From contig NZ_JAGETV010000006.1 of NCBI RefSeq assembly GCF_017571465.1, positions 62,001-126,000 on the forward strand: a stretch of 64,000 nucleotides of DNA, given 5' to 3'. Source of the stretch: Thiomicrorhabdus marina. GTDB taxonomy: Bacteria; Pseudomonadota; Gammaproteobacteria; Thiomicrospirales; Thiomicrospiraceae. The position numbers and the translations under genes were made by a program. Shown in pieces: positions 1 to 64,000 of the stretch. The notes beneath the pieces were generated by a model that was given only the letters and a program-made list of their open reading frames with translations, made no database searches and was not told the DNA's origin. Within the stretch, counting starts at the first letter, position 1. Each line of letters opens with the position of its first letter.

Positions 1-1
1 A

Positions 2-466
2 ATGCAAGTTGGAATTAAGAAAATTCACGAAAACGAGTGGCAGGTGCATATCGGCTTCGCGGCAATCAAGATTGATCGTTTCAGTCTTGCACTATTGCAG
101 ATTACCTTGGAGCATCTTTTGGCGCTTGAGCGCGGTGAAAAACATTCGACTCTACAGAGTTACATTAAACTCGGTATGCGCATGAAGAAGCTGTCACAAA
201 ATCACCTGCAAACACTATTGCGGGTTTTGAATAGTAGTGACTTAGTCGTGCTGTTGCGTTTAGCTGAAGATGAGACTTTTATTAACTTAGTCTTGGAAAA
301 CAGCGGGGCGATTATCAGTAAGCAGATTTCCCGCGATTTACAGGAAGCACCAATGGCTGACGAAGAATCGGCGAAAAATGCGATCCGCCGCATTGTTGAA
401 AAAACGTTTGAGTTACAGGCGCTTGGCAAAATCGAATTCACCAATGAAGAGACTCGATATATTTAA
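2..466 (+). CDS. FliG-middle-domain-like protein, first of a tandem pair (possibly 5'-truncated)
   Basis: This 154-residue protein has no signal peptide or membrane segment. Residues ~65-140 are helical and resemble the middle domain of the flagellar switch protein FliG: an LLRVLNSSDLVVLLRLAED stretch, then a segment ending near SRDLQEAPMADEESAKNAI, the place where FliG has its 'lee..gpv...d.e.Aq..I' pattern. Residues 1-45 look like a small beta-rich lead-in. The next gene has the same length and order of parts, so the two look like paralogues. The ATG lies at base 2, so a longer protein starting outside the window cannot be excluded. The gap to the next gene is 20 bp, suggesting one transcript. 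The FliG relationship is a pattern-based inference; no motor role is shown. Confidence 0.6.
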   Translation: MQVGIKKIHENEWQVHIGFAAIKIDRFSLALLQITLEHLLALERGEKHSTLQSYIKLGMRMKKLSQNHLQTLLRVLNSSDLVVLLRLAEDETFINLVLENSGAIISKQISRDLQEAPMADEESAKNAIRRIVEKTFELQALGKIEFTNEETRYI

Positions 467-486
467 AGTGGCACCGGAGTATTTAC

Positions 487-951
487 ATGGAAATTAAAGC
501 ACAGCACGATCATTCTGGTGAACTGATTCTGGAGATGGGGCCGGTCACTTTTAATTTGCCGCATGAGGTGGTTGAAGCCTTGAGTAATGTGATTACCGAA
601 CGTTTAGGGGAAGGCGAGAGCAGCAGCCATCAGGTGCTACAGAAAAAGCTTAAAACGTTTAGGGAATTAGCAAATAAAATGGCTCAGGTCGATGATATGG
701 TGGTGCAGAAATTTGCCCCGCAAGTATCACCGGAACAGTTGGTGACCATTACCCGTTTGGCTTCTGGCGAAGTCTTGTATAACAAAGTGGTTCGGAATCT
801 TTCGAAGCAGAATCAACGCCAGTTTGAAGAGGATTATGCAGCGATGGATAAAATTACCGAAGCGCAAGCCTGTCTGTATATGGAGCAGTTGATTCCGTTT
901 ATTAAGCAAGCGGCACAAGAGCAGAAAAATCTGCACGCTCAGAAAAGTTGA
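487..951 (+). CDS. FliG-middle-domain-like protein, second of a tandem pair
   Basis: This is a 154-residue soluble protein. Its N-terminus (GELILEMGPVTFNLPHEVV) aligns in pattern with GEWQVHIGFAAIKIDRFSL of the preceding protein, and its C-terminal half (residues ~70-145) again has a FliG-M-like helical pattern with SKQNQRQFEEDYAAMDKITE where FliG has 'MSkRa.emleeDle..gpv'. It ends 2 bp before the convergent folB stop. The start has only a weak purine-rich ribosome site (ACCGGAG upstream). No flagellar rod, hook or switch genes are nearby, although motAB lies 33 kb away. Probably a partner of the first protein; function unknown. Confidence 0.6.
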   Translation: MEIKAQHDHSGELILEMGPVTFNLPHEVVEALSNVITERLGEGESSSHQVLQKKLKTFRELANKMAQVDDMVVQKFAPQVSPEQLVTITRLASGEVLYNKVVRNLSKQNQRQFEEDYAAMDKITEAQACLYMEQLIPFIKQAAQEQKNLHAQKS

Positions 952-953
952 TT

Positions 954-1316
954 TTAAAGCGGTCGGCTACGTTGGATTATCAGGCCGACAGTTTTCGCTT
1001 TCTTTACTGCTTGTGGTTTGCTGACTTTGATTTTTAAATGCTGAATTCCTTTGAAACGGGCAAATAACTCGCTAGATAAGCTTTCCAATAAAGTCTCAAG
1101 AAGTTCGACACGGCTTTCCTCGACATATTCACAAATAAAATCACTAACGACTGCATAGTCGACGGTGTCGCCGATAGCATCGCTCTGCGCGGCACTGAAA
1201 ATGGGCACTTCCATTTCAATATCAAAAAGCAGCGGCTGTGTTTGTTGGCGCTCCCAATCATAGATGCCGATAATGGCATCGGTCGCTAGTTGTTCAATAT
1301 AAATAATGTCGTGCAT
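954..1316 (-). CDS. folB: Dihydroneopterin aldolase
   Basis: FolB converts 7,8-dihydroneopterin to 6-hydroxymethyl-7,8-dihydropterin and glycolaldehyde in cytoplasmic folate synthesis; it forms an octamer. The protein has 120 residues, the usual length. Family marks are MHDIIYIEQLATDAIIGIYDWER at the N-terminus (the 'I.l.gL...a.IGiy.wEr' motif), TVDYAVVSDFI in the middle, LLETLLESLS with the catalytic-region glutamate, and LKIKVSKPQAVKKAKTVGL near the end with the conserved lysine. It is transcribed away from plsY, as in many gammaproteobacteria. Confidence 0.96.
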   Translation of the reverse strand: MHDIIYIEQLATDAIIGIYDWERQQTQPLLFDIEMEVPIFSAAQSDAIGDTVDYAVVSDFICEYVEESRVELLETLLESLSSELFARFKGIQHLKIKVSKPQAVKKAKTVGLIIQRSRPL

Positions 1317-1469
1317 GGCTTGTTTTCCGTTGAAAATTCTCTGTTACCGGTATTGTAAATAAAATCGCCGCCGCGAAAGTGCATTTTCAATTTAGTCGGT
1401 TTGCCAGTAAAATTGCCGTCAATTTTATTTGTGTCGCGAAGCAAAGGGCGGCATTTTCTGGAGAGCAAA

Positions 1470-2063
1470 ATGGGTGTAGAAATTTCTATCGCGGTGTTAC
1501 TGGCGTATCTACTGGGTTCGATTTCGACCGCGATTATTGTCTGTCGTTTGATGGGCTTAGGCGATCCGCGCGAAGGCGGTTCCGGTAATCCGGGGGCGAC
1601 TAATGTTAAGCGTTTGTACGGAAATAAAGCGGCGGCGATTACCCTGTTCGGTGATTTGCTTAAAGGTGTGATTCCGGTTTTGGCGGCTTATCAATACGGC
1701 TTTAACAATACCGAAGTGTTTATTATCGGTTTTGCGGCCTTTATCGGTCACTTGTATCCGGTGTTTTTTGGCTTCCGTGGCGGCAAGGGTGTGGCGACCA
1801 TGTTGGGTATGATGTTGGCGTTGTCTCTGCCAATTGGTCTGGCGATTGTTGCGACTTGGTTATTTGTTGCCAAGGTGCTTAAAATCTCGTCTTTATCTGC
1901 TTTGGTTGCGGCCTTCTTAGCGCCGGTCTATATTTATTTTGTCAGTGGTGAAGTGAGTTGGATTTATGGTTCAGTCGTTATTACCGTCATCTTGTTCTGG
2001 CGTCACCGCACTAATATCCAACGTTTGTTGAATGGCGAAGAGAGTTTGATTAAAAAAGACTGA
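1470..2063 (+). CDS. plsY: Acyl-phosphate:glycerol-3-phosphate acyltransferase PlsY
   Basis: This inner-membrane enzyme acylates glycerol-3-phosphate with acyl phosphate, the first step of phospholipid synthesis. From the chosen ATG it has 197 residues and about five membrane segments. Family motifs are visible: GSGNPGATNVKR (loop 1), the FRGGKGVAT phosphate loop, and the C-terminal RHRTNIQRLLNGEE. An in-frame ATG at 1401 would add 23 polar residues with no family match; the ATG at 1470 is preceded by GGAGAG and gives the normal N-terminus MGVEISIAVLLAYLLGSI. It is divergent from folB and convergent with tsaD. Confidence 0.95.
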   Translation: MGVEISIAVLLAYLLGSISTAIIVCRLMGLGDPREGGSGNPGATNVKRLYGNKAAAITLFGDLLKGVIPVLAAYQYGFNNTEVFIIGFAAFIGHLYPVFFGFRGGKGVATMLGMMLALSLPIGLAIVATWLFVAKVLKISSLSALVAAFLAPVYIYFVSGEVSWIYGSVVITVILFWRHRTNIQRLLNGEESLIKKD

Positions 2064-2086
2064 TTTTTAGTTGGTTTCCAGAAATG

Positions 2087-2116
2087 AAAAACGCCCATTG
2101 ATTTGGGCGTTTTTTG
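2087..2116. terminator. Bidirectional terminator between plsY and tsaD
   Basis: The arms AAAACGCCCA and TGGGCGTTTT form a stem with a run of A before it and T after it. It lies between the convergent stops of plsY and tsaD and can serve both. Confidence 0.85.
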
Positions 2117-2128
2117 TTTGTGGAGAGG

Positions 2129-3160
2129 TTATAAACTTATCGGTGCGAGTTCTTCAAGAGACCAGCGCGGCGTGGCGGCAAAGTCCAGACCTTGTTCTTC
2201 GCTTGCTAATAGCCGTTGTGCTCCGGCATAGGCAATCATCGCGCCATTGTCAGTGCAGAATTCTAAGCGCGGGAAAAAGACTTCACCGCGACGTTTTTTC
2301 ATTAGCGCTTGCAGCTTCTCACGAATTTCACGGTTGGCGCTAACGCCGCCGGAAACCACCAGACGGTTTAAGCCTTCTTGTTCCAGAGCGCGTTTACATT
2401 TAATCGCTAAGGTGTCAGCGACTGCCAGTTCGAAAGCGCGGCAGATATCGGCTTTAGTCTGTTCGGTGGCATCATTTTCTTTGACGGCCTTTTGCCAAGT
2501 ATTCAATGTGAAGGTTTTTAAACCGCTGAAACTCATGTCCAAGCCCGGACGGTCGACCATCGGGCGCGGGAATTTATAACGGTCGGTGGTGCCTTGTAAT
2601 GCTAGATTGGAAACTCTCGGTCCACCCGGATAACCTAAGTCCAAAAGCTTGGCGGTTTTGTCGAAAGCTTCGCCGGCCGCGTCATCCAAGGTATCGCCAA
2701 GTAATTTGTAGCGACCGATGCCGTCAACGCGAATAATCATTGAGTGACCGCCGGAAACCAGTAGACAGATAAACGGGAATTCCGGCTGTTGTTCTTCTAG
2801 CATTGGCGCGAGCAAGTGGCCTTCCATATGATGAACGCCAACCGCAGGAATATTCAATGCAAAGGCCAAACTGCGCGCCACCGATGCACCAGTCAATAAT
2901 GCGCCAATCAAGCCCGGGCCAGCCGTGTAGGCAATGCCGTCGATATCGCTCTGTTGACGGTCGGCTTTTTTAAGCGTTGCTTGAATGAGTGGAATTAAAC
3001 GACGGATATGGTCGCGTGAAGCCAGTTCAGGAACGACGCCGCCGTACAGTGCGTGCAGTTCGACTTGGCTATAGAGTTCGTGTGCCAAAAGACCGTATTC
3101 GGTGTCGTAAAGAGCAATTCCGGTTTCGTCGCAGGAGCTTTCAATTCCCAATACAAGCAT
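2129..3160 (-). CDS. tsaD: tRNA threonylcarbamoyladenosine synthase catalytic subunit TsaD
   Basis: TsaD transfers the threonylcarbamoyl group from the TsaC product to A37 of ANN-decoding tRNAs, acting with TsaB and TsaE. The protein has 343 residues, full length. The N-terminal [14 protein letters not shown] is diagnostic, the metal site HHMEGH is near residue 110, followed by [23 protein letters not shown], and [13 protein letters not shown] and [13 protein letters not shown] toward the end. It is divergent from rpsU, the classic tsaD / rpsU-dnaG-rpoD arrangement. Confidence 0.97.
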
Positions 3161-3233
3161 TTATTAATTCTCTAATGGTGAAAAAGTGGCTGAATTTTAA
3201 CAAAATTTCACTAAAGAACACTATCAAAAAAGT

Positions 3234-3262
3234 TTGCAAAACAAACGCGGTAAAATTATAAT
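3234..3262 (+). promoter_or_regulatory. Sigma70-type promoter for rpsU
   Basis: The -35 is TTGCAA (3234-3239) and the -10 is a perfect TATAAT (3257-3262), separated by 17 bp. The predicted start near 3269 leaves a leader of about 120 nt before rpsU. Read by eye. Confidence 0.7.
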
Positions 3263-3389
3263 TCTGCGTTTTCAGCTATTTCCCACTCTTGCGAGGGAAA
3301 GAAAGGGCGTCTCGAATAGAATGTAGAGATATGTGCAATGATCACGGCCCTGAGCGATAGAATTTAAAGAATTTTAAAAGGTAATTATT

Positions 3390-3605
3390 ATGCCAAGCGT
3401 AAAAATCCGTGATACAGAACCATTTGACGTAGCTCTACGTCGTTTCAAACGTGCTTGTGAGAAAGCCGGTGTCCTAACCGAAACTCGTAAGCGTGAATTC
3501 TACGAGAAGCCAACTTGGGCTCGTAAGCGCATGAAAGCTGCGGCGGTTAAGCGTCTAGCTAAGCGTCTTTCTCGCGAAAACCGTCGTACTCGTCGTCTTT
3601 ACTAA
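3390..3605 (+). CDS. rpsU: 30S ribosomal protein S21
   Basis: S21 is a 71-residue, strongly basic protein of the small subunit platform, needed for base-pairing of initiation regions with 16S rRNA. The sequence [20 protein letters not shown] and the arginine-rich tail ending RRTRRLY match the family along the full length. Codon use is that of a highly expressed gene (cgt, aag, cta). It has an AAGGT ribosome site and leads the macromolecular synthesis cluster, 18 bp ahead of yqeY. Confidence 0.98.
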
Positions 3606-3623
3606 TCCAAAGGACTTGTTACC

Positions 3624-4070
3624 GTGTCGATGAAAGAGCAGTTAACGGCTGAAATGAAAGCCTGCATGAAGGCGAAAGACAAGCAGCGTTTAGGCGTTGT
3701 TCGTGGTCTTTTGGCAGCCATCAAACAGGTTGAGATTGATAATCAGACTACATTGGAAGATGACGCTGATATTCTTGCTATCCTTGATAAAGCAATGAAA
3801 CAGCGCAAAGATTCTCATCAACAGTTTGTGGACGCTGAGCGTCCGGATCTGGCTGAGCAAGAAGCCTATGAGATGTCTGTTATTCAGGATTTCATGCCGC
3901 AACCGCTAAGCGAAGATGAAATTTCTGCTCTAATTGACCAAGCGATGAGTGATACTGGCGCTGCGTCAATGCAGGACATGGGAAAAGTCATGGGTTTATT
4001 AAAGCCGAAGATGCAAGGTCGTGCCGATATGGGTGAAGTTAGTAAGCTGATTAAAGCGAAACTTTCTTAA
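3624..4070 (+). CDS. yqeY: GatB/YqeY domain protein
   Basis: This 148-residue soluble protein matches the YqeY family, which resembles the C-terminal tRNA-binding tail of GatB and is commonly found between rpsU and dnaG. Visible marks are the N-terminal LTAEMKACMKAKDKQRLGVVR, the central KQRKDSHQQF, and the C-terminal MGKVMGLLKPKMQGRADMG (the 'mGkVMg.lk....GraDg..v' pattern). A GTG start at 3624 is listed; an ATG two codons later (3630) is equally possible. The biochemical role of the family is not settled; a part in tRNA amidation has been suggested from the fold. Confidence 0.93.
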   Translation: MSMKEQLTAEMKACMKAKDKQRLGVVRGLLAAIKQVEIDNQTTLEDDADILAILDKAMKQRKDSHQQFVDAERPDLAEQEAYEMSVIQDFMPQPLSEDEISALIDQAMSDTGAASMQDMGKVMGLLKPKMQGRADMGEVSKLIKAKLS

Positions 4071-4095
4071 TTCTCCCAAAGTTGCCTCGACTGAA

Positions 4096-4127
4096 AAGCC
4101 CGCATAAATTATTGCGGGCTTTTTTGT
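4096..4127 (+). terminator. Intrinsic terminator after yqeY
   Basis: AAGCCCGCA pairs with TGCGGGCTT around an AT loop, followed by a T run. It separates rpsU-yqeY from dnaG, so dnaG needs readthrough or its own promoter. Confidence 0.85.
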
Positions 4128-4181
4128 TTTTACCTATTATTGTTTCCTTGTCCCCCTCTCTTTTTGGATTAATACTCTCAT

Positions 4182-5960
4182 ATGGCGCAAAGCGGCAGTA
4201 TTCCTAAACCCTTTATTGATTCGCTATTGGCACGTGCCGATTTGGTACAGGTCATTAGTCAGCGCGTGCCGTTAAAGAAAGCCGGTGCGACCTATAAAGC
4301 ATGTTGTCCGTTTCATGACGAGAAAACCCCTTCCTTTAATGTTAATCCGCAAAAACAGTTCTACCATTGCTTTGGTTGTGGTGCTTCCGGCGATGCGGTA
4401 ACGTTTTTGATGGAATACGATGGTTTGAGTTTTGTCGAGGCGATTGAATCGCTAGCGGCGATGTATGGTATGGAAGTGCCGCGTGAGCAGATGAATCCGC
4501 AAAAACAGCGTCAGCAGCAAGAGCGCCAACAGCAGCAGCGTGATTTGTATGAAGTGATGAAAATGGCGGCGCGTTTTTATCGTCTGCAACTACGAGATCA
4601 TCCGCAATCGCAACAGGCCAAAGCTTATTTGAAAAAACGTGGTTTGACGGCAGAAATTGCTAAGGAATTCAAAATCGGTTATGCGCCGCCGGGTTGGGAT
4701 AGTTTAAGCAAGGGATTGCGTGCTGATGCCGGATTGCAGAGGCAGCTAATTGAATCGGGAATGTTGATTAGCAAAGAGGGCGGCAAGATTTATGATCGCT
4801 TTCGTGAGCGTATTATGTTTCCGATTCGTGATGGTCGTGGCCGTTATATCGCGTTTGGCGGGCGCATTTTGGATCAAGGACAGCCCAAATACCTGAACTC
4901 GCCGGAAACCCCGGTTTTCCATAAAAGTAACACGCTGTACGGCCTATATGAAATGCGTCAGAGTCGTGTTCAGGTTGAGCATATTCTGGTGGTTGAGGGC
5001 TATATGGATGTGGTGGCGTTGGCCCAGTTTGGGATTCGTAATACCGTTGCGACTTTGGGAACGGCTACCACACAGGAGCATTTGGAATTATTGTTTCGCC
5101 AAGTCAATCAGGTTGTGTTCTGTTTTGATGGTGATGAGGCAGGAACTAAGGCGGCATGGAAGGCGTTGGATATTGCTTTACCTATGATGGAAGGTGAGCG
5201 CTTGGTTAAGTTCTTGTTTTTACCGCAAGGCGAAGATCCTGATTCTACGGTGCGTAAAGAAGGTGATGAGGGTTTTAATCGTCGCATTGCAGGGGCTTTG
5301 TCTTTATCAGATTTCTTATTGCAGGGCTTGCAAGCGAAGTTGGGTGGCGAAATTCGCGGTGTTGAAGGGCGGCAGCGTTATGTGGCTTTGGCGGCACCTT
5401 ATCTGCAAAAAGCGCGCGGTGTTTTTCAAATTGGATTATTGGAAGCGGTCGCCGATTTAGTCGGCATGCAAGACTGGAAGTTAGGTCGAGAAATCGGCGT
5501 GCATGCCGGTTCGAAAAAGAATGCGAAAAACTTTACGCCGCGCCAACAAAATGCCGCTAGCAGCATTAAAGTGTTGAGTGTGCCATTAAAAATTATTCGT
5601 TTGCTCTTGAAAAACTCGCAGTGGAGCCAAATATTTACTAATGAGCTTGTACAAACTTTGGCGCAACAACGACAGGCAGATTATCTGTTATTGGCGGAGA
5701 CGCTTCAGCAAATGCGTAATTTGTCGATAACCGCAGAACAGCCTGAGCAAATACAGCCGTTGATGCAGAAGTACGGATTCAGTGAGTTAATTCCTCAGGT
5801 ATTGAACAGCGATTTGCCGAACGATAATGAGTTTTTGACCAATGAGCTACGGGAGTTAGCGCTGGATTTAGCTAAAAAATTGGATGAATTACGACTCGGG
5901 CAACAGGGCTGGAATTCCCAAGAAATGCAGCGCTTAAATCAACTTAAACAGAATAAGTAA
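4182..5960 (+). CDS. dnaG: DNA primase
   Basis: DnaG synthesises the RNA primers for chromosome replication together with DnaB. At 592 residues it is normal length. The N-terminal CHC2 zinc finger is at residues ~41-66 (CCPFHDEKTPSF and YHCFGCGASGD). The catalytic TOPRIM region includes YIAFGGRIL, VVEGYMDVVALAQFG and FDGDEAGTKAA (residues ~225-320), with the acidic metal ligands present. The last ~130 residues form the DnaB-binding helical region. There is no clear Shine-Dalgarno near the ATG, and a weak -35/-10 like pair (TTGTCC at 4148, TAATAC at 4170) lies directly upstream, so expression may be low and partly from a very short leader. Confidence 0.98.
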   Translation: MAQSGSIPKPFIDSLLARADLVQVISQRVPLKKAGATYKACCPFHDEKTPSFNVNPQKQFYHCFGCGASGDAVTFLMEYDGLSFVEAIESLAAMYGMEVPREQMNPQKQRQQQERQQQQRDLYEVMKMAARFYRLQLRDHPQSQQAKAYLKKRGLTAEIAKEFKIGYAPPGWDSLSKGLRADAGLQRQLIESGMLISKEGGKIYDRFRERIMFPIRDGRGRYIAFGGRILDQGQPKYLNSPETPVFHKSNTLYGLYEMRQSRVQVEHILVVEGYMDVVALAQFGIRNTVATLGTATTQEHLELLFRQVNQVVFCFDGDEAGTKAAWKALDIALPMMEGERLVKFLFLPQGEDPDSTVRKEGDEGFNRRIAGALSLSDFLLQGLQAKLGGEIRGVEGRQRYVALAAPYLQKARGVFQIGLLEAVADLVGMQDWKLGREIGVHAGSKKNAKNFTPRQQNAASSIKVLSVPLKIIRLLLKNSQWSQIFTNELVQTLAQQRQADYLLLAETLQQMRNLSITAEQPEQIQPLMQKYGFSELIPQVLNSDLPNDNEFLTNELRELALDLAKKLDELRLGQQGWNSQEMQRLNQLKQNK

Positions 5961-6055
5961 GGGATGTGAATTCAAGTCACTGGGATAGATGTTTAATCGG
6001 GAAAATGGTTATGCAAGTCTTGGTGTAAATACGCATTCTAAAACATTGAAAAAAT

Positions 6056-6064
6056 TGATATAAT
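6056..6064 (+). promoter_or_regulatory. Extended -10 promoter for rpoD
   Basis: TGATATAAT is an extended -10 element with a perfect TATAAT; no good -35 sits at the usual distance. Predicted start is near 6071, immediately ahead of a terminator-like hairpin. Confidence 0.55.
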
Positions 6065-6074
6065 AGTGAGTTCG

Positions 6075-6106
6075 GCTTTTACCAGGTGCTTGGTAAAAGC
6101 TTTTTC
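6075..6106 (+). terminator. Terminator-like hairpin in the dnaG-rpoD spacer
   Basis: GCTTTTACCA and TGGTAAAAGC form a perfect 10-bp stem with a 6-nt loop, then TTTTT. It may end dnaG transcripts or act as an attenuator at the 5' end of rpoD mRNA. Confidence 0.75.
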
Positions 6107-6138
6107 TCGTTACAAAGAATTTAAATTCGGGACAAAAC

Positions 6139-7926
6139 ATGACCAAAGTCGAAAGAAAGCAGCAGTTAATTGATTTGATCGAGCGCGCAAAAGAGTTAGG
6201 TTACCTGACTTTTGCGGATGTAAATGATGTTTTACCGGATGACATCGAGGAAGATCAGCTAGGACAGGTTCTAACCATTCTGAAAGACTTTGGTATTCGC
6301 ATGTTCGAAAGTGCGCCGGATGAAGATGAATTGATGTCTGGTGACGGCGGAGCTTTCGATGATGCCGCTGCAGAAGCAGCAATTGCAGCTTTGGCAGAAG
6401 TGGATAGTGAATTTGGTCGTACTACCGATCCGGTTCGTATGTACATGCGTGAAATGGGCTCGGTCGATCTTCTGACGCGTCACGGTGAAATTGATATCGC
6501 CAAACGTATTGAATGGGGTATCCGCGATATGCTGGATGCTCTGGCCAAATACCCTACGTTCTCGAAAAAAATTCTTGATACTTTTGATCGTATGGAGCAG
6601 GGCGAAGGCAAGGTTGCCGATGTTGTGCAAGGTTTTATCCGCCCTGAAGATCTGATTGACGTGCCGGTTGAGGAATTATCTCCAGATAGCGATAACAGTG
6701 ATGTTAAAGAAGATGGTATTGATGAAGAAGAACTGGCAACCTTTGTTGAGAAGCTGCAGAAGTTGCAGGCAGATGCCTTAAAGCTAGAGCAGAAACTCGG
6801 CGGTGATGACGGTAAGGTTATTGCCAAGCGTGATGAAATCGTGGAACACCTGAAAGGCATTAAGATTACACCGTTGTTCTCAAATGCGGTGATTCGAGAT
6901 ATTAAAGGTCGCATTACCTCGATCCGCGAGCAAGAGCGTGTGATTGTTGATTTGATCCAGCGCCGTATTCGTGTGCCGCGTAAACTTTTCTTAGATGAAT
7001 TTGTTGGTCGTGAAACCGAAGTGGATTTAATTGATCGTCTACAGGTTTTGGCGCCGGATTTAAAAGCCAAGCTTGAAGAATATCGTCAGGACATTAAACG
7101 TGCGCAAAAGCGTTTGGCGATGATTGAAAAATCAGAGCGTATGCCGATTTCTCTTTATAAATCGGTTTATAAAGATTTAAGTAAAGCGGAAAACAAAACT
7201 CGTAAGGCCAAGCGAGAAATGATTGAGGCGAACTTGCGTCTAGTTATTTCGATTGCTAAGAAATACACCAACCGTGGTCTGCAATTCCTTGACTTGATTC
7301 AGGAAGGGAATATTGGCCTGATGAAGGCGGTTGATAAGTTTGAATATCGCCGTGGTTACAAGTTCTCGACTTATGCAACTTGGTGGATTCGTCAGGCAAT
7401 TACCCGTTCGATTGCTGACCAAGCGCGTACCATCCGTATTCCGGTACATATGATTGAAACCATCAATAAGCTGAATCGTATTCAGCGTCAATTGCTACAA
7501 AAAATGGGGCGTGAACCGACACCGGAAGAGTTAGCGATTGAGATGGAAATGCCGGAAGATAAGATTCGTAAGGTGATGAAAATCGCTAAAGAACCGATTT
7601 CTATGGAAACGCCGATTGGTGATGATGAAGATTCATCGCTAGGGGATTTCATCGAGGATTCAAATATTCTTTCCCCACAAGAAGCGGCCGACTCGGTTGG
7701 TATGAATGAAACGGTTACCGAGATGCTGGCGACATTGACGCCGCGTGAGGCGAAAGTTCTGCGTATGCGTTTTGGTTTAAGTATGAACACAGACCATACC
7801 TTGGAAGAGGTAGGTAAGCAGTTTGATGTTACTCGTGAGCGTATTCGTCAGATTGAAGCGAAAGCGTTGCGTAAGCTTCGTCACCCAAGCCGTGCTGAAC
7901 GTCTGAAGAGTTTCTTGGATCACTAA
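6139..7926 (+). CDS. rpoD: RNA polymerase primary sigma factor RpoD (sigma70)
   Basis: RpoD directs core RNA polymerase to housekeeping promoters. The protein has 595 residues. Region 1.1 is at the N-terminus (to ~80), region 1.2 near [18 protein letters not shown] (~95), then a long acidic non-conserved region. Region 2 includes [20 protein letters not shown] and [14 protein letters not shown] (~375-430), region 3 follows, and region 4.2 holds [20 protein letters not shown] close to the C-terminus. ATG at 6139 gives the usual N-terminus; the upstream ribosome site is poor. It closes the macromolecular synthesis cluster. Confidence 0.98.
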
Positions 7927-7958
7927 TCTATTTGCTATGGCAATAAGGTGTTAGTCAG

Positions 7959-7990
7959 AAAAGGCGCGTTTATCGTGCCTTTTGTGTTTT
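7959..7990 (+). terminator. Terminator after rpoD
   Basis: AAAAGGCGCG pairs with CGTGCCTTTT (one wobble) around TTTAT and is followed by a T-rich stretch. Confidence 0.65.
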
Positions 7991-8050
7991 TAAGGTAGGC
8001 TAGGTGAATTTTTATTCCATGCTGTTGCTGAATCTAAATCAATAAATCAA

Positions 8051-8080
8051 TTCCCATCCCGTTTCGATTATCGTTATAAT
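8051..8080 (+). promoter_or_regulatory. tRNA promoter
   Basis: A perfect -10 TATAAT at 8075-8080 is followed by the GC-rich discriminator AGCGCGC, typical of stringently controlled stable RNA. A weak -35 TTCCCA (8051-8056) sits 18 bp upstream. Confidence 0.5.
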
Positions 8081-8125
8081 AGCGCGCAAATTTTCTAGGC
8101 TTATTCGCCTAAATCCCTGTCTTTG

Positions 8126-8202
8126 GGGCCCTTAGCTCAGTTGGTTAGAGCATCCGACTCATAATCGGCAGGTCCACGGTTCAAGTCCGTGAGGGCCCAC
8201 CA
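8126..8202 (+). tRNA. tRNA with CAU anticodon, probably tRNA-Ile2 (lysidine type)
   Basis: The 77-nt gene folds as a full cloverleaf: acceptor GGGCCCT/AGGGCCC, D arm GCTC..GAGC, anticodon stem CCGAC/ATCGG-type arms around loop CTCATAA, T arm CACGG-TTCAAGT-CCGTG, encoded CCA. The CAU anticodon could read AUG or, after TilS modification, AUA. The ACTCATAATCG core and the GGTTCAAGTCC T arm resemble enterobacterial Ile2 more than elongator Met, which favours Ile2. The isotype remains an inference from memory of those genes. Confidence 0.95.
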
Positions 8203-8281
8203 TTTTTTTGTTATTACACCGTTGACTCAAATTTATTTGAAATTTCAAATACTTGAGCTGCAAATTCTTTTGATAAAAGCA

Positions 8282-8310
8282 TTGCAGATACCTTGCGATA
8301 CTTGTATAAT
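8282..8310 (+). promoter_or_regulatory. Promoter for rplM-rpsI
   Basis: -35 TTGCAG (8282-8287), 17-bp spacer, -10 TATAAT (8305-8310), then a GC-rich CGCGCACC discriminator. The leader of about 100 nt contains a GAAACGCGGTTTC hairpin (around 8363-8375) upstream of rplM, a possible site for ribosomal-protein feedback. Confidence 0.7.
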
Positions 8311-8419
8311 CGCGCACCTAATTAATCCTTCCCCTTATTGCCCGTTAAACAGTAAGTGGTTTGAAACGCGGTTTCATTCCTTTGGATTTGGATTACATTT
8401 AATTATTTAGGAACAAATT

Positions 8420-8848
8420 ATGAAAACATTTGTTGCAAAACCAGCTGAAATTAAACGCGACTGGTATGTTGTTGATGCTGAAGGTAAAACTTTGGGTCGT
8501 CTAGCGGCGGAAATCGCTACTCGTCTACGTGGTAAGCATAAGCCTGAGTACACTCCTCACGCTGACTGCGGTGACTACATTGTTGTTGTAAACGCTGAGA
8601 AAGTTGCTGTAACTGGTAACAAGCGTAAAGACAAAATGTACCATCACGTTACTGGTTATGTAGGTAACCTAAAATCAACTAATTTCGAGAAGTTGATTGA
8701 TAAGGCACCTAACCGTCCTATCGAGTTTGCGGTTAAAGGGATGTTGCCACGTGGTCCACTAGGACGCGCAATGTTCAAAAAGCTAAAAGTGTATGCAGGT
8801 ACTGAACATCCGCATACTGCTCAACAACCAAAAGCGCTTGATATTTAA
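8420..8848 (+). CDS. rplM: 50S ribosomal protein L13
   Basis: L13 is an early-assembly protein of the large subunit. It has 142 residues, the same length as E. coli L13. Recognisable stretches are [56 protein letters not shown] and [17 protein letters not shown]. Codon choice is that of a highly expressed gene. It is followed after 11 bp by rpsI, the standard two-gene operon. Confidence 0.99.
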
Positions 8849-8859
8849 GGGGTAGGAAA

Positions 8860-9252
8860 ATGGCAGCAGAACAATACTACGGAACTGGTCGTCGTAAAAG
8901 CTCAGTAGCTCGCGTATTCTTAAAAGCGGGTTCTGGCAAAATGACTGTTAACGGTCGTGATATTAATGAGTACTTCGCTCGTGAAACAGACCTAATGGTT
9001 ATCAACCAACCTCTTGAAGCAACTGAAAGCGTTGAAAAGTTCGATGCATACATCACTGTTGTTGGTGGTGGTACGACTGGTCAAGCTGGTGCGGTCCGTC
9101 ACGGTCTTGCACGTGCGCTAGTTGCATTCAGCGAAGAAAATCGTCCATCACTGCGTACACGCGGTCTATTGACTCGTGATGCACGTCAGGTTGAACGTAA
9201 AAAAGTTGGTCTACGCAAAGCACGTCGTCGTCCACAGTTCTCAAAACGTTAA
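8860..9252 (+). CDS. rpsI: 30S ribosomal protein S9
   Basis: S9 binds the head of the small subunit, and its basic C-terminal tail reaches the P-site tRNA. The protein has 130 residues with [20 protein letters not shown] at the start, [19 protein letters not shown] in the middle, and the conserved tail ending RRPQFSKR. It has a GGGG-type ribosome site and is co-transcribed with rplM. Confidence 0.99.
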
Positions 9253-9276
9253 TATTTTTATTACCGTTCTGGAATC

Positions 9277-9303
9277 GAAAACCCGCCCTGTGCGGGTTTT
9301 TTT
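9277..9303 (+). terminator. Terminator after rpsI
   Basis: AAAACCCGC and GCGGGTTTT arms around a short loop are followed by a T run. Confidence 0.85.
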
Positions 9304-9431
9304 GTGCCTCAAGAAAAAGTAGTGGCATTGTCATTGTTAAGGCGCTAGCCCGTGACAATCTATTTCTTTTTAGTTGGGTGTTGCAAAAAAACAACACATA
9401 AAATCTTTGTTGTAAAAAAACAAAACAATGG

Positions 9432-9460
9432 TTGCGGTCAGTTTTTGAAATCCCTAATAT
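9432..9460 (+). promoter_or_regulatory. Promoter of porin gene 1
   Basis: -35 TTGCGG (9432-9437), 17-bp spacer, -10 TAATAT (9455-9460). Just upstream (about 9375-9430) are A-tract sequences flanked by GTTG/CAAC arms, such as GTGTTGCAAAAAAACAACAC, that could be an operator or UP-like element. Confidence 0.5.
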
Positions 9461-9525
9461 TAGCTTCCAAGCAAACGCGACCTAGTCCGTTAGCGTAAAC
9501 AAAAAAATAATTTAAGGATTCAAAA

Positions 9526-10482
9526 ATGAAAAAGAATATTATTGCTCTAGCAATCGCTTCTGCAGTTGCAGCTCCAGTAGCAATGGCTGATGCGCCAACT
9601 GTTTACGGTCAATTAAACCTAAACTACAATAAGACTGCAGATGTTGATGGTTCTATTAACTCTACTGCTTCTCGTCTAGGTATTAAAGGTTCTGAAGATC
9701 TAGGTAACGGTCTTAAAGCAGTTTATGGTGTTGAATTCGGTCTAGATGCAATCGCTGATAATAATTCGGATGGTAAAGGCGATAACATCCTATCTCAGCG
9801 TAATGCTTTCTTAGGTCTTGCTGGTGGTTTTGGTACGGTTCTTATGGGTCGTCACGACACGCCGACTAAAATGATTCAGCCTTCTGATCTTTTCAACGAC
9901 GGTGCTGCTGACGTTAACCAAATGACAAACGGAATTGATAACGGTGAGGTTCGTGCCGATGACGTTCTAGCTTATGTTTCTCCTTCTTTTGGTGGTGTTA
10001 AAATCCTTGCGGCTGCAGTAATTGATGAAGAAGCTGGTGAAGGTGCTGGTGAAGGTAATGATGATTGGGTTAACCTTGCTGCGACTTATGGTTCGACTAA
10101 AAAAGGTTTATACCTTGCTGCTGCATGGCAAGATGCACAGGATGACGATATGACTGTAATTCGTGCATCTGCACAATATAAAGCAGGTGGTTTAGTTGCC
10201 TCTGTAATGCACCAAGACGTTTCTGGTGATACTGCAGAACTAGCAGGAACTTCTGGTAATTTTACTCACTTCCAAGCTGGTTACAAAATCGGTAAATTCA
10301 TGCCTAAAGTTAAATATGCTATGACTGATAAAGATGGTGCTGATAAGGAAACTGGTTTCGCAGTTGGTCTTAACTATTCTCTAGGTAAGAAAACCACTGC
10401 TTATATCTATACTGTAGATCGTGAAGATATTAATACTAAAGGTAACGCTGAATATATTATCGGTATGGTTCACAAGTTCTAA
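9526..10482 (+). CDS. Gram-negative outer-membrane porin (copy 1)
   Basis: The protein has 318 residues with a signal peptide ending AVAAPVAMA before DAPTVYGQLNLNY. The mature part has the alternating aromatic/hydrophobic strands of a beta-barrel, a GSEDLGNGLKAVYGVEFGL block and GLAGGFGTVLMGRHDTPTK, which are typical of the neisserial/betaproteobacterial type porin family, and ends in phenylalanine (MVHKF), the signal for the BAM complex. Codon use is strongly biased, so an abundant protein is expected. A second porin of the same length lies 546 bp downstream and differs mainly in loop-like regions. Likely a general diffusion channel; substrate preference cannot be read. Confidence 0.93.
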   Translation: MKKNIIALAIASAVAAPVAMADAPTVYGQLNLNYNKTADVDGSINSTASRLGIKGSEDLGNGLKAVYGVEFGLDAIADNNSDGKGDNILSQRNAFLGLAGGFGTVLMGRHDTPTKMIQPSDLFNDGAADVNQMTNGIDNGEVRADDVLAYVSPSFGGVKILAAAVIDEEAGEGAGEGNDDWVNLAATYGSTKKGLYLAAAWQDAQDDDMTVIRASAQYKAGGLVASVMHQDVSGDTAELAGTSGNFTHFQAGYKIGKFMPKVKYAMTDKDGADKETGFAVGLNYSLGKKTTAYIYTVDREDINTKGNAEYIIGMVHKF

Positions 10483-10523
10483 TTTCATTGCTTGCATTAG
10501 CAAGCATAAATTAGCCTAGTGCC

Positions 10524-10557
10524 AAAACCCCGTAAGGTTCGCCTTGCGGGGTTTTTT
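10524..10557 (+). terminator. Terminator after porin 1
   Basis: AACCCCGTAAGG pairs with CCTTGCGGGGTT (one G-T wobble), followed by T6. An almost identical hairpin follows porin 2. Confidence 0.85.
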
Positions 10558-10584
10558 ATTGTCTGAAATAAAAACGGGGCAGAA

Positions 10585-10759
10585 TCATTGCGAGGAGCAA
10601 CGCGACGTGGCAATCTCATTAGCGGATTTACACAAATAAAGATCGCCACGCTTCGCTCGCGATGACAAAACACCTGTCATTGCGAACGCAGTGACGCAAT
10701 CTAAAAAACACACTAGAAAAATCCAAAAGATTGCTGCGGCCTAACGGCCTCGCAATGAC
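10585..10759. repeat. REP-like palindromic repeat cluster, four units
   Basis: Four related units with the core GTCATTGCGAgcg..GCgGCAATCt lie in alternating orientation: 10585-10616 (+), 10641-10666 (-), 10676-10702 (+) and 10728-10759 (-). Adjacent units can pair into two long hairpins. This occupies most of the 545-bp spacer between the porins. No gene is supported there; a short open frame at 10802-11026 has no recognisable features. Confidence 0.8.
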
Positions 10760-10935
10760 AAACCTCTAGATTCAATAATCTAAAACAGGCGTCATTGCAT
10801 TATGGGTTCATCCAGAAGTTTTTTTACTTTCTGCCAAAGATGGCTAGAAGTTATTTATGGAAGTTATGCTTTAGTTCGGTTTAGTGCAAAAAAACAACTT
10901 TTTAACTTTTTTGTTGTAAATCAAGGCAAACGGAC

Positions 10936-10964
10936 TTGCGAGAAGGTTTTAATCTTTTTATATT
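10936..10964 (+). promoter_or_regulatory. Promoter of porin gene 2
   Basis: -35 TTGCGA (10936-10941), 17-bp spacer, -10 TATATT (10959-10964). The upstream A-tract with CAAC and GTTG arms (about 10888-10920) is shared with the porin 1 upstream region. Confidence 0.5.
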
Positions 10965-11028
10965 ACAATCTATGTAAATTCAATTTTTACTTTAAAGCGC
11001 GTTTTGAATTAAATTTAAGGAATTAAAA

Positions 11029-11985
11029 ATGAAAAAAAATATTCTTGCTTTAGCCGTTGCTAGCGCAGTTGCTGCTCCATCAGCAATGGCTGGTGCTCCA
11101 ATTCTTTATGGTCAACTAAATCTAAACTACAATAAAACAGATAATGTTGATGGTTCCATTAACTCGACCGCTTCACGTCTTGGTATTAAAGGTTCTGAAG
11201 ATTTAGGTAACGGTCTTAAAGCGGTTTACGGTATTGAATTTGGTTTAGATGCTATTGCTGATAACAATTCTGACGGTAAAGGCGATAATATCCTTTCACA
11301 GCGTAATGCATATCTAGGTCTTGCTGGCGGTTTCGGTACAGTGCTTATGGGTCGTCATGACACGCCGACTAAAATGATTCAGCCAACTGATTTATTCAAT
11401 GATGGCGCGGCTGATGTTAATAAATTAACAAATGGTGTTTATGATGGTGAAACGCGTGCAGATGATGTACTAGCTTATGTTTCTCCATCTTTTGGCGGGG
11501 TCAAAATCCTTGCGGCTGCAGTAATTGATGAAGAGCCTGGAGAAGGTGCGGGTGCGGGTAATGATGATTGGATTAACATTGCTGCGACTTATGGTTCAAC
11601 TAAAAAAGGTTTGTACTTAGGTGCTGCATGGCAAGATGCTCAAGATATGGACATGGATGTTATTCGTGTATCTGCGCAATATAAAACTGGTGGTTTAATT
11701 GCTTCTGCAATGTATCAAGAAGTTTCTGGTGATGACGCTAAAATTGCCGGAACTTCAGGTAGCTTTGCGCATGGTCAATTGGGCTATAAAATCGGTAAAT
11801 TCATGCCAAAAATCAAATACGCTGTTGCCGGAAACGTTAATGCTTCAGACGACGAATCTGCTCTAGCAGTTGGTCTTAATTACTCTCTAGGTAAGAAAAC
11901 GACTGCCTATATCTATACTGTAGATAGTGAAGACATGGGTCGCGCTAATGCTGAATATATTATCGGTATGGTTCACAAGTTCTAA
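11029..11985 (+). CDS. Gram-negative outer-membrane porin (copy 2)
   Basis: This is a 318-residue paralogue of porin 1, with signal peptide ending AVAAPSAMA, mature start GAPILYGQLNLNY, and C-terminal MVHKF. Most of the protein is identical to copy 1, including the GSEDLGNGLKAVYG and RHDTPTKMIQP blocks; differences cluster around residues ~130-145, ~205-240 and ~270-300, where surface loops would lie. At the DNA level the copies have diverged at many third positions, so the duplication is not very recent or codons have drifted. The promoter and upstream region differ, so the two copies may answer to different conditions. Confidence 0.93.
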   Translation: MKKNILALAVASAVAAPSAMAGAPILYGQLNLNYNKTDNVDGSINSTASRLGIKGSEDLGNGLKAVYGIEFGLDAIADNNSDGKGDNILSQRNAYLGLAGGFGTVLMGRHDTPTKMIQPTDLFNDGAADVNKLTNGVYDGETRADDVLAYVSPSFGGVKILAAAVIDEEPGEGAGAGNDDWINIAATYGSTKKGLYLGAAWQDAQDMDMDVIRVSAQYKTGGLIASAMYQEVSGDDAKIAGTSGSFAHGQLGYKIGKFMPKIKYAVAGNVNASDDESALAVGLNYSLGKKTTAYIYTVDSEDMGRANAEYIIGMVHKF

Positions 11986-12025
11986 TTTAATTACTTGCAG
12001 TAGCAAGGTTAAATTAGCCTAGTGC

Positions 12026-12060
12026 TAAAACCCCGTAAGGTTTTCCTTGCGGGGTTTTTT
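12026..12060 (+). terminator. Terminator after porin 2
   Basis: AAAACCCCGTAAGG pairs with CCTTGCGGGGTTTT and is followed by T residues; it is nearly identical to the porin 1 terminator and so part of the duplicated unit. Confidence 0.85.
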
Positions 12061-12086
12061 ATTGCCTGAAATATAGACGAGGCAGA

Positions 12087-12113
12087 GTCATTGCGAGCGT
12101 AGCGCGGCGATCT
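12087..12113 (+). repeat. Single REP-like unit
   Basis: One copy of the GTCATTGCGAGCG..GCGGCGATCT element seen after porin 1. The rest of the spacer up to 12310 is AT-rich with no gene. Confidence 0.65.
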
Positions 12114-12272
12114 TTTATTTGATGATTGTCTGGCTAAGGGTATCTAGATTGAAATGTTCAGAAGTCTTTATGTAAGTTGCTTGGCATTATTTCATTTTCT
12201 CATTAAAAACTAATATAAATTTTTATATCCTTTTATGAATAAAAAACTCTAATTATTTGTTTATAAAACGCG

Positions 12273-12281
12273 TGTTATAAC
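12273..12281 (+). promoter_or_regulatory. Possible extended -10 promoter of the pilin cluster
   Basis: TGTTATAAC matches an extended -10 (TGnTATAAT with one mismatch), about 30 bp upstream of the first pilin-like gene. No convincing -35. Confidence 0.35.
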
Positions 12282-12310
12282 TGTATTAAAGTTTTGATTC
12301 GGGTTTTGTT

Positions 12311-13234
12311 ATGCGTTGTTTGAAGCAAAAAGGTTATGGGCTATTACTCATTGTTGCTGTATTGGTGATTGTCGCTGGACTGGTTTCTACTAACTATTTC
12401 AAAAGCGCAATTTCCTATTATTCTAGTAAGCAGCTTAAACATGAGTTGTATCAACTCAAGCAAGTAAAAGAACGACTTTTACGCTTTGCCGTTCTCCAGC
12501 CTGAAATTTATCTCACTAATAGCGCTTCTCAGTTACTTGATTCTTCGGAAATTCCTGCTCCTGGGTATTTTCCTTGTCCTGATTTAGATGGAGATGGAAT
12601 ATTGCTGGGCGGTGAGACGAGTTGCGGTAATGTTTACTTACCTCTCGTGAGCAATTCACATCAAACCGGGTTTGTACCTGACCCTCTTAATAATAGCGGT
12701 GGTGAAAGTTGCAATGGTTCATCTGTTTGTATGGGATATGTGCCGCAGAAAATTGTCAGTCGTCAATTCTACTTTGCACCTGCACAACGTTACTTTTACG
12801 TTCTTGATGAAAGGTTTAGTTTTCAAAATGGCTATTATGTAAATAATGGATTAAAGCGCTTTGCTCCATTGAATAAATCTATATTGCTACAAGATCGACC
12901 GAGATTAACGTTAAACGGTGTGGTTGGATATGTTCTATTGATTATCGATGCAGGTAGTGATGGGCTGGATGTTAGAAACTCCGATGGGGATTTTAATTTT
13001 GTTTCTCCAAAATATATGCTGAATGGAAATAAGGAGGTAGATCGGATAATAGGTATTACATTAGATGAGTGGAATACTTTGATGTCTGCCAGAGTATGTT
13101 CCAGTTTGATGCGTCGAAACGAGACGGTAAATAACTATCCAGAGTTGGCGAATGATCAAAAGCATTGGCTGAATGACTACCATGCTTTATATAATCCGAG
13201 CGGTTCAGGCTGGCGAAATTCATGCAGAATGTAG
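12311..13234 (+). CDS. PilX/GspK-like minor pilin-like protein (A1)
   Basis: The protein has 307 residues. Residues 1-7 are basic, then G-YGLLLIVAVLVIVAG forms a single hydrophobic N-terminal helix like a prepilin, but position +5 after the putative Gly cleavage site is Leu rather than Glu, as in GspK/PilX-type tip pilins. The periplasmic part has PGYFPCPDLDGDG at ~residue 85 (a DxDGDG-type calcium-binding signature), then VPQKIVSRQFYFAP, RFAPLN and RLTLNGVVGY. The same blocks recur in order in the gene at 14213, so the two are paralogues. It overlaps the next gene by 13 bp. No exact family is recognised. Confidence 0.7.
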   Translation: MRCLKQKGYGLLLIVAVLVIVAGLVSTNYFKSAISYYSSKQLKHELYQLKQVKERLLRFAVLQPEIYLTNSASQLLDSSEIPAPGYFPCPDLDGDGILLGGETSCGNVYLPLVSNSHQTGFVPDPLNNSGGESCNGSSVCMGYVPQKIVSRQFYFAPAQRYFYVLDERFSFQNGYYVNNGLKRFAPLNKSILLQDRPRLTLNGVVGYVLLIIDAGSDGLDVRNSDGDFNFVSPKYMLNGNKEVDRIIGITLDEWNTLMSARVCSSLMRRNETVNNYPELANDQKHWLNDYHALYNPSGSGWRNSCRM

Positions 13235-14109
13235 AACGTTTTAACGGTTTTAGCTTGATTGAATTAGCGATCAGCTTGTTTTTGTTGTCAGTTATCTCTT
13301 CATTTCTTGTTAGCGGTTTTGAGTTTGACGCAAAATTACAGGCGCCACGTCTTGAAAATGCTAAACAAATTGCAATTGAAAAGAGGATGGAGACTTATCT
13401 AAGAGTTAATTTACATCTTCCATGCCCTGATGTTGACGGTGATGGTCGTGAAGATCGCCAAATCCGTAATGGTGTTTCAGTCTGTACAAATCGGGAAGGT
13501 AGTTTGCCATACTTGGATTTAGATTTATCGGCGACAGATGCATGGGGTCGACCTTATTACTATCGAGTGCACCAACGAGCGGAATCGGATATTTATATTA
13601 ATCAAATGTGTCAAACAGCCAGTGTTTTTGGGCGGCATGGTTTGCGGGGCTTTGAAGACCTATGGTTTTGCCCCAGTTCCCATCAATTTTACTGTGCAGA
13701 TAATTCGGCGTCCTCTACTTGTGATGATGTTTGTGAGCAAGCTTGTGTTAATGATATTGATCCTCGACCAATATTATTCGTAGATAGTAATCCCAATTCA
13801 CTTGCTCCATATTTTCATCTAAATACTCCGCCATATGGTACAAGGCTTGGTAGCTATAATCTTGTTCTTGAAGATAAGCATGGCGATTTGGTGGAAGAGG
13901 GGGTTATTGCTGTCATTATTTCTTGGGGTGAAAATGGAGATTTAATGAATGACCAATTGTGCCAAAGCCAACCGGTCGAAGAGCATGAAAATTGCGATGG
14001 CGACCGAACTTTTATCTTCAACCCGTCTGGTGAAAACAAAGATTATGTTCAATGGATCACTGTCAATCAAGCCAAAATGGCTCTCATAAAACGCGGCGCA
14101 TTTGAATGA
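13222..14109 (+). CDS. Type IV prepilin-like protein (B1)
   Basis: The protein has 295 residues and a canonical class III signal: short basic leader, then G^FSLIELAISLFLLSVISSF, with Glu at +5. The globular part contains LPCPDVDGDGRED (~residue 71), DAWGRPYYYRV, a cysteine-rich middle (at least eight Cys after residue 130), then VIAVIISWGENGD and ENCDGDRTFIFNPSGENKDY. The same blocks are in the gene at 15289 and, in part, in that at 16128. It starts inside the end of A1, so translational coupling is likely. Probably a minor pilin or pseudopilin needing a prepilin peptidase and assembly ATPase that are not in this window. Confidence 0.75.
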   Translation: MQNVERFNGFSLIELAISLFLLSVISSFLVSGFEFDAKLQAPRLENAKQIAIEKRMETYLRVNLHLPCPDVDGDGREDRQIRNGVSVCTNREGSLPYLDLDLSATDAWGRPYYYRVHQRAESDIYINQMCQTASVFGRHGLRGFEDLWFCPSSHQFYCADNSASSTCDDVCEQACVNDIDPRPILFVDSNPNSLAPYFHLNTPPYGTRLGSYNLVLEDKHGDLVEEGVIAVIISWGENGDLMNDQLCQSQPVEEHENCDGDRTFIFNPSGENKDYVQWITVNQAKMALIKRGAFE

Positions 14110-14212
14110 AAATTTACAAAATGCCAGAGTTGATATTTAAGGTCAATTTCGCTTTATTGTGAAATGGACTATACTTTATGAATATTACGCTATTTTCTGT
14201 ATGGTCATTTTT

Positions 14213-15298
14213 ATGCGCGCACGTATTCAAGGTAAGTCTCTAACGTCTCAGTCCGGCATTGCTGTGATTTTAGTGGTTACTGTGATTGCTATTGTTGCCG
14301 CTTTATGGATTTCTTCCAAGCATGGGACAATAATCGGAAATTTTAAGAGTAAAGAAATTGAGTCAGAATTTATTGAATTGAAGCAGGCAAAAGATCGACT
14401 CATGCAATTCGCCCTCTTGACTCCAGAGTTATACCACCTCCAGTCATTATCCGGATTTGATGAACCAATTATTGGACCAGGTTACTTCCCTTGTCCAGAT
14501 GGTGCGGTTGGAGGTAGTGTCACAGAGCCAGTCGCAACCGATGGTATCGCTGATTGGGATACATGCAGTACTGGTGCTGATCCAGTGGGAAGTATTGTTG
14601 GTGATGCAAATATGTTGCTATGGGGGTATTTGCCAAGAATTGCAAGTAATACTAGTCTTGGTAATTTATTTGCTTTTGGTGCAGAGAGGAAGCTTTTGTA
14701 TTTTGTGGATAGAAGGTTTGTTTTACCAAGTAAGGATTATGGTGATAATGAAAGCCTCCCCGCCACTAACGCTACTAGCGTAATTGATGAAACTGGCAGG
14801 TTTGCTCCTCTAACACCTCAAACGATAGCAATTGGCGGTTCGGGTTCTCTAACCCTCAATGGGGCGACAGGGATTGTTGCAATACTTGTTGATCCTGGTA
14901 GCGACAATAAATTGAATGAGGTTACTAGAGTTGACGGAAATTTCTTTTACAGTATTCCAAATTCGAGTATTACCTCTGAAGATCCAACTATCGATAAGCT
15001 AGTCGTATTAACGTATGAACAAAATTGGCTCCCTCTTGTTGCGCGAAGGGTTTGTCGAGAGCGGGCACGTTTTACGCGAAATTATGCTGGCTACATTGAT
15101 AATGATAATGCTGATTCAGATAATGATGAAACGACTGATATAGACCCCATTTATCAGGGGTATTCGGTTGACCTTAGCTTAGATGTAGACCCCGTTGATG
15201 GTGTAATTAATGTTGATGATTGGAAATACGCACAAAATTGGTTTTTTTGGGAAGGCAATCCCAATAGTTGGTATGAATGGAGTGCAGTATGCCCATAA
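14213..15298 (+). CDS. PilX/GspK-like minor pilin-like protein (A2)
   Basis: From the ATG at 14213 the protein has 361 residues; a GTG at 14159 would add 18 residues, but the chosen start places the basic leader MRARIQGKSLTSQSG directly before the hydrophobic helix IAVILVVTVIAIVAALW. There is no Glu at +5, as in A1. It shares with A1 the blocks ELKQAKDRLMQFALLTPELY, PGYFPCPD, WGYLPR, FAFGAERKLLYFVDRRF, RFAPL and SLTLNGATG. An acidic stretch of Asp/Asn residues (DNDNADSDNDETTDIDP, about residue 304) is unique to this copy. It overlaps B2 by 10 bp. Confidence 0.68.
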   Translation: MRARIQGKSLTSQSGIAVILVVTVIAIVAALWISSKHGTIIGNFKSKEIESEFIELKQAKDRLMQFALLTPELYHLQSLSGFDEPIIGPGYFPCPDGAVGGSVTEPVATDGIADWDTCSTGADPVGSIVGDANMLLWGYLPRIASNTSLGNLFAFGAERKLLYFVDRRFVLPSKDYGDNESLPATNATSVIDETGRFAPLTPQTIAIGGSGSLTLNGATGIVAILVDPGSDNKLNEVTRVDGNFFYSIPNSSITSEDPTIDKLVVLTYEQNWLPLVARRVCRERARFTRNYAGYIDNDNADSDNDETTDIDPIYQGYSVDLSLDVDPVDGVINVDDWKYAQNWFFWEGNPNSWYEWSAVCP

Positions 15299-16131
15299 GA
15301 TCAAGTCGGCAAAGAGGTTTTACTTTACTTGAGCTTGCTATTGCTCTGGTCGTCCTCGGCATACTGATTGTCATGTTTAATGGTTTATTTAAGCTTGTTT
15401 TTGATACTGATAAACGTATTGCACAGATTAATGAAAATAGACTAATACAGGGAGCCTTAGAAACATATATTTCAGTGAATTTTCGTCTTCCATGTCCAGA
15501 TGTTAATGGTGATGGATTCGAAGATCCACCAAGCGGTATTGCTTGCACGGTGCAAAGTGGCGGTTTACCGTTTAAAGAGTTGGGGACAAAATCAGTTGAT
15601 GCCTGGGGTAACTCTTATTATTACCGAGTAATTTCAACGGCAACGGATGTTACGAAAACATCTGCAATCTGCGAAACAGCCAGTTTTTTTGGAAGGAGTG
15701 GTACTCTCAATGATTCGAGTTTGCAAATATGTAACACTTCTAATGAGTTTTCTTGTGATACTTTAGGTTACTGTGCCGATCTTGTTGCTGCATCAGGCTC
15801 AGTTTCTGGTTCTTGGTCAGGGGCATCTTTAAATGGTGACTATGCACCTTTTGGAACGATTTACACTCCTTTAACTGATGAACTGTCTTTGGTCGCCGAG
15901 AATGGTGATGTTGAAGATGCAGGGGTTCTTGCAGTTTTTATTTCTTGGGGCGCTAACGGTGATTCAGTTAACGTTACAAGTTGTATCGGAGGTTCTGGCG
16001 ATGAAGTGGAAAATTGTAATGATGACAATGCTTTTATTAAAAATGAAAAAGGTTTGAATCGAGACTACATAACCCCGATCACAATCTATCAAGCTAAAAA
16101 AGCAATGATTACATCAAGGAGGTTTAAATGA
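15289..16131 (+). CDS. Type IV prepilin-like protein (B2)
   Basis: The protein has 280 residues from the ATG at 15289, which is preceded by GGAG at 6-nt spacing; an ATG 12 bp upstream is possible. The leader MPIRSSRQRG^FTLLELAIALVVLGI is a canonical prepilin signal with Glu at +5. Shared blocks with B1 are LPCPDVNGDGFED, DAWGNSYYYRV, CETASFFGRSG, VLAVFISWGANGD and ENCNDDNAFIKNEKG. It follows A2 exactly as B1 follows A1, so an A-B pair was duplicated. It overlaps the next gene by 4 bp (ATGA). Confidence 0.75.
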   Translation: MPIRSSRQRGFTLLELAIALVVLGILIVMFNGLFKLVFDTDKRIAQINENRLIQGALETYISVNFRLPCPDVNGDGFEDPPSGIACTVQSGGLPFKELGTKSVDAWGNSYYYRVISTATDVTKTSAICETASFFGRSGTLNDSSLQICNTSNEFSCDTLGYCADLVAASGSVSGSWSGASLNGDYAPFGTIYTPLTDELSLVAENGDVEDAGVLAVFISWGANGDSVNVTSCIGGSGDEVENCNDDNAFIKNEKGLNRDYITPITIYQAKKAMITSRRFK

Positions 16132-17732
16132 TTTCGTTTAAATTTAAAGAAAAAATGCAGTTGGGTTTTACCTTGGTGGAAATTGCTATTGTATTAATGA
16201 TTGTTGGATTGCTTATTGGTGGAGGCGTTTCAACAATTGGAGCATATTTAGATAACGCAAGGCAAAACCATACCAAAAATAACCTTGAGTTAACAAAGAG
16301 AGCAACTCTCGATTTCGTGATGGTTAATTATCATATGCCTTGTCCTGACACGGATGGAGATGGTCGGGAGAATCGTGACGCAGACAATAAGGCCTGTAGT
16401 TCAGCGAAAGGAACAGTGCCTTATGTTGATATTGGTCGGTCATTGGCTGATTCTAGTGACGATTACGGAAATGTCTTCGCATATGGAGTGACTTTAGATG
16501 TCACTGATCAAGCTCAAATTGTCGCTGTAACAGGGATCGCGACTGATGAACTGTATGGTGAATTTGAGCCTAGCTATTTTGCTAATCAGGATGTGACATC
16601 GGAAGCAAATACAAATAAACCTAGTAATTATGAAATTCCAATTATTCTTCCCTTGTTTGGGTTAGATACTCCTCCAACTAGCCAGACACCTGCAACGGCA
16701 AATAAAAATTACGTAGTTTGTAAGAAAACGGCAGTGTCTTGTTCAAGCGCTTCTCCCGCAGTAGATATTGAAGTTGAAGATATTCCAGCTGTGATTGTTG
16801 CTTTTAATGAAAATGGCAACGGTATAACTCTATCCTCATGTAATGGTAGTAATTGGGGAGCTTTGGAAGAGGAAAATTGTAACGATGATCTCTATCTGTT
16901 AAAAAATTATTTTTCGGATGGTGTTTACGATGATCAAATGGTCACAATTTCAGCTTATGAAATTAAGCAGCAAGTACTTGATCGTCTTAATAGCTTCAAT
17001 TTAGAAAGTAAGGATGGTCCAAACTATGGAGGTTATGAGGTCATCTATTTACGAAATGTTGATAATGCAAATGATTTGAATGTTGGTAATGGTGAAGATA
17101 ACTCATTTTATATCGGAGCTAAGCAGGGTGAAGATGGAGAGATATTGGATGTAGATGGTGATGGGGTAGCGGATGAAGCAGGAGATTTGTCGGCTGTAGT
17201 CAACTTAAAAGATGGTGATGACCGGCTGTATTTGGAAGGCAGTGTCGTTACAGGAGGTAATGCCGACTTAGGTGATGGTGATGACCGGTTAACAGTGGAA
17301 GGTTCTATTATTGGAATTGTAACCATGGGAACGGGGTCTGATATTTCTATTATTCAGTCAGGTGTTTCTGGTACATTTGATGCCGGTGATGGGAATGATA
17401 CGATTGATATTTACGGAACTATTTCTGATGGTGCCGTGGTTTCTTCCGGAGGAAAGGATAACAAAGAAAGCGATAACGATACTCTGACTTTTCATGGTTC
17501 CGTAATGGACGGTGAAATTGATATGGGGGATGGTAATGATACGATGCGTTTTACAGCAAGTTCTGGCGAGTTAAGTTTTGGAGTTAATGCGATAATTGAT
17601 GGTGAGTCTGGTAACAACACCTTAGAGGTAGAAAATATGACTTTAGAAGAGTTTGAAACTCTGATAGGTGAAAGTGCATCGGATAATTCAGGTAAATTTA
17701 GAAACTTCAATGAAATTCAATTGAAAAACTAA
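16128..17732 (+). CDS. Type IV prepilin-like protein with RTX-like C-terminal repeats (C)
   Basis: The protein has 534 residues. The leader ends KMQLG^FTLVEIAIVLMIVGLL, a canonical prepilin signal with Glu at +5. Residues ~70-290 are homologous to B1/B2: MPCPDTDGDGREN, IPAVIVAFNENGNG, EEENCNDDLYLLKN and MVTISAYEIKQQ. From ~residue 300 it adds a domain absent from B1/B2 with repeated GDG[DN]D units (LKDGDDRLYLEG, DLGDGDDRLTVEG, DAGDGNDTIDIYG, DMGDGNDTMRF) and DVDGDGVAD, the nonapeptide pattern of calcium-binding RTX beta-rolls. A strong AAGGAGG site (16117-16123) precedes the start. A pilin with an RTX tail suggests a calcium-stabilised, surface-displayed tip or shaft element; this is inference. 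Confidence 0.75.
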   Translation: MISFKFKEKMQLGFTLVEIAIVLMIVGLLIGGGVSTIGAYLDNARQNHTKNNLELTKRATLDFVMVNYHMPCPDTDGDGRENRDADNKACSSAKGTVPYVDIGRSLADSSDDYGNVFAYGVTLDVTDQAQIVAVTGIATDELYGEFEPSYFANQDVTSEANTNKPSNYEIPIILPLFGLDTPPTSQTPATANKNYVVCKKTAVSCSSASPAVDIEVEDIPAVIVAFNENGNGITLSSCNGSNWGALEEENCNDDLYLLKNYFSDGVYDDQMVTISAYEIKQQVLDRLNSFNLESKDGPNYGGYEVIYLRNVDNANDLNVGNGEDNSFYIGAKQGEDGEILDVDGDGVADEAGDLSAVVNLKDGDDRLYLEGSVVTGGNADLGDGDDRLTVEGSIIGIVTMGTGSDISIIQSGVSGTFDAGDGNDTIDIYGTISDGAVVSSGGKDNKESDNDTLTFHGSVMDGEIDMGDGNDTMRFTASSGELSFGVNAIIDGESGNNTLEVENMTLEEFETLIGESASDNSGKFRNFNEIQLKN

Positions 17733-17840
17733 AAAGCTTATTCTTCGATTCCATAGGCCAAGCTATTAAATAGCTAGCAAGCTCAAAGTTTTAGGTTAAA
17801 CTACTTAGTTGTAAATATTTTAAAAATTTGGAGAATTCGT

Positions 17841-18464
17841 GTGAGCGAATCAATTAAAGTTTTATTAGTGGATGATGATCCAGCATTGCGCGGCATGGTA
17901 GCTTTTGCACTAGAGTCAGAAGGTTATGAAGTCGATGAAGCGGAATCGCAGGCGACGGCGAAAGCAGCCTTTGACAATTTTGAATATCCGATTGTGATTC
18001 TAGATATGGGGATGCCTCCACACGAACATACGACCAAAGAGGGCGTTGATGTTCTTAATTGGATCAGCATTTATCATCCAATGACGCTAGTCATTGTTTT
18101 GACTGGCCAGGATGCTCAGGCAACCTCTTATGAAGTGTTAAAAGAAGGCGCTTTTGACTTTCTTGAGAAGCCCATCAGTGAGTCTGCTTTGGTACTAGCC
18201 GTTAAGCGTGCAAGACTGTTCTTTCAGCAGAATCAAAAATTGCGTAGTGATGAAGGCATTCAAAAAATGCAGATTAATGCTCCAATGGGTGAAGGTGTTA
18301 AGCCTGTTCGTAATCAGGCGGAGGAAAAAATGCTTCGTCAGGTTCTGGCAGATACTAATTTTAATGTGCATGAATCTGCGCGACGTCTGGGACTTAAACG
18401 CGAAAACGTGTATTATCTAATCAAGAAATACAATATCGAGCGCCCTGAATACGAAGGGCAGTAA
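17841..18464 (+). CDS. Response regulator, receiver plus Fis-type HTH (PrsR-like, no AAA+ domain)
   Basis: The protein has 207 residues with a GTG start preceded by GGAG. The receiver domain (1-125) has the acidic pair in VLLVDDDPALRG, phospho-acceptor Asp in VILDMGMPP, Thr in VIVLTGQD and Lys in FLEKPIS. The insertion after the Asp (PPHEHTTKEGVDVL) resembles PrsR, the regulator of PEP-CTERM/exosortase loci. The C-terminus (EEKMLRQVLADTNFNVHESARRLGLKRENVYYLIKKY) is a Fis-type helix-turn-helix. PrsR and NtrC regulators have a sigma54-contacting AAA+ domain in between; it is missing here, so sigma54 activation is unlikely. The kinase follows 26 bp downstream. Confidence 0.85.
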   Translation: MSESIKVLLVDDDPALRGMVAFALESEGYEVDEAESQATAKAAFDNFEYPIVILDMGMPPHEHTTKEGVDVLNWISIYHPMTLVIVLTGQDAQATSYEVLKEGAFDFLEKPISESALVLAVKRARLFFQQNQKLRSDEGIQKMQINAPMGEGVKPVRNQAEEKMLRQVLADTNFNVHESARRLGLKRENVYYLIKKYNIERPEYEGQ

Positions 18465-18490
18465 ACCTTTCTATACATTGGGCGAAATTA

Positions 18491-19570
18491 GTGACTTCAG
18501 TCGAGATTGCAAGCGCGGTACTTGGTACCGCTATTCTCCTTTCCAGTGCCGTTCTTGGCCTTCTTTATATTCGCAAAATTCGTAATTTAAGTCTTGCCCT
18601 AAGTGAACTTCATTCCTTAAATCACAAGCTTGAACATGATTCGATTAATTTCTTTCGCAAAGCATGGCCAATTCTTAATTCCATCGGTGTGAGCCAATTG
18701 GCGGCAAAAATTCGATGGTTTGGTGAAGATAAGCAAATTCTTTTAGGTGAGTCTACTGAATGTAAGTGCACGCAGGAGTTTAAGCAGCTTGAGTACGGGC
18801 AGATGGCGTTTGATGTTATTTTACGCTTGCCTAAGAAAGTTCTGCGAGAAGGCTCAATGGAAAATTTAGTTCTACAGACCTTTTTCAATATTCTTGAACA
18901 AGACATGATTTTGAAAGAAGAACAAGTAACCTCCACGCAAAAGCGCTTGGAACGGTACCAAATGTTTGTCCAGCATGAAATTAAAAATATTGCCCAGTTT
19001 ATCAATTTACTCAGTACGCAGGTCGAGAGGATCGAAGAAGATAAGGATAAAATCCGCTTAGCAGATCGTCTTAAGAAGACTTTGCCGGCTATGGCTCAGC
19101 GCGCACAAAAAACGATTCAAACCATGAAAGACCCGAGCCTTTCTCAAGAAAAAGAAGCGACTTTTGATGTTAGTGAGGTTCTGAACGAAGTGGTGCATAT
19201 GTATGATTTGCCGTGTAAAGTTTTGGGTTCTGCGGAAGTGACTATGCGTCAAGAGCTTGTGCTTGAAATCTTTAAAAATGTATTGGGTAACTTCCGTGAT
19301 CATAATGTTGGTAATGATTTAACGGTTTATGTAGCGGACAATGCGCAGCCTAATATGGTTGAGATTCAAGTTCAAAACCGTAATATTCCAGGAGTGACGC
19401 TTCTTCCAGAACGTATGTTTGAACCCTTTTGGACAACAAGTGAAAGTGGTTTAGGTTTGGGACTGTTTCTCGCTCGTGAATTGTTGAAGCAGGTTTCAGG
19501 AGAAATTAAGTTTCAACAAGGCAGTCAACACTTTGGTTTCATACTGTCTCTTCCAAAAATGCAAGCTTAG
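18491..19570 (+). CDS. Sensor histidine kinase, PrsK-like, single membrane helix
   Basis: The protein has 359 residues with a GTG start. One hydrophobic helix (residues ~6-26) anchors it; there is no large periplasmic domain. A cytoplasmic sensory region (to ~150) precedes the H-box YQMFVQHEIKNIAQFINLL, then the ATPase domain with a weak N-box (EIFKNVLGNFRDHN) and a clear G-box GLGLGLFLARELLKQ. The HEIKN box and layout resemble PrsK, partner of PrsR. With the adjacent regulator it forms a complete pair lying between pilin genes, so pilin control is a reasonable guess. The signal sensed is unknown. Confidence 0.82.
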   Translation: MTSVEIASAVLGTAILLSSAVLGLLYIRKIRNLSLALSELHSLNHKLEHDSINFFRKAWPILNSIGVSQLAAKIRWFGEDKQILLGESTECKCTQEFKQLEYGQMAFDVILRLPKKVLREGSMENLVLQTFFNILEQDMILKEEQVTSTQKRLERYQMFVQHEIKNIAQFINLLSTQVERIEEDKDKIRLADRLKKTLPAMAQRAQKTIQTMKDPSLSQEKEATFDVSEVLNEVVHMYDLPCKVLGSAEVTMRQELVLEIFKNVLGNFRDHNVGNDLTVYVADNAQPNMVEIQVQNRNIPGVTLLPERMFEPFWTTSESGLGLGLFLARELLKQVSGEIKFQQGSQHFGFILSLPKMQA

Positions 19571-19602
19571 TTCGAATTTCTGTGGTTTTTTAAAAGAAAT
19601 TT

Positions 19603-19650
19603 ACCTGTTTAAGCGTCCAGTTCTATGATCAGATAAACAGGTGGTTTTTA
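19603..19650 (+). terminator. Long inverted repeat after the kinase, possible terminator
   Basis: ACCTGTTTA (19603-19611) and TAAACAGGT (19634-19642) are perfect inverted arms with a 22-nt loop, followed by GGTTTTTA. It could be a terminator or an operator. Confidence 0.5.
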
Positions 19651-19821
19651 GGTTTGTTATCTAGAATTAACTTTTGGCTACGGTCTAAGTAATAGTGCTT
19701 GTTTTAAATCGTTTGTTTATGTTTAATTGAATGTAAGTTTCTTGCCGAGATGCGTTTCGTTATTTTATTGGGTTGGTGTCAAAGCAAGGGAAATGCTTAT
19801 AAATTGAGTGAGGATTGGACA

Positions 19822-20409
19822 ATGGAATCATTGAAGATGAAAAGAAATGCCCAAAAGGGTTTTACACTTGTTGAAATCGCAATTGTATTGGTAATTATCG
19901 GTTTGCTACTCGGTGGTGTTCTAAAGGGGCAGGAAATGATTAACTCAGCAAAAATTAAAGCTGATACTGATGCACTGGTAGGGCTCCAGGCCGCAGCCTA
20001 TGCATATCGTGATAGAACAGGCTATTATCCTGGGGATGGTGATGCTACGAATGGTAAAGACGGGCAAATTAATTTTTCGACAGTTGTAGCTGGCACGGCT
20101 GCTTCAACAGATGGTTCTGATTTTTTCTATGATTTAGCACAACAAGGTTTTTTAAAGTCCGAAGATCCTTCTACAGAGTGGGGTGGAATTTTTGCAGCTG
20201 GTTACGTAGCAAGCGCTGCAAATGGATCTGGAACTATTACTGGAAAAAACCAAGTTTGTATTACTAATATTACAGACGAGGATGCAGAGTTAATTGCTAC
20301 TGGTATGGATTCTAAACTTGATGATGGTGATGGAACTACTGGCGTTGTAAGGTTTGATAATTATGGCTCAGGTACTAATGTTGATTTGGATATTTGTCTA
20401 GAGATCTAA
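19822..20409 (+). CDS. Type IV prepilin-like major-type pilin
   Basis: From the ATG at 19822 the protein has 195 residues; an ATG at 19750 would put 24 unlikely residues before the leader. The leader MESLKMKRNAQKG^FTLVEIAIVLVIIGLLLGG is a canonical prepilin signal with Glu at +5. The rest has the 'Q.a..aY.dRtGyyPGD' pattern (AAAYAYRDRTGYYPGDGDA) seen in pilin-like proteins of the GspH/PilA-like group, and only two Cys (residues ~150 and ~193), which may form the C-terminal disulfide loop. It has its own terminator and a long upstream spacer, so it is probably a separate transcript from the A-B-A-B-C operon. Confidence 0.82.
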   Translation: MESLKMKRNAQKGFTLVEIAIVLVIIGLLLGGVLKGQEMINSAKIKADTDALVGLQAAAYAYRDRTGYYPGDGDATNGKDGQINFSTVVAGTAASTDGSDFFYDLAQQGFLKSEDPSTEWGGIFAAGYVASAANGSGTITGKNQVCITNITDEDAELIATGMDSKLDDGDGTTGVVRFDNYGSGTNVDLDICLEI

Positions 20410-20435
20410 ATTTTGATTAAATCAAAATAACTCAG

Positions 20436-20458
20436 AACCCGCTTTGGCGGGTTTTTTA
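20436..20458 (+). terminator. Terminator after the solo pilin
   Basis: AACCCGC and GCGGGTT arms followed by T5; an additional palindrome ATTTTGATTAAATCAAAAT lies directly upstream (20410-20428). Confidence 0.85.
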
Positions 20459-20505
20459 TTGGCAATTAAAACCCCCTTCTAATTTTTAGTATTTCGCTTT
20501 CGCTG

Positions 20506-20514
20506 TGTTAAAAT
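20506..20514 (+). promoter_or_regulatory. Extended -10 promoter for miaB
   Basis: TGTTAAAAT fits TGnTATAAT with one mismatch; the ACGCGTCC just downstream is GC-rich. The -35 is unclear. Confidence 0.4.
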
Positions 20515-20606
20515 ACGCGTCCTTAATTTTTAGTGTAATTTCAATCACCTAGTTTGCATTTTTAGTAGCGAAATTAGGCGGCTGGCTAACTTACGAGAGT
20601 TTTTTC

Positions 20607-22031
20607 ATGGCGCACGCTTCTCAAACCGATACCCCTTTTGATGGCGGTCTTTATGTCATTACTTATGGCTGTCAGATGAATGAATATGATTCCGACAAGA
20701 TGGCAAGTCTATTGCAGAAGACTTACGGTCTTGAGTTGGTGGATAGTCCGGATGAGGCGGATGTTGTCTTGATGAACACCTGTTCAGTGCGTGAAAAAGC
20801 GCAAGAAAAAGTATTTTCTGAATTAGGTCGTTGGTCGAAGTGGAAGGCGAAAAAACCGAATCGTGTCATTGGGGTGGGCGGTTGTGTCGCTTCGCAAGAA
20901 GGGAATGTAATCCGTCAGCGAGCGCCGAGTGTTGATGTCATTTTCGGGCCACAAACCTTGCACCGTTTACCGGCAATGATTGATGAAGCCTTGCGTGTGC
21001 GTGGTGATGATTCCATCAAGAAGAAAAAAGCCGTTATCGACATTACCTTCCCTGAAATTGAGAAGTTTGATAATTTGCCGGAACCGGAAGTGAATGGTGT
21101 TTCAGCAATGGTTTCGGTGATGGAAGGTTGTTCTAAATACTGTACTTTCTGTGTGGTTCCATATACTCGTGGTGAAGAAGTTAGTCGCCCGTTCGCAGAT
21201 GTGATGCGAGAAATTGAAACCCTTGCGCAGCAAGGTGTGCGTGAAATCAACCTGCTTGGGCAAAACGTGAATGCCTACCGCGGAGAAATGGAAGACGGTG
21301 AGATTGCTGATTTAGCGGTATTGATTCATGCGATGCGTGAAATCGACGGTATCGACCGTATTCGTTACACTACGTCGCATCCGAATGAAATGACCCAGTC
21401 ATTGATTGATTGTTATGCCGAGGTACCGGAATTAGTTTCACATTTACACTTGCCGATTCAAACCGGATCGGATCGTGTTTTAGCGATGATGAAGCGTAAT
21501 CATATGGCGATTGAGTATAAATCGACGATTCGTAAAATTCGTGCTTTGCGACCAAATTTAAGCCTGTCGGGTGACTTTATTGTTGGTTTTCCTGGTGAGA
21601 CTTGTGATGATTTTAAAGAAACCTTAGCGCTGGTTGAAGAGTTGAATTATGACCGCTCTTTCAGCTTTATTTATTCTGCACGTCCAGGCACGCCGGCGGC
21701 GGCGTTCCCTGATGAGGAGACGATGGAAAAGAAAAAGCGTCGTCTCTATCACTTGCAAGAATTGCTGAACAAACAGACAGCGGAAATTTCCGAGTCGATG
21801 GTTGGTACAACGCAACGCATTCTGGTAGAGCGTCTGTCGCGTAATTCGTTCACTGAAATTGCCGGCCGTACCGAGAATAATCGAGTGGTAAATGTTGAAG
21901 GCTCGCCAGATTTAATCGGTCAGTTTATCGATGTCAAAATCACTGAAGCCTACACCAACTCGTTGAAAGGTGAGATTGTTGCTACCCCGGAAGCAGATAA
22001 ATACGAAACTCAACAATTTCATGCCTTGTAA
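20607..22031 (+). CDS. miaB: tRNA-2-methylthio-N6-isopentenyladenosine synthase MiaB
   Basis: MiaB methylthiolates i6A37 of tRNAs that read UNN codons. The protein has 474 residues. The N-terminal domain carries the three auxiliary-cluster cysteines ([34 protein letters not shown]), the radical-SAM domain has [17 protein letters not shown] (CxxxCxxC), and a TRAM domain closes the protein (residues ~400-465). It is upstream of phoH-ybeY as in most gammaproteobacteria. Confidence 0.98.
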
Positions 22032-22092
22032 ATTGATGTAAATACGTATTTAATAAATCCATAGCAAGTCGAATCCCGTTTTGCATGATTGA

Positions 22093-22117
22093 GCGCCCAG
22101 TTTTGGGCGTTGTTTAT
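22093..22117 (+). terminator. Terminator after miaB
   Basis: CGCCCA and TGGGCG arms with a short loop, followed by a T-rich tract. Confidence 0.65.
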
Positions 22118-22172
22118 TTCTACACGCTTTTTAAATTTATTTTTCTGAATTTCATTACCATGAGGTCGGTTT

Positions 22173-23177
22173 TTGACAGCACTGCACACCATTCAGTTTC
22201 AGCTTCAACCTGAAGACAACGAGCGCCTGCAAAATTTATGCGGTTGGCAAAATGAGCATCTTGCGCAGGTTGAATTACGCTTAGGCGTGGAAATTAATAA
22301 TCGTGGATTTCTCTTTGCCATTACCGGTTTGGCAGAGCGCGTGCATAAAGCGGAAGAAGTGCTTCGCGAGTTGTTCCAGATTACTGAAAAAGAGACCTTG
22401 GTGCCGGAAGCGGTCCATATGGTGTTACATGAACATGGGCACGACCATGCGCGAGCGGTTGGTGATGAGGTTTTGATTAAGACGCGCCGCAAAACCATTA
22501 AGACCCGTAATAAGAATCAAGGCGACTACATTGAGTCCATTCAGGAGCACGATGTCAATTTCGGCATTGGTCCGGCCGGTACCGGGAAAACCTATTTGGC
22601 GGTCGCTTGCGCGGTTGAAGCGCTAGAAAGCGAAAAAGTCCGTCGTATTATTTTGACACGCCCGGCAGTTGAAGCCGGTGAAAAACTTGGCTTCTTGCCG
22701 GGTGATTTAACGCAAAAAGTTGATCCATATTTACGTCCTCTGTTTGATGCTTTATTTGAAATGATGGGCTTTGAAACCGTCGAACGTTTGATGGAAAAGA
22801 ACGTAATTGAAGTGGCGCCTTTGGCTTTTATGCGTGGCCGAACGTTGAATGAATCCTTTATTATTCTCGACGAAGCGCAAAATACTACCACAGAGCAGAT
22901 GAAAATGTTTCTGACGCGGATTGGCTTTGGTTCGACTGCGGTGATTACTGGGGATATTACCCAGTGTGATTTACCACGACATCAGAAGTCCGGTTTGCGT
23001 CATGTAATTGAAGTGCTAGAAGGGGTAGAAGGTATTGGATTTACGTTCTATCAGACACAAGACGTTGTTCGTCATCGTCTGGTGCAGAAAATTGTGCATG
23101 CTTACGACCGTTATGACCGTAAGCAGAGTAAAGCCAAACAGCAGAAAGAAAATTCTTTAGCGAAATCACCGGAATGA
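22173..23177 (+). CDS. ybeZ: PhoH-family ATPase (YbeZ)
   Basis: This cytoplasmic P-loop NTPase of 334 residues is usually encoded next to YbeY and linked to rRNA processing and maturation. Motifs are [17 protein letters not shown] (Walker A, ~residue 130) and [16 protein letters not shown] (Walker B, ~225), with [19 protein letters not shown] after it. Start is TTG at 22173 with GAGG about 8 bp upstream; no better in-frame ATG fits the family N-terminus. Its stop overlaps the ybeY reading frame. Confidence 0.95.
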
Positions 23178-23188
23178 CGGAGGCGGTC

Positions 23189-23677
23189 ATGTTAGAAATA
23201 GATTTGCAGTGGGCGATTGACGAACAGCCTATGCCGACATTAGAGCAATGCCAACGTTGGGCGCAAGCTGCTCTGCAAAATGACAATGCCTATCAGGAAG
23301 TGGAAATGGTGGTGCGCATCGTTGATGAAAACGAAAGTCAGCAATTGAATCGTGATTATCGTGGTAAAGATAAACCAACCAATGTGTTGTCATTCCCATT
23401 TGAGCAGCCGCCTGGATTGTTGGAATTGGGTGAAGAACTGCCGTATTTAGGTGATTTAGTTGTCTGCGCACAAGTCGTTATTGATGAAGCAAAAGAGCAA
23501 AATAAATCATTGGAATCGCATTGGGCACATATGATTGTACATGGCACCTTGCATTTGCAGGGCTTTGACCATATAGAGGATGAAGAAGCGCATGAGATGG
23601 AAAGTCTCGAGTGCGAAATCATGCAGGATTTAGGGTATGAAAACCCTTATGCGCAAGACCAAAAGTCGTGCGTATAA
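23189..23677 (+). CDS. ybeY: Endoribonuclease YbeY
   Basis: YbeY is a zinc-dependent endoribonuclease needed for 16S rRNA 3'-end maturation and ribosome quality control. It has 162 residues from the ATG at 23189, chosen because GGAGG (23179-23183) is 5 bp upstream; the ATG at 23174, overlapping the phoH stop, would add five residues. Diagnostic features are [15 protein letters not shown] and the zinc site [11 protein letters not shown] with three histidines near the C-terminus. Confidence 0.96.
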
Positions 23678-23710
23678 AAGTAATTTTTTAATAAAAGGTG
23701 ACATTCATTA

Positions 23711-24577
23711 ATGAGTGACAGTAGTAGCGGCTCTTCGTGGTTAGGACGTCTGAGTAAAGTATTTTCGGATGAACCGGAGAGTCGAGAAGATTTAGTGGAA
23801 GGGATGCGAGATGCGCATCATCAGGGGATTATCGATGGAGATGCTCTAGCGATGATCCAAGGTGTTTTGGAAGTCTCAGAATCTCGCGTTCGCGATATTA
23901 TGATTCCACGTCCGCAGATTGAATTGATTGATGCGGAAGAAACGCTGGAAGAGATTCTGGATAAAATGCTGGAAAGCTCGCATTCGCGTTATCCGGTGAT
24001 TTTGGATACCAAAATCGTCGGTATTCTATTGGCGAAGGACGTTTTTCGTGCAGTGGTTAAAGGTGAGCTGGCGAGTAAGGATGACCTGAAATCCATTTAT
24101 CGTGAACCGAATTTCGTGCCGGAAAGTAAGCGTCTAAATGTTTTGCTGCGTGATTTTAAAGAGAGTCGTAATCACATGGCGTTAGTGGTCGATGAATACG
24201 GTGAATTAGCCGGATTGGTGACCATTGAAGATGTGATTGAGCAGATTGTCGGTGAAATTGAAGATGAGCATGATGAAGAAGAGAGTGCCAACATTCAGAA
24301 GCGTGCCGGTGAAATTTACTCGGTTAGTGCCTTAACCACTTTGGAAGAGTTTAATAAGTTCTTTCAGTTGGATTTGGACGAAGAGTTATCGGAAACTATT
24401 GGTGGTTTCTTAGCAATCCAGTTTGGTCATGTGCCAATGGTTGATGAAGAATTTGCTGTGAATGGGATAGTGATTCGCGTTACCAAGGCAAGCGAACGTC
24501 GTGTTGAAATGTTTGAAGTCCGCCCGGCTAAAGCCGAACAAGAAAGCGAAGACGATATTGTCCAACAGGCGGTTTGA
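23711..24577 (+). CDS. corC: CorC/HlyC-type CBS-domain protein
   Basis: The protein has 288 residues and is soluble. The N-terminal VLEVSESRVRDIMIPR precedes a CBS pair (residues ~65-190, with SRYPVI, VGILLAKDV, MALVVDEYGELAGLVTIEDV), and a C-terminal CorC_HlyC transporter-associated domain (~205-275, ETIGGFLAIQFGHVP). CorC is linked to Mg/Co efflux in enterobacteria, and the gene lies between ybeY and lnt as here. Proteins in this position lack the membrane DUF21 domain, as does this one. Confidence 0.93.
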   Translation: MSDSSSGSSWLGRLSKVFSDEPESREDLVEGMRDAHHQGIIDGDALAMIQGVLEVSESRVRDIMIPRPQIELIDAEETLEEILDKMLESSHSRYPVILDTKIVGILLAKDVFRAVVKGELASKDDLKSIYREPNFVPESKRLNVLLRDFKESRNHMALVVDEYGELAGLVTIEDVIEQIVGEIEDEHDEEESANIQKRAGEIYSVSALTTLEEFNKFFQLDLDEELSETIGGFLAIQFGHVPMVDEEFAVNGIVIRVTKASERRVEMFEVRPAKAEQESEDDIVQQAV

Positions 24578-24600
24578 TTACCGAGCTGGTTCGTGTCGAA

Positions 24601-24632
24601 AACGGTCAGATAATCTCTGGCCGTTTTTTTTG
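24601..24632 (+). terminator. Terminator between corC and lnt
   Basis: AACGGTCAGA and TCTGGCCGTT form a stem, with T7 after it. It splits what is usually one operon. Confidence 0.8.
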
Positions 24633-24654
24633 AAATTCAGAAAAGAGAGATACA

Positions 24655-26190
24655 GTGAAATTGTTAAAGCGTGTGCTGGCACCGATTGTTAGAGCGGGTT
24701 CGAAACTGAAGCCAAATAAATCGCATTTAATCGCCTTTTTTCTTGGTGCTTTATCGGTCACCGCTTTTGCGCCGCTGAATTTCTCGCCGCTGATGTTGCT
24801 GACGATAGCCGGTTTATTTTATCTATGGCAACAGTCGCCAGCGGCAGGTGATGGCGCCAAAATAGGGTTTTACTTCGGGCTTGGTTTTTTCGGCTTCGGT
24901 TTGAGCTGGTTGTTCAAAAGTATGTACTCCTATTCCGAAGTGTTGCTACCGGTTTCGGTGTTATTAACTTTGGGTTGGGTGGTTTATCACGGGCTATTCT
25001 TGACTGCTGCCGGTTATTTGGCTGTCAAGCTTAAGCGTAGTCGAACCCTCGCTCTAATTGGGCTTTTCCCTGTGTTATGGGTATTGTTTGAGTTATTACG
25101 CAGTTCTCTGTTTGGCGGTTACCCGTTTTTGCTTGCTGGGGTTAGTCATTTAGGTTCTTGGCTGGATGGCTATGCGCCTGTGTTTGGTGTCTGGGGCATG
25201 AGTTGGGCGGTCGCGGTGACAGCCGGCGCTTTGGTTCTGTTATATGTAAAGCGTAGTTGGATTTTAAGCAGCGTTTTAATCTGTGTGTTGTGGTCGGTCG
25301 GCGGTCTCTTGCAACAGATTCAATGGGTGCAGCCATTGGGCAAGCCGATTGATATTGCGTTAATTCAAGGCAATGTCCCGCAACAGATTAAGTGGAGTTC
25401 TAAGGCACTAACGCCTTCTTTGGAGCGTTACGTGACTTTGACTAAAGCCAATCTTGATGCGGATGTCATTGTTTGGCCGGAAACCGCTATCGCTAGCTAT
25501 CTGTCTGTTGTTGAAAGAGGTGCGCTCAGTACGTTTATCCGTGATGCGCAATTGTTTAAAAAAGACATTGTTGCCGGTGTGGTTGATGGAGAGCCGGACG
25601 ATGAAAAAGTCTATAACGCAATCGTTAATCTTGGGAATTTGGAGCAACGCTATCACAAACGTCACCTAGTACCGTTTAGTGAATATTTCCCGTTTCATAA
25701 TCTGTTTGCTCCCTTGGCGAATTTGTTTGATATCCCGTTTTCTTTCTTCTCGCACGGTGATCCGAACCAGCCGTCATTATTAATCGGTGGACAAAAAGCT
25801 GGTTTAAGCATCTGTTTTGAAATGGCGTTTGGTGAAGAGTTGGCTCGACAGTTGCCGGAAGCAAGTTACTTTATTACCGTTTCCAATGATGCTTGGTTTG
25901 CGCATACTTTAGAGCCGCATCAACAGCTTGAAGATGTGCAGATGCGTGCGCTGGAATTAGGGCGAGAAATCGCTCGTGCAACCAATACCGGCTATACTGC
26001 GATAGTTGGTGTCGATGGTAAAATCAAAGCGCAAATTCCACCGTATGAATTGGACGCTTTGCGTAGTGAAATACAGCCTTATCAAGGCCTAACGCCTTAT
26101 GCAGAATGGAAGTGGCTACCGATTCTATTACTGGTTGGTTTGCTATTGCTGTTTACGCTTGGTGGAAGATTGCTTTTTAAGCGTAGATAA
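24655..26190 (+). CDS. lnt: Apolipoprotein N-acyltransferase
   Basis: Lnt N-acylates the amino-terminal cysteine of lipoproteins in the inner membrane, after Lgt and LspA. The protein has 511 residues. About six membrane helices (residues ~25-225) are followed by a periplasmic nitrilase domain with the catalytic triad in VWPETAIASY (Glu), KRHLVPFSEYFPF (Lys region) and GLSICFEMAFG (Cys), and a last C-terminal helix. GTG start at 24655 with an AGAGAG site. Confidence 0.96.
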   Translation: MKLLKRVLAPIVRAGSKLKPNKSHLIAFFLGALSVTAFAPLNFSPLMLLTIAGLFYLWQQSPAAGDGAKIGFYFGLGFFGFGLSWLFKSMYSYSEVLLPVSVLLTLGWVVYHGLFLTAAGYLAVKLKRSRTLALIGLFPVLWVLFELLRSSLFGGYPFLLAGVSHLGSWLDGYAPVFGVWGMSWAVAVTAGALVLLYVKRSWILSSVLICVLWSVGGLLQQIQWVQPLGKPIDIALIQGNVPQQIKWSSKALTPSLERYVTLTKANLDADVIVWPETAIASYLSVVERGALSTFIRDAQLFKKDIVAGVVDGEPDDEKVYNAIVNLGNLEQRYHKRHLVPFSEYFPFHNLFAPLANLFDIPFSFFSHGDPNQPSLLIGGQKAGLSICFEMAFGEELARQLPEASYFITVSNDAWFAHTLEPHQQLEDVQMRALELGREIARATNTGYTAIVGVDGKIKAQIPPYELDALRSEIQPYQGLTPYAEWKWLPILLLVGLLLLFTLGGRLLFKRR

Positions 26191-26202
26191 TTGCGGGTGT
26201 TC

Positions 26203-26330
26203 GTCATCGCGAGCGAAGTACGGCGATCTTGCAAGGTTTAAATGAATGTTGGATTGCCACTGTTGCGTCATGCCGGACTTGATCCGGCATCTGAGTTTTG
26301 CGGGATTCCGCGTCAAGCGCGGAATGACGT
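26203..26330. repeat. Mixed palindromic repeats downstream of lnt
   Basis: A REP-like unit GTCATCGCGAGCG..CGGCGATCT (26203-26229) and a partial inverse GGATTGCCAC (26250-26259) belong to the same family as those after the porins. They are followed by a second type: TCATGCCGGACTTGATCCGG (from 26269) and GGATTCCGCGTCAAGCGCGG (from 26303), each self-complementary. They fill the convergent spacer between lnt and the gene on the other strand. Confidence 0.75.
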
Positions 26331-26345
26331 GAGTCGCTTTTATCC

Positions 26346-26735
26346 TTAATGTGGTTTATCAAACATTGGATGGTTTTCGTCCATCGCTGCGGCGATACGC
26401 ATACGCAAAACAGTTATCGCGGTCGGATCGGAAAGGCTCATAGCTTTATCGATTAACAGTTTTTCCAGTACCGGCAAGTCCATATACAAGAACTCTTTAA
26501 CGCCTTGTTCAACATCGGTTAAGTATTCCGCCAATTGCATCATATCGGCGTGCAGGTCTTTCTGGACTTGGTTGAATTCTTTGTCGGTTAAGTCCGCCAA
26601 ATCGTGGTCGGCCTGTTCGGCTTTTTCAATCGCATGCCCTAAATGCTGCCAAGTCTGGTATTCGGCAATGATTGCTTTTTCTTTGGCGTAATTAAACAGA
26701 GTACGGTACGCCTTTAACATTTTATTGACGCTCAT
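26346..26735 (-). CDS. YbeL/DUF1451-like helical protein without zinc ribbon
   Basis: This 129-residue, mostly helical soluble protein is not firmly recognised. Its neighbour is leuS, divergently transcribed, and enterobacterial ybeL (a DUF1451 zinc-ribbon protein) also sits beside leuS. The pattern 'a.e.a..Ad..LadLTdkEf..vqkdLhaDm..laeyl.dv......fl..dl..lE..L..kA' resembles the helical N-terminal part of that family, but the C-terminal CxxC zinc-ribbon pairs are absent and the protein contains no cysteine at all. The relationship is a guess from pattern and position. Confidence 0.6.
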   Translation of the reverse strand: MSVNKMLKAYRTLFNYAKEKAIIAEYQTWQHLGHAIEKAEQADHDLADLTDKEFNQVQKDLHADMMQLAEYLTDVEQGVKEFLYMDLPVLEKLLIDKAMSLSDPTAITVLRMRIAAAMDENHPMFDKPH

Positions 26736-26819
26736 TTTTTCTCCCAGATTTTGAACTTATTCCCATATAATACTGAACTTATTAATTTTTACATAGCTAC
26801 GACATATTTGTTTGCGTGA

Positions 26820-29486
<2,667 letters not shown>

Positions 29487-29490
29487 TAAA

Positions 29491-30048
29491 ATGCGAACAA
29501 GCCTATTTAAAACCGGATTGCTGGCCGTTCTGGCAATCTTGTTAAGTGTCCAGCTTAGCGGCTGTAGTTTTCAATTGCGTGGTAGCGATGGTGAGTTTGC
29601 CAACGCTCAGTTGCAATTGATTTCGTTACGCGCCGAACCGGATGCCGACAGCGGTATTAAGTCAGGCATCGCCGAACTTTTGCCTAAAACCATTGATTTG
29701 CAAAGTGTACAGACGGTTGTGCCGCTAACAAATGCTTCTAATGAGCAGATGGCTCAAGAAGTGTTTTTGGTATTGAGTAGCACCCAGAAGCAGAACAAAC
29801 GTACTGCGATTTCTGTGGTCGGTGAAACCACCGCAGAATTCATCCGTTGGGTGCAGCCATACCAAGTGTTGAACCTGAAAGGTGAAGTGCTGTTTAGCGA
29901 TGAAGCCTTTGCTTATCGTGACCGTCAGATGGATCCACAAGGATTGATGGCGGCTAACCAAGAGCTGTATGAAATCAATCAGCAGATGGCGACTGAAATC
30001 GCCGAGCAGATTGTGCGTCGCATTCAGTTTATGGCTACACCAAGGTAA
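29491..30048 (+). CDS. lptE: LPS-assembly lipoprotein LptE
   Basis: LptE plugs the LptD barrel and helps insert lipopolysaccharide into the outer membrane. The protein has 185 residues with a lipoprotein signal peptide and lipobox LSGC near residue 26, then FQLRGS, the conserved 'CGF.LRG' region of the family. It starts 4 bp after leuS, the usual neighbour. The sequence is otherwise weakly conserved, as normal for LptE. Confidence 0.9.
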   Translation: MRTSLFKTGLLAVLAILLSVQLSGCSFQLRGSDGEFANAQLQLISLRAEPDADSGIKSGIAELLPKTIDLQSVQTVVPLTNASNEQMAQEVFLVLSSTQKQNKRTAISVVGETTAEFIRWVQPYQVLNLKGEVLFSDEAFAYRDRQMDPQGLMAANQELYEINQQMATEIAEQIVRRIQFMATPR

Positions 30049-30054
30049 CGCTGT

Positions 30055-31101
30055 TTGATTCCTGCTCAAGCTTTCCTAAGCCAAGTCCAGAGTGCACAGT
30101 TCAATCTTGCGCCAATCTACCTGTTTTATGGTGAAGAGCCGCTGTACTTGCGTGATTGCAGTGATGCCATTCGTCAGCGTTTAAAGCAGGAAGGTTTTAT
30201 CAGCGGCGAAATATTTGAAGTCGATGCCGGTTTCGATTGGCAAGCCTTGCAGATGGAGACTCAATCGGGTTCGCTGTTTGCCGACCGCCAATTTTTAGTG
30301 GTTAATATGCCGAAAGGATCGCCGGGTAAAGATGGCGCAGCCTTTATTCAGCAGTTTTGCCAGTATCATAGCCAAAGTAATTTGCCGGCAGAAATGGTGC
30401 TTTTGCTGTTTTGCGAAAAGCTTGATAACCGTCAGGTGAAGAGCAAATGGGTACAAGCGATTGAGGCTGCTGGATTGGTAGTGCAAACCAAACCGGTAAC
30501 ACAAGATGCTCTGCCGAAATGGGTCGCGCAGCGAGCGCAGACTTTGGGCTTACAGCTTGATCAAGAAGCAGCTAGCTTATTGGCGGAACGTACCGAAGGT
30601 AATCTGTTGGCGGCTGACCAAGAGTTGATTAAGTTGTCGTTGATACTGCCGCCGAGTAGCGGCCAGTTACAATTGGTTGATGCGCAGATGATTCTGCAAA
30701 ATGTGGTCGATCAGGCGCATTATCAATTGTTCGCTTTGAGTGGCGCGATGCTAAAAGGGCAGCGTGACGGCAGTTTGCAGATTCTGCAACGTTTGCAGCA
30801 AGAAGGTATTGAAGCGCCGATTATATTGTGGCTGTTAAGCCGTGAATTGCGCGTCTTGTCAGAGTTACAACTGTTGGCGCAGCAGGTTTCTTTGCCGCAA
30901 GCTTTTAAGCAGTGTGGGGTTTGGCAGGTTAACCAAGCGCAATATCGTCAAGCTATGCAACGACAAGGTTATCAAGCTTGGCAGGCGTATTTGCAGTTGG
31001 CTTTGCAAGTGGATTTAAAAATCAAAGGTATCGACCCAAATAATAGCGACCAAGAAGTCTGGTCGGCCTTAAAAGATTTAGTGATTAAGATTGCTTCTTA
31101 A
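30055..31101 (+). CDS. holA: DNA polymerase III delta subunit
   Basis: HolA is the wrench subunit of the clamp loader and opens the beta clamp. The protein has 348 residues with a TTG start at 30055. Family marks are LAPIYLFYGEEPLYLRDCSDAIR at the N-terminus, LFADRQFLVVNMP (~80) and the central SLLAERTEGNLLAADQELIKL (~180), followed by a helical C-terminal collar domain. Position after leuS-lptE is standard. Confidence 0.95.
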   Translation: MIPAQAFLSQVQSAQFNLAPIYLFYGEEPLYLRDCSDAIRQRLKQEGFISGEIFEVDAGFDWQALQMETQSGSLFADRQFLVVNMPKGSPGKDGAAFIQQFCQYHSQSNLPAEMVLLLFCEKLDNRQVKSKWVQAIEAAGLVVQTKPVTQDALPKWVAQRAQTLGLQLDQEAASLLAERTEGNLLAADQELIKLSLILPPSSGQLQLVDAQMILQNVVDQAHYQLFALSGAMLKGQRDGSLQILQRLQQEGIEAPIILWLLSRELRVLSELQLLAQQVSLPQAFKQCGVWQVNQAQYRQAMQRQGYQAWQAYLQLALQVDLKIKGIDPNNSDQEVWSALKDLVIKIAS

Positions 31102-31127
31102 GAGATTATAGAAAATAGAGTTTACAG

Positions 31128-32381
31128 ATGAATATTGAACAGTACATGATCGATTTGGGGCAACAAGCCCGTGCGGCTTCGCGTCAACTATTACGTGCCG
31201 ATACCAATATGAAGAACAGCGCCTTACTGGCGATTGCGGAGTTGATTGAAGCTCAGGCGGAAACCTTGCAAGCGGAAAACGCTAAGGATTTACAGGCCGG
31301 TAAAGAGAATGGTTTGGATGCGGCGATGTTGGATCGTTTGGCTCTGACTGACGGCGTGATTGCCGGTATGGCTGAAGGTTTGCGTCAAATTGCCGGTTTG
31401 CAAGATCCAGTCGGTGAAATTTCCGATATGTCGTTCCGTCCTTCGGGGATTCAGGTCGGTAAGATGCGCGTGCCTTTGGGTGTGGTTGGGATTATCTACG
31501 AATCACGTCCAAATGTAACGGTTGATGCGGCTGCCTTATGCTTGAAATCGGGAAATGCCGCGATTCTGCGCGGTGGTTCAGAAGCGAAATTCTCTAACCA
31601 AGCTTTGGCAAAATGCATCGCTGCCGGCTTGGAAAAAGCCGGCCTGCCAGCAACGGCGGTTCAGGTTTTGGAAACCACAGATCGTGAAGCGGTTGGTCAT
31701 CTGATTGCCATGCCGGAATATGTCGATGTGATTATTCCTCGCGGTGGCAAGGGGCTGATTGAGCGTATCTCGCAGGGCGCACGTGTGCCGGTTATCAAAC
31801 ATTTGGATGGTATCTGTCACGTTTATATCGATGTTGATGCCAACGAGCAGAAAGCGCTAGATGTGGCGTTCAATGCTAAGACGCATCGTTACGGTGTCTG
31901 TAATGCAATGGAAACGCTACTGGTCGCTGAATCACGTGCTCAAGAAATCCTGCCTAAGCTTGCAGAGCTGTATGCGACTAAAGAGGTTGAACTACGCGGT
32001 TGTGAAAAGACTTGTGCGATTATCGATGCCAAGGCAGCAACTGAGGATGATTGGGCAACCGAATACCTTGCGCCGATTTTGTCGATTCGTGTGGTGACTG
32101 ATGTCGATGCAGCAATGGATCATATTGCACAATTCAGCTCAGGGCATACCGAATCGATTATTACCGAGAATTTCAGCACCTCGCGTCGTTTCTTGGCGGA
32201 AGTCGATTCCAGTTCGGTAATGGTCAATGCGTCAACGCGTTTTGCGGATGGTTTTGAGTACGGCTTGGGGGCGGAAATCGGTATCAGTACCGACAAGTTC
32301 CATGCGCGTGGACCGGTTGGCTTGGAAGGTCTAACTTCGCAAAAATATATCGTTTTAGGCGATGGAACCATCCGTAAATAA
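31128..32381 (+). CDS. proA: Gamma-glutamyl phosphate reductase
   Basis: ProA reduces gamma-glutamyl phosphate to glutamate semialdehyde in proline synthesis. The protein has 417 residues. Motifs are [19 protein letters not shown] (~110), [26 protein letters not shown], the catalytic cysteine in [11 protein letters not shown] (~260), and [20 protein letters not shown] followed by [15 protein letters not shown] at the C-terminus. Only 1 bp separates its stop from the likely nadD ATG. Confidence 0.98.
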
Positions 32382-32382
32382 A

Positions 32383-33027
32383 ATGCGTTTTATTGGCATT
32401 AATGGCGGTACTTTTGACCCGATTCATTATGGTCATCTGCGTGCTGCCTTGGAAGTAATGCAAAAGGTCGGTATGGAGCAGGTGCGTTTTGTACCCTGCT
32501 ATCAGCCGGTACATCGCGGTACACCGAGTGTATCCGCTAGGCAGCGTTGTGACATGATTGCATTAGCAATCGAAGCGCAACCGCAGTTTGTACTCGATAG
32601 CATTGAAATTGACCGTGGCGGCCCGTCGTTTATGGTCGATACCTTGGCGCAGTTAAAGCAGCAATTTGCCGATGAACAGACCAGTCTGGTATTGATGATG
32701 GGCACTGATGCTTATGCTAAATTTTGCTCGTGGCATAACTGGCAAGAGATTCTCAATTTGGCCAATTTGGTCGTGATGCACCGTCCGGGCGAAAAGCTCG
32801 ATTTGCATGGCGCTGAAGCTAAGTTATTTGCTGAGAGAGAAGTTAAACAGTTTAGCGAAGCGTGCGGTCAGGTAATGGAATTGGCGATAACTCAGTTGGC
32901 TATCAGTTCGACGGCGATTCGTGCGGATATTGAGCAGGGCGTGTTACCGGATTATCTGACGCCATATCGAGTTTGTAAATATATTCAGAAACAGGGTCTT
33001 TACGGCGCGCTTGCCAAAGATTCTTAA
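32383..33027 (+). CDS. nadD: Nicotinate-nucleotide adenylyltransferase
   Basis: NadD adenylates nicotinate mononucleotide in NAD synthesis. The protein has 214 residues from the ATG at 32383, giving MRFIGINGGTFDPIHYGHLR, the family N-terminus with the HxGH motif. An ATG at 32362 inside proA would add seven residues without family support. The second signature ISSTAIRADI is at ~residue 180, and MMGTDAYAKF is the substrate-binding block. It is coupled to proA by proximity and followed by rsfS and rlmH, as usual. Confidence 0.96.
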   Translation: MRFIGINGGTFDPIHYGHLRAALEVMQKVGMEQVRFVPCYQPVHRGTPSVSARQRCDMIALAIEAQPQFVLDSIEIDRGGPSFMVDTLAQLKQQFADEQTSLVLMMGTDAYAKFCSWHNWQEILNLANLVVMHRPGEKLDLHGAEAKLFAEREVKQFSEACGQVMELAITQLAISSTAIRADIEQGVLPDYLTPYRVCKYIQKQGLYGALAKDS

Positions 33028-33050
33028 CGTTCAAGGAGAACACAATAATA

Positions 33051-33419
33051 ATGGCTATGTCGTTAGAACAAGTTAAAGAGCTGGCGGTGACCACTCTGGA
33101 TGACAGTAAAGGTCGTGATATTCAAGTAATTGACATCGAAGGTGTTAGTTCGTTTGCCGATTTGATGATTGTTTGTACCGGTACTTCGACTACGCACGTG
33201 CGAGCGATGGGCGGACATTTAGAGAAGGCGTTTAAAGAAGCCGAAGAGCCGCCATTAGGTGTTGAGGGAGGCCCTCAGCCGGATTGGGTACTGGTCGACT
33301 TAGGTAATGTGATTGTCCATATCATGACCGAAGCCGCGCGTGCGCATTATGCGTTGGAAAAGCTTTGGGATATCAAATCGCAAGCATCTGCTTCAGAGCA
33401 AACCGGTTCGGCAGAATAA
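33051..33419 (+). CDS. rsfS: Ribosomal silencing factor RsfS
   Basis: RsfS binds L14 and blocks subunit joining when nutrients run low. The protein has 122 residues. Diagnostic blocks are FADLMIVCTGTSTTHVRAM and GGPQPDWVLVDLGNVIVHIM. AAGGAG lies upstream at somewhat long spacing; the ATG at 33051 or the one at 33057 may be used. In the conserved order nadD-rsfS-rlmH. Confidence 0.96.
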   Translation: MAMSLEQVKELAVTTLDDSKGRDIQVIDIEGVSSFADLMIVCTGTSTTHVRAMGGHLEKAFKEAEEPPLGVEGGPQPDWVLVDLGNVIVHIMTEAARAHYALEKLWDIKSQASASEQTGSAE

Positions 33420-33431
33420 TCACGTTCGATT

Positions 33432-33902
33432 ATGGTTATTCACTTTATTACCGTTGGTCAGAAAATGCCGAAATGGGTGCAAGACGGCTATAACGAATAC
33501 GCCAAGCGTCTACCGAAAGCATGCAGTTTAAAACTGGTTGAATTGCCAATGGCCAATCGCGGTAAGACTAATTCCGTTGACAAGATGAAAGCGGAAGAAG
33601 CCAAACGTATTTTGGATGCCGTTCCGAAAGGGGCGAGGTTGATTGCGCTCGATGAGCATGGTCAGCAAGTCACCACCAAAGGCTTAGCCGATAAAATGGA
33701 AGACTGGCTTGGCGGCGGACAAGACATTGCTTTGATTGTCGGCGGGCCGGATGGTCTAGACGCTTCGCTGTTAGCACAAGCGCAGTGGAAGTGGGGATTG
33801 TCGAAACTCACAATGCCACATCCGATGGTACGGATTCTGGTTGCCGAACAGATTTATCGAGCGTGGTCGGTAATCAATAACCACCCCTATCATAGAGAAT
33901 AG
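33432..33902 (+). CDS. rlmH: 23S rRNA pseudouridine-1915 N3-methyltransferase RlmH
   Basis: RlmH is a SPOUT methyltransferase acting on helix 69 of assembled ribosomes. The protein has 156 residues, the normal length. Family marks are IHFITVGQKMPKWVQDGYNEY, LIALDEHGQQ, DIALIVGGPDGLD (the knot) and the C-terminal AEQIYRAWSVINNHPYHRE. No terminator is obvious after it; a repeat-bearing spacer follows. Confidence 0.97.
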   Translation: MVIHFITVGQKMPKWVQDGYNEYAKRLPKACSLKLVELPMANRGKTNSVDKMKAEEAKRILDAVPKGARLIALDEHGQQVTTKGLADKMEDWLGGGQDIALIVGGPDGLDASLLAQAQWKWGLSKLTMPHPMVRILVAEQIYRAWSVINNHPYHRE

Positions 33903-33965
33903 TTGGGGAAATGTCTTTTTGACCCAATCTCTGCGTTAAGTTTCGGCTCGTGTACTACTTGTACA

Positions 33966-34147
33966 CGTCGCCAAAACTTGCCTTGACCTTGAGGCAAAAA
34001 TCTCATTTCTTTGTGTGGTTGTTTTTTCTTGCGTCTCGCTTAGATTTGCCGCGATGCTGAAGAAAAATTCTGGCTTAAAACCTAAGCTATAAATAGTTGC
34101 TAAAACTTGCCTTGACCTTGAAATAAAAATCTCGTTTTTTAGTGTGG
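33966..34147. repeat. Two ~50-bp direct repeats in the rlmH-motB spacer
   Basis: The segment AAAACTTGCCTTGACCTTG at 33972 recurs at 34102, and similarity extends over about 50 bp on each side (33966-34017 and 34096-34147). A degenerate third piece may be at 34171. Further on, TCTTCGTGATCTTCGTGGTT (from 34248) resembles a phrase often met in bacterial intergenic DNA. No gene is supported in 33903-34288. Confidence 0.7.
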
Positions 34148-34288
34148 CTAGTTTTAACACTGAATGTTTTGGCTAAAAGTCTTATTTCTTAGACTACGTT
34201 TCCGCAACTCTGTGCCTTTTTTATGGCAGTTAATCCAATTCAAAACTCTTCGTGATCTTCGTGGTTAAAAATCACAAGTGGTTGATAA

Positions 34289-34981
34289 TCAGAAATTACG
34301 AGTAATTTTGATTTCTACGCGGCGGTTTTGTTGTTGATTGGCTGGAATGCCATTGCCGGTGTTATCGAGATTTGGGACTTTCGGGCGGGTGTCTGCATAA
34401 CCGATGGCTTTGAGTTTATTGCCGTCGATGCCTTGCTCTAGAAATACCCGTAAAACACTAATGGCACGACTGGAGGAAAGTTCCCAGTTGGATGGAAAAC
34501 GAGTGGTGCTGATCGGAATATTGTCGGTGTGGCCTTCGATTTCGATATTGTAGTCGGGCAATTCGAAGGTTTGGATATTCTTGGCAATATCAGCCAGTAG
34601 CTGTGTGGAATCTTTACCGAGTTCGGCTGAGCCGGTGGCGAATAGCACATTTCCCGGTAGATTGATTTTCAGGTAGTTGTCACCAAGTTCTAATGCCGCT
34701 TCCGGCGCGATATCGTGATTTATTAGGGTGTATTTCAAATTGGCGTTAAGGTCTTTTAAGGGTTGGTTTTCCTGCTCTTTTTTTAGCAAGCCTTGATTAA
34801 GGGCTTCGGAAACTTCTTCAAATTTGCCTTGGTTGATAATCGAAATCGACAGTATCAGCACGAAGAACCCTAAAATCAGGGTCATGGCATCGGCATAGGT
34901 GATGAGCCAGTCGCTCTGTTCTTCCTCTGTCGGCTTTTTCAATTTCGCCGTTTTATAGGAGCCGTGGTCGTGATAGCGCAT
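34289..34981 (-). CDS. motB: MotB-type stator protein (OmpA domain)
   Basis: The protein has 230 residues. A short cytoplasmic tail precedes one membrane helix (WLITYADAMTLILGFFVLILSIS, residues ~26-48), which contains the ion-binding Asp of the 'TYADlmT' motif. After a linker, the periplasmic OmpA-like peptidoglycan-binding domain (residues ~110-228) shows FATGSAEL, IEGHTDNIPI, NWELSSSRA and NRRVEIKI. Forms the stator with the adjacent MotA-type protein. Proton or sodium use cannot be decided from sequence alone. No other flagellar genes lie nearby. Confidence 0.92.
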   Translation of the reverse strand: MRYHDHGSYKTAKLKKPTEEEQSDWLITYADAMTLILGFFVLILSISIINQGKFEEVSEALNQGLLKKEQENQPLKDLNANLKYTLINHDIAPEAALELGDNYLKINLPGNVLFATGSAELGKDSTQLLADIAKNIQTFELPDYNIEIEGHTDNIPISTTRFPSNWELSSSRAISVLRVFLEQGIDGNKLKAIGYADTRPKVPNLDNTGNGIPANQQQNRRVEIKITRNF

Positions 34982-34992
34982 GATTATTGGTC

Positions 34993-35787
34993 CTATCGAT
35001 CTGCGCGTCGGAATTGAAAGCTAGGGTGCAGATAGGAGTTCATGGTGTCTTCAATTAAGGTTGGCGATGCGCCTTCGGAAAGTAGCACGATACCTTCGGT
35101 CAGAATCAGATTGCGTTGCGCTTCCAGATCTTGTTTGTGTTCCAGCTTTCTGGCGGCTGGTTTTAGAATCAGTTGTGCCATTAAGACACCATATAGTGTT
35201 GTTAATAATGCCACTGCCAAGCCGCCGCCTATTTTTGATGGATCACCTTCCATTGAATTCAACATAATAATCAAGCCGACTAGGGTACCGACCATGCCGA
35301 AAGCCGGTGCGGTCGCTGCCATAGTCAGTAAAACTTTAGCCGGGCGCATATTACTTTCATACATCGATGCTCTGGAATGTTGCAGAAGGTTGTTTAGATG
35401 GGATCCTTTATAGCCGGAAAGTAAAAATACAAAAGATTGATTAAGAAAACTTTGGCCTTCTTCGGGCATTTCGATAACACGCTCCAGACGAATTAAGCCT
35501 TGGCTGCGGATGATTTTTGACCAGTCGATAAGAATACCGACATCTTCGTAGAGTTTGACCGGGTTGACCTTGGAAGTGAGCAGGGTTGATCCCATTTCTT
35601 TAAAGGCGAGCGCAACATAGCGACCGTCGTAAGAGATCATGGCTGCGGCAATAGTGCCGCCGGCAACCATTAGTAAACTCGACAGGCTAAAAAACATTAG
35701 ATAGTTATCCGTATTCAGGATGACAGCCGCAACGAACAGCCCCATGCCTAGAATAAAACCAAATAATGCGCTGACCGAGATATTCAT
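34993..35787 (-). CDS. motA: MotA-type stator protein
   Basis: The protein has 264 residues and four membrane helices (two at residues ~5-50, two at ~150-205). Family marks are LFGFILGMGLFVAAV, GGTIAAAMISY, the cytoplasmic loop with the charged residues that contact FliG, and AATAPAFGMVGTLVGLIIML with the conserved Pro in helix 3. The last helix has GGGLAVALLTTLYGVLMAQ. It is followed by motB after 11 bp in one operon. Confidence 0.93.
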   Translation of the reverse strand: MNISVSALFGFILGMGLFVAAVILNTDNYLMFFSLSSLLMVAGGTIAAAMISYDGRYVALAFKEMGSTLLTSKVNPVKLYEDVGILIDWSKIIRSQGLIRLERVIEMPEEGQSFLNQSFVFLLSGYKGSHLNNLLQHSRASMYESNMRPAKVLLTMAATAPAFGMVGTLVGLIIMLNSMEGDPSKIGGGLAVALLTTLYGVLMAQLILKPAARKLEHKQDLEAQRNLILTEGIVLLSEGASPTLIEDTMNSYLHPSFQFRRADR

Positions 35788-35930
35788 TGCTGTCCAAAAG
35801 TCTGTGAGATTATGTCCTCAGATTACAGCAGAAAAATGCAAAGGTTAAGATGATTTCCAACAGTTTTTACCAAAACAAAACATATTGCCGCGCGTTTGCG
35901 CCTTCGTTATTTAGCGTGTCTATGATTTTC

Positions 35931-35958
35931 TTGACTTTGTGTTAAGAAAGTGGATAAT
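35931..35958 (+). promoter_or_regulatory. Promoter for rpsT
   Basis: -35 TTGACT (35931-35936), 16-bp spacer, -10 GATAAT (35953-35958). The 314-bp spacer 35788-36101 holds this and presumably a motA promoter on the other strand; the rpsT leader is about 135 nt. Confidence 0.65.
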
Positions 35959-36101
35959 CCGATTCTTCAAATTTACGTGATCTATTTGTGCAGTCACAAT
36001 AGTCATCTGAATCGCGTCTTCGAATAAGATTTAGATGTTGTGTTAATTGTTATTGATAGGTCTACGGATCGTTAACACGTAAAACCACATGGAGTTAAAA
36101 C

Positions 36102-36365
36102 ATGGCAAACTCAGCACAAGCGACTAAGCGCGCTCGCCAAGCAGAAAAGAATCGTATCCATAACGTAGCAATGCGTTCTGACATGCGTACTGCAGTGAAA
36201 AAAGTACTAGCGGAAATCGAAACTGGTAACAAAGATAAAGCAAACGAACTTTTCCGTGTTGCTCAATCTAAACTTGACGGTATGGCGCGTAAAGGCATCA
36301 TCCACAAGAACAAAGCTGCGCGTTTCAAAAGCCGTATCAACGCTCGCATCAAAGCAATGGCTTAA
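36102..36365 (+). CDS. rpsT: 30S ribosomal protein S20
   Basis: S20 binds 16S rRNA early in small-subunit assembly. The protein has 87 residues, helical and basic: MANSAQATKRARQAEKNRIH at the start, and KGIIHKNKAARFKSRINARI at the end. GGAG site upstream. Codon use is that of a highly expressed gene. Confidence 0.98.
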   Translation: MANSAQATKRARQAEKNRIHNVAMRSDMRTAVKKVLAEIETGNKDKANELFRVAQSKLDGMARKGIIHKNKAARFKSRINARIKAMA

Positions 36366-36393
36366 TTGTCTAGCTTAACAAGCGTTTGAAAAA

Positions 36394-36419
36394 GACCGAG
36401 CTCATGCTCGGTTTTTTTA
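36394..36419 (+). terminator. Terminator after rpsT
   Basis: ACCGAGC and GCTCGGT arms around AT, with A's before and T7 after; it may also serve the convergent gene. Confidence 0.85.
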
Positions 36420-36440
36420 TGCCTGTAATAAAATCGATGG

Positions 36441-38072
36441 TTACACTGGGCAAGTCATATTACCGAGTTCTTCAGTTAGCTTAAGGTTTTCTGAATAGTC
36501 AACCGGACAATCAATCAATACCACGCAGTTATCTTCGATAGCCTGCTGTAGTGTCGGCAGCAGTTGCTCCGCCGATTCAATACGATAGCCTTTTGCGCCG
36601 AAAGCGTCCGCCAATTTGATGAAATCGGGATTGGTGAAAGCGATATTGCTCTCGCGTCCAAATTGATTCATTTGCTTCCATTTAATCAGTCCATAACTGG
36701 CGTCATTCCAAATCAGCACGATAATAGGAATCTGCAATCGCACCGCGGTTTCGATTTCTTGCATATTCATCATAAAGCCGGCGTCACCGGTCACGGCAAG
36801 TGCAACGCGTTCCGGCTTAGCCAGTTTGGCAGCAATCGCGCCAGGCAACGCAATGCCCATCGATGCGAAGCCGTTAGAGATAATGCAGGTGTTTGGTGCC
36901 AGCGTTTGATACATCCGTGCCATCCACATTTTATGCGCGCCAACATCGGAAATAGCAATGTCTTCGGCATTCAATGCTTGGCGCAGGTCGTGCAAAATTT
37001 TCTGCGGTTTAATCGGGAAGCTGTCGTCTTTATCGAACTCGTGGAAATGCAGTTCAATTTCACGTTTAATTGGTAGATAAGGACTGTTGGCGTGGCGGTT
37101 ACTCTGCGCGGCAATGCCTTGCAGTGCATTACCGATATCGCCAATTAGACCGGCTTCGACAATATAGAATTCGTCTACCTCGGCCGGCTTGGAGTCGATA
37201 TGAATAATTTTCAGGTCTGGGTTTTTATTCCATAGGTACGGATGATATTCGACAATGTCGTAACCAACACAAATCACCACATCGGCGCGGTCAATACCGC
37301 AAGAAATATAGTCGTGTGCTTGTAGGCCGATGGTTCCCAAAGACAACGGATTATCGCAAGGTAGCGCTCCTTTAGCCATAAAAGTAGTGGCGACCGGAAT
37401 ATTTAACTTGGTGGCGAATTCTACCAGCGCGTGACTGGCGTTAGAGCGAATCACGCCATTACCGGCGATGATCATCGGGAACTTAGCCGCGCTGACAAGT
37501 TCGGCTGCTTGAGTGATTTTGGCGCTGTGCGCAAAAGACGGCAATGGGCTTTGGCGTTTAAGCGGTTTTTTATGGAGACGTTTTTCGGCAATGTTTTCCG
37601 GGAAATCGATAAAGCTACAACCAGGTTTTTCCGCTTCGGCGACTTTAAAGGCTTTGCGAACCACTTCTGGAATGACTTCCGGTGTCAGAATCTGCGTACT
37701 GTATTTGGTGATTGGTTCAAACAGGTTGACCAAATCCAATACTTGATGGCTTTCTTTGTGCAGGCGGTTGGAGCTTGCTTGACCGGCAATTGCGACCACT
37801 GGCGCACGATCCATATTGGCATCGGCCACACCGGTAACCAGGTTGGTTGCGCCTGGCCCGAGCGTTGACAGGCAGACACCGGCTTTTCCGGTTAAGCGAC
37901 CATAGACATCTGCCATAAAAGCGGCGCCTTGTTCGTGGCGAGTGAGAATAAATTGGATATCGCTATCGAGTAGGGCATCCATCAGGTCGAGATTTTCCTC
38001 GCCGGGAATGCCAAAAATATACTCAACCTCTTCGTTTTCCAAACAACGTACGAACAGTTCTGCCGCTTTCAT
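36441..38072 (-). CDS. Acetolactate synthase-type thiamine diphosphate enzyme (catabolic AlsS-like)
   Basis: The protein has 543 residues in three domains. The N-terminal Pyr domain has IFGIPGEENLDLMDAL, the catalytic Glu in RHEQGAAFMADVYGR and STLGPGATNLVTG. The central domain follows. The C-terminal PP domain has the GDG-type motif GDAGFMMNMQEIETA and WNDASYG. The stretches VGYDIVEYHPYLWN, DVGAHKMWMAR and CPVDYSENLKL resemble the FAD-independent catabolic (acetoin pathway) enzyme of bacilli rather than IlvB. No small regulatory subunit (ilvH) and no acetolactate decarboxylase adjoin it. Product expected to be 2-acetolactate from two pyruvates; a related decarboxylase activity cannot be excluded. 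Confidence 0.85.
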   Translation of the reverse strand: MKAAELFVRCLENEEVEYIFGIPGEENLDLMDALLDSDIQFILTRHEQGAAFMADVYGRLTGKAGVCLSTLGPGATNLVTGVADANMDRAPVVAIAGQASSNRLHKESHQVLDLVNLFEPITKYSTQILTPEVIPEVVRKAFKVAEAEKPGCSFIDFPENIAEKRLHKKPLKRQSPLPSFAHSAKITQAAELVSAAKFPMIIAGNGVIRSNASHALVEFATKLNIPVATTFMAKGALPCDNPLSLGTIGLQAHDYISCGIDRADVVICVGYDIVEYHPYLWNKNPDLKIIHIDSKPAEVDEFYIVEAGLIGDIGNALQGIAAQSNRHANSPYLPIKREIELHFHEFDKDDSFPIKPQKILHDLRQALNAEDIAISDVGAHKMWMARMYQTLAPNTCIISNGFASMGIALPGAIAAKLAKPERVALAVTGDAGFMMNMQEIETAVRLQIPIIVLIWNDASYGLIKWKQMNQFGRESNIAFTNPDFIKLADAFGAKGYRIESAEQLLPTLQQAIEDNCVVLIDCPVDYSENLKLTEELGNMTCPV

Positions 38073-38322
38073 AGGACTTCCTTTATCTCGGCAAAGAGAA
38101 TAGTCAAATTTTCATAGTCGGAAACAACTTCCTTAGGCTTTATATTGGCACAACTTAAGGGTAGATGACAGTGCATAAAACCCAAGAGTTTTTGATTTCA
38201 ATATTGATTAATTTTTGCTTGAATCCAATAAAAAACTAGATTGATGTCAGGATGGCATTAATTGCCGAGCGGAGCTCTGCTAAAATTCCCTAAAATTAAC
38301 CACTATTCTCTAGGCGATTGAG

Positions 38323-39852
38323 TTGAAAAAGATTCTAAAGGCGACGGCTACCGTCGGCAGTATGACCATGATTTCCCGCATTCTCGGATTTGTTCGTGAT
38401 GTTGTCATCGCTCGCTATTTTGGGGCAACCGCCGGTGCGGATGCGTTTTTTGTGGCTTTTAAAATTCCCAACTTTTTCCGCCGTCTGTTTGCTGAAGGGG
38501 CTTTCTCACAAGCGTTTGTTCCGGTGTTGGCGGAAGCCAAAGAGAAGCGCGGTAAGGAAGCGGTCAAGTTATTGGTCGATGCCATTAGTTATCGGCTCGG
38601 TGGAATATTGCTGTTATTGACCGCTTTTGGGGTTTTTGGTTCTTCTTTGTGGATGATGGTGTTTGCCCCGGGCTTTATGGATGAACCGGAGAAGTTTCAG
38701 CTCGCTGCGGATATGTTGGCAATTACCTTTCCGTATCTTTTACTGATTTCGTTGGTTGCCTTCTCTTCGGCGATTCTTAATACCTATAATCAGTTTGCCG
38801 TGCCCGCTTTTACGCCGGTATTTTTGAATTTGGTGTTAATTGCATTTGCGATATTTGTATCACCGCTGTTGGATGTGCCGATTATGGCGCTGGCGTGGGG
38901 GGTTCTGGTTGCTGGTGTGGTTCAGCTGTTATTTCATCTGCCGTTTCTATATAAACTTGGTTTATTGCCGCACCCGACCCGCAAAAGCGATCCAGGTGTG
39001 AGCGAAGTAAAACGCTTAATGATTCCAGCATTGTTTGGCGTTTCTGTCGCGCAAATCAATCTTTTGGTGGACACCATTCTGGCGTCGTTCTTAGTAACCG
39101 GTTCGGTCTCGTGGCTGTACTATTCCGACCGGTTGATGGAATTTCCGTTAGGGGTGTTTGGTGTCGCTTTAGCGACGGTGGTATTGCCGGGACTGTCAAA
39201 AAAAGCCGCCAACGAAAACTGGCAAGGGTTTCAGCAAGATTTGGATTCAGCATTGCGTTTGGTGTTTTTGATTGGCGTGCCGGCTATGCTCGGGCTGCTC
39301 CTGTTGGCCGAACCCTTGATTATCAGTCTGTTCTATTACGGGGCCTTTACCGCTCATGATGTTTCCATGGCAGGAGCCAGTTTAATGGCCTATTCTTTCG
39401 GTCTGCTCGGTTTTATTTTAGTGAAGATTTTGGCACCGGCTTTCTATGCGCGTAAAGATATGAAAACACCGGTTAAGGTGGCGATTGTCGCTTTGGTTAC
39501 TAATATGATTTTCAACCTGTTACTTATCGGCCCCTTTGCGCACGTTGGTCTGGCGGCAGCAACGTCTATTTCCGCCTTTATTAATGCCGGTCTGCTGTAT
39601 TGGTATCTGCGTAAACAAGACGTGTTTGCACCATTGCAAGGTTGGTCGAAAATGACGGTGCAAATTATTGCCGCCAATGTTGCCTTAATCGGCTTTTTAT
39701 TATGGCTCAATCCAGACGTTAGTGCTTGGCTGGAGTTTGATGTTTGGCATCGACTTGGCTGGTTATTGGGATTGGTGTTCGGTTCTATTGTTGTTTATGT
39801 TGTGGCATTGATTGCGGTTGGGGTTAACCCAAAACGTCTTTTGCGTAGCTAA
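38323..39852 (+). CDS. murJ: Lipid II flippase MurJ
   Basis: MurJ moves lipid II across the inner membrane for peptidoglycan synthesis. The protein has 509 residues and about 14 membrane helices. The N-terminus ATATVGSMTMISRILGFVRD, ARYFGATAGADAFFVAFKIPNFFRRLFAEGAFSQAFVP (read as two adjoining family blocks) and PLGVFGVALATVVLPGLSK are diagnostic. TTG start at 38323; the first ATG would cut into the conserved N-terminal helix. It is followed by ribF as in many gammaproteobacteria. Confidence 0.97.
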   Translation: MKKILKATATVGSMTMISRILGFVRDVVIARYFGATAGADAFFVAFKIPNFFRRLFAEGAFSQAFVPVLAEAKEKRGKEAVKLLVDAISYRLGGILLLLTAFGVFGSSLWMMVFAPGFMDEPEKFQLAADMLAITFPYLLLISLVAFSSAILNTYNQFAVPAFTPVFLNLVLIAFAIFVSPLLDVPIMALAWGVLVAGVVQLLFHLPFLYKLGLLPHPTRKSDPGVSEVKRLMIPALFGVSVAQINLLVDTILASFLVTGSVSWLYYSDRLMEFPLGVFGVALATVVLPGLSKKAANENWQGFQQDLDSALRLVFLIGVPAMLGLLLLAEPLIISLFYYGAFTAHDVSMAGASLMAYSFGLLGFILVKILAPAFYARKDMKTPVKVAIVALVTNMIFNLLLIGPFAHVGLAAATSISAFINAGLLYWYLRKQDVFAPLQGWSKMTVQIIAANVALIGFLLWLNPDVSAWLEFDVWHRLGWLLGLVFGSIVVYVVALIAVGVNPKRLLRS

Positions 39853-40018
39853 GTGAATTGCTTACTGACTGAAAAAGGTAAATAAACCGCTGACTTAGCA
39901 CTGACTTAGGTGGGGCTATCGGCTATAATCTGCTGTTTACTTTTTCCGGCGAAAATGAATCGATTCTTCGCCGATGCAATGTAACAAGGCGAACGGCGCC
40001 GTAACTGAATAGAAAACC

Positions 40019-40957
40019 ATGCAACTGATTCGCGGACTGCACAATTTAAAACGCTTTAAAGACATTTTTGCGAAAGGCTGCGTGCTGACCATCGGCAATT
40101 TTGACGGTATCCATTTAGGGCACCGTCAGGTTTTGCAGGCATTGAGCGAACAGGCACAAAATTTGAATTTGCCAAGCGTGGTCATGGTGTTCGAGCCGCT
40201 ACCAATTGAGTTTTTTGCGCCGGAAAAAGCGCCGGTTAGATTGATGAACCTGCGTGAAAAGTTGCAGGCATTCGATTCGACCCATATCGATTATGTATTG
40301 TGTGTGCGTTTCAATGCTGAGTTTGCCAATTTAAGTGCCGAGCAATTTGTACAGCAGATTTTGCTCGAAGACTTATCGGTCAAGCATGTGGTTATCGGTG
40401 ATGATTTTCGCTTTGGCAAAGAGCGTAAGGGTGACTATGCGTTTTTGCAGTCGCAAGGTGAGCAACATGGTTTTAGCGTTACCGATATGCCGACCCATTG
40501 CAAAGGACAAGAGCGTATCAGCAGCACCCGCATTCGTGCCGAGCTTGCTAAACCGAATTTGGCTGTCGTCGAGAAATTAATGGGCGCGCCGTTTGGCTTT
40601 AACGGCCGAGTGATTCATGGGCAAAAGCTGGGCAGAACCATCGGCTTTCCGACCTTGAATATCAACCCAAAGCGCATTCAGATGCCGGTGCAAGGCGTAT
40701 TTGCGGTCACGGTGGAAGGCATTGCCGATAAACCTTGGCCCGCAGTGGCGAATTTAGGTTTGCGCCCGACGGTGGACGGTATTCGCCCGTCGATTGAAGT
40801 GCACCTTTTCGATTGGGATCAGAATTTGTATGGCCGCCATATTAATGTGACGCTGTGCCAATTTATCCGTCCGGAAATGAAATTTAATGGTCTTGACGAG
40901 CTGACTGCTCAGATTCGTCAAGATGCGCAACAAGCGCGCAAGTTTTTTAGTATTTAA
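40019..40957 (+). CDS. ribF: Bifunctional riboflavin kinase / FAD synthetase
   Basis: RibF phosphorylates riboflavin to FMN and adenylates FMN to FAD. The protein has 312 residues. The N-terminal nucleotidyltransferase has TIGNFDGIHLGHRQVL, and GDDFRFGKERKGDY and ISSTRIRAEL follow. The C-terminal kinase has GRVIHGQKLGRTIGFPTLNI and a PTVDG..PSIEVHLFD block. It lies 166 bp after murJ and 47 bp before ileS, the standard order. Confidence 0.97.
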   Translation: MQLIRGLHNLKRFKDIFAKGCVLTIGNFDGIHLGHRQVLQALSEQAQNLNLPSVVMVFEPLPIEFFAPEKAPVRLMNLREKLQAFDSTHIDYVLCVRFNAEFANLSAEQFVQQILLEDLSVKHVVIGDDFRFGKERKGDYAFLQSQGEQHGFSVTDMPTHCKGQERISSTRIRAELAKPNLAVVEKLMGAPFGFNGRVIHGQKLGRTIGFPTLNINPKRIQMPVQGVFAVTVEGIADKPWPAVANLGLRPTVDGIRPSIEVHLFDWDQNLYGRHINVTLCQFIRPEMKFNGLDELTAQIRQDAQQARKFFSI

Positions 40958-41004
40958 TTATTTTGAGTCGCGGTATGACCGCTAAGTTTTAGAGAGTGAA
41001 TTGC

Positions 41005-43872
41005 ATGAGCAAAGACAGCAATCAGAAAGACTATAAACCAACTTTGAACCTACCGGAAACCGGTTTTCCGATGCGCGGCAACTTGCCGAATCGTGAGCCA
41101 AAGCAGGTAGAACAATGGTTGGCGGATGATCTATACCAAACCGTGCGCGAGCACATGGCTGGGCGACCAAAATTTATTTTGCACGATGGTCCTCCGTATG
41201 CGAACGGTAATATCCATATCGGTCATGCAGTAAACAAAGTGCTCAAAGACATGATTGTTAAGTCGAAAGGCTTTAGCGGTTTTGATGCGCCTTTTGTACC
41301 GGGTTGGGATTGTCACGGTCTGCCGATTGAACTGAATGTCGAGAAGAAAAAAGGTAAGGTTGGTCAGAAGATTGGCGCGACTGAATTCCGCCAAGAATGC
41401 CGTAACTACGCGCAAAAGCAAGTTGACGGTCAGATGGCTGATTTCCAGCGTTTGGGTGTGATGGCAGATTGGAGTAATCCTTATTTGACCAAAGATTTTA
41501 AATTCGAAGCGGACGAAATCCGTGCTTTGGCGAAAATCATCGAAAACGGTCATTTAGTCAAAGGCACCAAACCGGTTTATTGGTCTGTCGGCGGACGCTC
41601 TGCACTGGCGGAAGCGGAAGTCGAATACGAAAACAAACGCTCTAAATCGATTGATGTTCGTTTTAAAGTGGTGGATGAAGAGCAATTCTTTAAGCGTTGT
41701 CATCATGTTGAAGACCACACAGGTGAAGGGCCGCTGTCGGTGGTTATCTGGACCACTACGCCTTGGACTTTGCCGGCTAACCAAGCGGTTTCAATCAATC
41801 CTGAATTGGAATATTCCGTGGTTCAGGTCGAAGGTGAAAACGGTCCGGAGCGTCTGTTCTTAGCGGAAGCGATGATTAAAGATGCGATGGATCGTTGGGG
41901 CTTTGATACATATAAAGTGATTGCCTACGGTCGTGGTGAGCAGTTTGATTTGATTCGTCTTCAACATCCGTTCTATGAGCGAATCGTGCCGCTGATTTTA
42001 GGTGAGCACGTAACCACTGATGCGGGTACTGGCTGTGTGCATACTGCACCGGGGCATGGTGTTGAGGATTTCGAGGTCGGTAAGAAATACGACCTAGAAG
42101 TGGATTGTCCGGTAGACAATAACGGTAACTATGTTGCCGGCACGCCAATCTTTGAAGGCGAGAATGTGCTTAAGGTTGATGATCATGTGCTAGAAGTACT
42201 AAAAGAACATGCGGCCTTGGTGCATATTGAAATTATCGAGCACAGCTATCCGCACTGCTGGCGTACTAAAACGCCATTGATTTTCCGTGCCACGCCGCAA
42301 TGGTTTATCTCTATGGAACAAGCCGGTTTACGTGATGGCGCTATGAAAGCTATCCCATCTGTTCAGTGGGTTCCTGAATGGGGTCAAAACCGCATTGAAG
42401 GCATGATTGAAGGGCGTCCTGATTGGTGTATTTCGCGTCAGCGTTTCTGGGGTGTGCCGATTGCAATTTTTGTGCATAAAGTTACTGGAGAAATGCATCC
42501 TGATACCGTTGAGCTAATGAAAAAAGTGGCGGATCTGGTTGAAGAGAAATCAATCGATGCTTGGTATGACTTGGATGTGGATGCGTTCTTGGGCGCCGAA
42601 GCCGATGATTACGAGCAAGTGACGGATATTTTGGATGTGTGGTTTGACTCAGGGATTTCGCATCAAACCGTATTAAAAGAGCGTGCAGAACTTTCTGCGC
42701 CTGCGGACTTGTATCTTGAAGGTTCCGATCAGCATCGGGGGTGGTTCCAGTCTTCATTGTTAACGGCGTTGGCGACTGATGGTCAAGCGCCTTACAAGCA
42801 GGTGCTGACACATGGTTTTACCGTTGATAAAGACGGTAAGAAAATGTCGAAATCGAAAGGTAACGTGGTTGCACCGCAAGATATTTCTAATAAATATGGT
42901 GCGGACATTCTTCGTCTATGGATTTCAGCTGCGGATTACCGTTATGAAATGACGGTTTCTGATGAAATTATTAACCGTACTGCGGATTCATACCGCCGTA
43001 TTCGTAACACTGCGCGTTTCTTATTGGCGAATATCAACGGCTTTAATCCGGCAACCGATATGGTCGCTTACGAAGATTTGCTACCGCTGGACAAGTGGGC
43101 AATTGGTTTTGCCGCTAAATTGCAGGATGAGATTATTGCGGCTTATGACAGCTATAACTTCTTGGATATTTACCAAAAAGTCACGCATTTCTGCTCGATT
43201 GAGCTGGGTGCTTTCTACTTGGATGTGATTAAAGACCGCCAATACACTTGTAAAGCAGATGGCCTGGCACGTCGTTCTGCACAGACTGCGCTTTATCACA
43301 TTGTTGAAGCGATGACGCGTTGGATTGCGCCAATCTTAAGTTTCACCGCTGAAGAAATTTGGGCAGAGCTACCGGGTCAACATGAGAAAACCGTGTTTGT
43401 CACAAAGTGGTATGAAAATGATGGTTTCCAATTACTTGATGAATCGGCTGAGATGAATTCAGAGTTTTGGAGCACTATCATGAAAGTTCGCTCTGATGTT
43501 TCAAGAGAGCTCGAAAAACTTCGTAACGAAAAAGTGATTAAAGGGTCTTTGACAGCTAAAGTTACGCTTTCTTGCTATGAAACTCTTTATGAAAAATTAG
43601 TGCTACTAGGTGATGAATTACGTTTTGTATTGTTAACTTCTGAAGCAAAGCTAGTTGCGTATGCTGAAGATGCCACTATTACAAAACCTGGTTTTGTTCA
43701 AGGGACTGACTGTGACGATGTATTCATCAAAGCAGAAGCAACTAAGCATGCAAAATGTGCGCGTTGTTGGCATCACCGTGAAGAAGTGGGATCAATTGAA
43801 GGGCATGAAGATTTATGTCAGCGTTGTGTTGATAATACCGAGGGTAATGGCGAGACGCGTCATTTCGCTTAA
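41005..43872 (+). CDS. ileS: Isoleucyl-tRNA synthetase
   Basis: IleS charges tRNA-Ile. The protein has 955 residues from the ATG at 41005 (GAGAG upstream); a GTG three codons earlier is less likely. HIGH is in [16 protein letters not shown] (~residue 57), the editing domain in the middle has [17 protein letters not shown] is intact in [10 protein letters not shown] (~615), and a C-terminal zinc finger has CARCWHHR and DLCQRCVDN. This is the eubacterial type with zinc tail, sensitive to mupirocin as a family trend. The last ~450 bp are visibly more AT-rich than the 5' part. Confidence 0.98.
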
Positions 43873-44036
43873 TTTTCAGATTTATCTTAGGACTAGATTG
43901 GACACTTCGTTGTTGGAAAATGGTCAGCTACAATTTGTAGCCTCACATTTCCCGCCTAGAATTGCCTCAATCTATCCGCTAACCTAAATAGAAAATTATG
44001 AATACAATAGATGTTCTATAAATAAGATTTTAGTAA

Positions 44037-44067
44037 AGCCACGAGAGAAATCTGCGTGGTTTTTTTA
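44037..44067 (+). terminator. Terminator between ileS and lspA
   Basis: AGCCACG and CGTGGTT arms (one wobble) followed by T7. Confidence 0.6.
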
Positions 44068-44089
44068 TAACTTTTAAAGGCTCACGATA

Positions 44090-44578
44090 ATGACTTCGAC
44101 TGCTTTAAAAACCCTTTGGATTGCCGTTCTGGTAATCGTTATCGACCACATCACTAAATATCTTGCAGTCAGCAATTTGACTTTCGGTGAGCCGGTACCG
44201 GTGATTGATCACCTTAATTGGACACTGGCGTATAACTATGGCGCGGCCTTTAGTTTTCTGGCGGATTCCGGTGGTTGGCAGCGTTGGTTCTTTGTCGGGC
44301 TTGCCTTTGTTATGACGGCTTTCATGCTATGGTGGCTGAAAAAGTTACCGGCAAAAATAACGACTGAAGTCGTAGCGCTGAATTTGGTTATCGGCGGGGC
44401 AATTGGTAATGTGATTGATCGTATCTTAGAAGGGCGTGTTACTGATTTTATCGACTTTTATATCGGTACATGGCATTACGCAACCTTTAATATTGCTGAT
44501 GTAGCCATTTCGCTTGGCGCTGTGTTATTGATTATTTATGAACTTTTTTTTCGTAAAGAGAATAAAACTTCTGCTTAG
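44090..44578 (+). CDS. lspA: Lipoprotein signal peptidase (signal peptidase II)
   Basis: LspA removes the signal peptide from diacylated prolipoproteins. The protein has 162 residues and four membrane helices. The catalytic aspartates are in GNVIDRILEGRVTDFIDFY and FNIADVAISLG. N-terminal VIVIDHITKYLAV and the AYNYGAAFSFLAD loop are family marks. It normally follows ileS. The 391-bp spacer after it is AT-rich with no gene and no convincing promoter or terminator. Confidence 0.97.
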   Translation: MTSTALKTLWIAVLVIVIDHITKYLAVSNLTFGEPVPVIDHLNWTLAYNYGAAFSFLADSGGWQRWFFVGLAFVMTAFMLWWLKKLPAKITTEVVALNLVIGGAIGNVIDRILEGRVTDFIDFYIGTWHYATFNIADVAISLGAVLLIIYELFFRKENKTSA

Positions 44579-44969
44579 AGCTAGAATATCCTTTTTTGCA
44601 ACCTAGTGATGTATTTTGCTCGATATTGAATAGTTTATGTTTCCTTATCAAGACGTATTTGTTGCAAGATCGAGAACTTAATGCGCCTAAAGTCTATATT
44701 AGTATTGACTGAAAAATGCATTTTTAATGTTTCTATAAAAAAATATGATTAAGCTTTTTTTGTTGTAAGTTGTTGAAATTAAAGAATATTATTTTGATTT
44801 ATTTTTTGTGAGTAAAAAAAGTCGGTAAATGGTGTAGAGAATATTTACTTCATTGGTTAATATGGCCTCCGTTAAATCTGAAAGCGAGCATAAAAGCACT
44901 TAAATAGCTCGTTTTACAACAAAACAGATGAAACTCTTATTTCAAAAAGATATTCGGAGTAAATAAAAG

Positions 44970-45935
44970 ATGGCACTAAATATTCTTATCGACCAAGATA
45001 AGTCTGACAACTCAGACGCATTGTTCTCAGTAGTAAATATTCTAAAAACTAAAGCGCCTACTGGTTTCGAAGATTCTGCTTTCGGTTTCGAAGGTGAAAA
45101 TTCGACTAACATCATGGACATCATTGGCTTTGTTAAAAACGATGTACCAGCTGGTTCCTCAATTATCGATCTTGCTCACACTCTATCTCCTGCTGCTGAT
45201 CCAGTTGAGATTGTTAAAGGTAAACTATTAGGTTCGCCTACTGCTGCTGCATTTATTAGTGCTCTTGCACCTGCTAATTCGGAATCTGAATTGGGTGGTG
45301 ATGCACTAGGTGCTGTTGTTGGTCATCTGAAAACTATTCCGTTGACTGAGCCAGTTATTAACGCTTTCATTGCTAACTTTGTTGCTAATGACGGTATTGC
45401 TAGCCCAGTAACTAACCTGCTTCACGAAATCTCTCTAGGTGGCCACCTGCTTAAAGGTACTGTTCCTGCTGGAACAACACTAAGTTCAGAAGAAATGGCT
45501 GATCGTGCTGGTGAAGACTCTGTGGATAAAGTGGTTCAACTGTTCAACCACGTTACAGGTACAGAAGGTGCAATTATTCCAGGTGTATTCCCTAAAATGC
45601 TTGGTGATGACGTAATCGCAATCGCTGGTATCGCGCATGACGTAGTGCCTGCATATACTACTTTCAATGGTCTTTTAGATACCGATACTGGAATTATTGG
45701 TTCTATGGTTCCTGCTGGAGGTTTAGGCGGCCTTGGTGATCTAGGCGGTCTTGGTCTAACTGATATGCTAGATCTTGGAGGCGCTAACCCGCTAGACGGT
45801 CTTCTAGGTGGCCTAACTGGTGGTTCTGGAAGCGCATCTGCTGAAGCGTCTGCGTCTGATGGCGGTATTTTGGCAATCCTTGATTTAGGCGGCAATGCAC
45901 TTGATCTGGGTAGCATGCTAGATCTAGGTCTGTAA
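44970..45935 (+). CDS. Unrecognised Gly/Leu/Asp-rich protein with VPAG motifs
   Basis: I do not recognise this 321-residue protein. It has no signal peptide, no clear membrane helix and no cysteine. VPAG occurs at residues ~59, ~165 and ~247 (with a related VVPAY at ~226), hinting at three diverged repeats. The C-terminal ~75 residues are rich in Gly, Leu and Asp, with LGGLGDLGGLG and LDLGG repeats, a Ser/Ala-rich linker GSGSASAEASASDGG and the end LDLGSMLDLGL. Codon choice (cta, ggt, gct, cgt) is like the porins and ribosomal genes, so high expression is likely. A terminator follows, then a retention-module-like gene. A type I secreted or surface/matrix protein is possible; this is a guess. 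Confidence 0.8.
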   Translation: MALNILIDQDKSDNSDALFSVVNILKTKAPTGFEDSAFGFEGENSTNIMDIIGFVKNDVPAGSSIIDLAHTLSPAADPVEIVKGKLLGSPTAAAFISALAPANSESELGGDALGAVVGHLKTIPLTEPVINAFIANFVANDGIASPVTNLLHEISLGGHLLKGTVPAGTTLSSEEMADRAGEDSVDKVVQLFNHVTGTEGAIIPGVFPKMLGDDVIAIAGIAHDVVPAYTTFNGLLDTDTGIIGSMVPAGGLGGLGDLGGLGLTDMLDLGGANPLDGLLGGLTGGSGSASAEASASDGGILAILDLGGNALDLGSMLDLGL

Positions 45936-45961
45936 TCAATAGAATAATTTCTATTTGATTT

Positions 45962-45992
45962 TGAAAAAGGCTCCCTTGTGGAGCCTTTTTTG
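45962..45992 (+). terminator. Terminator after the VPAG protein gene
   Basis: AAAAAGGCTCC and GGAGCCTTTTT arms around CTTGT, followed by T. Confidence 0.88.
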
Positions 45993-46162
45993 TAACTTAA
46001 CGTCTTTTCTTATCTTACGATTTTTTCTATATAAATCAGCGCTTATCTGCTCTCGTTTTTTATCTTTACTGTACTTGGGGACAATATTAATTTGTTTGTC
46101 TTTTGCGTACTATTGTCAGTAAATAAAGCTTACTTGCTATGTTTGAGATTAAGGAGATGCTC

Positions 46163-46933
46163 ATGCAGTCCGCAACGGTACAATCCATTTCTGGCTCGGT
46201 GACCATTGTTACTGAAGGTAAAGCATATCTGGCGCAAGTCGGTGACGAAGTTGCATTGAATGCGGTTGTTGTCGCTGCTGAAAACTCAGAGTGTATGCTG
46301 GAGTGTGAGCACGGATCTGTATTGATAGCCGCTCAGCAAAAGTTGCTTATTGACGAGGATGTTCTTGGCGTGTCGGTAGATCCTCTCTCTGAAGCGCAAG
46401 TAAGCCAATCCAGTTTTCAGCATGCTGTCGTGCAGATTGCGTTGGCAGATCCAGATCATATTTTAAGTCAACTTTTAACGAACCTTAATAGCTTGCTTAA
46501 TCAATCAATGGACACATCACCGTTTGTAGATTCTGCACTTTTGGAGGATCATTCGTTGTTTTTGGAAGTTGAAGCTGAACAGATGCAAAGTCAGGATTTA
46601 CTAACGGAAGGCCTTAATGCTGCACGCGAGCAAGTTAGTGAGTTGAGCTTAGAGGAAGCATTAACCGGTGAGCTGACCGCTTCTGCTGAAGCTGATGTGT
46701 CCGAAGCAACCTTCTCAGTAGGGAATACGGAAGCTTTAGTACATATTTTGGAAACAAGTCAAGATTCAATGGAATTTGACGGTTTAATCGGTCAGCTGGT
46801 ACAAGTGATGGATTTGAGTAAACATTTCTCTAGTGGCGGAGAAAATTTTGCTAGCCTCTCGTCCTTAGAAATTGGGCTTAATCTTGATGATGACGATTTT
46901 GTTGTGAGCGATTCTCCTTACCAACAAATCTAA
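46163..46933 (+). CDS. Stand-alone LapA-type retention-module-like protein
   Basis: The protein has 256 residues from the ATG at 46163, chosen for AAGGAG at 6-bp spacing; in-frame ATGs at 46139 and 46157 lie upstream. Residues 1-70 (SATVQSISGSVTIVTEGK, YLAQVGDEVALNAVVVA, CEHGSVLIAAQQKLLIDEDV) match the pattern of the N-terminal retention module of LapA-like type I-secreted adhesins ('v..v.G.v......g....l..Gd.v..ge.i.t...s...i'), which keeps the adhesin in the outer-membrane exporter. Here no adhesin repeats follow; the remaining ~180 residues are acidic (Glu/Asp/Ser/Leu-rich), ending LNLDDDDFVVSDSPYQQI. No TAAG/PAAG LapG cleavage site is seen. Assignment rests on pattern only. Confidence 0.75.
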   Translation: MQSATVQSISGSVTIVTEGKAYLAQVGDEVALNAVVVAAENSECMLECEHGSVLIAAQQKLLIDEDVLGVSVDPLSEAQVSQSSFQHAVVQIALADPDHILSQLLTNLNSLLNQSMDTSPFVDSALLEDHSLFLEVEAEQMQSQDLLTEGLNAAREQVSELSLEEALTGELTASAEADVSEATFSVGNTEALVHILETSQDSMEFDGLIGQLVQVMDLSKHFSSGGENFASLSSLEIGLNLDDDDFVVSDSPYQQI

Positions 46934-46952
46934 GACGATCGTTCTTTCTTGC

Positions 46953-46979
46953 AAGCCTTCATTCTGAAGGCTTTTTTTA
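46953..46979 (+). terminator. Terminator after the retention-module gene
   Basis: AGCCTTC and GAAGGCT arms around ATTCT, followed by T7. Confidence 0.85.
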
Positions 46980-47144
46980 TTGCTTATTTTTTTTCGGTTT
47001 TTTCTCGCTGAATTTGATTACTTAGAATCAGCAGACGTGCCTGTAATAACCAAAAGATAAAAGCCACCGGCTTTATCTTGGTTTTATTCGGTCTATCGGG
47101 TAATCGATTCATTATTGCAAAGCTCCTATGGGCGAAGCTTCAAA

Positions 47145-47178
47145 CTCCTCGCTGACGTCAATGGGGACGTGTTCTGCG
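47145..47178. repeat. Dispersed repeat, copy 1
   Basis: CTCCTCGCTGACGTCAATGG and the following GACGTGTTCTGCG recur with few changes at 50931-50964. Both copies lie just downstream of minus-strand genes. Confidence 0.55.
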
Positions 47179-47183
47179 CTTCC

Positions 47184-48491
47184 TTAACTGTCGTTATTAC
47201 TCTGTTTTAATGCAGAGCGTAAATAATTCAACATCCGCACTGATGGGTAACCATCGGCAGGAATTGAGATTGATTTTTGAAAAGCGCGTAGCCCTGATCG
47301 AGTCATACCGCCGGCAATTCCGTCCGCTTTACCAACAGAGAAGCCTAGCTCATTGAGAAGAGATTGAATTTCAATCACCTGGTTACGGTTCAGGCCTTTG
47401 TCGTCAGCAGGCTGACCTTTAGTCAATTGCGCTTTATAACGAATTTGGTCGGCGAGGTAGCCAACACCAATGGCGTAGTTCGTTGAATTATTCCAGCGTT
47501 TAATCACCTTAAAATTATCAAAAACCAAGAAGGTCGGGCCGCGATAATCGCTCGGTAAAACCAAGATTGCATCCTGTATTGCAGGGTTGATAGCGTTGCG
47601 GAGTGTTTGATTTTCGGTAGTCTTAATGTTTAATTCTTGCCATTCGTTGATAGAACGTTTGGTTTTATTATCGGCTAAGGATAAATCAAAACCTTTCGGC
47701 AGTTTAACTTCCAAGCCCCATTCTTGGCCGCGCTGCCAGCCAAGTTGGTTGAGGAAATTACCAGCCGAAAATAGTGCGTCAGCTGTGCTAGTCCATAGAT
47801 TGACTTTACCGTCTCCATCACCATCCACTGCGTAACGCAGATAGTTGGTTGGCATAAATTGCACTTGTCCCATTGCTCCGGCCCAAGAGCCTTGCATATC
47901 GCTTAAAGAGACATCGCCTCGGTCAAGAATAGTCAAAGCGGCGATGAGCTCTTTACTGAAGAATTCGCTGCGACGAGGGTCAAAAGCCAGCGTCGCCAAT
48001 GACTGAATAATCGGATCGTAGCCGGTATAGCCACCGTAGTTGGTTTCCATTCCCCAAAATGCGACTAGATAGGCGCTTGGCACGCCATATCTGTCTTCGA
48101 CCGCTTTAAGCAGTTTCATGTTTTGCACATGGTTTTCACGACCGTTTTCGATGCGAGTTTTTGATACGGCTCTACTAAGATACTCGAAAAAAGTTCGCGT
48201 AAACTCCGGCTGTTTGCGATCCATCTGTAAGATTTTGTTGCTCAGTTGAATATTGGTAAAGGCTTTGTCCAGTGTGGCTTTGGAGATGCCTTCAGCCATA
48301 GCGCGTTTCGAAAAGTCCTGTAGCCAAATCTGGAATTCTTGCTGTTGCTGGGCAGTAAAACTCGGCTCAGTTTCTGCATGCGAAGGAGTGCTGAATAAGG
48401 CACTGCTAATGAGTAAAATGCTACCGATGCTAAGAACCGGTTGGGTGAATTTATGCCATGCTTTCTGAAAGGTTGCTACCGCTTGAGTCAT
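47184..48491 (-). CDS. Lytic murein transglycosylase, MltB family, with peptidoglycan-binding domain
   Basis: The protein has 435 residues. A signal sequence (hydrophobic SIGSILLISSALFS ending THAE-type PSHAE, ~residue 40) exports it to the periplasm. The lytic domain (residues ~50-340) has the catalytic Glu in FWGMETNYGGYTG and AFDPRRSEFFSKELIAAL, MQGSWAGAMGQVQFMPTNY and DGDGKVNLW. The C-terminal ~60 residues (IQSLLNELGFSVGKADGIAG, TRSGLRAFQ) are a PG_binding_1 domain. It cleaves glycan strands forming 1,6-anhydro ends. It lacks a lipobox, so it is soluble rather than lipid-anchored. Confidence 0.93.
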   Translation of the reverse strand: MTQAVATFQKAWHKFTQPVLSIGSILLISSALFSTPSHAETEPSFTAQQQQEFQIWLQDFSKRAMAEGISKATLDKAFTNIQLSNKILQMDRKQPEFTRTFFEYLSRAVSKTRIENGRENHVQNMKLLKAVEDRYGVPSAYLVAFWGMETNYGGYTGYDPIIQSLATLAFDPRRSEFFSKELIAALTILDRGDVSLSDMQGSWAGAMGQVQFMPTNYLRYAVDGDGDGKVNLWTSTADALFSAGNFLNQLGWQRGQEWGLEVKLPKGFDLSLADNKTKRSINEWQELNIKTTENQTLRNAINPAIQDAILVLPSDYRGPTFLVFDNFKVIKRWNNSTNYAIGVGYLADQIRYKAQLTKGQPADDKGLNRNQVIEIQSLLNELGFSVGKADGIAGGMTRSGLRAFQKSISIPADGYPSVRMLNYLRSALKQSNNDS

Positions 48492-48612
48492 TGAGACCTC
48501 TAATTGCTATTTTATATTTATCAAATTGTTTTCCTATTCTACTCAAACAAGGCTAAAGGAAAAGCCAAAAGCGGATAAAATGAGCGGCACTAAGAATGAT
48601 AAGGAATCTCCT

Positions 48613-50832
48613 ATGACGACCGCCGATCAGTTTACCTGTTTTGCCACCACTGCCGAAGGCTTGAATGAGCTTTGCCGTGAAGAACTTATCAGTTTAGGGG
48701 CGACTGATGCTAAGGCGCAACCGCGTGGAGTGACCTTTATTGCCGATATTGAAACCCTATACCGTTGTTGTTTGTGGTCGCGAACCGCCAACCGTATTTT
48801 TTTAACGATTTTGGAAACCAAGCTTGAAAACCAAGAAGCTTTAACTACCGAAGTGGCCAAGATTGATTGGCAACAGCATATGGATGCTTTCGGTTCTTTC
48901 TCGGTTAGTTTCTCCGGTAAAGGCATGGGCATCGACCATACGCATTATGGTGCTTTGAAAATCAAAGACGGCATCGTCGATTATTTCCGTGAGCATTGTG
49001 ATGATCGTCCAATTGTCGATAAAAAGAATCCTCAGCTCCGAGTGCACGGTCACCTGAACCGTAACCAATTGACTCTGAGTATCGATTTAATCGGCTATAG
49101 CCTGCATCAACGTGGTTATCGACAAGGGCAGCAAGTGACAGCACCGCTGAAAGAGAATGTCGCGGCAGCAATTTTATTGCGTGCCGGTTGGTCGGAAATC
49201 GCCAAGCAGGGTGGTGTTTTGTATGACCCGATGTGCGGCTCAGGGACTTTCTTGGTGGAAGCGGCGATGATTGCTTCGGACTTAGCACCGGGCTTGATTA
49301 AAGCCGATGAGATGCAGCTGAACTTCTGGAAGCAGCACGACAAAGCGTTGTGGAAGCAGTTGGTTGAAGAAGCCGAACGCCGTGAAGAGGAAGGTTTGCG
49401 TAATCTGCCGGATATTTACGGTTCAGATGCTTCGCATAAATCCTTGGATATTGCCGAAGAAGCGATTGCTTCAGCCGGTTATTCGGATTCGATTGAAGTT
49501 AAACAGATGACGGTGGAGCAGGGACGTCGTTGGGGCGATTGGCAACCGGGCTTGGTAATTTGTAACCCGCCGTATGGCGAGCGCCTTGGGGAAATCGATG
49601 AAGTGAAGCATCTGTATGCCGAGCTGGGAGACTACCTGAAAAACGAATTTAACGGCTGGCAGGCAGCGCTGCTGACTTGTAACCCTGAGCTAGGAATGTA
49701 TCTTGGTCTAAAGGCGAAACGTTCGCATAATTTTGCCAACGGTCCGTTAAGCTGTAAGTTATTGCGCTTCGATATTACAGAAGAAGCACATCGTGAGCCG
49801 ACCTTAAAAGGTGGTATGGAACTGGCATCACAGGTGCAAGAATTCCTGCCGCAAATGGCGGAAAGTGACGGTGCGCAGATGGTGGCTAACCGTATTCGCA
49901 AAAATCTGAAGACATTGCGTAAGTGGGCCAATAAAAACAAGGTTTACGCCTACCGTGTATATGATGCCGATATGCCGGAATATGCCGTTGCTATCGATTA
50001 TTACCACACCATTGAAGAAGGTGAATGGCTGGTAGTAAATGAATACGCGCCACCAAAATCGGTTGATCGTGGTAAGTCTAAGAATCGTTTGTATCAAGTG
50101 ATGTCGGTACTGCCGGAAGTGTTTGAAATCAGCGCCGATAAGATTATCTTCAAAGTGCGTGAACGCCAGAAGGGCGCATCGCAGTACGAGCGTATGGACG
50201 AACAGAAAGAGTTCTTTACCATTATCGAAAACGGCACCAAGTTACGCGTTAACTTTACCGATTATCTCGATACCGGTCTGTTCTTGGATCACCGCGATGT
50301 GCGCGCTAAGGTGGCCGAACTGAGCCAAGGTAAGAGTCTATTGAACCTGTTCTGTTACACCGCTACAGCCAGTGCCGAGGCGGCGATGGCCGGTGCTAAG
50401 TCGAGTTTGAGCGTGGATATGTCAAAGACTTATTTATTCTGGGCGCAGCATAACTTTTGGGCGAATAAGATTGACGAACAGAAGCATCAAGTTGAGCGCG
50501 CTGATGTCATTGCTTGGTTGGCTGAGCAGGCCGAAGCACCGAAACAAAAATTCGATGTTATCTTTATCGATCCGCCGTCATTCTCGTCATCGAAGAAAAT
50601 GGAAGGCGTGTTGGATATTCAGCGTGACCACGGCTGGATGATTCGTAAAGCAATGCAGCTATTGAATCCGGGCGGGGTGATGGTTTTCTCGAACAATTTG
50701 CGTAAGTTCAAAATGGACGAGTTGGTCGAGATGCAATTTGATGTGAAAGATATTACTGCTGCAACCATGCCGCAAGATTTTAAGCGCAATAGTAAGATTC
50801 ACCAAGCGTGGCTAATCTCGGCGCGCGGTTAA
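48613..50832 (+). CDS. rlmL: 23S rRNA G2445 N2 / G2069 N7 methyltransferase RlmKL
   Basis: This fused enzyme makes m2G2445 and m7G2069 in 23S rRNA. It has 739 residues from the ATG at 48613 (AAGGA at good spacing, giving MTTADQFTCFATTAEGLNEL); upstream in-frame starts would add up to 29 unmatched residues. The order is: N-terminal ferredoxin-like and THUMP region, first methyltransferase with DPMCGSGTFLVEAAMIA and ICNPPYGERLG (residues ~215-345), second methyltransferase with FCYTATASAEAAMAG and FIDPPSFSSSKKM (~575-700). Confidence 0.96.
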   Translation: MTTADQFTCFATTAEGLNELCREELISLGATDAKAQPRGVTFIADIETLYRCCLWSRTANRIFLTILETKLENQEALTTEVAKIDWQQHMDAFGSFSVSFSGKGMGIDHTHYGALKIKDGIVDYFREHCDDRPIVDKKNPQLRVHGHLNRNQLTLSIDLIGYSLHQRGYRQGQQVTAPLKENVAAAILLRAGWSEIAKQGGVLYDPMCGSGTFLVEAAMIASDLAPGLIKADEMQLNFWKQHDKALWKQLVEEAERREEEGLRNLPDIYGSDASHKSLDIAEEAIASAGYSDSIEVKQMTVEQGRRWGDWQPGLVICNPPYGERLGEIDEVKHLYAELGDYLKNEFNGWQAALLTCNPELGMYLGLKAKRSHNFANGPLSCKLLRFDITEEAHREPTLKGGMELASQVQEFLPQMAESDGAQMVANRIRKNLKTLRKWANKNKVYAYRVYDADMPEYAVAIDYYHTIEEGEWLVVNEYAPPKSVDRGKSKNRLYQVMSVLPEVFEISADKIIFKVRERQKGASQYERMDEQKEFFTIIENGTKLRVNFTDYLDTGLFLDHRDVRAKVAELSQGKSLLNLFCYTATASAEAAMAGAKSSLSVDMSKTYLFWAQHNFWANKIDEQKHQVERADVIAWLAEQAEAPKQKFDVIFIDPPSFSSSKKMEGVLDIQRDHGWMIRKAMQLLNPGGVMVFSNNLRKFKMDELVEMQFDVKDITAATMPQDFKRNSKIHQAWLISARG

Positions 50833-50930
50833 AGATTTTTTTAGGGAAACGTAGAACAAGTCCAAATTTTCCAAAGCCCCTGTCTCGACTTACCCCTTTG
50901 AGTGTCGAGTTCTTCGTTTGAAGAGATAAA

Positions 50931-50964
50931 CTTCTTGCTGAAGTCAATGTGGGCTTATTCTGTG
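50931..50964. repeat. Dispersed repeat, copy 2
   Basis: CTTCTTGCTGAAGTCAATGT and the following GGGCTTATTCTGTG match the element at 47145-47178 at most positions. Confidence 0.55.
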
Positions 50965-50969
50965 TTTTC

Positions 50970-52202
50970 TCAGATAAGGGGCGTGAGCAGGTTTTCTTGC
51001 TGAATGCGTTGCCGCCATTGTTGGTGCCAGTTTTCCAGTTCTGCAAAAGGCATCGGCTTTGCGATAAAGTAGCCTTGCGCAATGTCGGCACCGAGAGTTT
51101 GCATGTTACGCCAGTCTTCAATCGTTTCTACGCCTTCGGCGACTGATTCCATTTCTAAATGTTTCGCCAGTGCAATGCTGGCCTTAACAATCGCATTCAT
51201 TCGGTGCTCGTTATGAGCATCGTGGACAAATCCTTGGTCTATTTTCAGTTCATCAAAAGGCAAATCTCTAAGTTGTAGGAGCGATGAATGGCCGGTTCCA
51301 AAATCGTCAATCGAGAGTTTGAAACGATGTAGCCTTAGACGCGCTAATATATCGAGCACAGGCGCTAAATCTTTTGCCAAACGGCTTTCGGTGATTTCAA
51401 AAGTGATCTGTCGCGGAGAAAAGTGTTGCATCTGAGTGGTCTGAATTAGAAAGTCCGAGAAATTTACATCAGTCAGATCTTGCATCGACAGATTGATGGA
51501 AATTTTTGGCATTTGTTCAGGATCCCAATCGTGAAAATCTTCAATGCTTTGTTTAATAACCTGACGAGTGATGTCGGTAATCAAGTTCGACTCTTCGGCA
51601 AGTGGAACGAATTGCTTAGGGGAAATCATGCCCAGTTCAGGATGCTGCCAGCGTACCAAGCATTCTACACCGAGCCAGAGTCCGGTTCGTAGACTGACTT
51701 TCGGTTGGTAAAAATTAGTCAGTTCGCGATGATGTAAAGCCATCACGAGTTGTCTGCTATCCAATTTCAGTGCTTGGCGTCGTTGATGCGATGATTGTAA
51801 GTGGTGCAGAAAACGTTTTTGCGTGCGAGCCAATTGATGATTCAAAGCGTCTGCTTGAATGGGTTTATGTAACGAACCAATAACATTCAAACCTTGCAAA
51901 CTAGCGAGTTTGAATAAGGTTTTATGCATTAGTTCATCTTCTCCGCTTAAGAAAATGATGCTGCCGGAAAAGTTAGACTGATGCATTAATCGCAATACTT
52001 GAATACCATCGATATCTGGCATATTTATATCTAAAAACAGAATGTCGGGGCGAATTCCTGTGTTACATTCCTCTAAGGCATCGCGAGCCAGCTCAAACGT
52101 CCGTACTTTCGTTAGACCGCGTTGTTGCAGCATCAATTGCATCATTTTCAGAATAAAGGGGTCGTCGTCCAGAACCATAATGTTGAGGTTTTTATCGAGC
52201 AT
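50970..52202 (-). CDS. Response regulator with EAL phosphodiesterase domain
   Basis: The protein has 410 residues from the ATG at 52202 (an in-frame GTG at 52229 overlaps the spacer). The receiver (1-125) has VLDDDPFILKMM, phospho-acceptor in LFLDINMPDIDG and a Lys in LHKPIQ. The EAL domain (~160-405) has ECL in place of EAL with the metal-binding Glu kept, INLSMQDL, FEITESRL, IDDFGTGHSS, LKIDQGFV, AEGVET and GYFIAKPMP, so the catalytic residues look intact. Expected to hydrolyse c-di-GMP under control of phosphorylation, very probably by the hybrid kinase directly upstream. Confidence 0.9.
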   Translation of the reverse strand: MLDKNLNIMVLDDDPFILKMMQLMLQQRGLTKVRTFELARDALEECNTGIRPDILFLDINMPDIDGIQVLRLMHQSNFSGSIIFLSGEDELMHKTLFKLASLQGLNVIGSLHKPIQADALNHQLARTQKRFLHHLQSSHQRRQALKLDSRQLVMALHHRELTNFYQPKVSLRTGLWLGVECLVRWQHPELGMISPKQFVPLAEESNLITDITRQVIKQSIEDFHDWDPEQMPKISINLSMQDLTDVNFSDFLIQTTQMQHFSPRQITFEITESRLAKDLAPVLDILARLRLHRFKLSIDDFGTGHSSLLQLRDLPFDELKIDQGFVHDAHNEHRMNAIVKASIALAKHLEMESVAEGVETIEDWRNMQTLGADIAQGYFIAKPMPFAELENWHQQWRQRIQQENLLTPLI

Positions 52203-52229
52203 TTTTATCCCTTTATCAGAGTTTGGCAC

Positions 52230-55200
52230 TCAAGCTTTCTGCTGTTCTTGTTGCAGATATTCGTTAATCGCTTCCAGTAATTCAATCGCTTCCGCTTCCA
52301 GTAGTCGAGTTAATTCCGGTATCTGATTCAGCTGATTGTTTTCTACTTTTTGCTGTAATTCGATGCAGATTAAACGTAATTTAAGTGCGCCTACCGAGGC
52401 ACTGGAAGATTTTAATCGATGTGCGAGAAGCCCGATCTGTTGGTAATTAGCTTGTTCTTGCGCCGCTTGAATTTCATTGATGGTTTGTTTGGCATTGACC
52501 TCGAAATCCTGGAGCAGGGAACGAATGACTTGTTCGTCATCGCCGACCAGTTGACGTAAAGCATTACTGTCAAAGTGGGTAGGGTTTGGCTTTTCGTTAG
52601 CGTTATTGATCTGTACTTGAGGTGCAAAGTCTACCGGCGTTGGCAGCCACTTTTGCAAAGCTTGTTGTATTTCGGAAATCAGTGCCGGTTTAATTAGATA
52701 ATCGTTCATGCCGATCTCAATGCATCTTTTCGCTTCACCTTTTAGAGCATTTGCGGTCAAAGCGATAATCGGTAATTCTGCGTCGGTTACGCTGTTTCGT
52801 TCGAGCTCTCGAATCGCTTGGGTTAGCTGCATGCCATCCATGGAAGGCATATGTAAATCGGTTAATAGCAGTGAATAGTCGCCGCTCTGCCAATTTTCTA
52901 ATGCCTGTAGACCGTTTTCAACCGTGTCTGAAGCATAGCCTAATAGGGCGAGTTGACGCTGGATGACTTTTTGATTTACTTCGTTATCCTCAGCAACCAG
53001 AATAAGCTGGTTTCTAGCAATGGCTTCCTCGCGGCTAGGAATATTAATCACACGATGATTGGAAGCCTCGGTAAATTCTTGCATATTTAGCTCGATTAAA
53101 CCCGCACCTAAGGCGACAAAACGCAGTAGTCGATTACGAGTTAATACATTGCCGTCAGATTGGAATAGGCGTTCATGCAATTTACGGTTATTGCGGCGTC
53201 GATTCTTCTGCGGTAAACATTGGCTGAGCAACAAGATTCGCAATTCAGAGTGCGCATCCAGATAAGGTTTAAATTGGTGTAAGCTGGGTTGTTCTTTAAA
53301 GCATTCAATTAACCAGATATCGCTAGTTGGTTGTTCAAGCGTTGCTCGTTCAAGACTTTCGGCAATACTCACTTTAACGCCACTGGCTTCAAGGTGAAGC
53401 CGGATATCGTCGAGATGGCTTAATTTGGGGTTTTCGGTAATTAGGGTGCAGCTTAAGTTCCCTAGTGTCGGTGCAGTGTATTGTCTGGTATAAGTCGATG
53501 GTTGTAATATTTCGAACGGCATGCATACAGTGAACACGCTACCTTGTTTGGGTGTGCTACGTACTCCAATTTCGCCACCCATCATTTCGACCAATTGTCG
53601 GGAAATGGTCAACCCTAACCCGGTTCCGCCATAGTTGCGTGTTGTCGAACGGTCTGCCTGCTCAAACGGTTGGAAGAGTTTTTCTTGCAGTTTCGGTTCA
53701 ATGCCAATTCCGTTATCGGTCACGGTAAATTTAATCCACTGCTGATTATCTCGGCGTTTATCAAGTTGTACACTGACTTTGACCGTACCGACGGCGTATT
53801 CTGTAGTGGAGAATTTAATGGCATTGCCGACTAAGTTGGTCAATATTTGTCTCAGCCTTAAGGCGTCACCGTTTACCGATGTAGGCAGTGTTGGATCGGT
53901 AAAAAGTGCAAGCTGTACTTGGTTTTTGCGAGCGCTTCGATCGAGTAAAATACAAACCTTATCGACTTCTTCTTCAATCGACATAGGTTCAAAGTTAAAT
54001 TCCAGTTTGCCGGCTTCGATTTTAGAGAAATCAAGAATGTCGTTGATAATACCGAGTAGGCTATTAGCGGATTCTTGAATGGTGCGTACCATTTCAATTT
54101 GCTCGCCTTTTAGACTACTTTGATTTAAGACTTCGATCATGCCGATAACGCCATTCATGGGGGTACGTATTTCATGGCTCATGGTGGCTAGGAAGTTCGA
54201 TTTTGCCAAGCTGGCGGTTTCTGCCTGTTTAGTCGCGATAGCTAATTCTTCGGCTTGTTCTTGCAAGATGCGCTCTTTACGTCCCATATAGGTGATGATA
54301 GCGAATAGCAGAAGATCGATAATCAACCCCAAAATCCCTACCATCGCTGGCTGCCAGCTTTGATCTTGTGCAAGATATTCTGGGCCGGCGGTTACCCGTA
54401 AACTCCAAACACGTTGGCTGTTTTTCAAGGTTAACACCTTTGTGAAGCCGGTATCTGTCACTGCACGGATATCGGCAATGCCATCGGATTTGTAGAGAAC
54501 TGAATCTTCATTCGGGCTTGCGCCGTCATAGAGTTCCAGTAATAAACCTTGGTGGCTGAAACCGAGAATGCCATGCATAAAATCGGCGGCGCGGAAAGGG
54601 CTGTATACATAACCTTGAATGGCGTCGCGGCGCTGCTGTAATGTTTTTGTCGGCATTCCTTTGTGGTACACGGGTTCATATAGCAAAAAACCGTATTGCA
54701 CGTCGGTTGTTGTCTCTTGCACTAAAGTCACTTGTCCTGACACGGCAGCGGAACCGGTGTCACGGGCTCGATCCATCGCCTCGCGTCGAGTTTCCTGCGA
54801 ATACATGTCATAGCCAAAAGCACGTTTGTTACGCCAGTCGAAAGGTTCTAAAAAGACGATGGCGGAATAAAGTTCCCGCTGTTCCGAAGGTCTTACGCTG
54901 TAGTCTTCAAATCCTTCGGCACGGATTTTGGCAATATGTTGCTCAAGGTCTTCGGCTTTGATGAATTCACTGTAACCGAGCCCTTGAATGCCGGGAAAGC
55001 GGTGTTCGATTTTTAAGCTGGCGACAAACCTCTGCCATTCGTCACGAGTGACCTCTTCCGAGGAGTCGAAAAACGCTTTACCGGAGCGAATAGCCATCTC
55101 GTAGGTGTGTAGTCTCTCGGTGATGGCGGCAGAAATTTCTTCGCTGTTCAATTGAAAGCGGGTTTCGGCTTTTTCCAGTAGCGTATTCTGGGAAATTTTC

Positions 55201-55361
55201 CACGCCACCGCGGTCAATGTCAGGGAGATAAACAAGACAATCCAAGCCGCTAAAGGGTAACGGTGTACTTCAAGTAGGGATTTGAGCAGGTTCTTAATAG
55301 ACATAAATGTCGCCGATTTTTTATTAAACTGTAGCGCTGTTGAGAAAATAGCATAAAACAT
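52230..55361 (-). CDS. CHASE-domain hybrid sensor histidine kinase with receiver and Hpt domains
   Basis: The protein has 1043 residues. First membrane helix ~residues 38-56, periplasmic CHASE domain (~90-290, with [12 protein letters not shown] and [21 protein letters not shown]), second helix ~340-360. Then HisKA with [21 protein letters not shown], HATPase with [19 protein letters not shown], a degenerate receiver-like region (~645-760) without the Asp, an intact receiver ([26 protein letters not shown]), and a C-terminal Hpt domain with [14 protein letters not shown]. This is a full phosphorelay in one chain. A start at 55304 ([11 protein letters not shown]) is also possible. The next gene, the REC-EAL protein, is the obvious output. 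Confidence 0.92.
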
Positions 55362-55514
55362 TTGGCCTTAGTTTGTTAATCAGCGACCAATCGTTGGTAA
55401 AACTGTTCCAGAATAATTCCTTTCAATTTCCGCTCTTGAGCGAGATTAACTCACATTTATCAGTCATCGCTTATCCTCTGTGGTCAAAACAAAATACAGA
55501 AAAAAGAGATTGAG

Positions 55515-56897
55515 ATGAAACAGAGCATTGAGTTCGATACCAATTTAATCAAACGTTATAACCAAACCGGGCCGCGCTACACTTCTTACCCGACAGCTTT
55601 ACAGTTCGATGAAAGTTTTTCGTTAGACGATTATCGTCAAGCCGTGGCGCGTAGCAATCAATCCGGTCGTGGACTGTCGCTGTATTTTCATATCCCATTC
55701 TGCGATACGGTCTGTTTTTTCTGTGCTTGTAATAAAGTTTGGACGCGAGACCGTTCCAAGACTACGCCTTATCTTGAACGCCTGTTCAAAGAAATTGAAA
55801 TGCAAGGCGAACTGTTCGATAGCAGTCGTGTCGTTGAGCAACTGCACTGGGGCGGTGGCACGCCGACCTTTTTGAATAATGACGAAATGCGCCAGTTGAT
55901 GGAAAAAACCCGCCAGCATTTTAATCTGCTGGATGACGATTCTGGCGAGTATTCAATTGAAATCGACCCGCGTGAGGCGGATAGAGAATCGGTCAAACTC
56001 TTACGTGAACTGGGTTTTAATCGTATGAGTTTAGGGGTGCAGGATTTTGATGAGAAGGTGCAGAAAGCGGTTAACCGTATTCAATCGCAAGAGCAGACAT
56101 TTGAAGTGTTGTATGGCGCTCGTGATGCTGGATTTTTATCGGTGAATGTCGATTTAATTTATGGTCTTCCGCATCAAACCGAGGCTGGGTTTGTAAAAAC
56201 GCTGGATAGAGTGTTAGAAGCCGAGCCAGACCGCTTTTCGATTTTTAATTATGCGCATATGCCGAGTTTATTCCCGACGCAGAAAAAGATGAACGAAGCG
56301 GATATGCCGAGTGCGGATGAAAAATTGGCGATTCTACACGCTGCCAGTGAGCGCTTGCTACAAGCAGGTTATATCTATATCGGTATGGATCATTTTGCCA
56401 AGCCCGATGATGAATTGGCAGTGGCGCAACGTAATGAAACCCTATATCGCAACTTCCAAGGCTATTCGACGCATGCCGAATGTGATTTGGTCGGTATGGG
56501 GGCGACTTCGATTTCACTGATTAATAACACCTACGCACAGAACCGCAAAACCTTGGCGGAATACTATGAGGCGATAGATAGCGGTGATCTGGCGGTTTAC
56601 CGGGGAGTGCAGTTAAGTGAAGACGATGAATTACGTCGCGATGTGATTACTCGTCTGATTTCGCATTTTCATCTGAGTTTTGCAACGTTGAATAAGCTGT
56701 GGAATATCCGTTTTGACGAGTATTTCGCCAAAGAGTTGCAACGACTTCAGCCGATGCAGGAAGATGGCTTGATCGAAATCAGCGCGGATGATATTTATGT
56801 CACCACGAAAGGCCGTCTGCTGATTCGTAATATCTGTATGGTGTTCGATGCGTATCTAAAGCCGGATATGCAGAACCGCTTTTCAAAAGTGATTTAA
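55515..56897 (+). CDS. hemN: Oxygen-independent coproporphyrinogen III oxidase
   Basis: HemN decarboxylates coproporphyrinogen III to protoporphyrinogen IX without oxygen. The protein has 460 residues, typical of true HemN rather than the shorter HemW. N-terminal YNQTGPRYTSYPTALQF and radical-SAM cysteines in IPFCDTVCFFCACNK (CxxxCxxC, ~residue 60), then WGGGTPTFLN, SLGVQDFDEKVQKAVNR and DLIYGLPHQT. Clear AAGAGA site upstream. It would support heme supply under low oxygen, consistent with cytochromes nearby. Confidence 0.96.
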   Translation: MKQSIEFDTNLIKRYNQTGPRYTSYPTALQFDESFSLDDYRQAVARSNQSGRGLSLYFHIPFCDTVCFFCACNKVWTRDRSKTTPYLERLFKEIEMQGELFDSSRVVEQLHWGGGTPTFLNNDEMRQLMEKTRQHFNLLDDDSGEYSIEIDPREADRESVKLLRELGFNRMSLGVQDFDEKVQKAVNRIQSQEQTFEVLYGARDAGFLSVNVDLIYGLPHQTEAGFVKTLDRVLEAEPDRFSIFNYAHMPSLFPTQKKMNEADMPSADEKLAILHAASERLLQAGYIYIGMDHFAKPDDELAVAQRNETLYRNFQGYSTHAECDLVGMGATSISLINNTYAQNRKTLAEYYEAIDSGDLAVYRGVQLSEDDELRRDVITRLISHFHLSFATLNKLWNIRFDEYFAKELQRLQPMQEDGLIEISADDIYVTTKGRLLIRNICMVFDAYLKPDMQNRFSKVI

Positions 56898-56909
56898 ACT
56901 CAGTTTCGA

Positions 56910-57830
56910 TTACTTTTCAGCGGTCTGAGTTTCGCCTTTGGTTTGCAAAAGCTGTTGCTCGGACTGCTGATAAAAGGCATCGTTGTCTGGGTGAATTTCT
57001 AGTTCATTGTCATGTGGCAGTGGGCCAGGGAATAGAGAACTGGTTTTATCGGTCAAATAATAGACCACCAAGCCAATCCACTCTTTCCAAGCCGGTTCCA
57101 GCACTTGCAGATGGTCATAGAAGTCTAAGCCCCAAACTCGCTGTTCAGCTTGTAAAGAGCGATAATCGACCGGATAGGGAATCACATTGATGCCTTGTTT
57201 ACGGGCGATGCCAACCGAACGCGGCATATGGAAGGCGGACGTTACCAGCAGATATGAGCCTAGTTTGTCGTCCGTCGTTTTTGGCAACAGTGGTTTGATA
57301 TTGGCGAAGTTCTCAAAGGTATTGCGCGCCTGTTTCTCAATTATTAAACGTTTTAAATCAACGCCCATAGCCGAGAACAGCTGCTGTTCGATGCTCAATT
57401 CGTTTTGCAATCCCTGTTTCTGCACCGAACTATTGCCGCCGGCATAGAGGATTTTCGCCTGCGGGTAATCAATGCTCAATTGTGCAGCGCCGATAAAGCG
57501 GTCGGCTCCTTGTCCGACCTCGGCAACATGCCAGCTGGCAGAACGCATAATATCTTCTCCTCCGCCCAAAACGATAATACCGTCAATTTTCTCCGGCATT
57601 TGCTGAGGTTTAGCGAAGCGAGATTCCAGAGGGGTCATTAACCAGTCGGCCATTGGATAACTCATAATGCTCAGCGCGACTACCGAGGTCGGTACTAAAA
57701 TCCATTTAGCGATGCGAGCTCGGTTAAACAGTAAGAACAGGGTTCCCAATGCAAACAGAATCAGCAGTAGATTACTCGGGCTTAAGAGCGCCCAAGCCAG
57801 TTTGGAAAGCACAAAAAACAGGTTGTCCAT
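56910..57830 (-). CDS. ElyC/YdcF-family (DUF218) membrane protein
   Basis: The protein has 306 residues. Two hydrophobic segments near the N-terminus (~10-30 and ~38-55) precede a DUF218 domain with IDGIIVLGGGEDIM, AKILYAGGNSS, EKQARNTFENF and VTSAFHMPRSVGIARKQG. ElyC in E. coli is an inner-membrane factor tied to envelope integrity at low temperature; this protein is somewhat longer with a polar C-terminal tail. Whether it is the ElyC orthologue or another family member is not decided. Confidence 0.85.
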   Translation of the reverse strand: MDNLFFVLSKLAWALLSPSNLLLILFALGTLFLLFNRARIAKWILVPTSVVALSIMSYPMADWLMTPLESRFAKPQQMPEKIDGIIVLGGGEDIMRSASWHVAEVGQGADRFIGAAQLSIDYPQAKILYAGGNSSVQKQGLQNELSIEQQLFSAMGVDLKRLIIEKQARNTFENFANIKPLLPKTTDDKLGSYLLVTSAFHMPRSVGIARKQGINVIPYPVDYRSLQAEQRVWGLDFYDHLQVLEPAWKEWIGLVVYYLTDKTSSLFPGPLPHDNELEIHPDNDAFYQQSEQQLLQTKGETQTAEK

Positions 57831-57908
57831 AAATCTCGTTTAGTTTGATAAAGCGTGGTTTAAGGCGTCTGAATTCTTGATAAAAAACAATAAATTCGAC
57901 TGCTAAAA

Positions 57909-57936
57909 CTTGAAAGCCTAATTTTCAACCCCATAT
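57909..57936 (+). promoter_or_regulatory. Sigma32 (heat-shock) promoter of clpB
   Basis: CTTGAAA (57909-57915), 13-bp spacer, CCCCATAT (57929-57936): a near-perfect RpoH promoter. Predicted start near 57943, about 35 nt before the ATG. Confidence 0.85.
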
Positions 57937-57977
57937 TCAACCTAGAGAAAAATCACGGCACTTTTTATGGGGGTGTT

Positions 57978-60545
57978 ATGCAAGATAAGTTTACTTCGCA
58001 ATTTCAATCAGTACTCATGCAGGCGCAATCTTTGGCGGTGGGCAAAGACCATTCCTATATCGAAGCGTTGCATATTTTAACCATCTTGCTGGATGAGCAG
58101 GCAAGTTTGCTCAATCTGGCGCAAATTAATATCAATAGCTTGCGCACTCAAGTGCAGCAGAAGCTGCAACAGCTGCCGACGGTAAGTGGAAACAATAATC
58201 TACAACTCTCGCCGAAAGCGGCGTCTATTTTAACCTTAATGGACAAACAGGCGCAAAAACGTGGCGATCGTTTTATCGCTAGCGAACTGTTTTTCACCGC
58301 ACTATTAGAAGTGCAAGACGATGCGGCGACACTGTTTAAACAAGCCGGTGCAGACAAAAACAAATTAGAGCAGGCGATTGAACAAATTCGTGGGGGTGAG
58401 AGCGTGCAAGATCAAAATTCAGAAGAGAACCGTCAGGCTTTGGAAAAATATACCTTGGATTTAACCGAGCGCGCCGAACAAGGCAAGCTTGACCCGGTCA
58501 TCGGGCGTGACGATGAAATCCGCCGTGCCGTGCAGGTGTTGCAACGCCGTACTAAAAACAATCCGGTGTTGATTGGTGAACCGGGCGTTGGTAAAACCGC
58601 CATTGTCGAAGGTTTGGCGCAACGTATTGTCAATGGCGAAGTGCCGGAAGGGCTGAAAAACAAACGTCTGTTATCGCTGGATTTGGCCGGTTTGTTGGCC
58701 GGTGCCAAATACCGTGGTGAGTTTGAAGAACGTCTAAAAGCGCTGTTGAAAGACTTGGAAAAACAAGAAGGCCAAGTAATTCTGTTTATCGACGAGATTC
58801 ACACGATGGTGGGAGCCGGTAAAACCGAAGGCTCTATGGATGCTGGGAATATGCTAAAACCGGCGCTAGCACGTGGTGAACTGCACTGCATTGGCGCGAC
58901 CACGCTAGATGAATACCGCGAGAACATTGAAAAAGATGCCGCGCTGGAACGTCGTTTCCAAAAAGTATTGGTGGATGAGCCGACCGAAGAAGATACCATT
59001 GCGATTTTGCGCGGCCTGAAAGAGCGTTATGAAATTCACCACGGTGTGGCGATTACTGACCCGGCAATTGTCGCGGCGGCGAAACTGTCGCAGCGTTATA
59101 TCACTGATCGTCAGTTGCCGGATAAAGCGATTGATTTGATCGATGAAGCGGCATCGCGCATTCGTATGGAAATTGATTCCAAACCGGAAGTGATGGATAA
59201 ACTTGACCGTCGTTTGATTCAGTTGAAAATCGAACAGGTCGCGCTGAAAAAAGAGAAAGACGACGCTTCGAAAAAGCGTCTGGCGATCTTGAATGATGAA
59301 GTTGCTGAGCTTGAGAAAGAATACTCGGATTTGGAAGAAATCTGGAAGCGTGATAAAGCCGCATTGCAAGGTGCGCAAAAATGGAAAGAGCAATTGGATG
59401 CGGCGCGTACTGAGCTAGAAATGGCACAGCGTAGCGGTGATTTGGCGAAAATGTCGGAAATCCAATACGGCAAGATTCCTGAGTTAGAGGCAAAAATCCG
59501 TGAAGCGGAAGCGGCCGAACAAGCTGCGCAGGAAGACGGCGGCAATAAACTGCTGCGTAACCAAGTTTCGGATGCCGAGATTGCTGAAGTGGTCGCACGT
59601 TGGACGGGTATTCCTGTGGCAAAAATGCTGGAAGGCGAGCGTGATAAATTGCTGAAAATGGAATCGGTACTTGAGAAACAAGTGGTTGGCCAAAATGAAG
59701 CGGTTAAAGCGGTTTCTGATGCAATCCGTCGTTCACGTGCCGGTTTAGCCGATCCAAATCGACCGAACGGTTCTTTCCTATTCTTAGGGCCAACCGGCGT
59801 CGGTAAAACAGAGTTAACCAAAGCACTGGCGGATTTCTTATTCGACACCACAGATGCGATTGTGCGTATCGATATGTCTGAGTTTATGGAAAAACATTCG
59901 GTGGCGCGTTTAGTCGGTGCACCTCCGGGTTATGTGGGTTATGAACAGGGCGGTTATTTGACCGAGGCGGTGCGTCGTAAACCTTATTCGGTGATTTTGC
60001 TGGATGAGGTCGAGAAAGCGCATCCTGATGTCTTTAATATCTTATTGCAAGTGTTGGATGATGGTCGTTTAACCGATGGGCAAGGACGTACGGTGGACTT
60101 TAAGAATACAGTTATCGTTATGACTTCCAACCTTGGTTCGCAGTTGATTCAAGAAAAAGCCGGCGCAGCGTCCTATGATGAAATGAAGTCGGGTGTGATG
60201 GAAGTGGTCGGCGGCTATTTCCGTCCGGAATTCATTAACCGTATCGACGATATCGTGGTCTTCCATCCATTAGGTCGTGAGCAGATTCGTTCGATTACCG
60301 CGATTCAGTTGCAGCATTTGACTAAACGTCTGGCGGCAAACGACATCGGTTTTGAAATTGCCGATGAAGCTTTGGATTTATTGGGTGAAGCCGGTTTTGA
60401 TCCGTTATTTGGTGCTCGTCCGTTAAAACGTGTTATCCAACAACGTTTAGAAAATCCATTGGCTCAGAAAATCTTGGCTGGGGAATTTGCGCCAAATAGT
60501 ACGGTGCATGTCAAAGTCATGGAGGGGGAATTGAGCTTTGCTTAA
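57978..60545 (+). CDS. clpB: ATP-dependent disaggregase ClpB
   Basis: ClpB extracts polypeptides from aggregates with DnaK. The protein has 855 residues. N-terminal substrate-binding domain (1-145), first AAA+ with [18 protein letters not shown] (~200) and Walker [16 protein letters not shown], coiled-coil M domain (~400-525, rich in Glu/Lys/Leu), second AAA+ with [19 protein letters not shown] (~600) and [26 protein letters not shown] is the second pore loop. There is no IGF/IGL ClpP-binding loop, as expected. Heat-shock promoter upstream. Confidence 0.98.
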
Positions 60546-60564
60546 TTTACACTTCCTTAGAGAT

Positions 60565-60598
60565 AAAAAAACCGGGTTTAGATGACCCGGTTTTTTTA
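60565..60598. terminator. Bidirectional terminator between clpB and the sulfide dehydrogenase operon
   Basis: AAAAAACCGGGT and ACCCGGTTTTTT arms around TTAGATG; it fits both convergent transcripts. Confidence 0.88.
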
Positions 60599-60623
60599 TG
60601 CATGGTTAAACTAACTGATTTGA

Positions 60624-61955
60624 TTAGCTATGCCATAGATCCATTGCGATGGCTTTATACCAACCGTCAGCGTATTTCGCTTCCATTAAACGGAAAGCTG
60701 CATCTGCACCCATAGGACTAACTCCGCCAGCGCCTTTAACGCCGACAATATTGCCGTCTTGCAGTTGGTAAACTGCTGCAACAGAAATACCGTAATCGGC
60801 GCCAACCAGACTATAGCAAGTGTTTACGTTTTTTGCTGTTGGTACCGTTGTTCCATTTAATAGAGAGACAATTGCTGCGGCGCACATTTTGCCTTGTGAA
60901 GCAGCAGAGTGACCCGATTTAGGCATTTTACCTGCAATTGAAGAGTCACCGATAACGTGGATGTTAGGGTGAATTTTCGACTCGAAGGTCTGTTGATTGA
61001 CCGGACACCAGCCTTTATCGTTTGTCAGGCCAGCGGCAAAGGCAATTTTGCCTGCTTTTTGCGGTGGGATAACGTTAAGAACATCTGCTTTGTACTCGCC
61101 GAACTCAGTGTAAACGGTTTTCGTTGCAGCATCGATTTTCTTGACTTTGCCGCCACTTGAAGCAGGAATCCATTCAATCATATCGCCATATAGTTGCGCC
61201 CAACCTTCTTGGAACAAGCCTTGTTTCGAGAATTTTTCTTTAGCATCAAGAATAACGATTTTTGCAGTCGGGTTTTCACGCTTGAAGAAGTCTGCAACCA
61301 TTGAAACTCGCTCGTATGGTCCAGGAGGGCAACGGAATGGATTGCCCGGAGGACACATGACGAAAGTTCCGCCTTGCGGCATTTCTCGTAGTTGTTTGTA
61401 TAGAAGTTCGGTTTGTGGGCCTGCTTGGTAAGCATGCGGAATTTGATCAATTACGTCTGCAGAATAGCCAGGAACTTCTTCGTATTTAAAGTCGATACCC
61501 GGAGAGACAACGAGGCGGTCATAATCGAGTACGCGACCGTCTTTAAGAGTCACTTGTTGAGCACCGGCATTAATCTTGGTTACCATTGAATGAATAACGC
61601 TGACACCGTGTTTATTGCGCAACGCTGAATAGTCATGAGTGATGAAATCCGCGTTGACTAGGCCTGCAAGATACCAGTTTGAACCAGGGCAAGTCATATA
61701 AGTTTGCTTTGGTTCAATAACGGTAACGTTTACCGATTTATCGAAACGCTTGATGTATTTCGCAACCGAAGCGCCACCGAATCCACCACCGATAACAACA
61801 ACGTGTGCCGGTTCACCGGATTTACGTGCTTTAACCGATGAGCCTTCACTCAACATTGGAACTTTTGGTAGGGTACAACCTGGAAGAGCTGCAACAAGAG
61901 TACCACCGAAACCAGTGGCAGCCATAGCTTTAATTAAAGATCGACGTTTTAACAT
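60624..61955 (-). CDS. fccB: Sulfide dehydrogenase flavoprotein subunit (FccB/SoxF-like), copy 1
   Basis: The protein has 443 residues from the ATG at 61955 (GGAG at 6-bp spacing; a GTG at 61967 is in frame). A twin-arginine signal KRRSLIKAMAATGFGG is followed by LPGC, which could be a Tat lipobox. The FAD-binding motif HVVVIGGGFGGASVAKYI, TCPGSNWYLAG, DRLVVSPGIDF, CPPGPYERVSM, GWCPVN and HVIGDSSIAGKMPKSGHSA are typical of flavocytochrome c sulfide dehydrogenase; the Cys in CPPGPYER and in GWCPVN are expected to form the redox-active disulfide. It oxidises sulfide to sulfur or polysulfide in the periplasm, passing electrons to the cytochrome encoded 19 bp upstream. Confidence 0.93.
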   Translation of the reverse strand: MLKRRSLIKAMAATGFGGTLVAALPGCTLPKVPMLSEGSSVKARKSGEPAHVVVIGGGFGGASVAKYIKRFDKSVNVTVIEPKQTYMTCPGSNWYLAGLVNADFITHDYSALRNKHGVSVIHSMVTKINAGAQQVTLKDGRVLDYDRLVVSPGIDFKYEEVPGYSADVIDQIPHAYQAGPQTELLYKQLREMPQGGTFVMCPPGNPFRCPPGPYERVSMVADFFKRENPTAKIVILDAKEKFSKQGLFQEGWAQLYGDMIEWIPASSGGKVKKIDAATKTVYTEFGEYKADVLNVIPPQKAGKIAFAAGLTNDKGWCPVNQQTFESKIHPNIHVIGDSSIAGKMPKSGHSAASQGKMCAAAIVSLLNGTTVPTAKNVNTCYSLVGADYGISVAAVYQLQDGNIVGVKGAGGVSPMGADAAFRLMEAKYADGWYKAIAMDLWHS

Positions 61956-61973
61956 AGTATGCTCCACTGTAAA

Positions 61974-62294
61974 TTAAGGTTTAAGAGTACTTAGGTATTT
62001 CGCAATAGCGCGAATTTCGTCGTCAGTGTAGCCTTTGGCATGACGTCCCATTACTGTTGAAGCACGTTTTCCTGATTTCATATCTAGGAGCTGTTGTACC
62101 ATCACCTTTTCAGGGTAGCCGGCAAGCGGAGGAATAGCGCCTCCTGCAGATTGACCTTCAGCACCGTGGCATTGGAAGCAAGTCGTGGCAGATAATTCAG
62201 CGTTAGAAATTTCCGATGCTGAGACGGAAAATGCAAGTGGGGTGAGAACCGTAGCCGCCAATATTTTCACAAATTGTGATTGTAGTTTTTTCAT
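61974..62294 (-). CDS. fccA: Monoheme cytochrome c, sulfide dehydrogenase heme subunit (FccA/SoxE-like), copy 1
   Basis: The protein has 106 residues from the ATG at 62294 (AGAGG upstream; a TTG two codons before is less likely). Signal peptide ends FSVSAS. One heme site TTCFQCHGAEGQSAGG (CxxCH at residues 39-43) and a distal Met in STVMGRHAKGY, a small class I cytochrome of the c553 kind. The first gene of the minus-strand operon, followed by fccB. It is shorter than the diheme FccA of Allochromatium and more like the monoheme partners of other sulfur bacteria. Confidence 0.9.
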   Translation of the reverse strand: MKKLQSQFVKILAATVLTPLAFSVSASEISNAELSATTCFQCHGAEGQSAGGAIPPLAGYPEKVMVQQLLDMKSGKRASTVMGRHAKGYTDDEIRAIAKYLSTLKP

Positions 62295-62452
62295 AAACAA
62301 CCTCTATACTTTCTTATATTTTTAAGAAACGCATAATTCGACAGTGGAATCGACGTGCGTTTTCATAAGCTTGGCAGAATTTATCTCTTCATTATTACTG
62401 CAAACTGACCGCTATTCTCCAAGTTGCGACAATAATATCTAATAGATTCTAT

Positions 62453-62501
62453 TACTAATATTTATAAGCTAACCTTATTTTAGGTATATCTAATATTAGT
62501 A
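62453..62501. promoter_or_regulatory. Nested inverted repeat between the divergent sulfide operons
   Basis: TACTAATATT (62453-62462) and AATATTAGTA (62492-62501) are perfect inverted arms; between them lies a smaller ACCTTATTTTAGGT palindrome. The whole spacer 62295-62946 is very AT-rich and must hold both promoters; no promoter could be assigned with confidence. The inverted repeat may be an operator. Confidence 0.45.
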
Positions 62502-62946
62502 TTTGTTTAAGTTAAATAAAGAGGTCTTTAAAGTGTATTTTAGTACCTTTTAGTAAGCTTTAATTCCTTTGTATTTGTCAGGTATATCAGAAAATTGATA
62601 ATCTAAGTTTATGTATTGATATAAAAATTATATGTACTATTTTTATGTGGTAATTACCTATATTTATGTGTGAAGCCAATGTTGCTACTTATCTAAGGAT
62701 TTTTTGCAAAGTTTATGACGACTATTCTGTAAATGTTTGACTTAAAAGAAGGTTTTGGTTTTTTAACTTCGCTGATTAGTAGGTAATTTGTTTGTGTTTT
62801 TATATATCTATATGTTTTTTTTATGGATTGCTAGAAGAATAATTTATTAGAAAAACTTATGTCTATGTAAGAGGATTTTGTGCTGTTTAACTAAGTGTTA
62901 TTTCATTTGCGGAGTAACCAACGTAAACATTTACAAGGTCAAAAAA

Positions 62947-63273
62947 ATGAAAATAAGAAATATTACTTTGGTTGGCGCTATCGTCGGCCTATTTATTGCC
63001 GCACCCGTGCAGGCGGAGCAGCAACAAATGAAACCTATCTCGAAAGCTGAATTGTGGGCGACCACTTGTTTTCAGTGTCATGGCGCAGAAGGTCAATCTG
63101 CCGGCGGAGCGATTCCTCCTTTAGCAGGTTATCCTGCCGATATTATGGCGCAACAACTTAAAGCCATTAAAGCAGGAACACGCCCGAGTACAATTATGAA
63201 ACGTCATCTAATGGGATACAGCGATGCAGATATTGATGCCATTGCAACCTATCTAGGTTCACTAAAACCATAA
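62947..63273 (+). CDS. fccA: Monoheme cytochrome c, sulfide dehydrogenase heme subunit (FccA/SoxE-like), copy 2
   Basis: The protein has 108 residues from the ATG at 62947 (AAGG upstream), preceded by in-frame codons that do not look coding. Signal peptide ends APVQA. The heme site ATTCFQCHGAEGQSAGGAIP (CxxCH at residues 41-45) and most of the following sequence are identical to copy 1, with Met in STIMKRHLMGY. It precedes a second flavoprotein gene by 20 bp, in mirror orientation to the first operon. Confidence 0.92.
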   Translation: MKIRNITLVGAIVGLFIAAPVQAEQQQMKPISKAELWATTCFQCHGAEGQSAGGAIPPLAGYPADIMAQQLKAIKAGTRPSTIMKRHLMGYSDADIDAIATYLGSLKP

Positions 63274-63293
63274 TCAATAAAGGATGACAAAAA

Positions 63294-64000
63294 ATGAGTA
63301 AATTTAATCGTCGTAGCCTGATTAAAGGGTTAGCTGCAAGCGGTATCGCATTTCCGGTAATGAGCGCACTTCAGGGATGTTCGGCTCAGCCGAGTAAAAA
63401 CACTAAACCGCATGTTGTGGTAATCGGCGGGGGCTTTGGTGGAGCGACCGTTGCTAAATACATCAAGCGTTTTGATCGTAATATTGATGTAACTCTGATC
63501 GAACCGAAAACTGAATATATGACCTGTCCGGGTTCAAACTGGTATTTAGCCGGTTTAATTGATGTTAAATCGCTGACTCATAATTACGAAGCTTTAAAAA
63601 CTAAGCACAATGTAAAAGTGATTCATCAGATTGCGACTGATATTAATGCCGCTGCTAAGTCGGTTACTTTGGATAATGGCGAAGTGCTGAATTATGATCG
63701 TCTTGTTGTGTCTCCTGGAATTGATTTCATTTACGATCAAATTGAAGGCTATTCAGAAGAAGTTGCAGAAATTTTCCCGCACGCTTGGCAAGCTGGACCG
63801 CAAACGCACTTATTAGCAAAACAGATTCAAGAGATGCCACAAGGTGGTAAATTCTTAATGGTTGCGCCGCCTAATCCATATCGCTGTGCTCCGGGTCCTT
63901 ATGAGCGAATCTCAATGGTTGCCGCTTACTTTAAAGAACATAACCCGACAGCGACTATTATGATTCTTGATCCTAAGAAGAAGTTCTCTAAGCAAGCATT
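63294..64000 (+). CDS. fccB: Sulfide dehydrogenase flavoprotein subunit (FccB/SoxF-like), copy 2, cut by window end
   Basis: The frame is open from the ATG at 63294 to the last base (235 complete codons), with no stop. A twin-arginine-type signal SKFNRRSLIKGLAASGIAF is followed by SALQGC, again Cys after a hydrophobic run. HVVVIGGGFGGATVAKYIKR is the FAD motif, then TCPGSNWYLAGLID, DRLVVSPGIDF and RCAPGPYERISM. It aligns closely with copy 1, but the first CPPG block seen in copy 1 (CPPGNPFRCPPGPY) reads APPNPYRCAPGPY here. An AAGGA ribosome site precedes it. The C-terminal half, including the second disulfide Cys, lies outside the window. Confidence 0.92.
   Translation, partial: MSKFNRRSLIKGLAASGIAFPVMSALQGCSAQPSKNTKPHVVVIGGGFGGATVAKYIKRFDRNIDVTLIEPKTEYMTCPGSNWYLAGLIDVKSLTHNYEALKTKHNVKVIHQIATDINAAAKSVTLDNGEVLNYDRLVVSPGIDFIYDQIEGYSEEVAEIFPHAWQAGPQTHLLAKQIQEMPQGGKFLMVAPPNPYRCAPGPYERISMVAAYFKEHNPTATIMILDPKKKFSKQA

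Follow-up and report, generated by a model that had tools for sequence, protein, structure and literature searches.

What does a highly codon-biased gene encode when its product resembles no known family, and what ties it to the genes beside it? The question is raised by the open reading frame at 44970-45935 of the window (the whole 64-kb stretch of DNA that was analysed, from a marine bacterium that oxidises sulfur), which a sequence-only reading had described as coding for a probably abundant, unrecognised protein. That reading was right that the protein is unrecognised; it missed both the neighbouring gene for a retention module (RM) protein, the RM being the plug by which biofilm adhesins stay fixed in the outer membrane, and the upstream element of the pair.

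P1, a real gene of a putative new family

The gene and its immediate signals are as follows.

44970-45935, + strand: P1 (name given here), 321 aa, acidic, without Cys or Trp; putative new family, genus-restricted
44956-44959, + strand: GGAG ribosome-binding site of P1, ten bases before the ATG (direct reading)
45963-45991, + strand: intrinsic terminator 3' of P1, 12-bp stem

The open reading frame is a real gene and more than a chance ORF, because dN/dS is low in near relatives (NG86; 0.13 for G000/G024 and 0.02 for G026/G019, with G000 denoting the window's own genome in locus labels) and because it possesses its own ribosome-binding site and terminator. The B-type copies of G026/G019, defined below, have a dN/dS of 0.04, and the distant pair G000/G026 has 0.23 with dS 2.3. 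Upstream, ATATTCGGAGTA is conserved across all five A-type P1 regions. The terminator proposed from the sequence does fold (-16.9 kcal/mol), and its absence from the output of a consensus terminator scan is attributed to the stem using up the T run. The long AT-rich region described upstream was likewise recovered, with the 391-bp gap 5' of P1 (44579-44969) having 27.9% GC compared to 44.3% for the 64-kb window. There was no Rfam match in 44500-47200 up to E 1.

Zero families were matched by P1 in Pfam (E ≤ 1), NCBIfam (E ≤ 10) or PHROGs (E ≤ 1), and a P1 profile run against PDB sequences returned a single chance-level row (E 0.2). Judged by these searches, P1 belongs to none of the known families searched and represents a new one. 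The homology search that had been suggested thus gave no clear known-family match and placed P1 in 7 of 32 Thiomicrorhabdus genomes; these were the only positives among the 95 genomes, its own included, of the protein search, and a profile built from the 11 members found the same seven among 62 genomes of the taxonomic family. A class-wide sample (n = 369 genomes) yielded G000, G026 and one weak match, G299 (E 8e-5), which has two internal stops and a 106-aa open frame and was taken as a composition match, leaving no credible member outside Thiomicrorhabdus in that sample. No plasmid match for P1 was found, and among the matches listed from open-licence papers, judged by title and the start of the abstract, none describes P1 or a pair of an RM protein with an unanchored partner.

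Two P1 copies occur in each of G000, G024, G019 and G026, and one in each of G011, G013 and G031. The 11 loci comprise five A-type (G000, G024, G026, G019 and G011), four B-type (G024, G019, G026 and G000) and those of G013 and G031. The window P1, an A-type copy, has 26–36% identity to the four B-type paralogs.

Sequence features and composition of P1

The three VPAG motifs reported for P1 are present (residues 59, 165 and 247), but make a weak signature for the family, with one of the three sites conserved: the second reads [VI]P[AP]G in 10 of 11 members, the first [LV]P[AG]G in seven and the third [VI]PAG in two. The description of the C-terminus fared better.

45693-45932, + strand: last 80 residues of P1, Gly/Leu/Ser/Ala/Asp-rich, without K, R or H; proposed export region

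These 80 residues contain 23 Gly, 19 Leu and 8 Asp. The claims that P1 lacks cysteine and a signal peptide also stood, the latter by eye. Absence of Cys, absence of Trp and a pI < 4.3 were found together in all 11 P1 members, in 3 of 14 RM proteins and in none of 219 other ORFs, the last being a biased background as the loci were chosen around P1, RM and Lap genes (mechanically called ORFs of at least 250 aa from the window and fetched loci). A pI < 4.3 alone was found in 13 of 14 RM proteins compared to 4 of the 219 other ORFs; the value of 4.05 looks like the floor of the pI calculator used. RTX repeats (GGxGxD) were found in none of the 11 members. The last two residues of RTX type I secretion system (T1SS) substrates are reported as [FLI][VAI] (PMC8861453), a pattern that excludes the GL end of P1 and that three of the 11 members fit. 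Structure prediction, also suggested earlier, was uninformative for P1 itself (AlphaFold2 on four P1 sequences; mean pLDDT 32, no usable model or fold) and gave a match to PDB 5ix9 for the N-terminus of the RM neighbour.

Codon use and abundance

Codon use resembling that of porin and ribosomal genes had been reported for P1, and is borne out by its rank of 3 of 54 window genes on a combined ribosomal and porin score, where, the six reference genes apart, no other gene scores above zero, and of 5 of 54 on a ribosomal-only score (reference genes named by eye, after removal of five short ORFs judged spurious). The gene for the RM neighbour ranks 22 of 54 on the combined score. Two adjoining porin-like genes (named by eye; 9526-10482 and 11029-11985) have similar N-termini and rank 1 and 7 of 54. 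By effective number of codons, ranked within each locus, A-type P1 genes stand high in G000 (2/11), G024 (1/10) and G011 (2/12), but not in G026 (10/12) and G019 (7/14); B-type genes rank 8/15, 8/16, 5/13 and 2/3, and those of G013 and G031 rank 7/15 and 4/14. The inference of abundance therefore stands for the window genome, where codon use makes a high level of P1 likely, and was dropped as a family-wide trait because the bias fails in G026 and G019.

The neighbouring gene encodes a short RM protein

Of the 11 family loci, nine have a gene for a LapA-type RM protein as the next one 3' of P1; these are all five A-type and all four B-type loci. A-type P1 genes are positioned downstream of lspA and are followed by an RM protein of 251–260 aa (five genomes). 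The P1 genes of G013 and G031 occur in another genomic place, without an RM neighbour and without the 30-bp element described below.

46163-46933, + strand: RM-A (name given here), 256 aa, LapA-type plug at the N-terminus (residues 1–70); tail helical in a low-confidence model

The window RM-A matches the RM model NF033682 with E 6.8e-7 and 29.6 bits, short of the curated 50-bit cut-off, as do three orthologs (26.1–35.4 bits). All five short partners match below the cut-off, four of them by protein scan (E 1e-8 to 8e-6) and the fifth, from G019, by genome search (E 6.3e-6). A model of RM-A built from two sequences has a pLDDT of 49 overall, with residues 1–60 modelled well (block means 78–89), and its N-terminal part aligns with PDB 5ix9 (Foldseek E 6e-4, TM 0.82 by target length) with a Z of 11.5 across 73 residues, compared to 5.4 for the next row. 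Sequence identity to 5ix9 is 12–15%. On this structural model, RM-A carries an N-terminal RM fold. Between G000 and G024, RM-A is 55% identical.

The short and large partners differ in their LapG-type sites. A dialanine cleavage site of this type was not found near the module in any of the five short partners; AAG is absent from the window RM-A and from four of the five overall, and in the fifth it occurs at residue 247, well away from the module. The B-type partners are large RM proteins (1092 and 908 aa where complete; the other two open to the contig end across 727 and 981 residues), and all four score above the NF033682 cut-off and have AAG at residue 111–112, the end of the module, counted from the MAIQ start (140 in G019 when counted from an upstream start). 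Profile comparison relates the RM-A and RM-B modules with E 1.4e-4 and a probability of 52%. Pfam names given to large partners (such as Aip3p_Bud6_N above cut-off and Tautomerase at cut-off) were rejected as indications of function, the matches falling within acidic repeats. By eye these repeats are about 69 residues long in two large partners (L019:10134-13412 and L020:10019-12829) and may be a new stalk unit.

Two further observations concern the short partners and their locus. A Cys at RM-A residue 44 is invariant in all five short RM proteins, which is unusual, as eight of the nine longer RM proteins of the set have no Cys. In G023, whose lspA is 88% identical and marks it as a close relative, the gap between lspA and mltB, which holds the P1-RM pair in the window genome, contains two other genes of 682 and 880 aa (L132:4017-8840).

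No homology of P1 to either RM partner was detected by profile comparison. In a search of 396 ORFs with a profile of P1 C-termini, the G019 large partner was the first sequence outside the family (12th, E 0.041, 8.6 bits). A C-terminal T1SS signal shared by P1 and the large partners was rejected, with 3 of 1000 shuffled partner C-termini scoring equally and the G024 partner reaching 2.7 bits, and the likeness is kept as a hint.

A 30-bp element upstream of A- and B-type P1 genes

44834-44863, + strand: GTAGAGR-N3-YTTAC-N8-KTARKAT, 30 bp, 106 bp before the P1 ATG

The spacing within this element is fixed in five of five A-type and four of four B-type loci, where it occurs 91–116 bp before the ATG. 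It can also be read as a weak sigma70-type promoter (TAGAGA-17-TAATAT), and a TTTAC-N8-GTAA-type inverted repeat occurs within this promoter-like frame. Ten exact copies occur in the 32 Thiomicrorhabdus genomes, two each in G000, G024, G026, G019 and G011. The pattern was defined from nine copies, all before P1 genes, leaving out the tenth (G011), which precedes a B-type RM gene by about 170 bp, P1 being absent from the interval. This P1-less site (L142 / L075, G011:C38) may represent either loss of a B-type P1 or the ancestral state. Allowing one mismatch added no site, and two mismatches added 18 sites compared to 20 for a reversed control, so the exact copies alone are meaningful.

Lap machinery in the window genome and the genus

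A cluster in G000 (L093) encodes an LssB-family ABC transporter, an HlyD adaptor and a TolC-family channel, a LapB/C/E-type exporter (TIGR03375, TIGR01843 and TIGR01844, each above cut-off). A LuxR-type (GerE) gene adjoins these genes (L093:13500-14105) and is, by its position, a candidate regulator for the 30-bp element. LapD adjoins LapG elsewhere in the genome (L049), LapD matching LapD_MoxY_N (4.9e-37) plus GGDEF and EAL, and LapG matching CystProtLapG (5e-61) and Peptidase_C93 (above the Pfam cut-off), with the NCBIfam equivalog scores of both below their own cut-offs. Across the 32 Thiomicrorhabdus genomes, a LapG-type protease (PF06035) was found in 31, LssB in 31 at E 1e-100 (30 above cut-off) and RM proteins in 25 at E 0.01 (23 above cut-off); all seven P1 genomes carry all three. 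As the genus generally has this machinery, P1 would be an optional add-on to it. The window genome also has a second LssB-type transporter (L092:635-4197, G000:C24), adjoined by a gene that is LuxR-like by eye; the same contig carries two RM genes. Two genes, one beside lapD/lapG (L049:6599-7759) and one beside an RM gene (L091:7321-8406), encode proteins that by eye resemble one another and seem to be exported.

A possible role for P1 at the cell surface

Overall, the best explanation is that P1 is made in large amounts, leaves the cell by type I secretion and, without an anchor of its own, partners the RM protein at the surface or in the matrix; we give this slightly better than even chances. 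It is favoured because of the adjacency to RM genes in 9 of 11 loci, the RM fold, the shared element, the acidic composition, the presence of Lap machinery and the contrast in codon rank (3 compared to 22). Counted against it are the orphan loci of G013 and G031, the lack of RTX repeats, the GL end, a C-terminal likeness that shuffled sequences can equal and the lack of P1-RM homology, as well as the low pLDDT of the P1 models, the strict absence of Cys and Trp from so few RM proteins and the biased ORF background. Under this explanation, the element would drive P1 strongly and the terminator would limit read-through into the RM gene. P1 would leave the cytoplasm via a LapBCE-type T1SS by means of its non-basic Gly/Leu/Asp C-terminus. 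The short RM protein would seat its N-terminal plug in an outer-membrane channel, a function suggested by homology for the modelled fold, and many P1 molecules might then gather there, attached to the RM protein or surrounding it, to form a layer at the surface or in the biofilm matrix. With no LapG-type site close to its module, this plug would presumably not be released by LapG. At the B-type locus the same job would be done with an RM protein of about 1000 aa, and the layer could be shed by LapD/LapG because that protein retains the AAG site.

P1 could instead be secreted in its own right, as a matrix or S-layer-like protein, with its RM neighbour inherited from a duplicated ancestral cassette of element, P1 and RM gene and with no physical partnership. 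Because the element and the arrangement of genes are common to the A- and B-type loci, the adjacency may count as one event; P1 also persists without an RM neighbour in G013 and G031, and the second G011 site holds the element and an RM gene without P1. Such a cassette would nevertheless have kept its adjacency while P1 diverged to 26–36% identity and RM-A to 55%, and we consider independent secretion unlikely, if well worth weighing.

The partner explanation can be taken further, to a two-part Lap system in which a scarce, plug-only RM protein without a LapG site would sit in the T1SS channel as a docking stub that is lasting and resistant to proteolysis, abundant exported P1 would coat the stub, the B-type cassette would be the releasable version and the one 30-bp element would switch both. 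This extension is speculative, and we regard it as rather improbable in its full form.

P1 might otherwise stay in the cytoplasm and, as a chaperone, regulator or storage protein, help the RM protein to be expressed or exported; this would be in keeping with a gene immediately 5' of the RM gene and a product with no signal peptide by eye and no recognised T1SS signal. Its composition, with a combination of Cys and Trp absence and low pI seen in none of the other ORFs, and its Gly/Leu-rich tail without basic residues count against such a role, and ribosomal-type codon use beside an ordinary RM gene would fit a chaperone poorly; we think this explanation doubtful. That RM-A is a decayed adhesin and P1 a functionless leftover, as the shortness of RM-A (251–260 aa compared to 908 and 1092 aa for complete B-type partners) and the absence of a LapG-type site beside its module might suggest, is highly implausible given an open RM-A frame with conserved tail motifs in five of five genomes and dN/dS of 0.02–0.13 for P1 (three near pairs) and of 0.095 (saturated dS) and 0.135 for RM-A.

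Comparison with known systems

P1 shares with RTX T1SS proteins an acidic, Cys-free sequence, a Gly/Asp/Leu-rich C-terminus and no N-terminal signal seen, and differs from them in having no GGxGxD in any of 11 members and in last two residues that are off the reported pattern. The short partner resembles PDB 5ix9, annotated 'Cell surface anchoring domain', in the fold of residues 1–73; it differs in its low sequence identity and in carrying the module on a short tail and not on a giant adhesin, 5ix9 being what we take to be the N-terminal module of the Marinomonas ice-binding adhesin.

The closest comparison is with LapA-type adhesins and their LapBCE, LapD and LapG proteins (Pseudomonas fluorescens). 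The RM plug fold, the LssB-family T1SS and the LapD/LapG homologs of G000 are alike, as is the AAG at the end of the module in the large B-type partners (4/4). Unlike these adhesins, P1 itself contains no RM, the short partner is 256 aa long and without a LapG-type site near its module, and the RTX GGxGxD is absent from all 14 RM proteins checked. We class the P1-RM pair as a new variant of a Lap/T1SS surface system and not as a LapA: despite its RM fold, the partner scores under the NF033682 cut-off, lacks a LapG-type site close to its module and does not reach the length of a LapA-type giant adhesin. To our knowledge, anchor and adhesin are always one polypeptide in Lap systems. If the partner explanation is true, a small stand-alone RM protein beside a highly expressed, unanchored protein would separate the anchor from the adhesive material, and a protein family confined to one genus of sulfur-oxidising autotrophs would gain its first assigned function. 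The pair would also offer a direct way to learn whether other cargo can be retained or presented by RM channels.
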